Part shown: piece after piece, positions 1-64,000 of the stretch | How the letters are laid out: each line of letters opens with the position of its first letter | Numbering within the stretch: position 1 is the first letter of the stretch | NCBI RefSeq assembly: GCF_900155645.1 | Contig: NZ_LT706985.1 | Location: 1,722,051-1,786,050 of the forward strand | Direction of reading: 5' to 3' | DNA from: Vaginimicrobium propionicum | GTDB taxonomy: Bacteria > Actinomycetota > Actinomycetes > Propionibacteriales > Propionibacteriaceae | DNA: 64,000 nucleotides | Made by a program: the position numbers and the translations under genes | Notes under the pieces: generated by a model | The model's database searches: none | Told to the model about the DNA's origin: nothing | Seen by the model: only the letters and a program-made list of their open reading frames with translations

Positions 1-1834
1 TAATCGCACTGACATTTTCACGAATGTTCTGACCAAGAACTTCTACAGAAGGTTCACGATTTTCCGTTAGTGGCTTTCCATCGTGTTCTGGCCTGCCAGA
101 TGCATCTTCGTCTTCAGCAGGGCAGTCCGTTTCGCTTAAGACTTTCAGTAAAAGATCTGCAGTGTCAGGGCTTATTTTCTGGGCTTGGCTGGGGTCTGTT
201 ATGTATTTACTTTTGGTCTTTCCCGAAGACGTGCAGATAAGCCACTTGGCTGCACGAATCGATTTATCTTGCTGCTCACTATCTCCACCGATTTCTCTAG
301 CTTGAAAAGCGATAGTTTCGAGATTCTCGTCGAGACGCGTAAGCGGCTCATCAATTTCCCTCAGAGAATCGCTAACAGCATTAAGCTTTTCTTTGACGGT
401 TTTATCGGTTTTCTTGACGTTATTTAGAGAAGCGTCTAGTTCTTCGACTTTTCGCGTTAGATCCTGCGAAGCAGATACAGCATTTTTCTGAGACCCATTC
501 GCGATCTTATCGCTGATATCGATGCTGTTTTTCAAATTCTGCTCAGCAAACTCGGAAAGAGACTGATTTGTTTGCCACAGTTTACAAGTCAGGCTGTCAG
601 CTTTTTCACATAATGACTGGTCAGGTTCTTCTGGGCCAATAATGGCATTGAGGTCAACAAGTAGCTTTTTCTGGCAGCTTCTGTTTGTGTCTGCCAAAGC
701 TTCCAGGCTGGCTGAAAGGCTGCGAACCACGCTTAGAACGTTTGGCTCGTTCTCCTGATCTTCCGCGCTAGTATCAGGGGTATCAGCTTCGCGGGGAACG
801 AAAGCGCATGTCGCCTCGTCTATTTTTATAGCTGGCTCCACCTGACTGGGGTCGCCAAGCAAATTCTTGACGGAAGCGGTTGTCGCCAACAATTGCTGAC
901 CGAGGGTTGCGTTAGTTGACGAAAAAGCTGAAGAAACCTGAGAGTTGATGCCGTTTAGAGCCGAAACGGTCTGAGACGCGGAAGACGCAATTCGAGAATT
1001 GGACGCGTTGAGGTCGGCGATAGTCTTCTGTCCGATATGATCGCCGGCGTTGCCTAGAACATTTCGAGCTTTTCCTAGCGCATCGCCGGAATCTGCCAGC
1101 ACGTCTTCTGCTTTACTAAGAGTTTCGAGTGTGGCAGCGACAAGATCAGACTGCACTTTTTGCTCTTTGGTGTTGGTGTTTATGCCGAATCCTGGCTGGG
1201 CTAGCACGTCAATTGTGGGTACCTTGAAATCTTTAGTGTTCAAGACCAATGAAAAGCGGGCGACGGATTTATCTACGCCAGTTAAACCTGCCCACTGGAC
1301 AGTAGGGACACCTTTATTATCTAGACCGACCACGCCGTTCGTTACAGGAGAGTTATCTTCTCCCAACTTGGTAGACATACCGGGGGTAACAATTTCTTCG
1401 GCAGCTAATCCAGGCAATCGGACGGAAGCTGCAGCTGATATTGGAGTTAAGACCCAGCGATTTTGCCTAACAGAACTTCCATCAACGTCCGCTGAGACCT
1501 TTTCAAGTCGACCCGTTGTGTTGTAAACGGAAACGTCTATTCGGATTAGGCCACTTTTGCCAGCTACGATGCTGGGATCGCTCGTAGATATATTTTCGTG
1601 CGTGTAAGTGGTCACAACGCGAATGGGTATATCCGGGCCTGCTTGTAGCGGATCGATTTGTCCATTTTTGGTCGTAACAGTTTCGATTGAGCCTTTTTCT
1701 CCGATTCGGATATCTATTATTCCGGTTGAGGATGCGTTGGCCTGAGAAACTATTAAGCCGCCACTTGCTAGTAGTCCAGTTAGGCTTAGCGCGATAGCCA
1801 GATTACGAATACCGTTCTTGCCGTTAGCTTTCAT
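1..1834 (-). CDS. Secreted coiled-coil protein, C-terminus beyond window edge
   Basis: An open frame of 611 codons runs from ATG at 1834 off the left edge with no stop. The first 35 or so residues form a signal peptide: basic start (MKANGKNG), hydrophobic core, and a likely cut after SQANA. Residues about 38-215 look like a beta-rich extracellular region. From about residue 220 on the sequence is helical and Ser/Ala/Asp-rich with coiled-coil character and a few cysteines. I do not recognise the family. It is divergent from a WXG100 gene and a T7SS toxin remnant, so a role at the cell surface linked to type VII secretion is possible, but this is only inferred from position. A C-terminal membrane anchor, if any, would lie outside the window. 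The Shine-Dalgarno is weak (GGGAC). Confidence 0.75.
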   Translation of the reverse strand, partial: MKANGKNGIRNLAIALSLTGLLASGGLIVSQANASSTGIIDIRIGEKGSIETVTTKNGQIDPLQAGPDIPIRVVTTYTHENISTSDPSIVAGKSGLIRIDVSVYNTTGRLEKVSADVDGSSVRQNRWVLTPISAAASVRLPGLAAEEIVTPGMSTKLGEDNSPVTNGVVGLDNKGVPTVQWAGLTGVDKSVARFSLVLNTKDFKVPTIDVLAQPGFGINTNTKEQKVQSDLVAATLETLSKAEDVLADSGDALGKARNVLGNAGDHIGQKTIADLNASNSRIASSASQTVSALNGINSQVSSAFSSTNATLGQQLLATTASVKNLLGDPSQVEPAIKIDEATCAFVPREADTPDTSAEDQENEPNVLSVVRSLSASLEALADTNRSCQKKLLVDLNAIIGPEEPDQSLCEKADSLTCKLWQTNQSLSEFAEQNLKNSIDISDKIANGSQKNAVSASQDLTRKVEELDASLNNVKKTDKTVKEKLNAVSDSLREIDEPLTRLDENLETIAFQAREIGGDSEQQDKSIRAAKWLICTSSGKTKSKYITDPSQAQKISPDTADLLLKVLSETDCPAEDEDASGRPEHDGKPLTENREPSVEVLGQNIRENVSAI

Positions 1835-1974
1835 GAAAGTCCCATGAGTTCTCTAAAGATTCGACTGTATGAATTGCTGTAAAAATACCAGCCGGGGCCG
1901 GGTAAGGTTAATTTTTCTGTTGAATAATTAGGCAACAAGGCATGTCCTATCGGTGTTGTGTTGTGCTATTTTGC

Positions 1975-2004
1975 TTGAAGCGCAGGTTTCATTGCGTGTA
2001 TGTA
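1975..2004 (+). promoter_or_regulatory. Candidate promoter of the WXG100 gene
   Basis: TTGAAG at 1975-1980 resembles a -35 box and TATGTA at 1999-2004 a -10 box, 18 bases apart, 30 bases before the WXG100 start codon. The match is moderate and was judged by eye. Confidence 0.3.
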
Positions 2005-2034
2005 ATATCAATTCTAATTTTTTAGGGGCTCATC

Positions 2035-2316
2035 ATGGCTCGTGTACTTTCTTCCGATCAGGCTAAGTCTGCTATTTCCCAGATTCAGTCGATTATCAAT
2101 GGGGGCTTGACTGATCAGATCAATCAGCTCAACTCGCAAGGTCAGATTCTGTCTGACCCAAATGTTTGGGATGGCCCGTTGGCTGAGCAATTCCGAGGGC
2201 AGACTTGGCCCGAGACTCGTTCTGCTTTGGAGAGGGCCAAGGCCGAGCTGGAAGAGCTGAGGGCGCAGTTGCAGCAGATCGCCACGAATATCTTTACCGC
2301 TGGCGGAGGCCAGTAA
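2035..2316 (+). CDS. WXG100 / ESAT-6-like protein
   Basis: This 93-residue protein has the size and helix-turn-helix layout of WXG100 proteins, which are exported by type VII (ESX/Ess) systems as four-helix dimers. The turn carries the W-x-G signature as NVWDGPLAEQF near residue 44. Both arms are helical, and the second has heptad-like repeats (AELEELRAQLQQI). There is no signal peptide, as expected. An AGGGG ribosome site precedes the ATG. The gene heads a small operon with the toxin-like pseudogene 34 bases downstream. No EccC/EssC ATPase is in the window, so the secretion machine must be elsewhere. Confidence 0.88.
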   Translation: MARVLSSDQAKSAISQIQSIINGGLTDQINQLNSQGQILSDPNVWDGPLAEQFRGQTWPETRSALERAKAELEELRAQLQQIATNIFTAGGGQ

Positions 2317-2350
2317 GTCGTTTACGCTGGTTAAATCACGTTTTTGCGCG

Positions 2351-3189
2351 GTGAGGATTTCTTTTGACGATGCTGCGGCTGAAGGCTTAGCCTCGGCTGC
2401 TCGTGATATTGCTTCGGCCTTGAGAACGTGTGGTTATTCCTATTCGTCGGCTGCTAGCAATGCGTTGATTGAGTTTCGAGGTAACTACGCCGAACTCTTT
2501 AGGAAGGCTTGCGTTGTTGAGGCCGAAGATCGATCGAAAATTGCTTCGCGACTGGATGACCTTGCTGAAAACGTTGAGCGCGCTACGCGTTTGGCTGCTC
2601 AAGAGCGAGAACGCGTCTCACCGCGCTAGATGCCTGGCGCGAGCGCGAAGATGAGCGACATTTGAAGCATTCGTGGGAATGGCTGAACGGCGAGCCTAGG
2701 TCTGTTGATGTCTATGACCCCCAGCCTTCCACTGTTCCGGTTCCTGCCCCAATTATTTCATGTTTAGTCTTAGTTTCTGAGCGTTCCAGGAAAGCTGCTG
2801 GAGACACTATGAGCTCCAGCTCGGCTGACGTGGAGGCGTTGCGACACTTTGTCTCCTGCAGTGAAGGTGCATCTAGAAGACTGCAGAAAGATCTCAGGCG
2901 TTTGCAGACGTGCTGGGACTCGTTCGTTTCTTCTTGCTCTTGGGTTCGATTAGGGTCTTGTAATTTCGTTTATTCGCTAAGCCAGTATGTTGAGCAAAAT
3001 GAGCTTGACGCGATGTGGATTGGCGATATTGCCGACCTGTTTGAGCTTGCCGGGGCAGGGGTTCTGACTGGCGTGCCCTGCGCTGACTTAAGCGATGGAG
3101 TGTTGGCTATAGCCCAGGAGGCGGTTGAGCGTTATCGAGCGACGCGAACTGTTGTGGCTATCGTTGATCTTTTGTGGTTGACCGCAAGT
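2351..3189 (+). pseudogene. T7SS polymorphic toxin N-terminal region, frameshifted and truncated by an IS
   Basis: Two reading frames together rebuild the N-terminal trafficking region typical of actinobacterial T7SS polymorphic toxins. The first frame (GTG 2351 to TAG 2629) gives a helical domain with FRGNYAELF and DRSKIASRLDDLAENV. The family pattern then continues in another frame just upstream of that stop: ALDAWREREDER, WEWLNGEP, a Pro-rich linker, then FVSSCSWVRLGS and ELDAMWIGDIADLFELAG up to 3189. Family members usually read AxxRExxRxxAxAWxxxxDxR without a break, so one gene was probably split. The tandem TCTC at 2616-2619 is a likely 2-bp duplication: removing one TC restores the frame. 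At 3190 an IS3-family element cuts the gene and no toxin tip remains. Either fragment could still be translated (TTG at 2662 opens the second), but a working toxin is unlikely. Confidence 0.7.
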
Positions 3190-3205
3190 TGTGGACACGT
3201 CCCGC

Positions 3206-4099
3206 TTATGCTGCTTGTGGTTGTTGGTGTGTTTGTTCTTGTTTTTCCAGGTTGGTTTCGTATTCGACTGGGCGGAGGTAGCCGATTGATGAGTGTCGGC
3301 GTGTGCGATTGTAGGTGACTTCGATCCAGCGGGCGACGCCTTGTCTGGCATCGGCTCGTGTCGGCCATGTGAAACGGTTGTAGAACTCGTTTTTCAGCGT
3401 TGACCAGAAGGATTCTGCCATCGCGTTGTCGTAGCACACGCCAGTGCGGCCCATCGATTGATCGATGCTAAGTCGCTTAGTGGCTTTGTGTAACTGCTCG
3501 GAGGTGTATTGAGTGCCGCGATCAGCATGGAAGATGACGCGGCCGGGGAAATCGCCGCGTAAAGTTTTGGCCATCACCAATGCGCGTTCAACCAGGTCGG
3601 CATCTTGGTGGCTGTCCATGGCCCATCCCAAGACGCGACGTGAACAGCCATCACGAACGACACACAGGTAGAGCCAGCCCTCGCCAGTACGTAAATAGGT
3701 GATGTCCGAGATCCACACTGTGTTGAGTTTTCCGGTATCCCACACCCGTTTGACACGGTCAAAAATCGCATGAGTCGGGATCCCAGGAATTGTCGTCACT
3801 GGGGTGAATCCGCGTGGTGAAATGCCTTCAAGGCCTTGTCGGCGCATGGATGCCGCCACTGTTTTCACATTCACCTGCGTGCCTTCAGCGTGAAAATCAG
3901 CCGTGATCCTGGGTGCCCCGTAAACACCATCGGAATCGGCATGAAACTCGCGGACTTTCTGGTCAAGTATGGCCTGTTTCTGCGCTCGTGGAGACGGCCC
4001 CGTTTTCCGTCGCTTGACCCAGGCGTAATAGCCTGACCGTGACACCTCTAACAGCCGAGCCATGCGTGTGATCTCGAAGTTTGCCTTCTCCTGTTCCAT
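3206..4099 (-). CDS. IS3-family transposase OrfB (DDE integrase)
   Basis: This 297-residue product is the catalytic subunit of the IS3-family transposase. It has an N-terminal HTH_21-like region (SRSGYYAWVKR) and an rve integrase core. The DDE residues are visible in VWISDITYL (Asp), FHADRGTQYTS (Asp) and DNAMAESFWSTLKNE (Glu). Its ATG overlaps the orfA stop as TAATG, so it is translationally coupled to, or made as a frameshift fusion with, orfA. Length is normal and no internal stop is seen, so it is probably active. Confidence 0.93.
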   Translation of the reverse strand: MEQEKANFEITRMARLLEVSRSGYYAWVKRRKTGPSPRAQKQAILDQKVREFHADSDGVYGAPRITADFHAEGTQVNVKTVAASMRRQGLEGISPRGFTPVTTIPGIPTHAIFDRVKRVWDTGKLNTVWISDITYLRTGEGWLYLCVVRDGCSRRVLGWAMDSHQDADLVERALVMAKTLRGDFPGRVIFHADRGTQYTSEQLHKATKRLSIDQSMGRTGVCYDNAMAESFWSTLKNEFYNRFTWPTRADARQGVARWIEVTYNRTRRHSSIGYLRPVEYETNLEKQEQTHQQPQAA

Positions 4100-4419
4100 T
4101 AGCTCAAACCGTTCGCAGGTGGTTGCTTCGACGCGAAGAAGGCTGCTGCTTTTCCCAAAAACGCGTTGTCCTTTTTCAGCTCTTGAACCTCACGCCGTAA
4201 CCGTTTGAGCTCAACCCGCTCATCCACAGACAACTCGCCAGTCGGCTCGTTTCCCTGTTCCTGCCGGTACTTGCGCACCCATTTACCCAAGAGCTGTTCA
4301 CCCAAACCGAGCTCTCGTGCGACATGCGCGATCGGTCTTCCAGTGTCGACGACCAAACGAGCGGCCTCTTCACGATATTCCGGCGTGAACCTACGCCGGG
4401 TCTTTCCTACTCCTGCCAT
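4099..4419 (-). CDS. IS3-family transposase OrfA
   Basis: This 106-residue protein has an N-terminal helix-turn-helix (FTPEYREEAARLVVDTGRP, then IAHVARELGL) that binds the element ends, and a C-terminal leucine-zipper-like helix (ELKRLRREVQELKKDN) used for multimerisation. Arrangement and size fit IS3-family orfA. Its stop overlaps the orfB start by one base. Confidence 0.9.
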   Translation of the reverse strand: MAGVGKTRRRFTPEYREEAARLVVDTGRPIAHVARELGLGEQLLGKWVRKYRQEQGNEPTGELSVDERVELKRLRREVQELKKDNAFLGKAAAFFASKQPPANGLS

Positions 4420-4469
4420 AACGGCACCCTTTCACGCGGGAACCAATCCCGCTAACTCAGGTGTCCACA

Positions 4470-4725
4470 AATGCAGGGTAACCTCAGTTTTCAGGGTTTC
4501 TCGTAGGGCAAGTATTTGGTTTTTGACGTGTTGTGGTGTGGTGTTGGGGTTGGTGTGTGGGGCGCGGGATCTGGGTGTTATTCCGGCTTGTCCTTGTGTT
4601 TTCCAGGCGGCGACTATCCGACGGATTTGACGGGTAGACATATTGAATTTATTGGCTGCTTGACTGGTTGTTATCCCAGTGCGGGTGATAGCGATGATGA
4701 TTGCTTGGTTTCGTGATAAAGACAT
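4470..4725 (-). pseudogene. IS481-like transposase, N-terminal remnant
   Basis: About 85 residues remain, starting at ATG 4725 (MSLSRNQAIIIAI). They show a helix-turn-helix (TTSQAANKFNMSTRQIRRIV) and the PRSR-x-PHTNP segment typical of the N-terminus of IS481-family transposases. The frame is replaced at 4469 by the end of the IS3 element, so the DDE core is missing. The piece of the parent element beyond the start codon continues to 4778 and, after the IS256 insertion, probably to about 6234, where TGTCACTAG on the minus strand looks like an element end. It is not functional. Confidence 0.7.
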
Positions 4726-4778
4726 GACCAATTGTGTTAGGTGGGGTGGCCATATGTCGTGAGACATGCCCGGACATA

Positions 4779-6216
4779 GAGGGTGTCAGGGTTTTTGTGT
4801 GTGAGGCTCTTACTGTGAAGGAGTTTTACTGATAATGTCTAAGGTGTTATCTAAGAAAGATTATGATTCCAGCAGGGTTAATGAGATTAGCGCAAAGCTG
4901 ATGGCTAATCCTGATATTGCCAAGCTTATTGGTGAGTTGTCCGCCTCTGCTAGTGATGCCAGTGATTTGGTTAAGGGCTTGTTGCAGGCCTCGATTAATG
5001 CTGGTCTACAGGCAGAGATGAATGCTCATCTGGGCTATGAGCATTCTGATCGGAAGGCCAAAGCCCAGATGGGGTCCAGTGCGGAGAATTACCGTAATGG
5101 GTCGTATACCAAAACTGTTGGTTCTGCTTATGGCGCGGTGGATATCACCATGCCAAGGGATCGTGCTGGTACGTTTCGTCCGCAGATGGTGCCCAAAGGC
5201 GCTCGCAGGCTCACTGAGCTTGATGACATGATTATCTCGCTGTATGCCGGGGGGATGACACTGCGTGATATCCAATACCACCTGGCAACCACACTGGGGG
5301 TGGATATGAGCCCAGATACGATTAGCACTGTTACTGATGCTGTATTGGAAGAGGTCTTGGTTTGGCAAAACCGCCAGCTAGAGCAGTTCTATCCGGTGAT
5401 CTTTCTTGATGCGTTGCGGGTTAAGATACGCGATGGCAACCGTGTGGTTAACAAAGCCTGCTACATGGCTGTTGGCGTAGACATGGACGGTATCAAGCAC
5501 ATATTAGGGTTGTGGATTGCCGGTAGTGAGGGCGCAGCATTTTGGGCGTCTGTCTGCGCGGATCTGGCAAACCGGGGTGTCGAGGATGTGTTCATCGTCT
5601 GCTGTGATGGTCTTAAAGGCCTGCCTGAAGCGGTAGAGGCGACTTGGCCAAACTCGATGGTGCAAACCTGTATTGTCCACTTGATCCGAGCTGCTAACAG
5701 GTGGGTGTCCTACCAAGACCGCAAACCTGCCTCCAGCGCGCTACGTAAGGTCTACACCGCGTCGAATGAGGACACCGCCCGCGCCGCACTCGATGCATTC
5801 GAAGCCTGTGAACTGGGCGGTAAGTACCCGCAGTCGGTGAAGGTATGGCGTGATGCGTGGGAGCGGTTCGTTCCGTTTCTACAGTTCCCGCCAGCAGCAA
5901 GAAGGCTACTCTACACCACTAATTCGATCGAGTCGCTCAACGCTGAGCTGCGTAAAGCCACCCGGAACCGGGGCCAGTTCCCCAACGATACGGCAGCACT
6001 GAAAACGCTTTGGCTGATGATTTGCAACATCGAAGATAAACGCGCTGCCAAACGCGCGAAGAAAGCCAAGCGCGATATTGAGTGCAACGGCTATATTGAA
6101 GGAGCGAAAGCCACCGGCTGGAAACAAGCCATCAACCAACTAGCTGTGGCATACCCAGACCGATTCGCGGAGTACTTATAAACCAAGCCCCCGCACACAA
6201 ACAATCGGACACTCTT
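4779..6216 (+). mobile_element. IS256-family insertion sequence with 8-bp target duplication
   Basis: The element is 1438 bp and bounded by identical 8-bp repeats CGGACATA at 4771-4778 and 6217-6224. The first 25 bases from each end form an ungapped imperfect inverted repeat with about 18 of 25 matches, including the shared cores GTGTC and TTTGTGTG. An 8-bp duplication is usual for IS256-family elements. It landed in the upstream part of an older IS481-like element, so it is younger than that remnant. Intact ends, intact transposase and perfect duplication point to a recent insertion. Confidence 0.93.
4835..6181 (+). CDS. IS256-family (Mutator) transposase
   Basis: This 448-residue transposase is complete. 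It has the N-terminal DNA-binding region with the family motif HLGYEH, then the RNase H-like core with its DDE triad in VIFLDALRVKI (Asp), VCCDGLKGLPEA (Asp) and TNSIESLNAELRK (Glu), and the C-HLIR motif (TCIVHLIRAANRW) of the inserted helical domain. It is the only gene of the element, and nothing in it is broken. An AGGAG lies 12-16 bases before the ATG, a long spacing. Confidence 0.95.
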   Translation: MSKVLSKKDYDSSRVNEISAKLMANPDIAKLIGELSASASDASDLVKGLLQASINAGLQAEMNAHLGYEHSDRKAKAQMGSSAENYRNGSYTKTVGSAYGAVDITMPRDRAGTFRPQMVPKGARRLTELDDMIISLYAGGMTLRDIQYHLATTLGVDMSPDTISTVTDAVLEEVLVWQNRQLEQFYPVIFLDALRVKIRDGNRVVNKACYMAVGVDMDGIKHILGLWIAGSEGAAFWASVCADLANRGVEDVFIVCCDGLKGLPEAVEATWPNSMVQTCIVHLIRAANRWVSYQDRKPASSALRKVYTASNEDTARAALDAFEACELGGKYPQSVKVWRDAWERFVPFLQFPPAARRLLYTTNSIESLNAELRKATRNRGQFPNDTAALKTLWLMICNIEDKRAAKRAKKAKRDIECNGYIEGAKATGWKQAINQLAVAYPDRFAEYL

Positions 6217-6416
6217 CGGACATATCTAGTGACACATCAACATGCCAACACTGAACCAGGGGGCGGACACATGTCCTGAAACCACACACCTCCGTCACCG
6301 CCACTTTTTCTTAGCGATATTGGCGAATGAAGCCTTTTCAAGGGGAATTACAAAAATTGGGCGGGAGACAATGAACTGCTCCCCGTTTGTTGGACAGTTA
6401 AATCGTAGCCTGTTTG

Positions 6417-7220
6417 TTAGGCTGCAAGGGTCTGATTTCGGTATTGTGCCGGGGTCAGGCCCTTGAGTCGTTCTTGGATGCGTTCGTTGTTGTACCAGGT
6501 GATGTACTGGTCGAGTTTGGATAGGAAATCTTCGATTGTGTCGAAGATGGATGGGTAGTAGAACTCGGTTTTGAGGTGGGAGAAGAAGTTCTCGGCTAGG
6601 GAGTTGTCGTAGCAGTTGCCTTTCCTGGACATAGACTGGATAGCGCCGATCTTGGCCAGTTGGTTTTTCCATGAGGAGTGTTGGTAGTGGAAACCTTGAT
6701 CGGTGTGCATGATCAGTCCGCGTTCGGGGTGTTGCTTCGCGATCGCGTCTTTCAGGCTTGCTGCTGATAGTGACGTGGTCGGAGCCAATCCTACCCGGTG
6801 GGCGATTACTTGATGATCGTAGAGGTCGATGATCGGCGAAAGGTAGACCTTACGGCCTGCGAGGCGGAACTCGGTGATATCACTAACCCATTTACGGTTC
6901 GGCTTATGAGCGACAAAGTCTCGTTTTAGGACGTTGTCAGCGATGTTACTGACCGTGCCACGATAGGAGTTATAGCGACGCTTGGGACGTGTAATACAGG
7001 TCAGGCCTTCGCGTTTCATGAGTTTAGCGACGAGTTTGTTAGATACTCGCCAGCCGTCCTTCATCAGCACGAGACGGATCCGCCGGTGTCCATAGTGGCC
7101 TTTGGCATGTTCAAAAACACCACGAATCGCTTGGGCAAGATCTTCATGTTTATCAACGCGCCCAAGCCGGGCTTGATGGTAATAAAAAGTTGATCGGGCA
7201 AGACCAGCAATAGACAACAA
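6417..7220 (-). CDS. IS150-type transposase OrfB (DDE integrase)
   Basis: Catalytic part of an IS150-group transposase. From its internal ATG it is 267 residues, but the frame is open further upstream to the orfA overlap, so the natural product is probably an OrfAB fusion. An HTH_21-type region (GLARSTFYYH, GHYGHRRI) precedes the rve core, with DDE residues in WVSDITEF, MHTDQGFHYQ and DNSLAENFFSHLKTEF. The C-terminus has the family YNNERIQERLKGLTPAQYR motif. No damage is seen. Confidence 0.93.
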   Translation of the reverse strand: MLSIAGLARSTFYYHQARLGRVDKHEDLAQAIRGVFEHAKGHYGHRRIRLVLMKDGWRVSNKLVAKLMKREGLTCITRPKRRYNSYRGTVSNIADNVLKRDFVAHKPNRKWVSDITEFRLAGRKVYLSPIIDLYDHQVIAHRVGLAPTTSLSAASLKDAIAKQHPERGLIMHTDQGFHYQHSSWKNQLAKIGAIQSMSRKGNCYDNSLAENFFSHLKTEFYYPSIFDTIEDFLSKLDQYITWYNNERIQERLKGLTPAQYRNQTLAA

Positions 7221-7270
7221 ATCAGCAAGGCTATAGCGGGACTTGAGTGAAACTACGACCCTGGCACGGG

Positions 7271-7756
7271 TTAGTGCTCGTTGTTCATCAAGTCCCTTAA
7301 TGCTTTTAGGTAAGCATTCTCAGCCTCCAGATACTTCACGCGACGCTTGAGCCCATCAATCTCGCTCACCGTCCGACCCGGCTCATCAGGATCCTTCTTT
7401 GGTCTTCCCTTCGGTTTCGGGCGTAGTCCATCTTCACCTTTATCCCGATAGGCTCTGACCCACACATCTAAGGCTCTCGGGGATGACAACCCTAAATCTT
7501 TCGCGATTGCAGGCTTAGACTCCCCATCCAAAAAACGCTGGACAGCCGCACACTTAACCTCGAAGGGATACACAGATTTACTGGCCTTTTCCACAAGAGC
7601 AAGACTGCCATGAATCCGCCAACGATCCCACAAGTTCCGCGACGACTTTTTACCACACCCCACAATACGAGCGGCACTTTCACAGCCATAACCTGCCTTA
7701 AACAACTCCACCAAACGCGCGCGCTGCTCAAATGTAATCTTCGAGCTCAACCGCAT
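7271..7756 (-). CDS. IS150-type transposase OrfA
   Basis: This 161-residue protein has two helix-turn-helix units (residues about 10-50 and 65-110) followed by a basic linker (LRPKPKGRPKKD) and a leucine-zipper-like end (LKRRVKYLEAENAYLKAL). It binds the element ends. Its C-terminal codons overlap the open orfB frame, where a -1 shift would fuse the two proteins. Confidence 0.92.
   Translation of the reverse strand: MRLSSKITFEQRARLVELFKAGYGCESAARIVGCGKKSSRNLWDRWRIHGSLALVEKASKSVYPFEVKCAAVQRFLDGESKPAIAKDLGLSSPRALDVWVRAYRDKGEDGLRPKPKGRPKKDPDEPGRTVSEIDGLKRRVKYLEAENAYLKALRDLMNNEH
7303..7309 (-). other. Likely -1 programmed frameshift site in the IS150-type element
   Basis: The minus-strand bases CTAAAAG (zero frame CTA AAA G) lie 10 codons before the orfA stop. 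A -1 slip of the AAA codon gives a continuous frame, SIKGLDEQRALTRARVV and on into OrfB, which matches the fused family sequence. The slip run is only four A residues, shorter than the usual A6G of IS150. Confidence 0.6.
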
Positions 7757-7839
7757 AGAAACACTCCCCGAAAGAAAGAACCAAATTAACTAGTCCAACT
7801 TTCGGGGAGCAGTTCACAATCCCGCCCAATTTATTTTGG

Positions 7840-10356
7840 TTATTCTTCAGCTAGCGCTTCTGTTGGTGGCGCTGTTGCGGCCTGGTGTCCAGGCAAGATA
7901 GACGCCAACGTGCCAGCGATTATGGTGGCGGCAATCATTGCTAGCGTTAACCCGACGTCCAAACTGAAGTGGGTCTTGCTAATTAACTGGACGTCCATCT
8001 CAGTATTCATCTGGCTGATGAGAGCCGAGATACCCACCCAGCCGAAGAACGCACCAAAAATAAGGCCGACGATTAGCCCAGCCAGAGACAACAGTAGTGC
8101 TTCGATGGTCAGCATTGTCCGCAGCGAGCCACGCTGCATGCCTAACGCCCGCAACAGGGCAGATTCGCGTTTGCGTTCAATGACCGACAGGGTCAACGTA
8201 TTTGAGACACCAACTAGGGCTATCAGCACGGCCACGGCCAGCAACGCCGTGACGATTAGCACCATCGCGTCCAGTACCTTGAAGAAAATCATTGATTCGG
8301 GGGCGGCGCCGGAAATGGCTATTTGCTGGTCATAACTTGAAGCGGTCTCTAGTAGCTGGTTTAGGGTTGCTGCCGTGTTCTCCAGGTCGACCAAATGTAG
8401 CCACACGCTGGTCACCATTGGTTCGCCACCGAGTTTGTCCAGCGTTGCGGGTGAAACAATGACTTGCCGATAAGTTTGCGGATAGTAAGATTTTTCAACC
8501 CGTAAAGTTACTGACCCAGACTCGCCAGTCAAGGTAACGGACTTTTGATCCCCTAAGACCATTGGCACTAATGCCACATCGTCAGGGATGGTTTCAGGCG
8601 GCGAGTTTCTTGCCGCTTCATGAGCCTGCGGTGACCAGGCGGTAACAAGCACATTTCTGGACTCACCCTTATCATTGTCAGCCTTAGCCTTAACACCAAA
8701 TAATTTGGCTTTATGCGCGACGCCAGGCAGTCCGTCCAGTTTGTGCAATAAGGCGTTTGGAAGGGGTTGAATCTCGGTTTCTTCCCCGTTTTCGTCAGAG
8801 CCAAAGTGAGAGGTTATGGATAAATCAATGGGCATCCTGACGTTAATCTCGTCGCTAATCGTGCTGCGTATCGAAGCGGCACCCACCTGCAAGGTGATGA
8901 TTAGCCCGATGGCCAACATCAATGCGGTGGCAGTGGCAGAGGCTCGCCCGGGGTTACGCAGGGTATTTTCCACTGCCAAGTTGCCTACGGGTCGGCCTCT
9001 AAATGGGGCGCCGAGCAGTCGAATCACTGCCGGAATATAAAGCGGCGCACCGAAAAGGACGCCCAAGGTGAGCAGTGCCGACCCGAGCACAGCCGCGGGT
9101 AGCGCTAGGGAGGGAATCAAGAAACTAACGATGATTCCGACTACTCCGATAATTGCTAGCAGTGAACAGATGACGACGCGCATAGTGGTGGCGCGTTTTG
9201 CCTCCTTTTCAGTCGTAATCGGACGCAGCGCCTCCAGCGGTTTAACGCGGGAGGTGCGCATTATTGGAATCATCGCTGCCGCTACCGTGATGAGTACGCC
9301 AACAACCCATTCGATAGCCAGTTCGCCCCAGGGTATCGTCAACCCAAAAACTAAAGTGGAGGCGAATGCAGTGCCGCCAGCCGCCGCGCCTAGACCCAAC
9401 ACAATTCCGCCGCTAGAGCCGAGAGCGCCCAAGAAGATGGCTTCTGTTAGGTAGCGAGCCCGTATCTGGCTAGTTGTTGCTCCAACGCAGCGCAGCAAGC
9501 CGATTTGGCGGCGACGCTGAGTCAACAAGATGGTGAAAGTGTTAGCGATGATTATCATGCCGACTACTAGCGCTATCGAGGCGAAAACCAGCAAGGCGTT
9601 ACGCATCGAATCGAAGTTGCCGGTGAAGTTCTTGGTAGCTTCAGCGCGAACATCGGCGCTCGGTTGCGCCAATAAATCACTAGTAGGTTCGGCGTCGGGG
9701 GATAAGAATTGTTTGAGGGCTTTAGACACCTGGTCAGCGCACTGTTGAGGTGAATAACCATCAGCCGTTTTTATGACGATGACGCCGCCACGGAGAATCT
9801 CGATATCGTCAGCCTTGGCTACCATCCCAGTAGGTCGAAGTAGCGCCGAGGGATCGTTGGTGAGCCCTGAGACTGTTAGCTTTTCCGCGTAGGTGGACAG
9901 CGTGTCGCCAACTGTAACCCCTAGTTGTTTCGCCACATCTTTAGGTAATGCAATCTGGCCTTGACCAGGCCAATCGCCTGTCGTCAGCTTCGCCCAGCGA
10001 AACGGCTCGGCAACCAGCGAGGTGGTGTCGATGAGATGGTCGTCGCCGTCTTTGGTAGTTACTGATTGGGTATATCTGGCGACGACATCAAAAGTGCCAA
10101 CCGAGTCAAGAGAGTTAAGAGCAGCAACAACATCTGTTGGTTCTACGTGTTGAGCCGGCCATTCAATCTTGGCCACCACATCCGCTTTCGAGGCGTAGAT
10201 AGTGGATTCTTTGGCCAGCACATCTGATTGGGTGCGAATAAAGACGCTGACCGCAGCCATGAAACCGATAGAGATAGTTATCGCTATCAACGTGGCGATT
10301 AGCCGCGCAGGGTGGAAACGTAGCTGAGCGAAAGCGTCGCGAAAGTTTCTGCTCAT
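7840..10356 (-). CDS. MacB/FtsX-type ABC transporter permease
   Basis: This 838-residue membrane protein has the long-permease layout: an N-terminal helix (about residues 18-40), an extracytoplasmic MacB_PCD-like domain (to about 250), three helices of a first FtsX domain (about 255-375), a central pair of helices (about 395-450), a second extracytoplasmic domain, and a second FtsX domain (about 690-835). The RQIGLLRCVGAT and RESALLRALGM segments are typical FtsX cytoplasmic loops. Such permeases move lipids, peptides or lipoproteins or drive mechanotransmission rather than classic substrate transport. The ATG overlaps the ATPase stop as TAATG, so the two genes are coupled. The substrate is unknown. 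Confidence 0.93.
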   Translation of the reverse strand: MSRNFRDAFAQLRFHPARLIATLIAITISIGFMAAVSVFIRTQSDVLAKESTIYASKADVVAKIEWPAQHVEPTDVVAALNSLDSVGTFDVVARYTQSVTTKDGDDHLIDTTSLVAEPFRWAKLTTGDWPGQGQIALPKDVAKQLGVTVGDTLSTYAEKLTVSGLTNDPSALLRPTGMVAKADDIEILRGGVIVIKTADGYSPQQCADQVSKALKQFLSPDAEPTSDLLAQPSADVRAEATKNFTGNFDSMRNALLVFASIALVVGMIIIANTFTILLTQRRRQIGLLRCVGATTSQIRARYLTEAIFLGALGSSGGIVLGLGAAAGGTAFASTLVFGLTIPWGELAIEWVVGVLITVAAAMIPIMRTSRVKPLEALRPITTEKEAKRATTMRVVICSLLAIIGVVGIIVSFLIPSLALPAAVLGSALLTLGVLFGAPLYIPAVIRLLGAPFRGRPVGNLAVENTLRNPGRASATATALMLAIGLIITLQVGAASIRSTISDEINVRMPIDLSITSHFGSDENGEETEIQPLPNALLHKLDGLPGVAHKAKLFGVKAKADNDKGESRNVLVTAWSPQAHEAARNSPPETIPDDVALVPMVLGDQKSVTLTGESGSVTLRVEKSYYPQTYRQVIVSPATLDKLGGEPMVTSVWLHLVDLENTAATLNQLLETASSYDQQIAISGAAPESMIFFKVLDAMVLIVTALLAVAVLIALVGVSNTLTLSVIERKRESALLRALGMQRGSLRTMLTIEALLLSLAGLIVGLIFGAFFGWVGISALISQMNTEMDVQLISKTHFSLDVGLTLAMIAATIIAGTLASILPGHQAATAPPTEALAEE

Positions 10357-11120
10357 TAGTCCTCCAGCCCAGCCATTGCACCATTAACTGTGGCGGCGGT
10401 TGGGGAATTAATTTCATTTACGATCTTGCCGTCGAACAACATTAGCGCCCGGTCAGCGTAGCTAGCGGCGTTAGCATCGTGGGTGACCATGATGATTGTT
10501 TGGCCTAGCTCGTCACAGCAGCGACGCAAGTATTCCAGCAGATTACGGGAGGCTTTAGAGTCCAGTGCTCCGGTGGGTTCATCAGCAAAAACTACGTTTG
10601 GGTGAGTGATTAAAGCCCTAGCGATCGCCACTCGTTGAGCTTGTCCGCCAGACAATTCACTTGGTCGGTGGCTGAGCCTATCGGCTATCCCTAGAGAGTT
10701 AACTAGCTGGTCAAACCATGCTTTATCTGGTTTCTTGCCAGCCAATTCCAGCGGTAGCAAAATATTTTGGGTCGCCGTCAAGGTAGGCAGCAAATTAAAA
10801 GATTGAAAGACGAAACCGATTTTTTCGCGTCTGGTCAAAGTTAGATCACGGTCAGATAGTTGAGCCAATTCCAGGCCAGCCAGCACTACCCGACCTGAAG
10901 TGATGCGATCAAGACCAGCTAAGCAATGCATCAATGTTGATTTCCCAGACCCGGAAGGTCCCATAATCGCGGTGAAAGTACCAGGCCAAAACGCCACATC
11001 GACGTTATTTAACGCGGTAACCCCATTGTGAGCGGACTCATAGATCTTGGTTAGTGCTTGCGTATAGACCACTGGCTCGCTCGTTGCGCGTTTAGGAAAG
11101 TCTGGTGCTTGCACGGTCAT
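10356..11120 (-). CDS. ABC transporter ATP-binding protein (MacB/LolD type)
   Basis: This 254-residue ATPase powers the adjacent FtsX-type permease. It shows Walker A GPSGSGKST, Q-loop VFQSFNLLPTLTA, signature LSGGQAQRVAIARAL, Walker B VVFADEPTGALD and the H-loop MVTHD. The LPTLTA segment after the Q-loop and the DEPTGALD box are typical of LolD/MacB ATPases. The start at 11120 (MTVQAPDF) is preferred because an AAGGTAG lies 5-11 bases upstream; a longer frame opens at 11150 but lacks such a site. A palindromic stretch lies between this gene and the divergent FUSC-like gene. Confidence 0.93.
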   Translation of the reverse strand: MTVQAPDFPKRATSEPVVYTQALTKIYESAHNGVTALNNVDVAFWPGTFTAIMGPSGSGKSTLMHCLAGLDRITSGRVVLAGLELAQLSDRDLTLTRREKIGFVFQSFNLLPTLTATQNILLPLELAGKKPDKAWFDQLVNSLGIADRLSHRPSELSGGQAQRVAIARALITHPNVVFADEPTGALDSKASRNLLEYLRRCCDELGQTIIMVTHDANAASYADRALMLFDGKIVNEINSPTAATVNGAMAGLED

Positions 11121-11197
11121 TATTTCTACCTTTCGTAATTGCTGAGCCAAACTTATCGAAGCTGTGAGAGTATCTATGCTTAGGCGCGGTTAGATTC

Positions 11198-11223
11198 GGG
11201 TTAAACCCTGACGATATTCAGGG
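11198..11223. promoter_or_regulatory. Overlapping palindromes between divergent genes
   Basis: GGGTTAAACCC (11198-11208) is immediately overlapped by CCCTGA-CGATAT-TCAGGG (11206-11223). The site lies midway between the divergent starts at 11120 and 11248 and has no T-run, so an operator is more likely than a terminator. The binding protein is unknown. Confidence 0.35.
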
Positions 11224-11247
11224 CAAGCTCGCCGATAGGAGGGCAAA

Positions 11248-12519
11248 ATGGGCGATGACAACGTCGAAGGCAGAAATAGCAGCCAGGAAGATTCAGGTCA
11301 GGATAGGCCTAAGCGTCGTTATTTGAGCTATTACAAAGCCCGGTGGCGTGCGGGTTTGACCCGTGTGCGCGGCGCTTGGCAACCAAACCTTATAGCCGCC
11401 ATATTCTCCACAATCTCTTGGGTGATTTGTCACAATCTACTCGGTGCGCCCAGCCCTATTTTCGCACCCATAGCTACCTACCTATGTTTAGGTTTCAGCC
11501 GTAACCGTAATGTCAGAAAAGTTGTTGAGATCGGTATTGGTGCTAGCCTCGGCGTCATTCTAGGTGGGGTAGTGGCAGAGACATTCGGTTTCGGTTGGTG
11601 GCAGCTGCTGTTGATGATGGCAATTTTCCCGCTAATCGGACGCCTGATTGACCGCGCCGAGTTGACCGCTTTTCAAATCGGTATTCAGGGCATAGTGATG
11701 GCCTCAATGGTTGCCTCCGGTACAGCCCCCGGCTGGCAGGGCATCATAGAACGGAGCACAGACGCCATTGTCGGCTCACTAATAGCGCTAGGGGCAACAT
11801 TGGTGCTGCCAGTAAATACCGAATCCAGGCCAAGGCGTTACGCCGTCTTAGCGTTAACTGAGCTAGCCAGAGCATTGCGACAAATCGGGCATGGCATGGC
11901 CAAAGGTGAAATTGAGCAGGTAGCTAGCGTGCGCGGTTTACTTAGTGGTGTCAGGGAAACCATTGATGACGGGGAGCTTGCCCTGGCTAGTAGCAAAGAT
12001 ACGGCTCGAGTCAACCCAGTGGCTAGGCAATCCAGCCAACAGCTAGAAGAATTAGATCGGATGCTGTTAATTGCCGACCGAATTGAAACAACCATCTACA
12101 TGATTGAGCGGCAAAGCCGAGGCATGATCGCCGAAAGCGGGTCAATGACCAAAATAGCCCCCTACGTGCTTGATTGCGCATTGACACTGGACAAGGTTGC
12201 TGCCGGGATTGAGCGTTGGGATCGTCCTACCAAAGCTAGAAATGAAGCAGTTGCCCTAGCTAGCCGTCTCGAACCAGATCAGCTGGCGCATTCTGGCGAT
12301 GATTGGCGCACCGCAACTATCACGTCTTTACTTAGGGCTGTAGTGGTAGACACTTTGCAATTAACCGGGCTATCAAATGCCCAAGCCAGAGGCGCTTTAG
12401 CGGGTAATGAACCAAGGACTACTGGCTCTACACCTGTTATTGAGGATGCTGACCGGCGGTCAAATTTGTGGGGAACGGAAGAACTGCCGCGAATAGGAAA
12501 ACCGCAAATCGACGATTAA
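11248..12519 (+). CDS. FUSC/aromatic-acid-exporter-like membrane protein
   Basis: This 423-residue protein has a basic N-terminal tail, a hydrophobic block of about six helices (residues about 47-190) and a long helical cytoplasmic region (about 195-380). This half-size form matches the FUSC/ArAE-like (DUF939-type) family, putative efflux proteins for aromatic acids or other weak acids. The segment FSRNRNVRKVVEIGIGASLG between helices is typical of the family. A GGAGGG ribosome site precedes the ATG at 11248. It is divergent from the ABC genes, and its 3' end overlaps the convergent LytR_C gene by 4 bases. The transported compound is unknown. Confidence 0.75.
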   Translation: MGDDNVEGRNSSQEDSGQDRPKRRYLSYYKARWRAGLTRVRGAWQPNLIAAIFSTISWVICHNLLGAPSPIFAPIATYLCLGFSRNRNVRKVVEIGIGASLGVILGGVVAETFGFGWWQLLLMMAIFPLIGRLIDRAELTAFQIGIQGIVMASMVASGTAPGWQGIIERSTDAIVGSLIALGATLVLPVNTESRPRRYAVLALTELARALRQIGHGMAKGEIEQVASVRGLLSGVRETIDDGELALASSKDTARVNPVARQSSQQLEELDRMLLIADRIETTIYMIERQSRGMIAESGSMTKIAPYVLDCALTLDKVAAGIERWDRPTKARNEAVALASRLEPDQLAHSGDDWRTATITSLLRAVVVDTLQLTGLSNAQARGALAGNEPRTTGSTPVIEDADRRSNLWGTEELPRIGKPQIDD

Positions 12520-13088
12520 CCCTCGTTGGTGGTTTGTTCAGCCTCCGATTGTTCGGGCGCGGCAGTTTCGGTCTGGCTAGCTGCTGACTGGGAGGGCAAA
12601 CACACTTCGCCGCCAGGCACCTCAATAGAGGTGGGTGCGTCGGCGTTGAAACCAGCGTAATTATCTGAGACCAGCACGGAAACCGTGCCGTCGCCTCGCC
12701 CGTCAGCTCGGATAGTAGATTCTGGGAAAAATCCTTGAACAAGCTTTACTTCTGGTGCGTCTTCGCTAACTCCGACGATAACTGTGCCGGATTCGGGTGG
12801 CTCTTGGTTTCGTGGAGATTTGGTGATGAAACCTTTAGCTTTCAGTTGGTCGGTAACTTGGGCAGCTAGTCCAGGCGTAGAGCCGGTATTAAAAACTTGG
12901 ACACTGACCTTATCCACCGATAATTCCCCAGCCTCTTGTATTACGCATGGGGTGGTGTGATGGTTAGGGGGTCGCAGTAATTGTGAATAGCCCCACCAGG
13001 CGCCAAATGCCAACAGCACCACGAGGGCAACCAAAATGATGGGCGACGAGTATTTGCGCCAAATAGTTGGCAAGACGCCTCCTATCAT
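12516..13088 (-). CDS. LytR_C-domain membrane-anchored protein
   Basis: This 190-residue protein has one N-terminal helix (about residues 17-38, IILVALVVLLAFGAWWGY) and an extracellular LytR_C domain (about 58-150: VSVQVFNTGSTPGLAAQVTD, then a K-GF turn and IRADGRGDGTVSVLVS). A Ser/Thr/Glu-rich tail ends it. LytR_C domains occur on cell-envelope proteins linked to wall glycopolymer ligation, and single-domain forms like this are common in actinobacteria with no defined reaction. An AGGAGG lies inside the first codons of the long form, so translation may start at the TTG at 13073 instead. It follows a small conserved gene on the same strand. Confidence 0.85.
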   Translation of the reverse strand: MIGGVLPTIWRKYSSPIILVALVVLLAFGAWWGYSQLLRPPNHHTTPCVIQEAGELSVDKVSVQVFNTGSTPGLAAQVTDQLKAKGFITKSPRNQEPPESGTVIVGVSEDAPEVKLVQGFFPESTIRADGRGDGTVSVLVSDNYAGFNADAPTSIEVPGGEVCLPSQSAASQTETAAPEQSEAEQTTNEG

Positions 13089-13133
13089 GAGTAACTAACT
13101 AGCCAAACAATAGTGCACAGCTAGTCAAGGCTC

Positions 13134-13451
13134 CTAGCTCGATTGCGGATTATTATCTTCAGTTAAGGGTAAAATCCGGGCATGAACGGTAGGACGCTGC
13201 TGTAGGGCGGCGCGAAGCGCTCGGTGGAGCCCATCCTCTAAGAAAAGCTCGCCGCGCCATTCGACGACGTGAGCAAATAGATCGCCATAGAAGGTGGAAT
13301 CTTCGTCCAACATGGTGTTCAGATCAAGAGTGCGTTTTGTCGTCACGAGTTGATCGAGACGAACTTGCTGAGGCGGGATTTTAGCCCAGTCACGATTTCT
13401 AAAACCGTGTTCTGGGTAAGGACGCCCCTGGCCGACTCGTTTGAAAATCAC
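13134..13451 (-). CDS. Conserved actinobacterial protein, neighbour of LytR_C
   Basis: This 105-residue protein belongs to a small family often found just upstream of LytR_C genes in actinobacteria and sometimes annotated as a VapB-like antitoxin. Conserved-looking segments are MIFKRVGQGRPYPEHG, IPPQQVRLDQLVTTK, LDEDSTFYGDLFAHVVEW and LEDGLHRALRAAL. The DGxHR box resembles the ParB-like nuclease fold, but the rest is too short to call. No toxin gene sits next to it. The function is not established. Confidence 0.8.
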   Translation of the reverse strand: MIFKRVGQGRPYPEHGFRNRDWAKIPPQQVRLDQLVTTKRTLDLNTMLDEDSTFYGDLFAHVVEWRGELFLEDGLHRALRAALQQRPTVHARILPLTEDNNPQSS

Positions 13452-13516
13452 AACTCAATGTTACTCAACTGAGAAGAGAAGGGGTTGAGTTGGTCGATTA
13501 AGGCGATAATAGACGG

Positions 13517-13954
13517 GTGAGAAAAGCCAGCCGTCTACCGAATCTATTGATGAAAGGTGGGGCAAGTCTGTGCATATTGGGATTAATTATTGGCAGACTT
13601 TGCGCCGAAAACAACACCTTAGGGCAGACGATATTCACCCTCATTTTTGCACTAATTTTTGGTGCCTTAATTTTCGGTGTCACTCGAGGCGTGGAATCGC
13701 GCCTAGCTAGCGCTAACCCGCTAGCTAGAATCCCACAATCTGCCCCGCTTAGACTTGTCGAAATAGGTTGTTGGGTGATCGCTTGTCTGATGTGGCTGTT
13801 GCTGATTTTTGTTGGCATAGTGATTTTTAGTGCCACTAGCGCTTCGGCTATCTGGAATGGTTTCGGCACCTTTGGGTTGGCCTTGTGTGCCACTGGGGCG
13901 GCACTATTAACTGGCCAGATGCGTCGTGAATTTAATACCCAATATCCCGACTAG
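13517..13954 (+). CDS. Small four-helix membrane protein
   Basis: This 145-residue protein has a basic start and four hydrophobic segments (about residues 14-26, 36-54, 78-105 and 115-132). No family is recognised. The GTG at 13517 is used because the frame is open from there, but its ribosome site is poor; ATG 13550 is an alternative. It stands alone between two minus-strand genes. Confidence 0.6.
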   Translation: MRKASRLPNLLMKGGASLCILGLIIGRLCAENNTLGQTIFTLIFALIFGALIFGVTRGVESRLASANPLARIPQSAPLRLVEIGCWVIACLMWLLLIFVGIVIFSATSASAIWNGFGTFGLALCATGAALLTGQMRREFNTQYPD

Positions 13955-13967
13955 GTGTTTAGTTAAA

Positions 13968-14002
13968 TGTTGGGTCTGGCCGCTGCCTGACCAGACCCAA
14001 CA
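13968..14002 (-). terminator. Hairpin terminator downstream of gdhA
   Basis: TGTTGGGTCTGG (13968-13979) and CCAGACCCAACA (13991-14002) form a perfect 12-bp stem with an 11-base loop, 9 bases beyond the gdhA stop. On the minus strand it is followed by TTTAACT, a short U tract. It may also stop the convergent membrane-protein gene. Confidence 0.7.
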
Positions 14003-14010
14003 ACTAGTCC

Positions 14011-15384
<1,374 letters not shown>

Positions 15385-16650
15385 TTATCTGGGCGCTCCG
15401 CTTTCTGTGCTGACATTAGTAGCGGTTGATGTTGTTTCGTCAGAGCGTCCATTTTCTGGCGTATTGCTCTGGGTTGGTTCAGCTGCGCTAGTCTCGGCCG
15501 GCGCCGGCGGATAATGCGGTTGTGCAGGTACGATCTCTGGCTCCAACTGGTCGTTAGTAGGCGCTTGAGTTTGATTCTGGGTGGCGGTTTGCGTCTGAGT
15601 TTGAGTCAAGGTGACGGTCGGTACCGGCTCGGGGCTTGTTCCAGGACGAAGCCAGCCTAACGCCAACAAAATCAATAACATCGCGATGATGACCGCGATT
15701 AGAATTTTCGGAGCCAGTGCTGCTCGCCTTGAATTAGTCGCCGGTATCGTTTCGGTGGCTTTATAGCGTGGAGTGATGGACGGATCAGCAGCGATAGCTG
15801 CCATCTCTTGGCTGGCCTGAGCTGCACTAGGACGTTCATTGGCTTTCTTAGACAACATCCTGCTCAAGAGGGCATCCAATGCCAAAGGAGCGTCAGGACG
15901 TAAATCGGTTAGCGGTAGCGGGTCGTCATAAACTTGGGCGTGAGCGACCGCCACCGATGAATCGCCGGCGAAAGGCGGGCGTCCAGCAAATAAGAAATAG
16001 GCCACGCAACCTAGTGAATAAATATCGGATTCTGGGCCGATTGTTTTATTCATGGCTTGTTCGGGTGACATATATGCGGCTGTACCAATAGCCGTAGCCA
16101 CTCCCGTTAATTGGGTTTCAGTTTCGTTCATTAATCGAGCGATACCAAAATCAACGAGAACAGGGAGCCCTTTGGCAGGTTCGTCTATTAGATCCGGTAA
16201 GGCTCCATCTGGTTGTTTCGGGGCGGTCAAGACGATATTGGCAGGTTTGACATCTCGGTGAGTGATGCCGGAATCGTGAGCCACCTGCAAACCGCTGGCT
16301 ACCGCAGAAAGGATCTGCAAACCGCTGGTGTAGTCTAGCGGGCCGGCCTCGCGCACTAGTGTTGACAGATTCGGTCCAGACAGTAAATCCATCACCAAGA
16401 AAGCGGTAGAGCCATCGGTGCCCGTGTCATAAACCTTGACGATATTGGGGTGGTTCAGCCCCGCAATTGCAACTCCTTCGCGACGGAATCTCTCCGGCAC
16501 TGTGGAATCGTCATTAGCCTCCAAATCGACGAGTTTCACCGCTACTGTGCGTTGCAGAAGAATATCTTGAGCTTGCCAAACTTCACCTACAGACCCCCTA
16601 CCGATCATGGAATCAAGCCGGTATCTGTCGGCAATTAATTTGGGGCTCAT
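15385..16650 (-). CDS. Membrane Ser/Thr protein kinase, PknB-like
   Basis: This 421-residue kinase has a cytoplasmic Hanks-type domain (residues about 9-275): Gly loop IGRGSVGEVW, VAVKLV lysine, THRDVKPANIVL catalytic loop, VDFGIARL, TAAYMSPEQ activation segment and DIYSLGCVAYFLFAGRPPF. A single membrane helix follows (about 312-330, ILIAVIIAMLLILLALGW), then an extracellular tail of about 90 residues rich in Thr, Gln, Pro and Ser, with a TQTQTQTATQNQTQ repeat. There are no PASTA domains, so it is not a canonical wall-sensing PknB; the low-complexity tail may reach into or span the wall. Its targets are not evident. Confidence 0.93.
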   Translation of the reverse strand: MSPKLIADRYRLDSMIGRGSVGEVWQAQDILLQRTVAVKLVDLEANDDSTVPERFRREGVAIAGLNHPNIVKVYDTGTDGSTAFLVMDLLSGPNLSTLVREAGPLDYTSGLQILSAVASGLQVAHDSGITHRDVKPANIVLTAPKQPDGALPDLIDEPAKGLPVLVDFGIARLMNETETQLTGVATAIGTAAYMSPEQAMNKTIGPESDIYSLGCVAYFLFAGRPPFAGDSSVAVAHAQVYDDPLPLTDLRPDAPLALDALLSRMLSKKANERPSAAQASQEMAAIAADPSITPRYKATETIPATNSRRAALAPKILIAVIIAMLLILLALGWLRPGTSPEPVPTVTLTQTQTQTATQNQTQAPTNDQLEPEIVPAQPHYPPAPAETSAAEPTQSNTPENGRSDETTSTATNVSTESGAPR

Positions 16651-16760
16651 GTCTCTATTCTGGCCAATCTCTTCTCAAAGTGCCTAACTGGAATGCGCGT
16701 TTCAGCCCAAAGATTTAGTTACCTTTTTCGTTAACTTCAAACAGCTTGGCCGAAGCGCTT

Positions 16761-16793
16761 AAAAATCGCTATCACAAGACGATAACTCTTGTG
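16761..16793 (-). terminator. Possible terminator after the ABC exporter operon
   Basis: CACAAG (16773-16778) pairs with CTTGTG (16788-16793); on the minus strand ATAGCGATTTTT follows, and on the plus strand CGTTTTTG follows, so it could act in both directions. The stem is only 6 bp. Confidence 0.45.
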
Positions 16794-16807
16794 CGTTTTT
16801 GTCAATG

Positions 16808-18745
16808 CTAAATCTCGTTGCCAGCGAATTGTGCTTCGTGCAGCCGCCAATAATGTCCGCCAGCTGCTAGCAGCTCTTTGTGGTTGCCTTGTTCGACGAT
16901 GGTTCCATTTTCCATCACCACTATGGTGTCCGCATTGCGAATGGTAGACAGCCTGTGGGCAATGACGAAAGCGGTACGTCCGGCACGCAATTGATTCATG
17001 GCTCGTTGCACCAGCACCTCTGTTCGAGTGTCTACTGATGAGGTGGCTTCATCGAGAATCAGCACGTCCGGGTCGGCGATGAATGCGCGCGCTATGGTTA
17101 TTAACTGTTTTTCGCCAGCCGAAATATTAGAGCCACCGTCAGCTATCTCAGTATCCAGGCCGCCGGGTAAATGTTCGGCAAACCTGTCCACGTAGGCAGC
17201 TTTGGCGGCTTGCACTATTTCTTCATCGCTCGCCCCGTGTTTTCCGTAAGCAATATTTTCGCGAATCGTGCCCTTGAATAGCCACGTATCTTGCAGCACC
17301 ATGCCCAGGTGGTGACGCAATTGGTGGCGGTCAACAAAGCTGATGTCAACACCGTCAATGGTGATAGTGCCAGCATCTACTTCGTAGAAACGCTCCAGCA
17401 AATTGACCAACGTAGTTTTGCCAGCGCCAGTTGGCCCAACAATTGCCACGCTGTGACCAGGTTTAGCGCACAGCGACAAGTTCTCGATCAGTTTACGCTC
17501 TGGAAGATAAGAGAAACTGACGTCATTAAAGCGAACCTCACCAGAAATCTTTGTTGGCAATGTGTTGCTAGTGTGGCTGGATTCCTCTTCTGCGTCCAAT
17601 ACTTGGAAGACCCGCTCTGCGCTAGCCACTCCTGATTGCAGCAAATTAGTCATTGAAGCGATCTGTGTCATCGGTTGGGTGAACATGCGCGAGTATTGGA
17701 TAAAGGCTTGAACATTACCTAAAGGCATTTGGCCACTAGCTACTCTCAAGCCTCCAACTACCGCTATTACTACGTAATTCAGGTTGCCGACGAAGGTATT
17801 TACCGGCATTATCAGCCCAGAAAGAAACTGAGCTTTCAAATTAGCCTGGCAAAGTTCGTCATTAGTTTCGGCGAATCGTTGGGCAACTTGAGCCCGGCGT
17901 CCAAATACTCTCACCAGATCATGCCCGGTGAAAGCTTCTTCGACCTGACCATTTAGTTTTCCGGTGGTGTCCCAAATCTTGACGAATTGTCGCTGAGCAA
18001 ATTTACCGATCAGTGCAGACAACAAGGCAGCCAACGGGACAATGAGAATAGTTAGCACAGCCAGCTGCCAGCTAACGGTGAACATCATCACTCCAACACC
18101 TAGCAGCGTCAGCACCGCAAGTAGAAGTTGGTCTAAGGACTGCTGGAGAGTTTGGGTGATGTTATCGATGTCATTGGTGATACGGCTCAATAATTCTCCG
18201 CGCGGCTGTTTGTCGTAATAGGACAGTGGCAGCCGGTCGAGTTTGGCGCGTAACTCTAAGCGCATGCGATAGACAGAACGCTGAACGGCGCGATTCAGTA
18301 GCAAACGTTGAATAAATGAACCCAGTGAAAACAGCAGGTAAAGGCCACCCGCCAGCAGCAGAATCTTTGCGAGCACGTCGAAATCAATACCTACGCCAGG
18401 AGTTATTTCCATACCCGAAAGCATGTCGGCCAACCGGTCTTGACCCTCAGCTTGCAAACCGGCAATCACCTGCTCTTTAGTGGCGTTGGGTGGCAGATTC
18501 TTGCCAATTAAGCCAGCGAAAATTACGTCCGTTGCGCGCCCCAGAATCTTCGGCGCCACGACGTTGAATAGCACTGAAACTATGCCGATAGCGGTGACGG
18601 TGATAAGAATTGCCCGCTCCGGTTTTAAGATGGCTAGCAGCCTTCTTAGGCTGGGGAAAAAGGTGATGGCTTTCTCGGTGGCGACCCGTCCCATACCGCC
18701 GTGACGGGGTGCTCTTGGTCGCTGATTTGCGCTGCGCTGGCTCAT
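16808..18745 (-). CDS. Heterodimeric ABC exporter, subunit with canonical NBD
   Basis: This 645-residue half-transporter has a basic N-terminal tail, a six-helix ABC exporter domain (about residues 45-385) and an ATPase domain (about 410-640). The ATPase has Walker A GPTGAGKTTLVNLL, signature ISAGEKQLITIARAF, Walker B VLILDEATSSVD with the catalytic Glu, and VIAHRLST with the H-loop His. Its partner lies just upstream with a 4-base overlap (ATGA). Pairs like this (TM287/288, BmrCD type) export drugs, lipids or peptides. The ISAGEKQ signature variant is typical of the canonical partner. The substrate is unknown. Confidence 0.95.
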   Translation of the reverse strand: MSQRSANQRPRAPRHGGMGRVATEKAITFFPSLRRLLAILKPERAILITVTAIGIVSVLFNVVAPKILGRATDVIFAGLIGKNLPPNATKEQVIAGLQAEGQDRLADMLSGMEITPGVGIDFDVLAKILLLAGGLYLLFSLGSFIQRLLLNRAVQRSVYRMRLELRAKLDRLPLSYYDKQPRGELLSRITNDIDNITQTLQQSLDQLLLAVLTLLGVGVMMFTVSWQLAVLTILIVPLAALLSALIGKFAQRQFVKIWDTTGKLNGQVEEAFTGHDLVRVFGRRAQVAQRFAETNDELCQANLKAQFLSGLIMPVNTFVGNLNYVVIAVVGGLRVASGQMPLGNVQAFIQYSRMFTQPMTQIASMTNLLQSGVASAERVFQVLDAEEESSHTSNTLPTKISGEVRFNDVSFSYLPERKLIENLSLCAKPGHSVAIVGPTGAGKTTLVNLLERFYEVDAGTITIDGVDISFVDRHQLRHHLGMVLQDTWLFKGTIRENIAYGKHGASDEEIVQAAKAAYVDRFAEHLPGGLDTEIADGGSNISAGEKQLITIARAFIADPDVLILDEATSSVDTRTEVLVQRAMNQLRAGRTAFVIAHRLSTIRNADTIVVMENGTIVEQGNHKELLAAGGHYWRLHEAQFAGNEI

Positions 18746-20466
18746 GCCGCCACCTCATCATTTTGGGAGGAGTAAATTTCTCGATAAGTCTTACTGGTTT
18801 CAAGTAGCTGTGCGTGGGTGCCGATAGCTTCTATACGTCCATGATCAAGGACGATTATCTGATCGGCGCTGGTAATCGTCGAGATGCGTTGGGCAACGAT
18901 TAACACCGCTGCCTTTCGGGTGAGAGGTTTTATTCCGGCTCGCACTGCCTTATCAGTAGCTACGTCCAATGCTGAGAAAGCATCATCAAATATGTAGATA
19001 TCAGCTTTCTTCAACAATGCTCTGGCGATTGACAGCCGCTGCCGCTGGCCGCCGGAAACATTAGTACCTCCTTGGGCTATCGACGCTTCAAGTTGTCCGT
19101 CTAAATCTCGGACGAATCCGGCCTGCGCAGCCTCAAGTGCAGCCCACATCTCCTCAGGGCTGGCTTGTGGGTCGCCGTAGCGCAAATTGGATGCCACCGT
19201 CCCGCTAAATAGATAAGGCTTTTGCGGCACTAAACCAATTTTTGACCAAAGTTGGTCGGCGCTCATGTCTTGGATGTCGGTGCCGCCGATGGTGATTCGT
19301 CCAGCACTGACGTCAAAAAGTCGGGGGATTAAATTAACCAGAGTCGTTTTGCCAGCCCCGGTGGAGCCGATGAGTGCCGTTGTGGTGCCTGGTTTTAAGG
19401 TGAATGTTAAATCGCTTAATACTGGACGTTCAGCGCCCGGATAACTAAAGGTAACGTCTTCGAAAGCCACTTCGGCGCCATCCGTTTCGGCGGCAGGCTT
19501 GTCAACCCAAACCACTGAAGATTCTTGCTTTAGCACTGCCATTATGCGGGTGGCGCAAACCGAGGCTCTTGGGGCCATCAACACCATAATCGTGGCAATC
19601 ATGACGCTAATGAGAATCTGAATCAGATAGGTGAGGAAAGCGATTAGCGAACCAACCTGCATTGTCGAAGAATCAATGCGATGAGCGCCGAACCACATAA
19701 CTGCGACTTGGGAGAGATTCATCACCAGGAAAACCCCAGGAAATAACAGGGCAAATAGGGTGCCGATCCGTATGCCTAATTTCATTAAGTCGGTATTTGC
19801 GATATCGAAGCGGGCGCGTTCATCGGCTTCACGTACGAAAGCTCTAATCACCCGCACGCCAGAAATTTGTTCTCTCGCTACGTCGTTCAATGCGTCAATT
19901 TTGCTTTGCTGGGCACGGAAAAGTGGCGATATTCGCCACACAATCAACCCCACCAGTATGCCTAAGACGATGACCGCCACCAGAATCGCCCAACTTAACA
20001 CCACGTCCTCGCGCAGCGCCATCACCACGCCCCCAATCATGGTCAGCGGTGCCGCTATCATTACTGCGCAGGTCATGAAAACCAGCATTTGTACTTGCTG
20101 GACGTCGTTCGTACAGCGGGTGATAAGCGATGGTGCGCCAAATTCGTTCATTTCGCGCCGAGAAAAGTTGAGTGTGTGTTCGAAAACTGCTTTGCGGATA
20201 TCGCGGCCTAGCTTCATAGCAGCGTTAGCCCCCATGAATACTGCGCATGCTTGAGCGCAAACCTGCAGAGCCGAGATTGCTAACATCAATCCACCGCGCG
20301 CCCAGATATAGCCAATATCGCCTTTGGCTACGCCTTCGTCAATGATTCGGGCATTCAAATTCGGTAAGCTCAGTGAAGCTGTGACGGCAATGAGTTGGCC
20401 AATCAAGGCGCCGACGACATACCCCCAAAAGGGGCGGATATAAGTATTTATCAATTTGGTAAGCAT
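18742..20466 (-). CDS. Heterodimeric ABC exporter, subunit with degenerate NBD
   Basis: This 574-residue half-transporter has six membrane helices (to about residue 310) and an ATPase domain with Walker A IGSTGAGKTTLVNL and signature VSGGQRQRLSIARAL. The Walker B ends in Asp (IYIFDDAFSALD), not Glu, and the H-loop has Gln (VAQRIST), not His. These are the hallmarks of the non-catalytic site in asymmetric exporters, so this subunit regulates or binds ATP while its partner hydrolyses it. GGAGAG precedes the ATG. It is the first gene of the two-gene operon. Confidence 0.95.
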   Translation of the reverse strand: MLTKLINTYIRPFWGYVVGALIGQLIAVTASLSLPNLNARIIDEGVAKGDIGYIWARGGLMLAISALQVCAQACAVFMGANAAMKLGRDIRKAVFEHTLNFSRREMNEFGAPSLITRCTNDVQQVQMLVFMTCAVMIAAPLTMIGGVVMALREDVVLSWAILVAVIVLGILVGLIVWRISPLFRAQQSKIDALNDVAREQISGVRVIRAFVREADERARFDIANTDLMKLGIRIGTLFALLFPGVFLVMNLSQVAVMWFGAHRIDSSTMQVGSLIAFLTYLIQILISVMIATIMVLMAPRASVCATRIMAVLKQESSVVWVDKPAAETDGAEVAFEDVTFSYPGAERPVLSDLTFTLKPGTTTALIGSTGAGKTTLVNLIPRLFDVSAGRITIGGTDIQDMSADQLWSKIGLVPQKPYLFSGTVASNLRYGDPQASPEEMWAALEAAQAGFVRDLDGQLEASIAQGGTNVSGGQRQRLSIARALLKKADIYIFDDAFSALDVATDKAVRAGIKPLTRKAAVLIVAQRISTITSADQIIVLDHGRIEAIGTHAQLLETSKTYREIYSSQNDEVAA

Positions 20467-20675
20467 ATTGCTCTCCGAAATTCTAAGAGGTCGTCACTTA
20501 GGCTCTAACTAACCTACGCCCGCCAGCCAAAAGCCTAATGATTTAGAGCATCAACTCTGACGCGCACCAGCAGGTCACCTTTATGGGCTATTAACGAGAA
20601 ATATGTGGCGCCTAAATTTCTGGGGTCTGGTCTGGTAAATGACACCGTGGCTTCTGGCCAGGTAACCTTGAGCGC

Positions 20676-22193
20676 GTGAATGATTCAACGAGCCTCGAAC
20701 ATGATCTTTCTGAGCAGCAAAAGGTGCGCCTAGAAAAACGTGCCCGTTTGCTAGCTGCTGGTAAGCAGGCTTATCCAGTGGATTTGCGCCGTAGCCATCG
20801 GCTTGTTGACATTAGACGTAAATGGGACGACTTGCTAAGCGATGGCGAAGAGGTTCGAGACGAGGTTGTAGAGATCGGCGGAAGAGTGATCTTCGTCCGC
20901 AACACCGGCAAGCTATGTTTCGCCACCCTTCAGGATGGTTTTACCCCGCAAAGCAATGGGGAACGGCTGCAGGTGATGATCTCGCTAGCCAATATCGGCG
21001 AAGAGGCGCTAGCTGAATGGAAATCAGATGTTGATCTTGGTGACTTCGTTTGGGTGAAGGGCTTTATCACCAGATCAAAGCGCGGTGAATTATCCGTAAT
21101 GGCGACCCAGTGGCGTATGGCGTCCAAGGCGCTGCGTCCACTGCCGACTATGCATAAGGAGTTGTCCGAGGAATCTCGAGTCAGGCAACGCTATAACGAT
21201 TTGATTATGCGCCCGCAAGCTCGCGAGATGGTGCGGTTACGTTCTGCAGTGACTAAATCGTTGCGCAAAACCCTTGACGATAAGGGTTTCATCGAGATTG
21301 AAACCCCGATTTTGCAGTTGGTTCATGGTGGGGCTGCGGCGCGACCATTCAACACTCATCTCAATGCTTTCGATATTGATATGACGCTACGTATCGCCTT
21401 GGAGCTATATCTAAAGCGCACCATGGTTGGCGGTACCGACAGGGTTTACGAGATTGGCCGAGTGTTTAGAAATGAGGGCATTGATTCTACTCACTCGGCA
21501 GAGTTCACCATGTTGGAGGCCTATGAATCTTGGGGTGATCAAACGACGATCGCCGAGGTGGCTAAGCAAATCATTCTTGACGCGGCTGACGCCCTCGGTT
21601 CTAGGCAAATCACATTGGCCAGTGGTGTGGTCATTGACCTGGATGCTGAATGGAAATGGGTGCCGTTCTATCCAACTTTGAGCCAAAAATTAGGTGAAGA
21701 AATTACCGTTGACACGAGTCGTGAACGCCTAATTGAGCTGTTGGAAGCCAAAGACATTGATTTTGATGATCATGTTTCTGATGGCAAATTAGCGATGAAA
21801 CTCTTTGAAGAGACGGTTGAGAAAGACCTTATCCAACCGACTTTCGTGTGTGATTTTCCGGCTGTCGCCCAGCCGCTAGCCCGCCCGCACCGCAGCCAGC
21901 CTGGTCTTGTCGAAGCCTGGGATCTAATGATTAACGGGGTTGAGATCGGTACTGGATTCAGCGAGTTGGTTGACCCTGTTATTCAGCGTGAAGTGCTAAC
22001 CGAACAATCATTGGCGGCTGCTGCTGGAGATCAAGAAGCTATGCAGTTGGATGAAGATTTCTTGGCTGCCCTAGAGCAGGGTTGCCCACCGATGGGCGGT
22101 TTGGGAATCGGTATCGACAGACTGCTGATGCTATTTACCCAGGTTGGTATTCGCGAGACGATTCTTTACCCACTGCTGCGTCCGCACAGCTAG
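20676..22193 (+). CDS. lysS: Lysyl-tRNA synthetase, class II
   Basis: LysS charges tRNA-Lys with lysine. The 505-residue protein has an N-terminal OB-fold anticodon-binding domain (about 60-165) and the class II core: motif 1 near KGFIEIETPIL, motif 2 VFRNEGIDSTHSAEFTMLEAY, and motif 3 GLGIGIDRLLMLF at the end. The start is GTG at 20676, with no clear ribosome site, so the mRNA may be leaderless or the start slightly different. It stands alone, divergent from the ABC exporter. Confidence 0.96.
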   Translation: MNDSTSLEHDLSEQQKVRLEKRARLLAAGKQAYPVDLRRSHRLVDIRRKWDDLLSDGEEVRDEVVEIGGRVIFVRNTGKLCFATLQDGFTPQSNGERLQVMISLANIGEEALAEWKSDVDLGDFVWVKGFITRSKRGELSVMATQWRMASKALRPLPTMHKELSEESRVRQRYNDLIMRPQAREMVRLRSAVTKSLRKTLDDKGFIEIETPILQLVHGGAAARPFNTHLNAFDIDMTLRIALELYLKRTMVGGTDRVYEIGRVFRNEGIDSTHSAEFTMLEAYESWGDQTTIAEVAKQIILDAADALGSRQITLASGVVIDLDAEWKWVPFYPTLSQKLGEEITVDTSRERLIELLEAKDIDFDDHVSDGKLAMKLFEETVEKDLIQPTFVCDFPAVAQPLARPHRSQPGLVEAWDLMINGVEIGTGFSELVDPVIQREVLTEQSLAAAAGDQEAMQLDEDFLAALEQGCPPMGGLGIGIDRLLMLFTQVGIRETILYPLLRPHS

Positions 22194-22228
22194 ATCTAGT
22201 TTTCTCTCTTTTGCGTCCTGTGTGGCGT

Positions 22229-22252
22229 GCCCTAAATAGGGCGAATAGTTTT
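22229..22252 (+). terminator. Weak terminator after lysS
   Basis: GCCCT-AAAT-AGGGC (22229-22242) is followed by GAATAGTTTTCC. The stem is short (5 bp), but it is the only hairpin between lysS and the dnaK promoter. Confidence 0.4.
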
Positions 22253-22264
22253 CCACAATCAGCG

Positions 22265-22290
22265 GGAATAATGCTTTGCCTTTTATAGTT
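22265..22290 (+). promoter_or_regulatory. SigR/SigH-type promoter of the dnaK operon
   Basis: GGAAT (22265-22269) is followed after 18 bases by GTT (22288-22290), the consensus of actinobacterial SigR/SigH ECF promoters, which respond to thiol-oxidative and heat stress. A vegetative-like TATAGT at 22284-22289 overlaps it. The -10 part coincides with the first HspR operator, so bound HspR would block initiation. Confidence 0.55.
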
Positions 22291-22308
22291 GAGCCTAATA
22301 GACTCAAG
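22288..22308. promoter_or_regulatory. HspR operator HAIR-1
   Basis: GTTGAGC-N7-ACTCAAG matches the HspR-associated inverted repeat CTTGAGT-N7-ACTCAAG at 12 of 14 defined positions, with exact spacing. It overlaps the promoter -10 region. The repressor gene, hspR, is the fourth gene of this operon. Confidence 0.85.
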
Positions 22309-22315
22309 TTGAGAA

Positions 22316-22336
22316 GTTGAGTGAATCAAGCTCAAG
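22316..22336. promoter_or_regulatory. HspR operator HAIR-2
   Basis: GTTGAGT-N7-GCTCAAG is a second copy of the HAIR element, again 12 of 14 matches and exact spacing, centred 28 bases (nearly three helical turns) after HAIR-1. Two sites on the same face would favour cooperative binding. Confidence 0.85.
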
Positions 22337-22369
22337 TTTGAGTTTTTGGAATAGGAATTAAACATATAG

Positions 22370-24226
<1,857 letters not shown>

Positions 24227-24234
24227 CTAATTAT

Positions 24235-24263
24235 CCGGGTGGCCGACGTGCTCGGTCACCCGG
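24235..24263 (+). other. Hairpin in the dnaK-grpE intergenic region
   Basis: CCGGGTGGCCGA and TCGGTCACCCGG form a 12-bp stem with one G-U pair and a 5-base loop, 8 bases after the dnaK stop. No T-run follows, so it is more likely an mRNA-stabilising or partial attenuating structure that lowers grpE relative to dnaK. The stem core is nearly the same as in the terminator at 55559-55590. Confidence 0.6.
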
Positions 24264-24280
24264 AAACTAAAAGGATAGAT

Positions 24281-24898
24281 ATGAGCGAGGCTTTCGAGAA
24301 CGAAACCGGCGAGGTCGGCCAGCAGGAAAGCGAAGTCGCCCCCGAGCCGGTAGACGAGCTGAGTGAGCTAAAAGAGCTAGTCAAAGAGCGCACCGAGGAC
24401 TTGCAACGGCTACAAGCTGAATATGTTAACTACAAGAAGCGGGTAGATCGTGACCGCCAAGTTGCCAGACAGTCTGGTATCGAGGCGCTGCTTAGAGATC
24501 TGATGCCGGCTTTCGATTCGATCGTTGCAGCCGAGAAGATGAATGCGCTAGAGGGCGGATTCAAGTTAACTGCAGACGAGTTCGTCAAAGTCGCTAGGCA
24601 ATACGGCATGCATCGTGTAGGTGAGGTTGGTGACGATTTCGACCCGCTAGTACACGAAGCGTTAATGCAGGTGCCGGTGGCTGGCGAGGGTGAGCCGAAA
24701 GTACACGAGGTTATGCAGGTTGGCTACCAGGTTGGTGACCAAACTCTGCGTCCAGCTCGGGTTGTGGTGGCAATGCCAACCGGTGAGAGCGAAGAGTCTA
24801 CGCCCAAGCCTAAAACTGACCAGGCTGAGACAAACACCGATGAGACTCAATCAGCCACGGCTGAGGTGGCAGACGAATCTCCTAGTCAAGAGGAATAA
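24281..24898 (+). CDS. grpE: Nucleotide exchange factor GrpE
   Basis: GrpE releases ADP from DnaK. The start at 24281 is chosen because AAAGGAT precedes it at the right distance; a GTG at 24239 in frame would place the start inside the hairpin. The 205-residue protein has an acidic N-terminal stretch, the long dimerising helix (LQRLQAEYVNYKKRVDRDR), and the beta domain ending in GYQVGDQTLRPARVVVA. An acidic, Thr/Glu-rich tail follows, as often in actinobacteria. Confidence 0.97.
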   Translation: MSEAFENETGEVGQQESEVAPEPVDELSELKELVKERTEDLQRLQAEYVNYKKRVDRDRQVARQSGIEALLRDLMPAFDSIVAAEKMNALEGGFKLTADEFVKVARQYGMHRVGEVGDDFDPLVHEALMQVPVAGEGEPKVHEVMQVGYQVGDQTLRPARVVVAMPTGESEESTPKPKTDQAETNTDETQSATAEVADESPSQEE

Positions 24899-24930
24899 TC
24901 AAATAATTTGAACGCCGAAAGGAGGACACG

Positions 24931-26052
24931 GTGAGCGACTACAACGGTAAGGATTATTACAAGGTGCTTGGCGTGTCCAAAAACGCCAAAACCGAGCAAA
25001 TAAAAAAGGCATTTCGCAAAATTGCGCGGGATAATCACCCCGATCAGCATCCCGGCGATAAAAAAGCTGAGCAGCGCTTCAAAGAAGCATCTGAAGCTCA
25101 TGACGTGTTGAGCGACCCGCAGAAGAGGCAGAAATATGATGCGGAGCGGGCTTTCGGGGTGTCTGGCCCTGGCGGTTTCCATTTCCAGCGAAATGGGGGC
25201 ACGACCACTACATTCAACGGCAATATCGAGGATTTGCTGCGTGGTATGCAAGGTGGCGAAGGGCTAGGCGACATTTTCGGCGGCATGTTTGGTGGCTCTC
25301 GTCGCAGCAGCGCCAAAATGGCTAGGCGCGGTGGGGACGTCGAAGGTTCTGTCACCTTAGGTTTTCAAGAAGCTATCGACGGGGCTACCGTCGGCGTCCG
25401 AATAGTCAGTGAAGAAGCCTGCCCAGCCTGTCGGGGCACCGGCGCTAAAGCTGGCACGCAGCCGAAATTATGCGATATTTGTCAAGGCTCCGGCGTTGAC
25501 TACCAGCATGGGTTAACTGGCGCTGCCTGCACCCATTGCGGCGGGCGAGGCGTCGTCATTGAATCACCATGCGCTTCCTGCCACGGCTCTGGACGGTTAA
25601 ATAACGACCGAGTGGTGCAAGTACGCTTGCCAGCCGGGGTTGCTGACGGCCAGCGGCTACGCATTCGAGGACGCGGCAAGAAAGGTGAAAACGGCGGCAA
25701 GGACGGCGACCTTTATGTCCAAGTCCACGTCAATCCGCATCCGATTTTCGGACGTGACGGCCAAGACTTAACCATCACCGTGCCGGTCACCTTTGCCGAA
25801 GCTGCCCTTGGAGCTGAAATTGAGGTGCCAACTTTAAGTGGGGCTAACGTCAAGTTACGGCTACCGGCAGGTACTCCTAACGGGCGGGTGCTGCGGGTGC
25901 GTGGACGTGGAGTCACCGGCGGTGATCTGCTGGTTACCGTAGATGTACAAGTGCCCGGACAGTTGAGCGACAAGGCGAAAGATGCTTTGCGTCAATATCA
26001 GGAAGCTGCCGGGGAGAAGAATCCTCGCCAAAAGCTATTTGGGGTTAAGTAA
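24931..26052 (+). CDS. dnaJ: Co-chaperone DnaJ (Hsp40)
   Basis: DnaJ delivers substrates to DnaK and stimulates its ATPase. The 373-residue type I protein has a J domain with the HPD motif (NHPDQHPG, about residue 36), a Gly/Phe-rich region, and four CxxCxGxG zinc motifs (CPACRGTG, CDICQGSG, CTHCGGRG, CASCHGSG), then the C-terminal substrate domains. A GTG start with AAAGGAGG upstream is used. Its stop overlaps the hspR start as TAATG. Confidence 0.98.
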   Translation: MSDYNGKDYYKVLGVSKNAKTEQIKKAFRKIARDNHPDQHPGDKKAEQRFKEASEAHDVLSDPQKRQKYDAERAFGVSGPGGFHFQRNGGTTTTFNGNIEDLLRGMQGGEGLGDIFGGMFGGSRRSSAKMARRGGDVEGSVTLGFQEAIDGATVGVRIVSEEACPACRGTGAKAGTQPKLCDICQGSGVDYQHGLTGAACTHCGGRGVVIESPCASCHGSGRLNNDRVVQVRLPAGVADGQRLRIRGRGKKGENGGKDGDLYVQVHVNPHPIFGRDGQDLTITVPVTFAEAALGAEIEVPTLSGANVKLRLPAGTPNGRVLRVRGRGVTGGDLLVTVDVQVPGQLSDKAKDALRQYQEAAGEKNPRQKLFGVK

Positions 26053-26462
26053 TGACTCAACTGCCAGACATCATCGACCCGGATGTGCCGATTTTCTCGG
26101 TTTCAGTTGCCGCACAGCTAGCTGATATGCATGCCCAAACCTTGCGCGCCTATGACCGAATCGGGTTGGTGGTGCCTAGACGAGCTGCTAATGGGAGACG
26201 TAAATACAGCCCAAACGATGTTGCTAAGCTGCGTTTAGTGCAACGCCTTAGCCAGGATGAAGGCATCAACTTAAATGGGATTAGAAGAATTATCGAATTG
26301 GGTGACCAAATACAGGTATTAAAGCGGCGAAATACTCAGCTAACTGAGCTTATTGACGAGTTGGTTAGCCAAGATGTGCGGCCAAGAGTATTTACCGCCT
26401 CAGCATCTGGAAAGGTTTACAGCGGTCGCGTCCACCGTCAATTATTGGCCATTTCAAGCTAA
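26052..26462 (+). CDS. hspR: Heat-shock repressor HspR (MerR family)
   Basis: HspR represses the dnaK operon by binding HAIR sites, with DnaK as co-repressor in characterised actinobacteria. The 136-residue protein has a MerR-type winged helix (FSVSVAAQLADMHAQTLRAY, then RIGLVVPRRAANGRRKYSPND) and a short coiled coil (LGDQIQVLKRRNTQLTEL). It is coupled to dnaJ by a one-base overlap. This gives an autoregulated loop with the two HAIR operators before dnaK. Confidence 0.97.
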   Translation: MTQLPDIIDPDVPIFSVSVAAQLADMHAQTLRAYDRIGLVVPRRAANGRRKYSPNDVAKLRLVQRLSQDEGINLNGIRRIIELGDQIQVLKRRNTQLTELIDELVSQDVRPRVFTASASGKVYSGRVHRQLLAISS

Positions 26463-26536
26463 CTTTCGACTGCGAGTTGCCAACAAATCAGGCCGCAGGC
26501 GCGTCTCGTCTTGGCTCAAGGTAGCCTAGGAGTGTT

Positions 26537-28990
26537 ATGGAATATCATCACTTGCCAGCTAATGAACGTCGAACTCCGGTGTCGAGCTACCGTATTCAGC
26601 TCGGTGCTGACATGACTTTTGATAAGGCTCGCGAATCTCTTGACTACTTACAACGTCTAGGCGTAACGGACATTTATTTGTCGCCAATCTTTCAGGCTGC
26701 GCCTGGATCCACCCATGGTTATGACGTCGTTGACCCTACGCAAATCAGTGCGGAGTTAGGTGGACGGCAAGCCTTTGAGGCGCTGGCCATTGCGGCTCAC
26801 GAGCGTGGTATGGGCGTAATAGTTGATGTTGTCCCTAACCATATGGGTGTGCCTACCCCGATTTATCACAACAAGGCATTGTGGTCGGTCTTGAAGCAAG
26901 GCCCGGCCTCGGAATACGCTGACTGGTTTGATGGTACGGATGATGGTGATGGCATGTTGATGCCCTTCCTCGGGGAGCGTATCGGTACCGTCATCGCAAA
27001 TGGTCAAATCACCCGCGAAACTATGGTTATCCCTGGCTTTGAGGACGAGGGACCCCAGAATGTACTTAAATACTTTGACCACGTTTTCCCGTTGCGCGCC
27101 GGCACCGAAACCCTTCCACTGCCAGAATGCCTAGCTAAACAGTATTACCGGCTGGCTTACTGGAAGATTGCCAATGAAGAACTAAACTTTAGACGATTCT
27201 TTGATGTAGACACTCTTCTTGCTGTACGAGTGGAAGACCCAGAGGTTTTCCAAGCGACTCACGCGCTTTTATTCGAGTTATTTAACGATGGCCATATTGA
27301 TGGTTTCAGAATCGATCATCCTGACGGGCTAGCTGACCCGCGCGGTTATATGCGAGCATTATCCCTAGCCAGCGGTGGGGCGTGGATTGTTGGCGAAAAA
27401 ATCTTAGAGCCAGGCGAGCAGCTACCTGATGATTGGCCAATAGCTGGCACTACCGGCTATGACGCCTCTTGGCGGATTTCACAATTACAGATTGACCCAG
27501 CCGGTCAAAATGAGATGGCTGGTGTCGTCCACGACCTTGGGGCTATCACTGAGCCGTTGCCAACGCTTATTGAAGAAGCAAAACGTGAAATCGCTACTGG
27601 CTCGTTGATGGCCGAGGTTTACCGGATTGCCGATTTGGCCTATCAAATTTGCCACGATGACATTATGTTGCGCGACCACACCCACTCGTGGATTCAGCAA
27701 TGCATTACTGAATTAGTGATCGCTGTAGACCGCTACCGCGCCTATGTGGTGCCTGGCGAAGAAGCTCCCGAGCTAGCTGTCGAGTTGATTAACCGTGCCG
27801 CGAAGATCGCCGAAACTAGGTTAGATGCGAATCTGGTGGATACCTTGAAAGTGGTTGTTGATCTGGTGCTAGGACGTGAAGTTGGTTCACAGTCAAGAGC
27901 TCAACAGCAAATACGTGACGAGCTGGTGGTGCGGTTCCAGCAGGTTTGCGGCGCTACTACAGCTAAGGGTGTTGAAGATACTACTTACTATCGTTATTCC
28001 AAGTTGATCGCGCTAAATGAGGTGGGTGGGGCGCCAGCCACCTGGTCGTTAGCCCCAGACGATTTCCACGACTGGTGCGCCAAGATGGCTACTGATTGGC
28101 CGGCTTCCATGACGTGTGGTTCGACCCACGATAATAAGCGTTCTGAAGATGTGCGCGAACGCATTGGTGTGCTCAGCCAGTACGCCGAACAATGGCGAGC
28201 TACCGTCAAGCAGTTGCATGAACACGTCGAGGACATCGACCCGAATACCGAGAACTTCTTGTGGCAAACCTTAGTTGGCACTTGGATGGATGACGGCCCG
28301 ATAGCAGCCGAACGGTTGAAAGAATACCTAGTCAAAGCGTCTAGGGAACAAAAACTGTGGACAAACTGGACTGAACCAGACACCCAATCTGAGGAACAGT
28401 TATGCTCCCAAATCGATGAGATTTACGCCAGCGATGAGGTTAAACAAATCCTTCAAGACTGGTACGACTTAACTGCTCCGGCAGCCAGGTTAGCTATCCT
28501 TTCCCGCAAGGCAATCCAGTTAACTTGCCCAGGGGTGGCCGACAACTTTAATACCTGCGAAACCACTCAAAACTATTTGGTTGACCCTGATAACCGTCGT
28601 CCGGCAGATTTCGACGGGTTAACTCGGTTGCTGGCTACTGTTGACGAGCGACATCCAGAAAATTTGGCTGAAGAAAAAATGCTTGTCACCTCGCGAATTT
28701 TGAGGCTTCGTCAACGTCGTCCGGAAGTATTCGTCGGTGAAAAAGCTAGCTACCGTGCACTGGCCGCTTCTACTGGTCATGTGGTGTGTTTTGCACGCGG
28801 TGATGATGAGGTCGTCACTATCGCTGAGCGGCTTTATAGAGCGCAGCCAGATTTGCAAACACACACTGTCGTTTTGCCCTTAGGCCAATGGAAAGACGTC
28901 CTAACTGGCCGAGAATTGCCTGGCGGTGAGACCGTTTTGGGTGATCTACTAGCCGAATACCCTTGCGCAGTGTTGGAGAAAATCTCCTAG
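26537..28990 (+). CDS. treY: Maltooligosyl trehalose synthase
   Basis: TreY turns the reducing end of maltodextrins into a trehalosyl unit by intramolecular transglycosylation, the first step of the TreY-TreZ route. The 817-residue GH13 protein starts with SSYRIQLGADMTFD, typical of TreY, and has VVDVVPNHMG, FRIDHPDGLADPRGY (nucleophile Asp), WIVGEKILEPGE (acid/base Glu) and TCGSTHDNKRSEDVRER. AGGAG precedes the ATG at 26537. treZ follows after 22 bases. There is no treX debranching gene in the window. Confidence 0.97.
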   Translation: MEYHHLPANERRTPVSSYRIQLGADMTFDKARESLDYLQRLGVTDIYLSPIFQAAPGSTHGYDVVDPTQISAELGGRQAFEALAIAAHERGMGVIVDVVPNHMGVPTPIYHNKALWSVLKQGPASEYADWFDGTDDGDGMLMPFLGERIGTVIANGQITRETMVIPGFEDEGPQNVLKYFDHVFPLRAGTETLPLPECLAKQYYRLAYWKIANEELNFRRFFDVDTLLAVRVEDPEVFQATHALLFELFNDGHIDGFRIDHPDGLADPRGYMRALSLASGGAWIVGEKILEPGEQLPDDWPIAGTTGYDASWRISQLQIDPAGQNEMAGVVHDLGAITEPLPTLIEEAKREIATGSLMAEVYRIADLAYQICHDDIMLRDHTHSWIQQCITELVIAVDRYRAYVVPGEEAPELAVELINRAAKIAETRLDANLVDTLKVVVDLVLGREVGSQSRAQQQIRDELVVRFQQVCGATTAKGVEDTTYYRYSKLIALNEVGGAPATWSLAPDDFHDWCAKMATDWPASMTCGSTHDNKRSEDVRERIGVLSQYAEQWRATVKQLHEHVEDIDPNTENFLWQTLVGTWMDDGPIAAERLKEYLVKASREQKLWTNWTEPDTQSEEQLCSQIDEIYASDEVKQILQDWYDLTAPAARLAILSRKAIQLTCPGVADNFNTCETTQNYLVDPDNRRPADFDGLTRLLATVDERHPENLAEEKMLVTSRILRLRQRRPEVFVGEKASYRALAASTGHVVCFARGDDEVVTIAERLYRAQPDLQTHTVVLPLGQWKDVLTGRELPGGETVLGDLLAEYPCAVLEKIS

Positions 28991-29012
28991 TACAAGTGGT
29001 TAGGATGACCAC

Positions 29013-30776
29013 ATGAACGTGAAATTGTGGGCACCGAATGCGAATCGCGCCCAGGTGGTGATAGTCGATCCGCTAGCGCCTGGCACTATCCTTGAGTGCC
29101 CGCTAACTGAAGCTGAGCTTTGCGGGGCAAGACTTAAGGATATGCGTCCCGCAGGCGATGGCTATTTTGTTACCGAATTGGCTGCGGGCACGAATTATCT
29201 GCTCAGCATAGACGGTCACCAGCCCCTGCCTGACCCGCGTAGCGCTGCCCAGCCTTGGGGAGTCCACGGTCCCTCCCAAGTATTCGACCCCGCCAAATAT
29301 CGGTGGCGGGACGAAAATTGGTCTGGCGCAAAGGTGTTAGGTGACGTCATCTACGAGCTACACATCGGCACGTTCACTCCTACCGGCACCCTAGATGCAG
29401 CTATCGACAAGCTGGATTATCTTGTTGAGCTTGGGGTAAAAACTGTCGAGTTGATGCCAGTAGCGTGTTTTCCTGGCGAACGCGGTTGGGGCTATGACGG
29501 TGTCTACTGGTATGGGGTGCAAGAATCTTATGGCGGTCCGGCGGCCTTGCAACGTTTCGTTGACGCCGCCCACCAACGCGGGTTAGCTGTGTGTCTGGAT
29601 GTCGTCTATAACCATTTCGGCCCAGCAGGAAATTACGCTCCGACTTTTGCGCCGTATTTGACCCACAAATATCAAACCCCGTGGGGTGACGCGATTAACC
29701 TAGATGACGCCGGCAGCCAAGGGGTACGGGCGTTCATCATTGAGGCAGCACTGCGTTGGCTACGCGATTTCCATATAGATGCATTGCGTTTAGATGCTGT
29801 CCATGCCCTAATCGACCACTCGGATACACACATTTTGGCTGAGTTATCCCAAGCGGTAGATACGTTGGAAAAACAATTAGGTAAAGCGTTCACGTTGATA
29901 GCCGAATCTGATTTGAATCAGCCGAAATTAGTGGCGCCCAGAGCCGAAGGTGGCTTAGGAATTGATGGGCAATGGGACGATGACATTCATCACGCGCTGC
30001 ATTCCTATCTAACCCAGGAAACATTTGGCTATTACGTTGATTTTGGTGACCCAGCGACCCTAGCTAAGGCGGTGACCAGCGTTTTCGTCCATGACGGGAG
30101 TTATTCAACCTTCCGTGAACAACTGTGGGGTGCAAAAGTTGCCGACCAGGTGGATCGATCCCGCTTCGTTATTTTCACCCAAAACCATGACCAAGTTGGA
30201 AATCGTGGGCAAGGAGATCGTCCAGAAGAAAAACTACCCTCGGGGGCTAGTGCTGCTGGCGCTGCCCTAGTGTTGCTATCGCCTTATACCCCGATGCTTT
30301 TTCAAGGTCAGGAGTGGGCAAGTCAAGGACGTTTTCAATTCTTCACCGACCATGACGAGAAACTCGGCCAGGCGGTAAGCCAAGGGCGGCTGGAAGAATT
30401 CAGCTCTCACGGTTGGGAAGAAATCTATGGGCAAAACCACGAGGTGCCAGACCCGCAAAATGAGCAGACCTTCCTAGATTCCAAACTCGATTGGGATGAA
30501 CTTGAGGGGCAAGATCACCAAGAAATGCTCAATTGGTATCGCCGCTTGATTCAGCTGCGTGACCAGCTAAAACCGGCAGGGTTGCCAGAGGTTGATTACG
30601 GTGAGGACTGGCTGCGAATGCGCTGTAACAATTTTACGGTAGTGATTTGCCCAGGCGATCGCTCAGCAACATTGCCGCAAGCCAAGGCAGAAATTTTGGC
30701 ACTGTGGGGCAAAGCAGCGTTCCAGGGTGACACCCTTAGTATTGGTGCTAACTCTGCTGTCGTTCTAGCTGGCTAG
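29013..30776 (+). CDS. treZ: Maltooligosyltrehalose trehalohydrolase
   Basis: TreZ cleaves free trehalose from the maltooligosyl trehalose made by TreY. The 587-residue protein has an N-terminal beta-sandwich (KLWAPNANRAQVVIVD) and a GH13 barrel with LDVVYNHFGPAGNY, ALRLDAVHALID (nucleophile), LIAESDLNQPK (acid/base Glu) and FTQNHDQVGNR. The start carries AGGATG upstream. It forms a two-gene operon with treY just after the heat-shock operon, in keeping with trehalose as a stress protectant. Confidence 0.97.
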   Translation: MNVKLWAPNANRAQVVIVDPLAPGTILECPLTEAELCGARLKDMRPAGDGYFVTELAAGTNYLLSIDGHQPLPDPRSAAQPWGVHGPSQVFDPAKYRWRDENWSGAKVLGDVIYELHIGTFTPTGTLDAAIDKLDYLVELGVKTVELMPVACFPGERGWGYDGVYWYGVQESYGGPAALQRFVDAAHQRGLAVCLDVVYNHFGPAGNYAPTFAPYLTHKYQTPWGDAINLDDAGSQGVRAFIIEAALRWLRDFHIDALRLDAVHALIDHSDTHILAELSQAVDTLEKQLGKAFTLIAESDLNQPKLVAPRAEGGLGIDGQWDDDIHHALHSYLTQETFGYYVDFGDPATLAKAVTSVFVHDGSYSTFREQLWGAKVADQVDRSRFVIFTQNHDQVGNRGQGDRPEEKLPSGASAAGAALVLLSPYTPMLFQGQEWASQGRFQFFTDHDEKLGQAVSQGRLEEFSSHGWEEIYGQNHEVPDPQNEQTFLDSKLDWDELEGQDHQEMLNWYRRLIQLRDQLKPAGLPEVDYGEDWLRMRCNNFTVVICPGDRSATLPQAKAEILALWGKAAFQGDTLSIGANSAVVLAG

Positions 30777-30779
30777 GCC

Positions 30780-31730
30780 TTATAGGTAGGCTTTAGCCCA
30801 CCTGGTGATTTGACGATAAGCATTTTCCCGAACAGGTTTGCGAGATAGCACCAGATCGTGCATACCGTCCTCAATACGAGCCAGAGTTACCAATTTTCCG
30901 AGCTTAATGGACGCCGGGGCTAGGCGCTCAACGTCTAGGACGGTGTCTGCGCTTAGGTAGGCATCATCCCAGTTTTTTGTGGGATTAACCGAGCGGGTAC
31001 TCATCATGGCCAACACTGGTGTGTCTATATCTAAGCCCTTCGCTACTCGCTCTTGGCCTTTAAGTATTGCCTTGCCCCAACCAAAACGGACGATAAAAGC
31101 CGGGTGTGATTTGAAGTTAGGGTCAATACCCCAATCCCCAGTTTTGTTTAGGCTGGCTCGGTAATGCCCATAATCAGTTATCTGTATGGCAGTTGTTGGT
31201 TGCAGTCGAGCCACTGAGTTTACCAATGGCTTAAGCGCTGTCCACATTGCTGGTGAGCCCATCATGTCCAGCCACGGAGAGTTTAGGATTAGCCCGTTTA
31301 GCTCGTATTCAGTGTCATTGGCCCACAAGCTGGTGATTAACCCGCCAGTCGAGTGCCCCATGATGGTGATCTTGTCGTGTCCTTCGTCTTTTATCCTGAC
31401 GAAAGCCTCGTCCATCTCGGTGTAGTAGTCGCTGAGACGGGTGATATAGCCGGCTAACAATCCTCGCGTCAGATTACGTCCGTAACGGCGTAGATCTAAC
31501 GCATAAAAATCGTAACCGGCATTCACCCAGTAGTCAGCTAGCTGCCGTTGGAAGAAGTAGTCATCCCAACCATGAATATAAAGCACCGCCCGCTTTGAGG
31601 CAGGTGGCCGACGTCTAACCAGGGTTGCGGTCAATGCCTTATCGGTTGGTTCACCATCGGCGAACTTAGCATCCGCAATTTCCCAAGTGCATGCCTGAAA
31701 ATCAGGCAGCATCCGGTCAGGCGTCCACAT
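30780..31730 (-). CDS. Alpha/beta hydrolase, serine aminopeptidase/monoacylglycerol lipase-like
   Basis: This 316-residue soluble protein has an alpha/beta hydrolase fold: oxyanion region AVLYIHGWDDYF, nucleophile elbow IMGHSTGGL (Ser about residue 147), and a late His in IEDGMHDLVLSR. It resembles the Hydrolase_4 (S33-like) group that includes monoacylglycerol lipases. No signal peptide is seen, so it acts in the cytoplasm. Its ATG lies 2 bases after the DUF3073 stop without its own ribosome site, so translation is probably coupled. The substrate is unknown. Confidence 0.9.
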   Translation of the reverse strand: MWTPDRMLPDFQACTWEIADAKFADGEPTDKALTATLVRRRPPASKRAVLYIHGWDDYFFQRQLADYWVNAGYDFYALDLRRYGRNLTRGLLAGYITRLSDYYTEMDEAFVRIKDEGHDKITIMGHSTGGLITSLWANDTEYELNGLILNSPWLDMMGSPAMWTALKPLVNSVARLQPTTAIQITDYGHYRASLNKTGDWGIDPNFKSHPAFIVRFGWGKAILKGQERVAKGLDIDTPVLAMMSTRSVNPTKNWDDAYLSADTVLDVERLAPASIKLGKLVTLARIEDGMHDLVLSRKPVRENAYRQITRWAKAYL

Positions 31731-31732
31731 GG

Positions 31733-31951
31733 TCAGCGGCGATCATAGTCGTCGAAATCGACTTCTTCATCGTCTTGGTTGTAGCGAGCAGCTATCTCTT
31801 CATACTGCGACGGAACTTCGTCGTAGATGTCTTCTACCGGTGGTTCGCCTCGCAGCTCTCGTTCAAGAGAGGCAAGATCAGGCTCTACGGAACTGTATTT
31901 CAGTCTCCGGGCTACCTTGGTTTGCTTTGCCTTTGCACGGCCGCGCCCCAT
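31733..31951 (-). CDS. DUF3073-family protein
   Basis: This 72-residue protein starts with a basic stretch (MGRGRAKAKQTKVARRLKY) and ends with a strongly acidic tail (YNQDDEEVDFDDYDRR). This layout, with the SPxxDLxxLxREL-like core (SVEPDLASLERELRG), is typical of DUF3073, a small actinobacterial family often near purine genes. The function is unknown. purM-purF lie just upstream on the same strand. Confidence 0.9.
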   Translation of the reverse strand: MGRGRAKAKQTKVARRLKYSSVEPDLASLERELRGEPPVEDIYDEVPSQYEEIAARYNQDDEEVDFDDYDRR

Positions 31952-32097
31952 ATTGGGTCGACCCCCTCGCTCTTTGTCTCGCGGCTAGGCCGCGGAATGT
32001 GAATATTTCTTTCGTGCGTCCAAGACTACCCAATGAGGCTTAAGGTATCCAACGCGCGCCCCAAAAGAAGACAAATTTCTTGATTTTTTGTGAATAA

Positions 32098-33129
32098 TCA
32101 CCGATATTTGCCAACTAATGTCACATTATTCGACTTAGTTACAGTGCCGGCAATCCAGGCTGGAATGCCAGCTGCATTAGACTGTGCTACCGCTTTATCT
32201 GCATCCTGGTCAGCTACGACGGCGATCATCCCGACCCCCATATTTAGGGTTTGCTCTAAATCGTCCAAAGCGATCGAGCCAGTTTTAGCCACCACATCGA
32301 AGATGGGTGGCAACTGCCAGGTGTCGCGCTCAATATTTGCGCCTAATCCGGCGGGCAGCACCCTAGCTAGGTTAGCTGCTAGCCCGCCACCGGTGATGTG
32401 GCTGGCAGCATGCATTTCGACCGCCGCTATCATGGCCAGCAGTTTTTGGGCATAAACCCTGGTTGGGGTGAGTAATTCAGCGCCTAAAGTTTTCCCTAAT
32501 TCGTCCACGTGAGATTGCAGGTCAGCGTCTTTGAAAACTTTACGGATCAGCGAATAACCATTGGCGTGCAACCCAGATGAAGCCATGGCAACTAATTTGT
32601 CGCCAGGTGTGACCAAGTCAGGCCCAAGCATTTCGTCGGCCTCGACTACACCAGTGGTAGCGCCAGCCACATCGAAATCATCTTCGGCCATCAAACCGGG
32701 GTGCTCGGCGGTTTCTCCACCAATTAACGCCGCACCGGCCTCGTGACAGGCTTGGGCAATGCCTGAGACAATATCTGCTATCCGCTCAGGAAACAGCTTG
32801 CCGCAAGCGATGTAGTCGGTGACGAACAAAGGCTCAGCGCCTACCACCACCAGATCGTCAACGAGCATGCCGATTAAATCCCAGCCAATAGTGTCATATC
32901 GACCCATTGCTTGGGCGATAGCCACCTTGGTGCCGCAACCGTCCGTGCTGGTGGCCAAAATAGGACGTCGATATTTCTTCAATGCGGAGACATCGAAAAG
33001 TCCGGCGAAACCACCAAGACCGCCCATTACCTCTGGGCGAGTTGCGCGGGCAACGTGAGCCTTCATTAATTCGACAGCGCGTTCACCGGCTTGAACGTCC
33101 ACCCCGGCCTTGGCATAAGAATTCTTCAT
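32098..33129 (-). CDS. purM: Phosphoribosylformylglycinamidine cyclo-ligase (AIR synthetase)
   Basis: PurM closes the imidazole ring in the fifth step of purine synthesis, using ATP to form AIR. The 343-residue protein has the start YAKAGVDVQAGERAVELMK, the metal/ATP motif STDGCGTKVAIAQ, the GWDLIGMLVDDLVV segment, GGETAEHPGLM, and HITGGGLAANLARVLP. AAGGAG precedes the ATG. It lies 12 bases after purF on the same strand, so the two are co-transcribed. Confidence 0.98.
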   Translation of the reverse strand: MKNSYAKAGVDVQAGERAVELMKAHVARATRPEVMGGLGGFAGLFDVSALKKYRRPILATSTDGCGTKVAIAQAMGRYDTIGWDLIGMLVDDLVVVGAEPLFVTDYIACGKLFPERIADIVSGIAQACHEAGAALIGGETAEHPGLMAEDDFDVAGATTGVVEADEMLGPDLVTPGDKLVAMASSGLHANGYSLIRKVFKDADLQSHVDELGKTLGAELLTPTRVYAQKLLAMIAAVEMHAASHITGGGLAANLARVLPAGLGANIERDTWQLPPIFDVVAKTGSIALDDLEQTLNMGVGMIAVVADQDADKAVAQSNAAGIPAWIAGTVTKSNNVTLVGKYR

Positions 33130-33141
33130 CTTTCTCCTTAG

Positions 33142-34548
33142 TCACTCGCCACACACTTGGGGTGCAGTATCTGGGATGCGGATGGGATAGCGCCCATCGA
33201 AACACGCTTTGCACAGAGCGTCGCTGGGTAAGTCAACGGCCTCGGTCAACCCGTCTAGGCTGACGAATCCGAGCGAATCAGCACCGATTGCGGTAGAAAT
33301 CTGCGCTACGTTCATGCCGGGGGCGATTAGCTCGGCTCGGGTAGCGAAATCAATACCGAAATAGCAAGGCCACATTACCGGCGGGCTTGAGATGCGCACA
33401 TGCACTTCAGCGGCTCCTGCGGCGCGCAACATCTTTATTAGTGCGCGTTGAGTATTGCCTCTAACTATGGAATCGTCCACCACCACTAGGCGTTTGCCTT
33501 TGATGGCTTCCCGAATAGGGTTTAGTTTCAAGCGAATACCTAGCTGGCGAATCGTTTGGGATGGCTGAATGAAAGTACGTCCCACATAAGAGTTTTTCAC
33601 CAATCCGGTGTGATAGGGGATACCTGATTCCATCGCATAACCTAGAGCGGCTGGCACCCCAGATTCCGGCACACCCATCACCAGGTCGGCATCGGCTGGC
33701 TCCTCGGCGGCTAGACGCTGACCGATGCGCACCCTAACTGACTGGATCTGGCGTTCTGCCAGCACTGAATCAGGACGAGCCAAGTAAACGTACTCGAAAA
33801 TGCAGCCCTTCGGGTCAGCCTCGGCGAACTTCGTGGATGACAAGCCATTAGCGTCGATGCGCAGCATTTCGCCGGGTTCAATTTCACGCACGAATGTTGC
33901 GCCAACAATGTCCAGCGCACAGGTTTCGGACGTGACCACCCAGCCTTTTTCCAGCCTGCCTAGCACTAATGGACGCACCCCGTGTCGATCACGAGCCGCC
34001 CACAAGGCGTTTTCCGTCATGAAAACCAAGCAGAATGCACCCGCTAAGCGCGGCAGCACTTGATGGGCAGCCTCATCAACAGATTCATCAAAACTGGCAA
34101 GCAGTGCGGTAACCAACTCGGTATCCGAGGTGGAATCCATGTGTGTCTTTAGTAATTGTTCCCCGGTGCGTTCAGCCAGCCAAGCCGATAATTCTTCGGT
34201 ATTCGTCAGGTTGCCGTTATGAGCCAACGCTAGACCACCGGCATCTTTAGCTCGGTAGGTGGGTTGTGCATTAGACCAAACCGATGAGCCCTTGGTGGAG
34301 TAGCGGTCATGGCCGATAGCGATATGGCCAGTTAGCGAATTCAAGGTGGTTTCGTTGAACACTTGGGAAACCAGCCCCATATCTTTGAACACCATTATGC
34401 GTTGACCGTTGCTGACCGCCATACCAGCTGATTCTTGGCCACGATGTTGTAGGGCGAAAAGCCCAAAATACGTTAATTTCGAGACGTCCTCATCGGGTGC
34501 GAAAACACCGAACACTCCGCACTCTTCATGCGGCCTATCCTCGTTCAC
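33142..34548 (-). CDS. purF: Amidophosphoribosyltransferase
   Basis: PurF starts purine synthesis by moving glutamine-derived ammonia to PRPP. The 468-residue protein starts MNEDRPHEECGVFGVF; cleavage before this Cys would expose the Ntn nucleophile. The glutaminase domain has LQHRGQESAGM and HNGNLTN; the phosphoribosyltransferase domain has the PRPP loop RLVVVDDSIVRGNT. GTG is the only good start. It heads the purF-purM pair. Confidence 0.98.
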   Translation of the reverse strand: MNEDRPHEECGVFGVFAPDEDVSKLTYFGLFALQHRGQESAGMAVSNGQRIMVFKDMGLVSQVFNETTLNSLTGHIAIGHDRYSTKGSSVWSNAQPTYRAKDAGGLALAHNGNLTNTEELSAWLAERTGEQLLKTHMDSTSDTELVTALLASFDESVDEAAHQVLPRLAGAFCLVFMTENALWAARDRHGVRPLVLGRLEKGWVVTSETCALDIVGATFVREIEPGEMLRIDANGLSSTKFAEADPKGCIFEYVYLARPDSVLAERQIQSVRVRIGQRLAAEEPADADLVMGVPESGVPAALGYAMESGIPYHTGLVKNSYVGRTFIQPSQTIRQLGIRLKLNPIREAIKGKRLVVVDDSIVRGNTQRALIKMLRAAGAAEVHVRISSPPVMWPCYFGIDFATRAELIAPGMNVAQISTAIGADSLGFVSLDGLTEAVDLPSDALCKACFDGRYPIRIPDTAPQVCGE

Positions 34549-34592
34549 CCCGCGAGTCTATCGCATGAACGCTTTAGCGCAGTATTGCCGGA

Positions 34593-34985
34593 TCACCTTT
34601 GGCGTCGCCACGCCCTAATGGTGGCCTCCTCGTCCACTAGCGCAGTAATTATTCGCGGGGTGGTGGGGGAAAGATTTGATTCCTTTATCCGTTGATTCAA
34701 ATTTTGGATAATTTCCCTGGCGGCCTGCTCGGTTTTCACCGATTCAAGTTGGGTGGCCAAGTTTTCCTTCTCTTTACGTAATAGCAGCGGGGTGGGCAAG
34801 ATGGAGCTTAAATCTTCACGGCTCAACCTATCGACAATCCAGGGACGCTCTCGGCCAGGCTGGCCTAAATCAACCGGTTTACCCTTGCCAGGCAGGTTAT
34901 CGAAATCACCGCGTTCGACGGCAAGCCGCACCTGTCGATCTATCCAAGACTCAAAAACAGGTGCGGCGTCATCGTCAGGATGCAT
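34593..34985 (-). CDS. DUF1992 (DnaJ-homologue subfamily) protein
   Basis: This 130-residue protein has the DUF1992 signature: ESWIDRQVRLAVERGDFDNLPGKGKP-type start (residues about 12-37) and the REI...LN-RI helix. The family is widespread and lacks a J domain despite its name; the function is unknown. Its ATG directly follows the peptidase stop, so it is co-translated with it. Confidence 0.88.
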   Translation of the reverse strand: MHPDDDAAPVFESWIDRQVRLAVERGDFDNLPGKGKPVDLGQPGRERPWIVDRLSREDLSSILPTPLLLRKEKENLATQLESVKTEQAAREIIQNLNQRIKESNLSPTTPRIITALVDEEATIRAWRRQR

Positions 34986-36329
34986 TTAGCGGCCAAGCTC
35001 GTTTAAGAAGAATGCCTCAGCTAGGCAAGCTTTCTCGAAGTCAGAAATGGTTAAGGACTCGTCTATGCCGTGCATTCTGGAATCTGGGTCGGCTACTCCG
35101 CAACCTAAAATGAAGGCTCTCGGGAAAGCTTTCTGGAAATCAGCGATCATTCCGATAGACCCGCCAGTACCCATCGGTACGGGGGCAACACCAAAGGCCT
35201 TCTGCCAGCATTCTTTCGCTAATTCATATACCGGTCCGCTTTGCGGCAATACGCTTGGCTGCGCGGACTCACCTCTAGTGATCTCCAAGTGTGCTCCCCA
35301 GTCATTGTGAGCCTGCAGATGAGCCTCAACTTGGTCGAGCACATTCTTGCTGTTATCGCCAGGAGCTAGTCGGATACTAATTTTTGCCGATGCGGTGGGA
35401 ATGAGTAGGTTTGCGGAGTCTTTAATGCAGGTAGTGTCGATGCCGATAACGCTAATGGACGGCTTCAACCAGGTGCGTGCGCCGATAGGCCCAGAACCAA
35501 GCAATTTCACCCCATCAAGGACGCCCGACTCGGAACGTAGCCGAGCCTCGGAATAATCCAAATCGGTGTCGTTAGATTGTACGAGGCCGGCAACTGCAAC
35601 ATTGCCATCCGCGTCGTGGAGGGTGGCAATCAGGCGGCACAAGGTGGTGACAGCGTCAGGTAGTGGGCCGCCAAATTCGCCAGAGTGTAGCCCATGATCG
35701 AGGGTGGATACCTTAATGACTAGGTCGGTTACCCCGCGCAGCGTGGTGGTGAACGCTGGCTCGCCGGGCGCCCAGTTGCCGCAGTCGGCGATCACATAAA
35801 CGTCAGCAGCTAATTCTTTTCGGTGCTGTTCCAAGATTGCTGCCAAGGTGGGGGAGCCTAGTTCCTCCTCACCCTCGAAGAGAACGGTAACATTTACCGG
35901 CAACTTGCCTTTGAAAGCTCGTAATGCCCCAAAATGGCTAGCCAACCCGCCTTTGTCGTCGGCTGGTCCGCGTCCGTATAGCCGTCCGTGGCGTTCAGTT
36001 GGGGTGAACGGATCGGACGTCCAAGCCGCTAAATCGCCGGTCGGTTGGACGTCGTAGTGGGAATAAAGCAATACCGTTGGCAATTTATCGTCAACGTGGA
36101 AGTGGCCGATGACAGCCGGTTTTCCACCCGCACAGACTTTCTTTACCTCGTCAATATCTAGTGCTTTCAGCATTTCCACTAGCCGATCGGCGGTGGCCTC
36201 AACGTCTGCATCGTGTTCTGGCAGGGAACTTACGGACGGTATTTTCACCAATTCCAGTAAGTCGTCATAGGTTTGCCCGAGCACCTGCTGGACGCGCTGA
36301 GTTAATTCGGTATCACTAAGTACGCTCAT
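34986..36329 (-). CDS. M20-family metallopeptidase (dipeptidase)
   Basis: This 447-residue enzyme has the M20 fold: HYDVQP (metal His), GRGPADDKGG (bridging Asp), FEGEEELGSP (catalytic and metal Glu pair), ADCGNW (metal Asp) and a late MHGIDE His. A dimerisation domain (about residues 185-335) is inserted after GVTDLVIKVSTLDHGLHSGEFGG-like sequence. Members cleave dipeptides or related amide bonds in the cytoplasm with two zinc ions. It resembles actinobacterial dipeptidases more than DapE. Confidence 0.93.
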   Translation of the reverse strand: MSVLSDTELTQRVQQVLGQTYDDLLELVKIPSVSSLPEHDADVEATADRLVEMLKALDIDEVKKVCAGGKPAVIGHFHVDDKLPTVLLYSHYDVQPTGDLAAWTSDPFTPTERHGRLYGRGPADDKGGLASHFGALRAFKGKLPVNVTVLFEGEEELGSPTLAAILEQHRKELAADVYVIADCGNWAPGEPAFTTTLRGVTDLVIKVSTLDHGLHSGEFGGPLPDAVTTLCRLIATLHDADGNVAVAGLVQSNDTDLDYSEARLRSESGVLDGVKLLGSGPIGARTWLKPSISVIGIDTTCIKDSANLLIPTASAKISIRLAPGDNSKNVLDQVEAHLQAHNDWGAHLEITRGESAQPSVLPQSGPVYELAKECWQKAFGVAPVPMGTGGSIGMIADFQKAFPRAFILGCGVADPDSRMHGIDESLTISDFEKACLAEAFFLNELGR

Positions 36330-36433
36330 GGATTAAAGATTAGCCCGCTTATCTGGCGTCCACTATCTGCGAGAGCGCCAGCGCTACCGAACTAAACCGA
36401 GCCAATTAGTGACCAAGCTGATCTAAATTAACT

Positions 36434-37120
36434 TTAGGCAGTTTTGTGCTCAGGCTTTTTCAACCAAAGTCCGTAAGCAACATCGGGAGCCACGCGCACC
36501 TGGCCTTCCGAACCAGCCAACGCTAAATCGTCGTTGATCTTCTTGGCTTTGAATACTCGCCCCGGACGAATTCCGGTCTCAGCGATAGCAGTTATTGTCG
36601 AAAGGTCAGCCTGAACGGATTCCGAAATTCTGGCTAATTGCGCAGTAACGGTTTCGGTGCCTAGAACGTCTGATAGCTTCTGCGCACCAAAGCGAAAAGC
36701 GTCCGGGTCAGATTTCTGCCTAGGAATCGGGTTTCCGTAGGGTGAAAACGCTGGCGAGTGCAGTATTTCTTCTAGTCTGGCTTCCAGACGATCACTTATA
36801 ACATGTTCTAGGCGGCAAGCCTCATCGTGCAGGTCTTGCCATTCAATACCGATTTTCTCCAACATGCATTCTGCGATGCGATGTTTACGCATCACATTGG
36901 CGGAACGCTGCCATCCGGTCTCGCTCAGCTTCAAAGAGCGGTCATTTTCTACGCTTAGCAGACCATCACGTTCCAGTCTGGCAACGGTTTGGCTGACAGT
37001 CGGGCTGGACTGGTGAAGTCGCTCTACGATACGTGCCCGCAATGGTTCGATGCCTTCTTCAATAAGCTCGTAAACCGTCCGCAAGTACATCTCGGTGGTG
37101 TCGATTAAGTCTCCGCTCAC
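36434..37120 (-). CDS. dtxR: DtxR/IdeR-family metal-dependent repressor
   Basis: This 228-residue regulator has the N-terminal winged helix (EMYLRTVYELIEEG, SSPTVSQTVARLERDGLL), the metal-binding dimerisation domain with HDEACRLEHVISDRLE (the Cys and His/Glu ligands of DtxR site 2) and a C-terminal SH3-like FeoA domain (about 155-220). Its metal is iron or manganese; the sequence alone does not decide. GTG start with AGGAG upstream. No clear DtxR box was found beside it. Confidence 0.95.
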   Translation of the reverse strand: MSGDLIDTTEMYLRTVYELIEEGIEPLRARIVERLHQSSPTVSQTVARLERDGLLSVENDRSLKLSETGWQRSANVMRKHRIAECMLEKIGIEWQDLHDEACRLEHVISDRLEARLEEILHSPAFSPYGNPIPRQKSDPDAFRFGAQKLSDVLGTETVTAQLARISESVQADLSTITAIAETGIRPGRVFKAKKINDDLALAGSEGQVRVAPDVAYGLWLKKPEHKTA

Positions 37121-37202
37121 TATTGCTCCTTGCTAACTGGCTCTGCCCTTGAGCCTATCGAGTATTTCAGCGTCGGACTAACGATAATTCTAGGCTTAAG
37201 AC

Positions 37203-37859
37203 GTGAGCGAATCGATTTCTAACGCGACAGGAGTCAGGCAAGTTCGCCTAGCGCCGACCAAAGTTGCTCATTGGGTTGATGGTTTCTTCAGTAATCACGG
37301 TCAAGGGACGGCTACTCAATCAGGGCAGGGTATTGAGTTGGGGGCGCCCGACGGGTGGCGCGCCTTTTTGACTACTTGTTGGCCTGATTGGTCAGGTGGC
37401 GATTTGGCGGATTTTACCGCCTTTGTTTCAAAACCTAGAGACTTCGGGATTGTGTTAGTTAGGCGGGCATCGTGCGCTGTGGCGTTGGTTAAGGGTGGAA
37501 AAATTGTTGCCCACCGCACCTTGCGGAATTACGTTCAAGGACGCACCAAGGCTGGCGGGTGGTCTCAGCAACGCTTTCAACGCCGACGGGCGAACCAAAG
37601 CTCTAAAGCGAGCCAAAAAGCGGTTAGCGCGGCAGATGAGGTTATTGGCACTAACAAGCTGGTCGCGTTGGTTATTGGCGGCGATAAGGTGATGGTTGAA
37701 AACGTGTTGGCTGATGGCCGGCTAAAGCGGTTTGCTAAGATCCCCCGAATTTGGGTGCCCGGTCACGTCCCTAACCCGAATTTTTCTATCGTTAGTCAGG
37801 TTGCTACTGAGATTGTCAAAGTTGATGTTGAGATTCACTCTCCGACAGTGCCTACTTAA
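37203..37859 (+). CDS. acVLRF1-family peptidyl-tRNA hydrolase
   Basis: The 218-residue protein contains GRTKAGGWSQQRFQRRRANQ at about residues 116-135. This GGxSxxRF loop is the catalytic signature of the actinobacterial Vms1-like release factor 1 (acVLRF1) family, which is related to the eRF1 domain and to yeast Vms1. Vms1 frees nascent chains from tRNA on stalled 60S ribosomes; the bacterial members are thought to release peptidyl-tRNA in ribosome rescue. The start GTG has a poor ribosome site. Its tail overlaps a tiny convergent gene by 4 bases. Confidence 0.88.
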   Translation: MSESISNATGVRQVRLAPTKVAHWVDGFFSNHGQGTATQSGQGIELGAPDGWRAFLTTCWPDWSGGDLADFTAFVSKPRDFGIVLVRRASCAVALVKGGKIVAHRTLRNYVQGRTKAGGWSQQRFQRRRANQSSKASQKAVSAADEVIGTNKLVALVIGGDKVMVENVLADGRLKRFAKIPRIWVPGHVPNPNFSIVSQVATEIVKVDVEIHSPTVPT

Positions 37860-37975
37860 AGCTGATGGCCACACCACTGATTTGGTGGCACTTTGGCTTT
37901 GACTTGATCAACGTGTTTTCCGCACCCGCGCCAAGTAGTTTTACCGCATTTGGGGCACTTGACTGCTGTACACAT
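37856..37975 (-). CDS. 39-residue Cys-rich small protein
   Basis: ATG at 37975 is preceded by AGGAG at the right distance and opens a 39-codon frame: MCTAVKCPKCGKTTWRGCGK, then HVDQVKAKV and a terminal WCGHQL. The cysteines in CPKCG and WRGCGKH, and the late CGH, could bind zinc. Similar tiny proteins (KTTWxGCGxHVDQV core) recur across actinobacteria in my recollection, so it is a real gene despite its size. The function is unknown. It is convergent with acVLRF1. Confidence 0.85.
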   Translation of the reverse strand: MCTAVKCPKCGKTTWRGCGKHVDQVKAKVPPNQWCGHQL

Positions 37976-38140
37976 AAGGCTCCTAACTAATTCATCAATT
38001 ATCTACCAAAATCAGAGTAAATTGAGGCAGCGTTTGTATTTATCGGCCTAAAACATTGTTGGCGGCGGGGTGGTTTGACTTTTGTTAGCCTGCCAGGCCG
38101 GTAATCTCTAATACATAGTTAGCTAAATCAGGAGTCATCG

Positions 38141-39394
38141 ATGAGTCAACAACAACCCCCGAACGCTCAGGCTGGCGCTACCGCGCCGTTAGCTCCGCCC
38201 GCTCAGGCGTTGACCTTAGAAGCGCCGGCAGCGCCCGAGCCTGTGCAAGCCCAGCAGGCGCCGCAAATGGCTCCGCCGGTGACGGAAGAACAAAAGCCAG
38301 TGCTAGACGCCAAGGTTAATCAGTTCATTGACGCTATTACTGGCCAGCAGGCTGGTTCCCCCCAATTTAGTGCCCAGGCTGACGCCGTGCGTTCAATGGG
38401 TGACGCCGATATTCGTCGCGCTGCTGAGTCATCTAATCGACTATTGGATACTCCAATGCGTGAGATAAATACTGGCGGTATTTCTGAGGTTTCAAAAGTT
38501 TCCCAGACCTTAGTTGAATTGCGTCGTGTTGTTGAGGATTTAGATCCGGCAGCAATGACAAAACCGCAGAAAAAAATCTTAGGCATTTTCCCGGTTGGTG
38601 AGAAAATCCAAGACCACTTCCGTAAATACCAGTCCAGCCAACAACAGTTAAATGCGATTTTGCACGCGCTACGCTCCGGTCAAGACGAGCTGACTAGGGA
38701 TAACGTCTCGTTAAATATGGAGAAAGTGCAGCTATGGGAAACCATGCAGCGGCTGAACCAATATATTTATATGGCTGAGCAGCTGGATGCGAAATTATCA
38801 GCCAAAATTGCTGAATTAAAGATGAGTGACCCGCAAATGGCGGACACGTTATCTAAAGATGTGTTGTTCTATGTGCGTCAAAAACATCAAGATTTGCTTA
38901 CCCAATTAGCCGTCTCAATTCAGGGTTATCTCTCGATTGACATCATTATCAAGAACAACCTCGAATTGATAAAGGGTGTCGATAGGGCTTCTACTACTAC
39001 CGTCTCGGCGCTGCGTACTGCCGTCGTGGTGGCTCAGGCTTTAGGTAATCAGAAGTTAGTGCTCGACCAAATTACCGCGCTCAACCAAACTACTTCTTCA
39101 ATGATTGAATCCACCTCGGAAATGTTGAAGATGAACTCGGCCAACATTCAAGAGCAGGCGGCCTCAGCGACTGTAGGCTTGGATTCGCTGCAAAAAGCTT
39201 TCCAGAATATTTACGAAACGATGGATTCCATCGACACTTTCAAAGTGGCTGCACTCGACAATATGTCTCGCACTATTGGCACTCTAGAAAATGAGGTTGC
39301 CAAGTCGCGAGCCTACCTAGAACGGGCTAGAAAAGCTGAAACTGAGGTGGCAGTAAATCCGTTGAACGTTGCGGAACCAGATCGGAGGTTGTGA
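38141..39394 (+). CDS. telA: TelA/toxic anion resistance family protein
   Basis: This 417-residue protein has a Pro/Ala/Gln-rich N-terminus (about residues 1-50) and a long all-helical domain typical of TelA (PF05816), seen in IFPVGEKIQDHFRKYQSSQQ, LWETMQRLNQYIYMAEQLD and DIIIKNNLELIKGVDRAS. It is cytoplasmic. TelA proteins are named for tellurite resistance but more generally accompany phospho-signalling and Ter-type stress clusters. AGGAG precedes the ATG. It is the first of nine genes that run without real gaps to 49205; the next begins 5 bases after its stop. Confidence 0.92.
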   Translation: MSQQQPPNAQAGATAPLAPPAQALTLEAPAAPEPVQAQQAPQMAPPVTEEQKPVLDAKVNQFIDAITGQQAGSPQFSAQADAVRSMGDADIRRAAESSNRLLDTPMREINTGGISEVSKVSQTLVELRRVVEDLDPAAMTKPQKKILGIFPVGEKIQDHFRKYQSSQQQLNAILHALRSGQDELTRDNVSLNMEKVQLWETMQRLNQYIYMAEQLDAKLSAKIAELKMSDPQMADTLSKDVLFYVRQKHQDLLTQLAVSIQGYLSIDIIIKNNLELIKGVDRASTTTVSALRTAVVVAQALGNQKLVLDQITALNQTTSSMIESTSEMLKMNSANIQEQAASATVGLDSLQKAFQNIYETMDSIDTFKVAALDNMSRTIGTLENEVAKSRAYLERARKAETEVAVNPLNVAEPDRRL

Positions 39395-39398
39395 TTTT

Positions 39399-39938
39399 AT
39401 GGGGTTGTTCGACTGGTTAAAACCAAAGCCTGAGCAACCACCCGAAGAGATGGCGGTGGCTCACGCGCCGACTAGCGACGAAATTGAGGCTGGGCTAAGA
39501 CAAGCAGAGCAATTGGCATTAGATGCCAAAGTGTCTACGCCGGTATTAGCTAGAGTGCTTAGAATCACCCATTTGGTGCGTACCATATTGCCGCGATTGG
39601 AAAACCTGGGGTTAGCGAGCACGGATGCATATACCGTTGTCGCTACAGCAACTGAATATCTGCCAGAGTCGTTAAATGGCTACTTGGCGTTGCCTAGAGA
39701 TTGGGCGGACACGCGTCCGGTAGCCAATGGGAAATCTTCGCTGCTGCTATTGATAGACCAGCTAGACCTCTTGGCTTTGACCAGTGAGCGTATGGCTGAC
39801 GCTGCTAACCGTCAAGACGCTGGAGCGCTAGTCGCCCAAGGGGCATTCCTTGATTCCAAATTCGGTGGCCGTCAGCTGGCGCCGATTAGGGTAGATGAGC
39901 CTAAGGAATCTGGTGCCGGAATGTTAGAAATTGATTAG
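39399..39938 (+). CDS. Helical protein of the TelA-PknG operon
   Basis: The start at 39399 (MGLFDWLKPKPEQ) follows a GGAGG about 13 bases upstream. The 179-residue product is predicted all-helical and soluble, with a short amphipathic start that could touch the membrane. No catalytic motif is seen. Proteins of this size with a DYLPESLNGYLALP-like segment (here EYLPESLNGYLALP) often follow TelA genes, so a TelA partner is likely. The function is unknown. Confidence 0.85.
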   Translation: MGLFDWLKPKPEQPPEEMAVAHAPTSDEIEAGLRQAEQLALDAKVSTPVLARVLRITHLVRTILPRLENLGLASTDAYTVVATATEYLPESLNGYLALPRDWADTRPVANGKSSLLLLIDQLDLLALTSERMADAANRQDAGALVAQGAFLDSKFGGRQLAPIRVDEPKESGAGMLEID

Positions 39939-39949
39939 TGGAGCGATAG

Positions 39950-41524
39950 ATGACCAAACCGTCAAGCCTGGCCGAAGCGCTAAATAGGTTAACTGAGCTG
40001 GTTGAGGCAGCCGGAGTGGACAAAGAAAAAGCCTTGAGCGAAGCTAAACAATTAGCCGCCGCCGTGGCCGAGTCCGCAACCGGAGCCTATAAGGAGTGGG
40101 CAAGGCAGGTGGGTCAAGATCCTAACGCCCAAGAGTTTTTCCAATCCGCCACCAAAGGAAGACGCTGGCGGGTTGGCCCCAGTGATTTGCTGACTGAACT
40201 TCGAGAAGCTAATTCGCCTTTCGCCCCAGTTTACGCTGACGCATTGGCTGAGGTCGCTCTGCAAGCTGGCGGGCTTGGTGAGCCCAACCCGCAAGTATTA
40301 GCGGCTGCCGCTAGCGCCGCCCAAGCTCAACGCTTGGTTACAGGAAGTGGCATGGACTTATTGCCGGGCGTATTAGACGTTAATGCGGGTGCTCAAGCAG
40401 ATCGGATAGCAGCGATGGGACGCTTTGAATCCCAAGCTGACCAGGTATTTTCTGATGTGTTGGGGAGATTGGCGGAAAATCAGCGACGTATAGCTGAGCT
40501 GCGTGACAATTCACTGTCAGTCTCAGGCACGGAAGTGCTCGATACTAATCAAGCGGCTAGGACTCCAGAAACTCCGGCTACTCAGCAGGAGGGCGCGACT
40601 GAGATTCAACCGCAAGCCGCCGTTCAAGCAGAAGAAGAACCCGATCGCAGCGTTGAAGAATTGTTGGCTGAATTGGATGGGCTTGTCGGGTTGGATTCAG
40701 TTAAGAGTGAGATTCACCGTCAAGCGGCGGTGTTGCGCGTCCAAGCGTTGCGGGAAGAAGCAGGGCTAAAGGTGCCCACTATCACTAGGCACCTGGTTTT
40801 CGTTGGTAACCCCGGAACCGGCAAAACGACGGTTGCGCGCTTAGTGGCTGGCATTTATAAGGCTTTAGGGCTGTTGTCGAAAGGACAACTCGTTGAGGTT
40901 GACCGTTCTGAATTAGTGGCAGGTTATCTTGGCCAAACCGCGTTGAAAACGGCTGAAGTGTGCGCCTCAGCTATCGGTGGGGTGTTGTTCATCGATGAAG
41001 CTTACGGGCTATCTGGTGACCAATATGGTGAAGAAGCCATCAACACTTTGGTAAAAGAGATGGAAGACAACCGCAATGATTTAGTGGTTATCGTAGCTGG
41101 CTATCCAGTGCCGATGGCTAAGTTCATCGCTGAAAACCCTGGGTTGACTAGCCGTTTCAGGACGACAATATATTTTGATGATTACTCTGATGAGGAATTA
41201 TTTGCCATCTTTGAGCGCCAAGTTTCTTCAGGTGATTATGACCTAGCCGAAGGTAGTCAACAGGCTTTCTTTGAGTTGGTATCCCAGCAGATTCGTGACG
41301 AAAGTTTCGGTAACGGCAGATTCGCGCGCAATGTTTTCGAGGCGGCAGTCTCTCACCAGGCTTGGCGGTTGCGTGACATCGAAAACCCAGGTGTAGAAGC
41401 GCTTAGAGAATTAACGCCAGAAGATATCTACGGCGCCAAGGTGCCTGAGGCTGCCCCTGGCGACGAATTGGTTGCGGCGGCGAAACAGTCGAATCCAGAG
41501 GGCAGTGAAGATGACAACGACTAA
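39950..41524 (+). CDS. CbbX/SpoVK-type AAA+ ATPase
   Basis: This 524-residue protein has an Ala/Gln-rich helical N-terminal half (about residues 1-230) and one AAA+ domain (about 240-500): Walker A VFVGNPGTGKTTVARL, Walker B GGVLFIDEAYGL, pore-type GYLGQTA, sensor 1 VVIVAGY and NPGLTSRF arginine finger. This is the CbbX/SpoVK group, hexameric remodelling ATPases. The N-terminal part may bind the TelA-side proteins. It starts 12 bases after the previous gene and overlaps the next by 14 bases. The substrate protein is unknown; a neighbour in this operon is the best guess. Confidence 0.93.
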   Translation: MTKPSSLAEALNRLTELVEAAGVDKEKALSEAKQLAAAVAESATGAYKEWARQVGQDPNAQEFFQSATKGRRWRVGPSDLLTELREANSPFAPVYADALAEVALQAGGLGEPNPQVLAAAASAAQAQRLVTGSGMDLLPGVLDVNAGAQADRIAAMGRFESQADQVFSDVLGRLAENQRRIAELRDNSLSVSGTEVLDTNQAARTPETPATQQEGATEIQPQAAVQAEEEPDRSVEELLAELDGLVGLDSVKSEIHRQAAVLRVQALREEAGLKVPTITRHLVFVGNPGTGKTTVARLVAGIYKALGLLSKGQLVEVDRSELVAGYLGQTALKTAEVCASAIGGVLFIDEAYGLSGDQYGEEAINTLVKEMEDNRNDLVVIVAGYPVPMAKFIAENPGLTSRFRTTIYFDDYSDEELFAIFERQVSSGDYDLAEGSQQAFFELVSQQIRDESFGNGRFARNVFEAAVSHQAWRLRDIENPGVEALRELTPEDIYGAKVPEAAPGDELVAAAKQSNPEGSEDDND

Positions 41525-42746
41525 AACCAATTTTTCTACCTCCTTTACGGCTGGCAAGACCAAGGGCAGCGGTCTCGTCCCAGCTCGAAAAAAGCGCGTG
41601 AAAACTGCCGTAGCAGCGCCCAAATCCTTGTCATTGTGGCGGGTGTTTAGCGTCCTAGCCTGTTTGGTGGGTGCGGTGTTCTCATTCGTCTCGATTAGCG
41701 CCGCCAACCAGTTGGTAAACCAGGTTGGTGCCACTGGCCATCAAGTCAGCTATGTGCAGATGGCTAAGGCTAGGCTGTTAGCTGCTGACGGGTTGGCTGT
41801 AAGTTCATTAGCTGGTGGCCAGACGGGTGGCCAGTTAGATCATTCGGCTGAGTTGTCGAATGCTGCGGATGCTGTTTCTATGGCGGTGGCCGGCAAAGGG
41901 CAGGATTATGCCCAAGACGCGCATCTGCCCGCTATCACCCACGAAATCACCGAATATGCCTTCTCGTTAGGGCAAACAGTAGTCTTGGCGGGGCAGCCAG
42001 GTGTCGATTTAGCTGCTAGCGTCAGTGCTAGCGAAGAAAAATTACGTTCTGGGGTTATTCCTGCCATCGACACATTCATCCAGGCCGAGCAAAACAAAAT
42101 TGACCAGAAACCTTGGACTTGGGTTGGGGTGGGTCTGGTGATACCGCTGGGGGTTTTGATTATTGCCAGCGTCAAACACGCGAAATTAACGAGGCGAATA
42201 TTCAATGTTGGTTTATTGGCGGCGGTGGTTATGGTCGGTTTCGCTGGCTACCAAGTGGCTGATGCCGGGCTATCGTCGGCGCGCTATAAACTTTCCTCAG
42301 GATCTGGGCTATATTCGCTGACGCAGCAATACAGCCAAACCCAAGTTGACTTGGCTCAAGCCCTAAACATTGACGGACAATTCATCGTCCAAACGGGTGA
42401 TATGCAGGCGCTCCAAGATCAGTGGCAAACAGCTATCGACCAAGTTAGGGCAGGCGGCGGTTCCGATGAACTCGACCAACAATTAACCGCCTATGAACAA
42501 GCGCATAAAGCCATGCTGGATAGCCCTGGCGACGCTCAACTTATTGCTGCCAACGCTACTGCCGCCATGACCGCGATAACCACTGTCGAAGAAATGAGTT
42601 CGGCTGCCTTGGACTCATTCTTTGGTGACGTGAACCAGCGACTACATTCCAACAGTGTGTCAAGGCTTTCGGCGACAGCGCTTTGCTTATTGGGGGCTTT
42701 GGCTTGCGGTGTTGGGCTGGCGAAACCGTTAAGGAAGTACCGCTAA
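41511..42746 (+). CDS. Four-helix membrane sensor-like protein (GlnX-like topology)
   Basis: The start at 41511 (MTTTKTNF) follows GAGGG and overlaps the ATPase stop. The 411-residue protein has a basic cytoplasmic start, a first helix (about residues 41-62), an extracytoplasmic helical domain (about 65-200), two close helices (about 206-222 and 233-252), a second outer domain (about 255-380) and a last helix (about 386-404). This matches the 4-helix layout of mycobacterial GlnX, which senses amino acids and sits next to pknG. Sequence identity was not tested, and no glnH binding-protein gene is present. It is the only membrane protein of the operon, so it probably brings in the outside signal. 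Confidence 0.8.
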   Translation: MTTTKTNFSTSFTAGKTKGSGLVPARKKRVKTAVAAPKSLSLWRVFSVLACLVGAVFSFVSISAANQLVNQVGATGHQVSYVQMAKARLLAADGLAVSSLAGGQTGGQLDHSAELSNAADAVSMAVAGKGQDYAQDAHLPAITHEITEYAFSLGQTVVLAGQPGVDLAASVSASEEKLRSGVIPAIDTFIQAEQNKIDQKPWTWVGVGLVIPLGVLIIASVKHAKLTRRIFNVGLLAAVVMVGFAGYQVADAGLSSARYKLSSGSGLYSLTQQYSQTQVDLAQALNIDGQFIVQTGDMQALQDQWQTAIDQVRAGGGSDELDQQLTAYEQAHKAMLDSPGDAQLIAANATAAMTAITTVEEMSSAALDSFFGDVNQRLHSNSVSRLSATALCLLGALACGVGLAKPLRKYR

Positions 42747-43828
42747 TGCCTGGGGTAAGCGCACCCACGCCGCCGGGAGCATTAGGTGTTGGTGTTGAGC
42801 CGGCGGCAATGCGTCGATATTTAATTGAGTTAGATGACTGGCTCTCAGCGCGGCGAGCAGAGCTAGATGATGTGGATCAAGTCGCCTTAGCTGGCGAGCA
42901 CTCAGATGAGGTTAGCCCCGATATCGCTCTCGGGTTGGCACTCTGGCAGGCTATTAAAACCCGTTATCAGCGGCTGCTGGCAGTTTGGGACGGGGGACGG
43001 GTAGACGCTAAACGTCTCGACGAATTAGCTAATCTTATTTTTGGCCGCCTAGACGAGGCCGACGCCACAGCAGCCAAAGGGTTGTCGCTGCCTGAAGCGT
43101 GCAAACTTTCCGACGCGCTAACCTCACAATTGCGCGTACGGCTACAAATAGATAAATCCGGGTCAGAGGCGATAGCTAGAATCCGTGACCTTAAAGCGTC
43201 AGTGGAAAGAATCCGCGACCAAGTTGAGCTAGAGCCGGCAGACACTATCGAAGGCGCCCGCGCCCAGGCTCAGCAGCTAGCCGCCAGGGTGGATGACGTT
43301 TCGGCGCGAGCCGCGCGCGGCGCTGACGTAGGCGGTTTGCTCGGTCCACTGGAGATCGCCACTGCCAAGTTTGAGCGAGACCTCATCGTTAATTCGGCGA
43401 AACGGCGCGCCCAAGCCAAAGCTATGCCTATCGCTAGTGAAAATCCGGTGCTGGTGCCAAATCCAGAGGCTGTGGAACTACGCGACGAACTAGCTAAGCG
43501 TGGCGACCAGCTACGGGAACTAGCCGCCAGGGTAGCCGAAACTGTCCCTAATCCACCCAATTATGCTGTCCCAGATGTTAGGGCTTTAGGGGCAGTGCCC
43601 GCTGCCGGGATTGAGCTAGAAAACTATTTGAGTCGGCTTCGCAAGGTATCACAGGCCTTAGACATCGTAGAAAAAGCGTACTGGCAGGCTGAAAATGCGG
43701 ATAGTGAATTAACTAAGCTACGTGCGGTATTGGCTGCCTGGAGTACCCGTCAAGAATTGTCAGACCTGAGCGCTAGCCTGGAAGACATCATTAACCGATA
43801 TGAACATTTGGTGGAAGCGGAGCATTAG
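42746..43828 (+). CDS. Helical/coiled-coil protein of the PknG operon
   Basis: The start at 42746 overlaps the previous stop (TAATG) and has AAGGAAG upstream. The 360-residue protein is soluble and largely coiled-coil (LNAELDD-like repeats, VERIRDQVELEPADTIEGAR, QQLAARVDDVSARAARG). No enzyme motif is seen. It overlaps the kinase start by one base (TAGTG), so its amount is tied to the kinase. A scaffold or adaptor between the membrane protein and PknG is an inference. Confidence 0.85.
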   Translation: MPGVSAPTPPGALGVGVEPAAMRRYLIELDDWLSARRAELDDVDQVALAGEHSDEVSPDIALGLALWQAIKTRYQRLLAVWDGGRVDAKRLDELANLIFGRLDEADATAAKGLSLPEACKLSDALTSQLRVRLQIDKSGSEAIARIRDLKASVERIRDQVELEPADTIEGARAQAQQLAARVDDVSARAARGADVGGLLGPLEIATAKFERDLIVNSAKRRAQAKAMPIASENPVLVPNPEAVELRDELAKRGDQLRELAARVAETVPNPPNYAVPDVRALGAVPAAGIELENYLSRLRKVSQALDIVEKAYWQAENADSELTKLRAVLAAWSTRQELSDLSASLEDIINRYEHLVEAEH

Positions 43829-46218
43829 TGGAGTGCACACAGCCTGGTTGCCCAGGCAAGATTGTTGACGGCTACTGCGATTATTGCGGTATGCCGCCTG
43901 GTGCTGCGCCTATCTCAAGGCAAAAACCTAATTCGCTTTATCGTCCAGCTACCTATTACGCCGAGCCTCCTAAGCCAGCAAGAGCTGAGCCAATCAAACA
44001 GCGTCCCCCGGCAGCTCGCCTTGGCATCAAAACCGGAGATTGCCCGCAACCAGGGTGCAGAGGCCAAATTGTTGACGGCTATTGCAATGTGTGCGGTCAG
44101 CCACCAATAGTCAAAAAAATGCCTAATGTTCTCGGTACTCAGCTATCTTTGGTGGCCAGCAGCGCTGAGCTAGGGCAAGTGCTGATCGGTTCCGCCTTGG
44201 CAGGGGCTAACAGCACAAAGAAACCCTTATCAGCAATAACTAACAGTCGCACGCGCATTGGGGCTGGTATCACCACTGTTCCTCCCGCACCACCTCTTGA
44301 TCCAGAAAAAGCGATTTTGAGTGATCCAGTGGTTCCTGAATCTAGACGAGTATGTGCCGCGTGTGGCTGTCCAGTTGGCCGTTCCACTGGCGAAGAAAAA
44401 GGCTCCACCTTTGGAGAGTGTGCCAAGTGTGGGGCACACTTCGATTTCCGCCCCCCAATAAAAGCCGGCGACCTAGTTGCGGGGCAGTACCACATAGTTG
44501 GCTGCCTAGCCTATGGCGGAATGGGGTGGATCTATCTAGCCAAAGACAAGAATGTCTCTGACCGATGGGTGGTGCTTAAAGGGTTACTCAATGTTAGCGA
44601 CGCTGACGCCGCAGCCTCAGCCAAGTCCGAGGGTGAGTTTCTAGCTCAGGTTGAGCACCCAATGATCGTTGAGATCTATAACTTCGTTGAACATGAGGGT
44701 GCCAGATATATCGTGATGGAATATGTGCCCGGCAGATCCATCACCCAGCTGCTGAAAGCCCGACGCGCAGCCAACGGGGGGCAGCTCAACCCGCTGCCTA
44801 TCGACTGGGGTCTGGCTTATCTAATAGAAATTGCGCCAGCATTTAGTTATCTTCACTCGCGCGGGTTGCTCTACTGCGATTTCAAACCAGACAACCTGAT
44901 TCAAGTTGGCGATTCTCTCAAATTGATTGATTTGGGTTCAGTAAGACGTATCGACGACGATTCTTCCGCGATTTTCGGCACCGTCGGCTATCAAGCCCCA
45001 GAGGTAGGTGATGACGGCTGTTCGGTAGCTAGCGACATCTATACGCTAGGGCGTTCACTCTTGGTGATGTGTGCAGATTTTTCTGGTTTCCAAACTGAGT
45101 ATGTCTCTACCTTGCCGCCCGCCCACAAGTTGAGTCAATTCGACCGCAACGAATCCTGTTATCGCCTGGTGGCTAGGGCTTGCGCGCCCAGGCCAGAGGA
45201 TCGTTTTCAGAGTGCGGAAGCATTTCAGCTCCAGGCCTTAGGAGTGCTGCGGGAAGTGGCGGGTCGCGCTTTTGGTGGCGCAGCACTGACCTCGGCCACC
45301 TCTACGCTGTTCACCACGCCGTCCTTGATCGCTGAGGAGGACGTAGATTGGCAGTCACTGCCGCAGTTGCGCGCTGATCTTCACGACCCGATGAGGGAAT
45401 GGTTGACGACGCTGGCTCCCCACGATCCGCGAGCCAGAATGAGCGCGTTAAAAGACGCCGAAAAACGCACTGGGGCAGTGATATTGGCGCAAATTGAAAT
45501 CGCTTTGCAGCTAAACGATCCGAAATTAGTTAGCCAATTGATAGCTGAATTGCAGCGTCTGGATCCTTGGGATTGGCGGGCAGCGTGGATGCAAGGTGTG
45601 GCAGAGGTATCCGCGAAACGTTGGTATAACGCCATCGCGCCATTTAATACCGTCTATGCGCAATTGCCGGGTGAATTAGCCCCAAAGTTTGCGCTGGCGC
45701 TCGCTTGTGAGCGTGCCGAACAACCCCAGATTGCTGAACAACTATTTGCTATTTGCGCTGCAACCGACGCGTCCTATGTGCCGGCATCCGCATTTGCCCT
45801 AGCCAGGCTGCGTGCTGCGCGTGGCGATGAAGAGGGCACTCTAAATGCATTAGCCATGGTGCCGCCAACTTCTAGGGGTTACGGCCAAGCCAGGCGCACC
45901 CGCGCAAAAATGTTGCTGGCAAAAGGGGACTCAATTAAAGATTTAGCGGCGGCCTTTGATTCTGTAGAGGTTAGCGGGCTAGGCCCGCTAGATACTGCAA
46001 AGTTTAAGGTTTCCATTCTCGAAAAAGCGTTGGCCTATGTTGAGCGCAACGGCCCGCAGCCCCTGATACGTATCGGTGGTCAACCAGCGATACAACGCAA
46101 TATTCGTCCGCAACTAGAGCAGGCTTATCGCACACTAGCCTTGTGGACTCCAGATACCAATCAACGAAACCAGTTGTTAACCAAAGCCGACCAGAGACGT
46201 AGATGGAGTTTGTTTTGA
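43828..46218 (+). CDS. pknG: PknG-type Ser/Thr protein kinase with N-terminal zinc ribbons and C-terminal TPR
   Basis: This 796-residue soluble kinase has two N-terminal zinc ribbons (IVDGYCDYCG and IVDGYCNVCG), a rubredoxin-like knuckle (CAACGCPVGR ... CAKCGAHFDF, about residues 172-207), a kinase domain (about 220-470) and a TPR-rich helical C-terminus. The kinase shows LAYGGMGWIYLAKD, WVVLKGLL (Lys), YCDFKPDNLIQ in place of HRD, IDLGSVRR and GTVGYQAPE. The CDFKPDN form and the rubredoxin-TPR frame are marks of PknG, which in mycobacteria phosphorylates the FHA protein GarA/OdhI to set 2-oxoglutarate/glutamate flux. The start GTG overlaps the previous stop. Confidence 0.95.
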   Translation: MECTQPGCPGKIVDGYCDYCGMPPGAAPISRQKPNSLYRPATYYAEPPKPARAEPIKQRPPAARLGIKTGDCPQPGCRGQIVDGYCNVCGQPPIVKKMPNVLGTQLSLVASSAELGQVLIGSALAGANSTKKPLSAITNSRTRIGAGITTVPPAPPLDPEKAILSDPVVPESRRVCAACGCPVGRSTGEEKGSTFGECAKCGAHFDFRPPIKAGDLVAGQYHIVGCLAYGGMGWIYLAKDKNVSDRWVVLKGLLNVSDADAAASAKSEGEFLAQVEHPMIVEIYNFVEHEGARYIVMEYVPGRSITQLLKARRAANGGQLNPLPIDWGLAYLIEIAPAFSYLHSRGLLYCDFKPDNLIQVGDSLKLIDLGSVRRIDDDSSAIFGTVGYQAPEVGDDGCSVASDIYTLGRSLLVMCADFSGFQTEYVSTLPPAHKLSQFDRNESCYRLVARACAPRPEDRFQSAEAFQLQALGVLREVAGRAFGGAALTSATSTLFTTPSLIAEEDVDWQSLPQLRADLHDPMREWLTTLAPHDPRARMSALKDAEKRTGAVILAQIEIALQLNDPKLVSQLIAELQRLDPWDWRAAWMQGVAEVSAKRWYNAIAPFNTVYAQLPGELAPKFALALACERAEQPQIAEQLFAICAATDASYVPASAFALARLRAARGDEEGTLNALAMVPPTSRGYGQARRTRAKMLLAKGDSIKDLAAAFDSVEVSGLGPLDTAKFKVSILEKALAYVERNGPQPLIRIGGQPAIQRNIRPQLEQAYRTLALWTPDTNQRNQLLTKADQRRRWSLF

Positions 46219-47264
46219 GCAAGCATGAAGATCCCGCCCCGACCTGGTCGCAACCACCAACTAATAGCAACCAATCACACCAGGAAGAAAATCTAGCCCA
46301 ATCAGCGCTCAGGTTTTTCGCTCCTGCCACGATTAAATGCCCTAACTGTGCTGGTGACATCGCTGCTGACGGTTACTGCAAGCTGTGCGGAGCTAAGGCT
46401 CCCGAGCCTAATGATCATGCGTTATTACAGCCTGCCGGCTGGGTGGCGGGAGCCTCTGATCGTGGGTTAGTTCACTCAATAAACGAGGACGCAATGGCCG
46501 CTCTAGCCAGCCAAACTCCAGGAGAGTGGGCGGCTATAGCTGTTTGTGACGGGGTTACCAGCGCCTCGAACTCGCAGCATGCAGCAATTTCGGCTGCGCT
46601 ATCTGCGGTGCAGAGCTTACAAATGAACCGCAAAGATTATGAAGATATTGACTCGGCTGATTCTGGTATTGACCAGGTGGCCTTGACTGCGATTAAAGCT
46701 GCTAATGAAGCTGTGGTAGCAAGTAGTGATGATGCGATAGATAACCCGCCCTCTTGCACGTTAGCTTTTGCTGTTATCAGCCACGGCTTAACATTCGCTG
46801 TTTCAGTTGGGGATTCTAGGGTTTATTGGGTGCCTGAAACTGGGGCAGCAAAGTTGTTGACTACCGATGATTCCCTAGCTCAAGAACAAATTAAGGTCGG
46901 AGTTGCGCGTGAAGAAGCCGAGACTAGCCCCAGCGCTCACGTCATCACGGGCTGGCTAGGTTTAGATGCGCCCGAAGTACAGCTTGAAATTGGCGTTCTT
47001 GAGCCACAACCAGTGTCTGGCTGGGTAGCGGTATGTTCTGATGGTCTGTGGAATTATGCGTCCAAACCGGAGGATTTTGCGGCGATTGTGCGCGCTAATG
47101 CTGCCGAATCGCTGACGAAAGCCGCTAGTGAGCTAGTGGCTTGGGCGAATGAACAGGGTGGTAGCGACAACATTACGATCGTCCTGGCTAGGCTGGAGGC
47201 GGCACCAGATATTTTGGATGTACCGACGACGAAATTGACGCGGCATACAGGAGGTGGGCGCTGA
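46203..47264 (+). CDS. PP2C-family Ser/Thr phosphatase with zinc ribbon
   Basis: This 353-residue protein has a zinc ribbon (CPNCAGDIAADGYCKLCG, about residues 42-59) much like those of the kinase, then a PP2C domain: SDRGLVHSINEDAM, VCDGVTSASNS, GDSRVYWV, CSDGLWNY and GGSDNITIVLARL, with the metal-binding Asp residues. It should remove phosphates added by the kinase upstream. ATG 46203 overlaps the kinase end by 16 bases; the TTG at 46215, 6 bases after a GGAG, is an equally good start. Confidence 0.94.
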   Translation: MEFVLSKHEDPAPTWSQPPTNSNQSHQEENLAQSALRFFAPATIKCPNCAGDIAADGYCKLCGAKAPEPNDHALLQPAGWVAGASDRGLVHSINEDAMAALASQTPGEWAAIAVCDGVTSASNSQHAAISAALSAVQSLQMNRKDYEDIDSADSGIDQVALTAIKAANEAVVASSDDAIDNPPSCTLAFAVISHGLTFAVSVGDSRVYWVPETGAAKLLTTDDSLAQEQIKVGVAREEAETSPSAHVITGWLGLDAPEVQLEIGVLEPQPVSGWVAVCSDGLWNYASKPEDFAAIVRANAAESLTKAASELVAWANEQGGSDNITIVLARLEAAPDILDVPTTKLTRHTGGGR

Positions 47265-48556
47265 TGGCACTTTATTCGTCCACGGTTTATCAAAACGAAT
47301 ACTTGCCAGCGGGCGGCACCGACGTAAACGCCATTGTGTCGGTGAGCGTAACTGATGCTGGGCAAGCCGGATCTGATGGCGGTGCAGGGGAAATCATCAT
47401 CATTGATTGTTCTGGCTCAATGGGAACTCGCTCTATGGCAGCCGCCCGACAAGCCGCGATGGTCGCATTGGATAACATTCTTGACGGCACTTATTTCGCC
47501 GTAGTTTCCGGCACCCATGAAGCCTATCTTGCTTATCCATTGGTGCAGTCTGGTCCGGGCATGGTGCAGATGAATGAACGAACTCGGCAAGCAGCAAAAA
47601 TGGCTATCAGTCGCCTGATAGCTGATGGGGGTACTGCCATCGGGAAATGGTTAAACCTTGCCTTGGCGCTGTTCAACTCCATGGGGAGTCGCTTAACCCA
47701 AAAGCATGCTTTGCTGCTTACGGATGGCGCTGATGAGCATGAGACTCCTCTGCAGTTAGACCAAGCAATTAGGGCTTGTCGAGGTAACTTTCAGTGTGAT
47801 TGTCGCGGTGTTGGCACCTATTGGGTTGTCTCTGAAGTGCGAAAAATTGCTCAAGCATTGATGGGTACCTTAGATATTATTCCCGACCCCAGCCAGATGA
47901 GCGCCGAGTTTGCCTCCATCATGCAAACCTCTATGGGACGCGGTGTAGCTGATGCTAAATTGCGTGTTTGGGCTCCGCAGGGTGCGCAGGTGCTGTTTGT
48001 GCGTCAGGTTTCGCCAACTGTTGAAGATTTGGGTCATCGCGGCGAGTTAATTAACCAATTGACGATGGAATACCCGACTGGAGCTTGGGGTAATGAAACC
48101 CGCGAATATCATGTCAGCATCCGACTGCCAGCCAAAGATATTGGGCAAGAGCAGCTTGCCGCTCGCGTACAATTGGTGGTTGGTAGTCAACCGCGCACTC
48201 AAGGCCTAGTCAAAGCTGTGTGGTCTAATGATGATGCTTTAGTGGCGCCAATAAACCGTGAAGTTGCTCACTACACTGGTCAAGCCGAGCTTGCGCAAGC
48301 CATTCAAGACGGTCTTGCCGCTAGAAAAGCAGGCGACATTTCTACCGCCACCCGCCGCCTGGGGCGTGCCGTCCAATTGGCGGCAGAAACCGGCAATACG
48401 GAAGCTACTACGAAACTGAAGAAAGTAGTGGATGTGGTCGATACTGCTACTGGAACGGTCAAATTACGTAGCAAGGTTGATAAGGCTGACGAGATGGCTC
48501 TTGATACGGCCTCTACAAAGACAACGCGCACCAAGCACGAGGTGGATGATGAGTGA
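47264..48556 (+). CDS. vWA-domain protein
   Basis: This 430-residue soluble protein has a von Willebrand A domain (about residues 25-215) with an intact metal site: IIDCSGSMGTRSM (DxSxS), the DGGTAIGKWL Thr, and LLTDGADEH Asp. A beta-rich region and a helical end follow (AAETGNTEATTKLKKVVD). Such intracellular vWA proteins assemble complexes through a bound metal. Its start overlaps the phosphatase stop (TGATG). Confidence 0.92.
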   Translation: MALYSSTVYQNEYLPAGGTDVNAIVSVSVTDAGQAGSDGGAGEIIIIDCSGSMGTRSMAAARQAAMVALDNILDGTYFAVVSGTHEAYLAYPLVQSGPGMVQMNERTRQAAKMAISRLIADGGTAIGKWLNLALALFNSMGSRLTQKHALLLTDGADEHETPLQLDQAIRACRGNFQCDCRGVGTYWVVSEVRKIAQALMGTLDIIPDPSQMSAEFASIMQTSMGRGVADAKLRVWAPQGAQVLFVRQVSPTVEDLGHRGELINQLTMEYPTGAWGNETREYHVSIRLPAKDIGQEQLAARVQLVVGSQPRTQGLVKAVWSNDDALVAPINREVAHYTGQAELAQAIQDGLAARKAGDISTATRRLGRAVQLAAETGNTEATTKLKKVVDVVDTATGTVKLRSKVDKADEMALDTASTKTTRTKHEVDDE

Positions 48557-49205
48557 GCCTAACCAGAAGCAATGCAAAAACTGTGGAGTGTTCATCGACG
48601 TCCACGCGCTTTTCTGCGATACCTGCGGTTATGACTTCACCACTGGTGCGCTACCTCAAGCAGCTGATTTAGCGGCGGTGGCGCGCGCTGCGTCAGCTCC
48701 GGCCATAGATATGGATCTAACGCCTAGTCAAGCTGAGCAAGTAGGCGAGGTAGTTGATCACTATGATCAACCAACTTCATCGACTCCGCCACCAGCGATC
48801 GGGCCAACCCGTTGGGTTGCCGAGGTTTGGATAGATCCGGAGTGGTACCGCCAGCAGCAGAGCCCCGACCAGTTGCCTTCACCTGGCCTGCCGCAGTTAG
48901 TGCCGCTTAGAGGCGATCTCATTACTATCGGACGTCCCACCTCTGGCGCCCCCCTGCCAGACATTAACTGCTCGACGGATTCGGGTGTCAGCCGCAACCA
49001 AGCGCGTTTGATTTCTGATGGGCGTCGCTGGTGGATTGAGGATGCTGGCTCGTCCAATGGCACCTATATTGGCAAAGTCGATCAACCCCTGCCTGCCGAA
49101 CCGATCTCTGCTCGCACCGAGATTGGTTCCAATGACCGTATTTACCTCGGTTCGTGGACAAGAATCGTGGTTAGGGCAGCTTTGGTGCAAGAATCCAATC
49201 TGTGA
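48549..49205 (+). CDS. Zinc-ribbon/FHA-domain protein
   Basis: The start at 48549 overlaps the vWA gene by 8 bases and has GAGGTGG upstream. The 218-residue protein has an N-terminal zinc ribbon (CKNCGVFIDVHALFCDTCG), a Pro/Ala linker and a C-terminal FHA domain (about residues 110-205: ITIGRP, DSGVSRNQARL, DAGSSNGTYIG). FHA domains read phosphothreonine, so this is a likely target or effector of the kinase. GarA-type proteins also have an N-terminal piece phosphorylated by PknG. Confidence 0.93.
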   Translation: MSEPNQKQCKNCGVFIDVHALFCDTCGYDFTTGALPQAADLAAVARAASAPAIDMDLTPSQAEQVGEVVDHYDQPTSSTPPPAIGPTRWVAEVWIDPEWYRQQQSPDQLPSPGLPQLVPLRGDLITIGRPTSGAPLPDINCSTDSGVSRNQARLISDGRRWWIEDAGSSNGTYIGKVDQPLPAEPISARTEIGSNDRIYLGSWTRIVVRAALVQESNL

Positions 49206-49903
49206 AAAAACTTGTCTACGCGAATTTCGGCACCGGAAACTATGCGGTGTTGATGGCTCTGATGTGTGTTGTCGTCTTGCTTTCTGGTATCGGTGGGGCG
49301 AAAGGTGTGGTCTTTTCGATTGGTGGTTTTCAAATCATCACCGACGGCGCGTTCTTTCTCTTCCCGTTCGCCTACATCATGGGTGACACCATAACTGAGG
49401 TCTATGGGCCGCGAGCGGCCTCCAGGGCGATAGCTGCTGGCTTCATCACCAATGTGATAGCTGCTGGCGTTTATTGGGTAATAATCGCTTTGCCGGGTTT
49501 CACTGACGATTACGGGCTGGCGAAACAATCCGGTATTGAAATTGCTTTAGGGCCAGTTTGGCAGATCGTTTTGGCGTCCATGACGGGATTTGCTTGCGGA
49601 CAGGGTGCTAATACCGCGATCATGTTTTTCGGGAAACGCCGTCACTTGGAAAAACGCCTAGTTGCCAGGCTAGTTTCTTCGACTGGGGTCGGGGAATTTC
49701 TGGACACGATGGTCTTTTGCGCTATCGCCGCTACCGCTATCGGTATTACCAGTGTCGGGCAGTGGGCAAATTACACTCTCTTCGGGTTCTTGTGGAAGAT
49801 TAGCGTCCAATACACGATGATGCCGATAACGATTCAAGTGATTAAGTGGCTGAAAAAGCATGAACCAAGCTACGCCCGCCATGATATTGAGGACGCCAAC
49901 TAG
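49202..49903 (+). CDS. yhhQ: YhhQ-type queuosine precursor transporter
   Basis: This 233-residue membrane protein has six hydrophobic helices and the YhhQ/VUT_1 marks DTITEVYGPRAASRAI and GEFLDTMVFCAIA. YhhQ imports queuosine precursors (preQ0/preQ1) in Escherichia coli. Start GTG 49202 overlaps the FHA stop as GTGA, so it is translated with the signalling operon, though its role seems unrelated. A promoter inside the FHA gene is possible. Confidence 0.92.
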   Translation: MKKLVYANFGTGNYAVLMALMCVVVLLSGIGGAKGVVFSIGGFQIITDGAFFLFPFAYIMGDTITEVYGPRAASRAIAAGFITNVIAAGVYWVIIALPGFTDDYGLAKQSGIEIALGPVWQIVLASMTGFACGQGANTAIMFFGKRRHLEKRLVARLVSSTGVGEFLDTMVFCAIAATAIGITSVGQWANYTLFGFLWKISVQYTMMPITIQVIKWLKKHEPSYARHDIEDAN

Positions 49904-49937
49904 GCTAAGTGATATTGATTGACTGACCGGAGATGGG

Positions 49938-51056
49938 ATGGCATCGCTGAGGATTGCGCAAGTAGCGAATTTTGTTTCGCCAACATCAGGCGGGATGAAG
50001 GTTGCTATTGACCAATTAGGGAAAGGCTACATTTCTTGCGGCCATGAACGAATCCTCATCATTCCCGGCCCCAAAAATAAAATTAGTGAGTGCGAGGCGG
50101 GCACTATCGTCGAGGTGGCTTCCCCTAAAATTAACCGCACTTATCGGCTGATAATAAGCCCGTGGCAGGTGACAAAAATATTAGAAAAGTTTTGTCCCAC
50201 CAGCGTGGAATGCTCTGATAAGTGGACGCTTACTCCAGTTGCTGGCTGGGCTAGGCGCCGTGGCGTCGGCTCGGCCTTGTTAAGCCACGAACGGCTGGAT
50301 GATATGGCTTCGGGGTGGATAGGCACCGAAGTAGGGGTTAAACCTGGGGTTAGCCTATTGAATCGGCGGCTCGCCAAGATATTTGATTTGGTGGTAGTAA
50401 CCTCGGACTATTCGGCCGGCGAATTCGACAAAACTAGCGCTAGAGTGCGCAAAATATCTCTTGGAGTAGATTTAGACACTTTTAACCCGAAGGCTGGTGC
50501 TCAGCCTGAAGGCGACGTCTTGCAATTGTGCTATGTGGGCAGGCTTTCGCATGAGAAATATCCGCAATTGGCGGTAGCGGCGGCGGTTGAATTAGCGAGG
50601 CGTTGCCGCAACTTTCAGTTGCACGTTTATGGCGCTGGCCCGGACGAGAAACGGTTGCGTGCGCTGGCAGGCCATGCGCCGGTCATTTTTCATGGACTTA
50701 TCCCTAGCCGTCACGAGGTCGCGCGGCGATTCGCTAATTCCCATATTTCGTTGTCGGTTTGCCCAACAGAGACTTTCGGGTTGGCTGTTCTAGAGGCGTT
50801 AGCTTGCGGGACTCCCGTCGTCACCAGTGATCGCGGTGGGGCTAGGGAACTTGTTGATGTCACGTGTGGCCAGTGGGGTCAACCTAATGCGCGTGCAATC
50901 GCTGACGCTGTTGAGCGGCTAGCCAGCCGACTGCGTCCTGAGTTGCGATTAGCTGCCAGGAAACGTGCCGAACAATTCAGTTGGGCGTCCAGCGTTTCTC
51001 AAATGCTGCAGATTCACCAAGAATTAGCTGAGGGAAAATTTCGTAGACCAGATTAA
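49938..51056 (+). CDS. GT4-family glycosyltransferase
   Basis: This 372-residue protein is a GT-B enzyme of family GT4. It starts LRIAQVANFVSPTSGGMKVA, a typical acceptor-side start, has HERLDD, and a donor domain with YVGRLSHEKYPQLAVAA and PTETFGLAVLEALACGTPVV (the E-x7-E motif). It resembles actinobacterial mannosyltransferases that build phosphatidylinositol mannosides or related glycolipids; the sugar and acceptor cannot be fixed by eye. It lies 34 bases after yhhQ on the same strand. Confidence 0.9.
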   Translation: MASLRIAQVANFVSPTSGGMKVAIDQLGKGYISCGHERILIIPGPKNKISECEAGTIVEVASPKINRTYRLIISPWQVTKILEKFCPTSVECSDKWTLTPVAGWARRRGVGSALLSHERLDDMASGWIGTEVGVKPGVSLLNRRLAKIFDLVVVTSDYSAGEFDKTSARVRKISLGVDLDTFNPKAGAQPEGDVLQLCYVGRLSHEKYPQLAVAAAVELARRCRNFQLHVYGAGPDEKRLRALAGHAPVIFHGLIPSRHEVARRFANSHISLSVCPTETFGLAVLEALACGTPVVTSDRGGARELVDVTCGQWGQPNARAIADAVERLASRLRPELRLAARKRAEQFSWASSVSQMLQIHQELAEGKFRRPD

Positions 51057-51145
51057 GCGGCGCCGTGGTTAGCGACAGCTAGGTTAGTGCGACTTGCTAA
51101 GTGTTCCCTCATGTGGGAGCTTAACTCGATAAAAAGATTATCCTT

Positions 51146-51161
51146 ACCGCAATAGTGCGGT
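51146..51161 (-). terminator. Possible terminator after rpfB
   Basis: ACCGCA-ATAG-TGCGGT lies 5 bases past the rpfB stop; on the minus strand, AAGGATAATCTTTTT follows. The stem is 6 bp and the T-run is displaced by 10 bases. Confidence 0.45.
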
Positions 51162-51165
51162 CAGG

Positions 51166-52606
<1,441 letters not shown>

Positions 52607-53653
52607 ATGAAGAAATCGTGGCGACTTCTCACTGCGCTGATCGCTTCGGTTACGCTGATGCTCACCGGCTGTGGCGCCGGTTTTGGCGGAATCAACCTTG
52701 ATCGTGTCGGTGAAGAGGGCACTGTAACGTACTTCAAGATCGCCTTGAACCAAACTGAATCTCACCCGTCGTATAAGGCGTTGGTGAAATTTGGGGAAGA
52801 TATCGATCAAGCGACTGATGGTCGTTACCGCGTCGAAGTGTTCCCCAATGAACAGCTTGGCTCTCAGCAAGAAGTTTTACAGCTGGTCAAATCAGGTGCC
52901 ATTGAAATGGCGATTGTTTCTGGCACCCAGCTAGAGAACGTCAACAAGGATTTTCAGGTATTGAATATGCCCACGACGTTCACTTCCATTGATCACCAAA
53001 TGGCGGTTTTGAAAGATGAGTCCATCGTCGGTGATATCTTTCATTCGCTGGAAAAGAGCAATAACATCACAGTGCTCGGCGGCTATACCCAAGGTAGTCG
53101 TAGCGTCTATACGACCTTTGGGCCAGTTAAGACACCAGCAGACTTGCGGGGTAAGAAAATCCGCGTCCAAGAATCAGATATGCATATTCGCATGATTGAG
53201 TTGATGGGCGGCTCAGCCACGCCGCTATCCTACGGCGAGGTTTACTCCGCGCTGCAGGCGGGCGTCCTTGATGGTGCTGAAAACAATGAGGTTTCCTACA
53301 ACACAGCACGGCACATGGAAGTTGCACCCTATTACTCCAACACTCATCACCTGATCGGTTTGGACTACATGATTATGCGTGCTGACTTGCTCAACGCCAT
53401 GCCCGAAGCAGATCGCAAGATCTTCTACGACGCCTGGTATAAATCAATGGATTTCCACACCCAGTTGTGGAAGGAATACACCGAAGAATCCATTGAAATT
53501 GCTAAGAAAAACGGTGCCCAGTTCTCTGATGTAGACCAAGCAGCCTTCGCTGAGGCATTAGCCCCGATAAAAGACGAATTCCTTAAAACGGACTATCAGC
53601 GTGAGCTCTACGACGAGATTCGCGCTAAGGAAGCTGAGGTGGAGCAACGATGA
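52607..53653 (+). CDS. dctP: TRAP transporter substrate-binding lipoprotein DctP
   Basis: This 348-residue protein captures the substrate outside the membrane. It has a lipoprotein signal with lipobox LTGC (Cys about residue 22) and the DctP fold: ESHPSYKALVKFGEDI, FPNEQLGSQQEVLQLVKSG and LRGKKIRVQES, whose Arg usually binds the substrate carboxylate. AAGGAG precedes the ATG. It overlaps dctQ by 4 bases. The substrate is probably an organic or sugar acid. Confidence 0.96.
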   Translation: MKKSWRLLTALIASVTLMLTGCGAGFGGINLDRVGEEGTVTYFKIALNQTESHPSYKALVKFGEDIDQATDGRYRVEVFPNEQLGSQQEVLQLVKSGAIEMAIVSGTQLENVNKDFQVLNMPTTFTSIDHQMAVLKDESIVGDIFHSLEKSNNITVLGGYTQGSRSVYTTFGPVKTPADLRGKKIRVQESDMHIRMIELMGGSATPLSYGEVYSALQAGVLDGAENNEVSYNTARHMEVAPYYSNTHHLIGLDYMIMRADLLNAMPEADRKIFYDAWYKSMDFHTQLWKEYTEESIEIAKKNGAQFSDVDQAAFAEALAPIKDEFLKTDYQRELYDEIRAKEAEVEQR

Positions 53654-54222
53654 AAACCCTACATAAATGGTTAACCAGACTAACTGGCTGGTTGTGCATC
53701 ATCTTGTTTGCGTTACTTGTAGTGACGACGGTCTGGCAAGTATTTTCGCGGCTCGTCCTGCACTCTCCGGTTACCTGGTCTGAGGAGTTAGCCAAAATAT
53801 TGTTCGTTTGGCTAAGTTTCTTAGGTGCTGCGCTGGTTTACGGTGAGCGTGGCCACATGGCTGTTGAAATCCTTGCGCGGCGTTTCTCAGAAAAAACAGA
53901 ACGCGGTCTAGCAGTTTTTACTCACGTTGTTGGCCTAGTGTTTGCGTTAGTCGTTTTGACTTGGGGTGGCTGGAATGCTGCCATGAACGCCTGGACACAG
54001 AATCTGACCGCCTTGCCGATCAATATCGGGTCTGTGTACCTGGTTATGCCACTGGCTGGCGTCATCATGGCTGTCTATGCCGTTGATCACATCATCGAGA
54101 TTGGGCGTGGGGATAGGAGTCCATATCCGACTCCGGAGGCAGAGCTTGCGGTAGCTGAAGGTGAAAAGGTGGCTGCCGAAGCGGATCTCGAAGAAGCAAA
54201 TCTGAATGGAGTTGAAAAATGA
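53650..54222 (+). CDS. dctQ: TRAP transporter small permease DctQ
   Basis: This 190-residue protein has four membrane helices and the DctQ segment TVWQVFSRLVLHSPVTWSEE, then FVWLSFLGAALVYGERGHMA. It is the small subunit that supports the DctM transporter. A charged Ala/Glu-rich cytoplasmic tail is added. It overlaps dctP and dctM by 4 bases each (ATGA). Confidence 0.95.
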   Translation: MKTLHKWLTRLTGWLCIILFALLVVTTVWQVFSRLVLHSPVTWSEELAKILFVWLSFLGAALVYGERGHMAVEILARRFSEKTERGLAVFTHVVGLVFALVVLTWGGWNAAMNAWTQNLTALPINIGSVYLVMPLAGVIMAVYAVDHIIEIGRGDRSPYPTPEAELAVAEGEKVAAEADLEEANLNGVEK

Positions 54223-55541
54223 CCCCAACTGCTGTTGCCGGTTTGATCCTACTAATCGGCATTATTTTCTTTATCGCCTCTTCGACTCCCATCGCTGTTG
54301 GGATCGGGTTCACGGTTGTTATCGCCGCAATGGCGATCATGTCTCCTGATGTGGCAGCCATGTCTATCTCACAGCGGATGTTTACCGGGGTTAACTCGTT
54401 TACGCTGCTAGCGATTCCGTTCTTCATTTTGGCTGGCGTGTTGATGAATTATGGCGGCATTGCTGCCCGATTGATTGATGCTGCCAAGGTGTTGGTCGGT
54501 AAAATGCCATCGTCAATGGCGCAAACGAATATCATCGCTAATGCGCTATTCGGCGCAGTGTCTGGTGCAGCTGTTGCTGCAGCGTCCGCTATCGGCACGA
54601 TCATGAACCCGCGCATGGTTAAGGATGGTTATTCGCGTCCCTACACTGCGGCGGTAAACGTCGCATCTGCGCCCTCGGGCATGTTGATTCCGCCATCGAA
54701 TACGTTCATTGTGTATTCGCTGGTCTCGTCAACATCTATTGCGGCATTGTTTATGGCTGGTGTCGGGCCGGGCGTCCTGTGGGTGCTTGCCTGCTGTGTC
54801 GTCGCCTTCATTTTGTATCGCCGTTACGAGAAAGACAATGTTCATGTTCCCGAAGAGCGGCCTTCGCTGTCGGTTGTGTTGGTGACTCTGTGGCGCGCGA
54901 TTCCATCCTTGTTGATGATCATTATCGTCATCGGCGGCATCATCGGTGGTTTCTTTACTGCTACTGAATCCTCTGCTATCGCGGTCGTCTATTGCCTAAT
55001 TCTTGGTTTCCTTTACCGAAACATTAAGGTGCGCGATTTGCCGGAAATTCTGCTTGGGGCAACCCGCACTACGGCCGTCGTTATGCTTCTTGTGGCGGTC
55101 TCGTCCGGTCTTAGCTGGGTGATGGCTTTCGCCAGGATTCCGGCGATGATCACCAATGCCTTGTTGGGTATTACCGATTCTAAGGTTGGCATTTTGATTA
55201 TCATCATGCTGATTTTGTTGGTTGTCGGTACTTTCATGGATCCGACCCCTGCGATTTTGATATTCGTGCCAATCTTCCTGCCTGTCGTCACTAAGCTTGG
55301 CGTCGATCCTGTGCATTTTGGTGCGATGGTCGTCATGAACCTATCGGTTGGCGTGATTACCCCGCCGGTCGGTAACGTTTTGTTCGTTGGCGCTAGGGTA
55401 GCGGGGCTAAGAATTGAGCCCGTTATCACGAAACTGTGGCCATTCCTGGTAGGCATCATTGCGATGCTCTTCGTGGTGGTCTTTGTGCCCGAAGTCTCGC
55501 TTTGGTTACCTACAGTTTCGGGCTTGATAAAGCCGGCATAA
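54219..55541 (+). CDS. dctM: TRAP transporter large permease DctM
   Basis: This 440-residue protein is the sodium-driven transport channel of the TRAP system, with about 11-12 helices. Family marks include the start region SSTPIAVGIGF, FILAGVLMNYGGIAARLIDAA, SGAAVAAASAIGTIMNPRM, SAPSGMLIPPSNTFIVYS and VGVITPPVGNVLFVG. Length is normal. A strong terminator follows 17 bases later. Confidence 0.96.
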   Translation: MTPTAVAGLILLIGIIFFIASSTPIAVGIGFTVVIAAMAIMSPDVAAMSISQRMFTGVNSFTLLAIPFFILAGVLMNYGGIAARLIDAAKVLVGKMPSSMAQTNIIANALFGAVSGAAVAAASAIGTIMNPRMVKDGYSRPYTAAVNVASAPSGMLIPPSNTFIVYSLVSSTSIAALFMAGVGPGVLWVLACCVVAFILYRRYEKDNVHVPEERPSLSVVLVTLWRAIPSLLMIIIVIGGIIGGFFTATESSAIAVVYCLILGFLYRNIKVRDLPEILLGATRTTAVVMLLVAVSSGLSWVMAFARIPAMITNALLGITDSKVGILIIIMLILLVVGTFMDPTPAILIFVPIFLPVVTKLGVDPVHFGAMVVMNLSVGVITPPVGNVLFVGARVAGLRIEPVITKLWPFLVGIIAMLFVVVFVPEVSLWLPTVSGLIKPA

Positions 55542-55558
55542 CTTAATTAAATACAGAC

Positions 55559-55594
55559 GAAATCGGGTGGCCAATCGGTCACCCGATTTCATTT
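55559..55594 (+). terminator. Strong terminator after dctPQM
   Basis: GAAATCGGGTGGCC (55559-55572) and GGTCACCCGATTTC (55577-55590) form a 14-bp stem with one G-U pair and a 4-base loop, followed by ATTTCT. It separates the TRAP operon from the convergent ribokinase gene. Confidence 0.85.
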
Positions 55595-55634
55595 CTAAGA
55601 CCCGCAGGCGGGTTGGTGCTAAAGATACTTAGTG

Positions 55635-56537
55635 TTAATGCAGGCTTTCCGGAATCTTCTGAAGTGGGCCAGTTTGCGTAACGCAGTAGCTGGCAACTTT
55701 GTTTGCATAGCTGCAAGCTTCCGCCAAGTCAGCACCTTTCTGGAGTGGTGCTACCAATGCGCCGAGAAATGCGTCACCTGCACCGGTAGTATCCACAACA
55801 TCTACTGGCACAGAATCTGCGATTCCGAAGTTTCCCTGTGGATCTAAATATGCAGCGCCGCGAGAGCCAAGTGTTTGGACCACGCTGCGAGGCCCAAGGT
55901 GGGCTATACGTCTTAATGTTTCTTGTGATCCGGCTAGGGATGGGGTGCTCCGTGCGTAAAATGCTCCCTCTACCTCGTTAACTACTATCAGGTCCGTGTT
56001 GCGCAAGATAGCTTCTGGAAGATGCTGAGCCGGAGAGGGGTTGAGTATTGTGTACATTTCTTTAGCGTGTGCCAGATCAAACGCTTTTTGAACCACCGCA
56101 ATTGGCGTCTCCAGTTGAGCTACTAGAACATCATTAGGTTTGGCTGATTGTAGGCGGTTCAGCACGAATTGGGTGTTTAAGGCAGTGCCGGCATTTGGGC
56201 AAACCACAATCGCGTTCTCTCCAGAATTTTTTATTTGAATATATGCGCGTCCTGTTGGGCCGGGAATTCTCGCAATATTGCTGATATCTACTCCGCGTTC
56301 TTCCAAATAATTGAGAGCGTGGGAGGCGTCTAAATCATTGCCTACTGCGCTTATTAGCTTTACATAATTGCCTAGGGCTGCGATAGCACTCGCCTGGTTC
56401 GCTCCCTTTCCCCCTATACCGCTTCCCAGGTTGGACGCTAGAAGCGTTTCTCCAGAAGTGACAATCCGTTCTACTCCCAACCGTATATCCACATTGACTG
56501 AACCGAGGACGAACGTGCAGAAGTCAGCGACACCCAT
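55635..56537 (-). CDS. rbsK: Ribokinase (PfkB family)
   Basis: RbsK phosphorylates D-ribose at O5 with ATP. The 300-residue PfkB-family protein has FVLGSVNVDIRLGVERI at the start, GGKGANQASAIAALG (motif 1), and VDTTGAGDAFLGAL with the catalytic Asp at the end. The DTTGAGD box and overall length fit ribokinase, though other sugar kinases of the family cannot be excluded. It is divergent from a LacI regulator and close to a nucleoside hydrolase, which releases ribose, so ribokinase fits the context. Confidence 0.88.
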   Translation of the reverse strand: MGVADFCTFVLGSVNVDIRLGVERIVTSGETLLASNLGSGIGGKGANQASAIAALGNYVKLISAVGNDLDASHALNYLEERGVDISNIARIPGPTGRAYIQIKNSGENAIVVCPNAGTALNTQFVLNRLQSAKPNDVLVAQLETPIAVVQKAFDLAHAKEMYTILNPSPAQHLPEAILRNTDLIVVNEVEGAFYARSTPSLAGSQETLRRIAHLGPRSVVQTLGSRGAAYLDPQGNFGIADSVPVDVVDTTGAGDAFLGALVAPLQKGADLAEACSYANKVASYCVTQTGPLQKIPESLH

Positions 56538-56628
56538 TTGCTACACCTTCTCTAGTGCTCTGAATATCCGGATTACTCGTGAAAGTTAATAATAGCTTTA
56601 ATAAAGTTATTTTACTTGATGGTGACTA

Positions 56629-56642
56629 GTTATTCGAGTAAC
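56629..56642. promoter_or_regulatory. LacI-type operator candidate
   Basis: GTTATTCGAGTAAC is a near-perfect 14-bp palindrome centred on TCGA, the central-CG type bound by LacI/GalR regulators. A related half, TTACTCG, lies at 56571-56577. The site is 26 bases before the lacI-type start and between the divergent rbsK and regulator genes, so it probably controls both. Confidence 0.55.
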
Positions 56643-56667
56643 CTAAATTGAAACAAAGGAGTTTGTC

Positions 56668-57714
56668 GTGGCAAAGAAGCCTCCCACTCGATCTGATGTG
56701 GCTCGACTGGCCAAAGTGTCTGTCGCTTCAGTTAGTTATGCATTCGATGAACGTAACGGCAAGGTTTCTCCCGCGACCCGAGCACGCATTTTAGAGATTG
56801 CAGAAGAACTCGGCTATCGCCCGAATCGTATCGCCGGAGGGTTGCGTCGTGGCCGTACCGATTTGGTTGGCATGATGGTTCCGGACATTACCAACCCTTT
56901 CTTCTCTGAACTGGCAAGAGCTGTTGAGGGTGAGTGCTATCGGCGTGACCTTATGCTGCTGCTCGCGAGCGTAGATAATGACCCGGAACGTGAAGAGGAA
57001 TATGTCAGATCCCTAACGGATATGCAGGTTACTGGAGTGATTGTCACTTCGACCAACGTGGCGGGCATCTCTCAAGCGGCGCAGAAAACCCTCTTTAGTT
57101 CTGGCATCCCTTATATACGGCTAGATCGCAATGGTGGTTCGACCCAGAACTTAATCGCTGTCGATAATCGACTAGGCGCCTATATGGCTGTGACACATCT
57201 AATTAGACATGGCTATCGAAGCTTATTATGCATTGCTGGTCCTTGTGGTCTTGATTCAGCTGATCAACGCGTGCAAGGGTGCGCGGATGCGAGTGGCAGC
57301 GCCAAAGGAGTAGAAGTCAAAACTTTACGTGGAGAATTCAGTTTTGAGAGTGGATACCGGCTGATGTACGCAGCTCTTAAGCAGTCAGAGGAACCTCCCG
57401 ATGCGGTCTTTGCTTCTTCCGATGTGCAAGCATTGGGAGCGTTACATGCAATTCTTGAGACTGGTCACCGTGTTCCAGACGATGTAGCGGTAATAGGTTT
57501 TGATGGTGCCCGTGAGTCCCGTTACTCTTGTCCTCCACTTAGCACGGTGAAGCAACCCATAGCACAGCTCGCCGCAAAGGCGGTGGAGTCTCTCTTAGCT
57601 CAATCTGACGGCAAGTCAGGCTTTGAACACCCAATGTTGCTTTCCCCGAAGTTAGTTCGACGCAGTTCGTGTGGCTGTGTTTGGGACGAGATGGAGGAGG
57701 TGGGTTTGCTGTAG
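56668..57714 (+). CDS. LacI-family transcriptional regulator
   Basis: This 348-residue repressor has the LacI headpiece (SDVARLAKVSVASVSYAFD, then VSPATRARILEIAEELGYRPN) with the hinge, and a periplasmic-binding-like effector domain (GMMVPDITNPFFSELARAVE, AVIGFDGARESRYSCPPLSTV). GTG start with AAAGGAG upstream. It is divergent from rbsK and followed by the transporter and catabolic genes. A ribose or nucleoside derivative is the most likely effector, from context. Confidence 0.94.
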   Translation: MAKKPPTRSDVARLAKVSVASVSYAFDERNGKVSPATRARILEIAEELGYRPNRIAGGLRRGRTDLVGMMVPDITNPFFSELARAVEGECYRRDLMLLLASVDNDPEREEEYVRSLTDMQVTGVIVTSTNVAGISQAAQKTLFSSGIPYIRLDRNGGSTQNLIAVDNRLGAYMAVTHLIRHGYRSLLCIAGPCGLDSADQRVQGCADASGSAKGVEVKTLRGEFSFESGYRLMYAALKQSEEPPDAVFASSDVQALGALHAILETGHRVPDDVAVIGFDGARESRYSCPPLSTVKQPIAQLAAKAVESLLAQSDGKSGFEHPMLLSPKLVRRSSCGCVWDEMEEVGLL

Positions 57715-57844
57715 TTTAACTTTCCGCTTAAGGCTAGCCATTGTTAAGCCTCAACGGCTCAACGATGGGGGTGGAAATCTTTCCTCAGACGCAAAACGCA
57801 ATACCTGAGATTATCCTGTTATTTCTCTTCTCCAGGAGACAATC

Positions 57845-59200
57845 ATGCAATTCTTGCTAGTACTGTTGACGCTCGCATGCGTTGTGATCGTCGCAACCTT
57901 AATTCTCAAACGTGTTAACCCGATCTTCACGTTCTTCTTCTCTGGAGTGGTAATTCTTCTGATTGCCACCGCCATTGACCAGCAGTCTGTTTTAGGCGAC
58001 AAAACACTTGGCAATATTTTCCTTGACACCTTTGGTCAAATCACGGCTTCTTTCAAATCTACTGTGTCTGGTGTTGGTGCCATTATTATGACCGTTACTG
58101 GTTATGCGGTCTATATGAGCCATACTAAATCTTCGGAAAAACTCGCATATCTGGCCACTCGCCCGCTATCTCACCTTAAGAATCCTTATTTGGTGCTTAG
58201 TGGTGTCTTTGTTGTGGGTGTTTTTCTTAAGCTAGTGATAACTAGTCAAGCAGGTGTGGCCATGTTACTGCTTGCCTCCACATTCCCTATCTTGATGGCA
58301 GTGGGAATTCACCCATTAACCGCTGCTTCTTTACTCACCTTAGTTTGTTTTGACTGGGGGCCTGTGGATGGTTCGACGCTTTTCGCTGCAGAAGTAGCTA
58401 AAATGGATGTGGTCGATTTGTTTATACAGCATCAGGCAAAGATTGTGCTGTGTGCCATGGTGGTTTTGGCCATAGTTATCCCATTTTATTACCGTTGGGT
58501 GGATAAGCGTGCCATTGAGCATGGTACCCAGGAGTTGTCTGATCGAAAGCATCTAGAAAATCCCGCAGTACCAGGTTGGTACGCAGTGCTACCTATACTG
58601 CCAATCTTGATTGTTCTAGCCGCTTATTTCATTCCGGGCATCGATGTCGATGTCGTGACGGCCAACTTCATCTCTCTGTTGGCTGTATTTCTAATTGAAA
58701 TTGCCCGTCGTAAGGATCGCAAACAGGTTCCCGGAGATATGAAAGTGGTGTGCAAGGCTATGGGCGGTGCCTTCAGCAATGTGGTTATGATCATCATTTC
58801 CGCATCTGTTTTTGCTACTGGCATTAAGAAGCTCGGGGGAATAACCATCATTGCAGACGCTCTCGCCGAGGTTAAAGGTGCCACACTGCTGAGTATTGCG
58901 CTCATGGCAATTATCTGTTTCCTGGCCGCAATGATAATGGGGTCGGGAGCTGCGTCCTGGTTTGCGTTTGGTCCGCTTGCGCCTGGCATTGCTGCAAAAC
59001 TTGGCGTAGAACAGATCAAGTTCCTTATTCCTATGGAGTTAGGTGCTGGAATTGGGCGCGGTGCTTCACCTGTTGCGGGTGCGACCATTGCGATCGCTGG
59101 ATACGCCGGACAGGATGTCATGGCCGTCGTTAAACGAACGCTACCCTTGCAGGTGCTTTCATTCGCTTTAGTTCTTCTCTCTTCGCTGGTTCTCATCTGA
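57845..59200 (+). CDS. DcuC-like C4-dicarboxylate/anion carrier
   Basis: This 451-residue membrane protein has about 12 helices and resembles the DcuC family: FKSTVSGVGAIIMTVTGYAVYM, LVITSQAGVAMLLLAS and GIGRGASPVAGATIAIAGYAG. DcuC proteins carry C4-dicarboxylates, but relatives in catabolic clusters carry other acids or nucleoside-like compounds. Here it sits between the LacI regulator and a nucleoside hydrolase 22 bases downstream, so uptake of the hydrolase substrate is the context-based guess. CAGGAGA precedes the ATG. Confidence 0.82.
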   Translation: MQFLLVLLTLACVVIVATLILKRVNPIFTFFFSGVVILLIATAIDQQSVLGDKTLGNIFLDTFGQITASFKSTVSGVGAIIMTVTGYAVYMSHTKSSEKLAYLATRPLSHLKNPYLVLSGVFVVGVFLKLVITSQAGVAMLLLASTFPILMAVGIHPLTAASLLTLVCFDWGPVDGSTLFAAEVAKMDVVDLFIQHQAKIVLCAMVVLAIVIPFYYRWVDKRAIEHGTQELSDRKHLENPAVPGWYAVLPILPILIVLAAYFIPGIDVDVVTANFISLLAVFLIEIARRKDRKQVPGDMKVVCKAMGGAFSNVVMIIISASVFATGIKKLGGITIIADALAEVKGATLLSIALMAIICFLAAMIMGSGAASWFAFGPLAPGIAAKLGVEQIKFLIPMELGAGIGRGASPVAGATIAIAGYAGQDVMAVVKRTLPLQVLSFALVLLSSLVLI

Positions 59201-59222
59201 GCCCCAAATGAAAGGCAATGTT

Positions 59223-60245
59223 ATGTCAGAAATTAAATTAATCTTGGACTGCGATCCTGGCTCTGATGATGCTGTGGCTATCATGTTGGCGTCACTGTCG
59301 GAGCGGATCAACCTGCTCGGCATTACTGTGGTAAACGGCAATAGAATACTGCCGAAGACTCTGGAAAATGCGCTACGCGTAGTCCAGTTTCTGGGCAAGG
59401 ATATTCCCGTGTTTGCGGGTGCAGAGACTGCATTAGTCAGCGGGCTAATCAAGTCTCGTAAACCTGATTTGCCACGGGTAACCCTTAACGATTCGCATGG
59501 TGACTATCTCGCGCTAGAACCTGCCAGAATCAAACCACAGCCGAAGCGAGCTGCGCAGTGGCTGGTAGAAACCCTAATGGAATCTGATGGCGAAATCTCG
59601 ATTGCTGCAGTGGGGCCTTTGACAAATTTGGCGCTTGCACTTCGACTCGAACCACGTATTGAGAACAAAATTAAGCAGCTTGTAATAATGGGTGGCGGAA
59701 TTGTTGGCTCCAACGCTACTCAGTCCGCTGAGTTTAACTTTTATGCAGACCCTGAATCCGCCAAGATCGTTATGGGGAGCACAATACCCAAGATGATCTT
59801 GCCGTTGGACGCGACGTGGAGAGCGTGCATTACTCTCGATCAATGTGTTCAGTTGCGTGAATTAGGCACAAAGTGGGCTAACTACACTGCCGATCTAGTG
59901 GAGTTGCGAGTGAAGGGACTGCAGGTCAATGATGCTTGTGAGCACAACGCCAAATTGCGACACACGCCGGGCACAGTCGGCAGCACGCTACTTTATCGTT
60001 ACGAGAACGATATGGCGCCCGTGCATGATGCCCTAGCGGTGGCCTACCTCCTCGAACCTAGCCTAGTCAAGGAATACATCGAGGCGAACGTTGATATCGA
60101 TATCGCGGGTGGGCTTGCTGATGGGAGGATGGTAGTAGATCTCCACAACAAAAAGAAAGGTTCAGAACCCTTGAACGCAAAAGTAGCCATCGATGCAGAT
60201 GGCGAAACTTTCTATAAGCTGCTGCTTACCGCGTTCTCTGAGTAG
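59223..60245 (+). CDS. Inosine/uridine-preferring nucleoside hydrolase
   Basis: The enzyme splits ribonucleosides into base and ribose with a bound calcium. The 340-residue protein has the metal motif LDCDPGSDDAVAI, then VNGNRILPKTLENALRV, MGGGIVGSNATQSAEFN and PVHDALAVAYL with the late Asp. The start at 59223 (MSEIKLI) has AAAGG upstream; ATG 59208 is also in frame but lies on that site. It is followed after 22 bases by the aldolase gene. Which nucleoside it prefers is not clear. Confidence 0.93.
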   Translation: MSEIKLILDCDPGSDDAVAIMLASLSERINLLGITVVNGNRILPKTLENALRVVQFLGKDIPVFAGAETALVSGLIKSRKPDLPRVTLNDSHGDYLALEPARIKPQPKRAAQWLVETLMESDGEISIAAVGPLTNLALALRLEPRIENKIKQLVIMGGGIVGSNATQSAEFNFYADPESAKIVMGSTIPKMILPLDATWRACITLDQCVQLRELGTKWANYTADLVELRVKGLQVNDACEHNAKLRHTPGTVGSTLLYRYENDMAPVHDALAVAYLLEPSLVKEYIEANVDIDIAGGLADGRMVVDLHNKKKGSEPLNAKVAIDADGETFYKLLLTAFSE

Positions 60246-60267
60246 GCGAAAGTCGTGGGAATTTGAC

Positions 60268-61191
60268 ATGTTTGAAAACGTTGCCGGGAGTCCAGGAACA
60301 ATTGAGTTTTCAGGAATAGTCCCGTACCTGCCTACTCCTTTACGAGATGGAACCATCAATCGTGAATGTGTTACTCGATTAGTGGATGACCTTATCTCTG
60401 CGGGGGTAGAGGGACTCGCTCCGCTAGGGTCGACTGGGGAGGTTATGTATCTTGACTCCCGGCAACGATTCGACATGGTTGACGCCGTTGTCAAGGCTGC
60501 GGCAGGCAGAGCGCCGGTAATTGCTGGTGTCGCAGACTTTTCTACCCGAGGAATACGACAACAGATAGGCGAATTAGAGGCCGCAGGTGTCGACGGCTTC
60601 GTGATAATTCTGCAGCGATATTTCCCGTTGACCAAGGAACAGCAGTATTCTTTTTACTCTGCTGCTGCAGCCGCTACTGAACTTCCGGTAGTGATTTATT
60701 CCAATTCGCTGCTAGGTGACGACATCTCTGTCGATTTAGCAGAGCGGTTGGCAGGCATCCCTAACGTCCGATATTTGAAGGATGCGTCCAGTAATACAGG
60801 AAAGCTATTTTCAATCCTTGAGCGTACGGGGAAAGAATTGGATGTGTTTGCGGCATCAGCTCATGTGCCTGCATTTGTGTTTGAGCTTGGTGGTGTGGGT
60901 TGGATGGCAGGACCTGCTTGTATAGCACCGAAAGCCGCTGTGGCTATGTGGCGTGCCTGGCTAAATGGTGACAGATCTCGGATGTGGTCACTCCAAGATG
61001 CACTATGGCCATTAAACGAGATGTTTCAAAAGCACTCGGCAGCACGATTTATTAAGTTTGCGCTATCTCAGCAAGGTTATGACGTAGGGGATCCGTGCTT
61101 GCCACAAGAGCCTATTAATGGGGTGGAGGCAAAGGAAGTATCTGCGCGGCTTACTTCGGTTTGTGAAAAAATAAATAACTTGCTTGCGTAG
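60268..61191 (+). CDS. Dihydrodipicolinate synthase/N-acetylneuraminate lyase-family aldolase
   Basis: This 307-residue TIM-barrel protein has the family motifs GIVPYLPTPLRDG, LAPLGSTGEVMYL, and RYLKDASSNTGKLF with the Schiff-base Lys. It is a Schiff-base aldolase that makes or breaks a bond to pyruvate. The start at 60268 has GGGA upstream. It ends the catabolic cluster, not a lysine-synthesis locus, so a degradative role is more likely than DapA. The substrate is unknown. Confidence 0.85.
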   Translation: MFENVAGSPGTIEFSGIVPYLPTPLRDGTINRECVTRLVDDLISAGVEGLAPLGSTGEVMYLDSRQRFDMVDAVVKAAAGRAPVIAGVADFSTRGIRQQIGELEAAGVDGFVIILQRYFPLTKEQQYSFYSAAAAATELPVVIYSNSLLGDDISVDLAERLAGIPNVRYLKDASSNTGKLFSILERTGKELDVFAASAHVPAFVFELGGVGWMAGPACIAPKAAVAMWRAWLNGDRSRMWSLQDALWPLNEMFQKHSAARFIKFALSQQGYDVGDPCLPQEPINGVEAKEVSARLTSVCEKINNLLA

Positions 61192-61577
61192 TAGATTCCC
61201 ACAACATTTCATAAGGGTCTAAACGTTAATTTGGAAGCTTGGTTCCGTTATTCATGGCGAACAGAGATTGTGCTCAGATAATCTGTCCACTGTTCCAAAG
61301 TCATGCGGGTCGGTTTGCCATTTCACTGGTCATAGAGAACGTTGTTGAAAGGTATGTTGGGTATGCGCATCCAGTTGAACTCTCACTTACAACAAAATAT
61401 TTCAACTCTTAAGTAGGGAACTGGTTACGACTTTTTTCATCCGTTTGAGTGTTGATTGACAAAGCTTCAGAATGGTTAGTGGGTTATCAACGGTTTACGT
61501 GCGAAGTAGTGTGTTATCGATTTTTTCTTAATCGGTACAGTCCGATTTTGTTGGCAGGGCACGCGTAGCATGGAGTC
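61192..61577. other. 386-bp region with a decayed coding remnant
   Basis: No intact gene is seen. The minus strand holds a decayed coding fragment (61248-61382, listed separately). The rest shows A+T-rich sequence and no clear hairpin or tRNA; the 3' part should contain the promoter of the aldo/keto reductase gene. Confidence 0.5.
61248..61382 (-). pseudogene. Short decayed coding remnant
   Basis: Read on the minus strand, 45 codons give EFNWMRIPNIPFNNVLYDQ, an in-frame TGA, then NGKPTRMTLEQWTDYLSTI and SVRHE before a TAA. The composition is protein-like and both ends are cut, so it looks like the tail of a lost gene. I do not recognise the family. Confidence 0.35.
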
Positions 61578-62528
61578 ATGATCTATGGAGCTATGGGGCT
61601 GGGCGGCGAAAAAGGGTCGGCCACACTGACAGATGACGATAAACAGCTCGCTTTTGAGGCGCTGAATGCTGCGCGGGAAGTGGGCATTACCACTATTGAT
61701 ACGGCAGACATTTACCGAGCGGGACGTTCAGATTTGGCCGTGGCTGCGGCGTTTGAGGCAGATCCTTCACTGAAAGAACATTTCCGTATTCAAACTAAGT
61801 TCAGTATTCGTCCGGCTGACGATGGGCGCACCCCGCAAACTTCGCTTGGGTCAGTAACCATGTATCAGCAGACCCCCGACTGGTTGAAAGCCTCATTGGC
61901 TGGCTCCCTGAAACGGCTTGGTGTTGACCACATTGATACCCTCCTGATTCACCGGCCTGACCCGCTTGCTGAAAAGCAAGCAACAGCTGAAGCTTTGCAA
62001 AAATTAATAGACGAGAAAGTCATTGGACGTGTTGGGGTTTCTAATATGCACACCGCCCAGCTTGAAGCGTGGAGCAAGTTTATTCCGATATGCGCGAACC
62101 AGTTACAGCTTTCCTTGGCTCGTCACGCATTCGTTGACGTCGAGGTAGATTTTAACACCGTCAGGGAGCCAACTTTTGGTGCTGGCACGATTGAATGGTG
62201 TCTGGCCCACGATGTTGAGTTGCAGTCTTGGAGCCCGGTCGCCCGTGGCCTATATGTCGGCGATGCCCCCATCGACGGCGACGAGGCTCAACGTGGCGCC
62301 GTGGCGCGCACTCGGGAGCTTGTGCGTGAATTAGCCGAACGCTATGACGTTGCGTCAACGACAATCGTGTTGGCGTGGGTGTTGCGTCACCCCGCGAAGA
62401 TTAGACCCGTGATTGGTTCCACGAACCCGCAGCGAATCCGCGAATGCGCGGCTGCCAAGGACGTCGTCCTAACCCGCGAGGAGTGGTATGCGCTCTACAC
62501 TGCCGCGCGGGGCGTGCCAGTACCGTAA
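61578..62528 (+). CDS. Aldo/keto reductase, YdhF-like, short at the N-terminus
   Basis: This 316-residue NADPH-type aldo/keto reductase has IDTADIYRAGRSDLAVA (catalytic Asp/Tyr), QTKFSIR (Lys), LLIHRPDPL (His) and VIGSTNPQRI (cofactor). The C-terminus TREEWYALYTAARGVPVP matches the YdhF group. Relatives have about 17 more residues before the GAMGLGG-like strand; here a TAG stops the frame just upstream of ATG 61578, so the first hairpin is missing or the gene has decayed at its 5' end. GGAG precedes the ATG. Confidence 0.87.
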   Translation: MIYGAMGLGGEKGSATLTDDDKQLAFEALNAAREVGITTIDTADIYRAGRSDLAVAAAFEADPSLKEHFRIQTKFSIRPADDGRTPQTSLGSVTMYQQTPDWLKASLAGSLKRLGVDHIDTLLIHRPDPLAEKQATAEALQKLIDEKVIGRVGVSNMHTAQLEAWSKFIPICANQLQLSLARHAFVDVEVDFNTVREPTFGAGTIEWCLAHDVELQSWSPVARGLYVGDAPIDGDEAQRGAVARTRELVRELAERYDVASTTIVLAWVLRHPAKIRPVIGSTNPQRIRECAAAKDVVLTREEWYALYTAARGVPVP

Positions 62529-62562
62529 GGGTTAAAGGGCTCGTCCCGCCAAGAACACGAAA

Positions 62563-62580
62563 GCCCGCACGAATGCGGGC
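62563..62580 (+). terminator. Hairpin terminator after the reductase gene
   Basis: GCCCGCA-CGAA-TGCGGGC is a perfect 7-bp stem with a tetraloop, 35 bases after the stop. No long T-run follows on the plus strand; on the minus strand TTTCGTG follows, so it may work in both directions. Confidence 0.5.
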
Positions 62581-62689
62581 CTCGGAAGTGGAGCGCGAAA
62601 GCGCGTCCAAATATAGGGGCTGGGGGGTTCAAGCTGAAAGCACCAAACAGGCTCAGCCAGTGTTTGATCTGCGATGAGTCATCGAACGG

Positions 62690-62763
62690 AAAAGAAAAGA
62701 GCCCCGAAGGGCTCTGGAGCATTCGACGTCTCGAACGAGGAGACGCTTACTAAGAATCAGTTC
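62690..62763 (-). ncRNA. tracrRNA of the type II-C CRISPR-Cas system
   Basis: On the minus strand, an anti-repeat-like segment (GAACTGATTCTTAGTAAGC) is followed by a nexus-type hairpin (GTCTC-CTCGTTC-GAGAC) with GTCGAATGCTCC, then a terminator hairpin AGAGCCC-TTCG-GGGCTCT and a TTTTCTTTT tract (62689-62697). The order anti-repeat, nexus, terminator is that of Cas9 tracrRNAs, and the pieces AGAACTGA, AGTAAGC and TGCTCC resemble the Corynebacterium/Actinomyces type as I recall it. A promoter with a 17-base spacer lies just before it. It would pair with the crRNA repeat, recruit RNase III and load Cas9, which is encoded divergently 110 bases away. The exact 5' end is unknown. Confidence 0.8.
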
Positions 62764-62769
62764 TTATTC

Positions 62770-62798
62770 AGGATGCCTTTAAGATAGCGACAAGTCAA
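62770..62798 (-). promoter_or_regulatory. Promoter of the tracrRNA
   Basis: On the minus strand TTGACT (62798-62793) is followed after exactly 17 bases by CATCCT (62775-62770). The -35 box is near consensus, the -10 box is weak. Transcription would start near 62763. Confidence 0.6.
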
Positions 62799-62873
62799 GT
62801 ACTGATCATGAAAAACCCAGGGCAATGTTGCTGTTAAACAAAAATGTCAGTGCCGTTCGTCATAATGAGCGTC

Positions 62874-64000
62874 ATGGAAACAATGAAGTTAGGTATAGAT
62901 GTTGGAACTAACTCTGTCGGACTATGCGCGCTAAGCGTTGATGCCTCAGGTCGGCCACTAAAGATCTTGAACTCCATGACGGTCATCCACGATTCGGGCG
63001 TGGATCCTGAAAAGCAGAAACCCGCAGATACCAGACTTGCAACTGCTGGAACTGCACGACGTATGAGGCGTTTGTATCGAAATAGAAGAAAGCGTCTACG
63101 TCAGCTTGATGAGAAAATAAAAGAGCTCGGGTGGCCAATAATAAACCTCGAAACTTTGAATGATCCGTACGCTCCATGGAAAATAAGGGCACGGCTGGCT
63201 AAGTCGAAATTACCTAAAGAAGAACTACCGGCTGCTATGTCGATAGCATTACGCCACCTCGCTAGGCATAGAGGCTGGCGAAGCCCCTACGAGAGGGTCG
63301 AATCACTACATTCCAAGCACGACGACAGCGAGCTATTTCAGCAACTCAAGCGTCGCGTGAGCGACGAAATTGGGCGACCAGTTGATGAGTTATCTACTCC
63401 GGCTCAGGTTATATGTGAGTGGGGTTTGAGCCCAGCCAAGCGGTTACGAAACGCAGGTAAAACAAAATATGGCTCCGATTCAGTGAAGAATGGCGTATCA
63501 GTATCCGGAGACCTAAAAGCCGGCATTCTAGGCGGCAAACTCATGCAGTCTGATAATGCAAATGAAATCATGCGTATAGGAAAAATGCAGGAATTGCCAC
63601 AACATTTAATTCTGGAACTAATCGATCTGGTTTTTCATGCCGCAAGCCCTGTGGGATCAGCGTCAGCAAAAACCAAGAAGGATGCGCTGCCAGGACAAGG
63701 CAAATACCCACGTGCATCGAAAGCAAATTTAGAGTTTCAGAGGTTCCGCATCGTCCAAGTGGTCGCGAACTTGAGACTCACTGAATCCAAGACCGGCGAG
63801 ATACGTCTCTTAACTCCATCAGAGAAGACGAAAATCATAGATTTCTTGATGTCAGCTGACGAAACTGACGGAATCACCTGGGGCGACGTTGCCGAGCTGC
63901 TCGGCGTTGATCGAGAGCAGTTGAACGGTACGGCACAGCTATCGCCAGACGGGGAACGTGCATCATCGTTTCCGCCAATTAACGTTACACAAAAGCGCAT
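62874..64000 (+). CDS. cas9: Cas9 endonuclease, type II-C (N-terminal part)
   Basis: Cas9 is the RNA-guided DNA endonuclease of type II CRISPR. About 375 residues are visible before the window ends. They contain RuvC-I (LGIDVGTNSVGLCALSVD with the catalytic Asp), the Arg-rich bridge helix (ARRMRRLYRNRRKRLRQLDE), and the recognition lobe start (ALRHLARHRGWRSPYERVESL, KLMQSDNANEIMRIGK, LPGQGKYPRASKANLEFQRF, RIVQVVANLRL). These segments line up from memory with Actinomyces naeslundii Cas9. HNH, RuvC-II/III and the PAM-interacting domain lie beyond the edge. Starts at 62844, 62865, 62874 and 62883 are all in frame; none has a good ribosome site. Confidence 0.95.
   Translation, partial: METMKLGIDVGTNSVGLCALSVDASGRPLKILNSMTVIHDSGVDPEKQKPADTRLATAGTARRMRRLYRNRRKRLRQLDEKIKELGWPIINLETLNDPYAPWKIRARLAKSKLPKEELPAAMSIALRHLARHRGWRSPYERVESLHSKHDDSELFQQLKRRVSDEIGRPVDELSTPAQVICEWGLSPAKRLRNAGKTKYGSDSVKNGVSVSGDLKAGILGGKLMQSDNANEIMRIGKMQELPQHLILELIDLVFHAASPVGSASAKTKKDALPGQGKYPRASKANLEFQRFRIVQVVANLRLTESKTGEIRLLTPSEKTKIIDFLMSADETDGITWGDVAELLGVDREQLNGTAQLSPDGERASSFPPINVTQKR

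Follow-up and report, generated by a model that had tools for sequence, protein, structure and literature searches.

A predicted type II-C tracrRNA gene divergent from cas9 in Vaginimicrobium propionicum

The tracrRNA gene of Streptococcus pyogenes was reportedly placed by Deltcheva in 2011 upstream of cas9 and on the opposite strand. More than one transcript length is known for this RNA (PMC11417352). Across type II systems at large the direction of the tracrRNA gene varies, for the most part in a clade-specific manner (PMC7606464; PMC3936727), and within a Cas9 clade it is generally conserved (PMC7606464). The tracrRNA of Bifidobacterium bombi lies on cas9's own strand (PMC4521832), unlike the one described here for Vaginimicrobium. 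Arrays that run opposite to the cas operon have been described for type II-C (PMC3936727).

The window is the 64,000-nucleotide stretch of DNA that was analysed, bases 1722051-1786050 of the V. propionicum genome, which consists of one contig of 2.01 Mb. Judged from its sequence, the minus strand at 62690-62768 is confirmed as the putative gene for the type II-C tracrRNA of an ordinary CRISPR-Cas9 system (Table 1). Taken whole, the results are almost certainly best explained by a standard type II-C CRISPR tracrRNA which is divergent from cas9 and pairs with the crRNA repeats. Pointing away from cas9 is the sole unusual trait of this gene.

Table 1. Features of the tracrRNA-cas9 region of V. 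propionicum, in window coordinates
Feature	Position	Strand	Details and basis
tracrRNA gene	62690..62768	-	predicted primary transcript ~79 nt, start ~62768, end ~62690; covariance-model match
Putative tracrRNA promoter TTGACT-N17-CATCCT	62770..62797	-	-35 at 62797-62792, -10 at 62775-62770; position conserved in 70 loci
Anti-repeat	62748..62767	-	pairs with crRNA repeat bases 1-16; duplex and ungapped scan
Nexus hairpin	62726..62746	-	GCGUCUC/GAGACGU; fold and covariation
Conserved single-stranded motif GAAUGCUCC after nexus	62716..62725	-	alignments
Intrinsic terminator, UUCG tetraloop and T tract	62690..62715	-	scan and fold
cas9 (type II-C)	62865..64000, running past the window to L002:4224	+	TIGR01865, 181.7 bits (cutoff 100), whole ORF

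The preliminary description had placed a complete tracrRNA-like unit on the minus strand upstream of cas9, and all of its elements were found there. A covariance model built from relatives only (34 tracrRNAs, without the Vaginimicrobium genome and without Propionimicrobium lymphophilum) matched minus-strand positions 62716-62764 in cmsearch with 59.4 bits (E 8e-13). With the all-sequence model, the whole genome yielded a single convincing match (E 1e-10) and a runner-up at E 1.45; no better tracrRNA lies elsewhere in it. An Rfam search at E up to 1 returned no match. The region has the attributes of the tracrRNA class, namely complementarity of the anti-repeat, a nexus right after it, a 3' intrinsic terminator and the match to the relatives-only model.

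To the right of the window (sequence L002, where window coordinate equals L002 coordinate plus 62000) the gene order is cas9-cas1-cas2 (TIGR01865, TIGR03639, TIGR01573), followed by an array at L002:5496-6171 with 11 identical 36-nt repeats and 28-nt spacers. No csn2 or cas4 was seen between cas9 and the array, whose crRNA sense is the minus strand, opposite to the cas operon. The locus accordingly has the marks of type II-C: cas9-cas1-cas2 only, a Cas9 of ~1000-1150 aa and an array opposing the cas operon. Alignment to the P. lymphophilum Cas9 puts the cas9 start at 62865, with 62844, 62874 or 62883 also possible; starts at 62865, 62874 and 62883 leave 97-115 bases to the predicted tracrRNA start, where about 110 bases had been given earlier for a plus-strand cas9.

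The existence of an array beyond cas2 and of a repeat complementary to the anti-repeat had been anticipated from the window, and both were borne out. The array repeat (GCTGGGAATCAGTTCT...) reads GCTGGGAATCAGTTCTACTTCCCTTTGATAGACTTC in the crRNA sense, and its bases 1-16 form 16 contiguous pairs with the minus-strand RNA, 13 Watson-Crick and 3 G-U. The core of the anti-repeat, AAGAACTGATTCTTAG, falls inside 62748-62769, and the core 12-mer AGAACTGATTCY has 12 exact genomic sites, the 11 repeats and the anti-repeat. Of the 18 positions in the stretch CTAAGAATCAGTTCTTAT, which had been predicted to be repeat-like, 14 agree with repeat bases 2-19; among the four mismatches, two are G-to-A changes, for which G-U pairing is retained.

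Both hairpins named in the preliminary description are present. The nexus reads GCGTCTC-CTCGTTC-GAGACGT in DNA letters, and among 45 sequences its stem has 94 cells altered on both sides, with a covariation score of 0.90 as against 0.27 when shuffled and at most 0.20 in slid controls. Paired cells make up 92% of the stem, compared with 60% after shuffling. The terminator AGAGCCC-UUCG-GGGCUCU (62715-62698), followed by TTTCTTTT, was recovered by an unbiased scan and also by folding.

The comparison drew on 70 actinobacterial loci, Vaginimicrobium included, each of which has both a cas9 homologue and a recognisable tracrRNA; in the contig search for relatives a single-protein query gave nothing and an alignment query found the loci. 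The promoter TTGACT-N17-CATCCT proposed earlier is present and its position is conserved across this sample, but on its own it is weak, with a -10 hexamer (CATCCT) that agrees with the consensus at only 3 of 6 positions and a non-significant fraction of shuffles doing as well (0.08). No consensus sigma-70 promoter was found in the tracrRNA-cas9 region at the threshold of the scan. In most of the 70 loci there is a promoter-like pair whose -10 begins 9-14 bases ahead of the anti-repeat, and the promoter score at this conserved distance averages 8.1 versus 6.7, a value of 8.1 being reached by 0 of 300 shuffled sets. Because the position is conserved in this way, we place the start at the first base of the anti-repeat, where transcription probably begins.

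A longer tracrRNA is unlikely. It would start upstream of 62790 and have an anti-repeat reaching as far as 62788, in which GCTATCTTAAAGG would base-pair with CCTTTGATAG, the repeat's 3' half; the proposed -10 box would in that case be transcribed and would not be a promoter. A duplex prediction spanning 62788-62748 (-31.3 kcal/mol) points in this direction, as does a local alignment between the 60 upstream bases and the 3' half of the repeat (shuffle p 0.0125), a value which is weak since it concerns one of nine genomes. None of the 8 relatives shows an extended anti-repeat (p 0.13 to 0.97), and the promoter position in the 70 loci sets the start at the anti-repeat.

For the short tracrRNA that we prefer, RNA polymerase would begin where the anti-repeat opens (~62768) and transcription would end at the UUCG terminator (~62690), giving an RNA of ~79 nt. 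Its anti-repeat would pair with the first 16 bases of every crRNA repeat, these repeats being transcribed on the same strand as the tracrRNA from the array beyond cas2, and RNase III together with Cas9 would turn the tracrRNA:crRNA duplex into a dual guide. Transcription, processing and function are what we infer, while the anatomy, the pairing, the covariation, the rarity of the orientation and the place on the tree are shown by the sequences. A complete and well-delimited guide-RNA pair (tracrRNA and repeat) is now available for an uncharacterised compact Cas9.

The tracrRNA is on cas9's own strand in 66 of the 70 loci, mostly 100-310 bases upstream. The four divergent loci are those of Vaginimicrobium, P. 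lymphophilum (L057), a Corynebacterium MAG (L074) and a Bifidobacteriaceae MAG (L077), and where they fall on the Cas9 tree calls for at least three changes of orientation. Vaginimicrobium and P. lymphophilum are sisters in this tree (support 96/95), and Trueperella, with a same-strand tracrRNA, is next outside the pair (support 100/99). Since the sister pair has a same-strand neighbour outside it and same-strand loci prevail in the sample, the divergent arrangement is rare and would be derived here; we infer an inversion of the tracrRNA unit that Vaginimicrobium shares with P. lymphophilum. The alternative topology, which joins Vaginimicrobium to Trueperella, has a p-AU of 0.07, which leaves a single origin for both divergent genomes somewhat short of certain. 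With at least three flips, actinobacterial type II-C systems provide a small natural experiment on tracrRNA direction versus cas9 expression.

Flanking inverted repeats were considered as a cause of the flip and set aside; none occur in the window, and P. lymphophilum has an 11-nt one. A 10-nt inverted pair in L077 was discounted because its arms lie inside two genes, cas9 and the ABC-transporter gene upstream of it. In Arcanobacterium pluranimalium, a second, minus-strand tracrRNA was a false match within a transposase gene. The same species has a transposase-like gene (L072:5484-6897) between tracrRNA and cas9, by which the two are driven 1.5 kb apart relative to A. bovis (L052). The anti-repeat of Corynebacterium minutissimum contains a short tandem duplication (CCTCAGCCTCAGTAAG; L066:6887-6941).

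It had been suggested that tracrRNA and cas9, starting from one short region, may share control. Joint control is speculation; as the intergenic space is ~100 bases, the two promoters could interfere with each other. We think it very unlikely that tracrRNA transcription, or a Cas9 loaded with a long tracrRNA, represses cas9, which would make the repeated actinobacterial inversions regulatory switches and not neutral rearrangements. A self-regulating long tracrRNA was sought across the 70 loci and is unsupported, with no excess of the cis repeat mimic.

The long tracr-L of S. pyogenes (type II-A) is a natural single guide that sends Cas9 to its own promoter (PMC11417352). A counterpart in Vaginimicrobium would be a long tracrRNA from near the cas9 start codon, in which the repeat-like GATCAGTACTT (62812-62802, minus strand) folds onto the anti-repeat and steers Cas9 to its own promoter, and we give it hardly any credence. 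The mechanism is a known one and the window does have the repeat-like stretch upstream (shuffle p 0.03), but stretches of this kind reach p<0.05 in only 6 of 70 loci as against 3.5 expected, close to the chance level, that of P. lymphophilum has a p of 0.94, the scan found no upstream promoter and the fold would lack its lower stem.

Several further observations concern the array and the cas genes. At the end of the array repeats stands the extended -10-like motif TGATAGACT, and the pattern TGnTAnnMT occurs close to the repeat 3' end in 53 of 62 related arrays, which is consistent with the repeat-borne promoters known for type II-C (PMC12080349). Just outside the cas2-side repeat, TTACTTCCCT (L002:5484-5493) is complementary to AGGGAAGTA within that repeat, so this end of the array could form a hairpin. 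When 8 spacers were compared with viral contigs, no full-length match was found. The third listed spacer (L002:5660-5687) matches at L133:486-505 in viral contig IMGVR_UViG_2918843722_000002, with its 20 PAM-proximal bases exact and 24/28 overall, followed by GGCGGCGTAA; this site is a possible but unproven target. The Vaginimicrobium Cas9 clusters with those of Trueperella and other Actinomycetaceae, apart from most Propionibacteriaceae Cas9s, and GC content is 48% in the cas genes versus 52% in their surroundings, which together suggest that the CRISPR locus may have been acquired by lateral transfer.

That the tracrRNA is decayed or silent, orphaned by the inversion, is scarcely credible: the weak -10 hexamer and the spacer result (0/8 with a full-length viral match) would fit such a state, but the anti-repeat, nexus, GAATGCTCC motif and terminator are all intact, as are cas9, cas1 and cas2, the array repeats are all identical, and the arrangement is kept in P. 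lymphophilum despite 41% Cas9 divergence.

The standard, divergent tracrRNA proposed here has one of its nearest likenesses in P. lymphophilum DSM 4903 (L057 / L041), a member of the same GTDB family (Propionibacteriaceae), which also has a divergent tracrRNA, ~115 bases from cas9, with a near-identical anti-repeat and GAATGCTCC motif and a Cas9 that is 59% identical. A literature search for a paper on the P. lymphophilum tracrRNA found none. Its nexus stem and promoter differ from those of Vaginimicrobium, and its cassette lies between perfect 11-nt inverted repeats which are absent in Vaginimicrobium. These repeats (TTCAAAGAAAT; L057:6744-6754 and 6882-6892) are the longest among the 70 loci; one arm contains the -35 box, and an arm-to-arm inversion would leave the promoter intact. 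A 15-nt inverted repeat (AAGGTAAAACCCTGA/TCAGGGGTTTACCTT; L057:6891-6921) between the P. lymphophilum tracrRNA promoter and cas9 resembles an operator or terminator; no such repeat was seen in the window.

As in B. bombi and other actinobacteria, the Vaginimicrobium gene is a type II-C tracrRNA upstream of cas9 in a cas9-cas1-cas2 locus (PMC4521832). As in S. pyogenes (type II-A), it opposes cas9, although the S. pyogenes tracrRNA is of a different subtype and RNA family. A divergent tracrRNA is an already known kind, since orientation varies among type II systems; what the analysis adds is that, among actinobacterial relatives, the divergent arrangement is rare and has arisen repeatedly.
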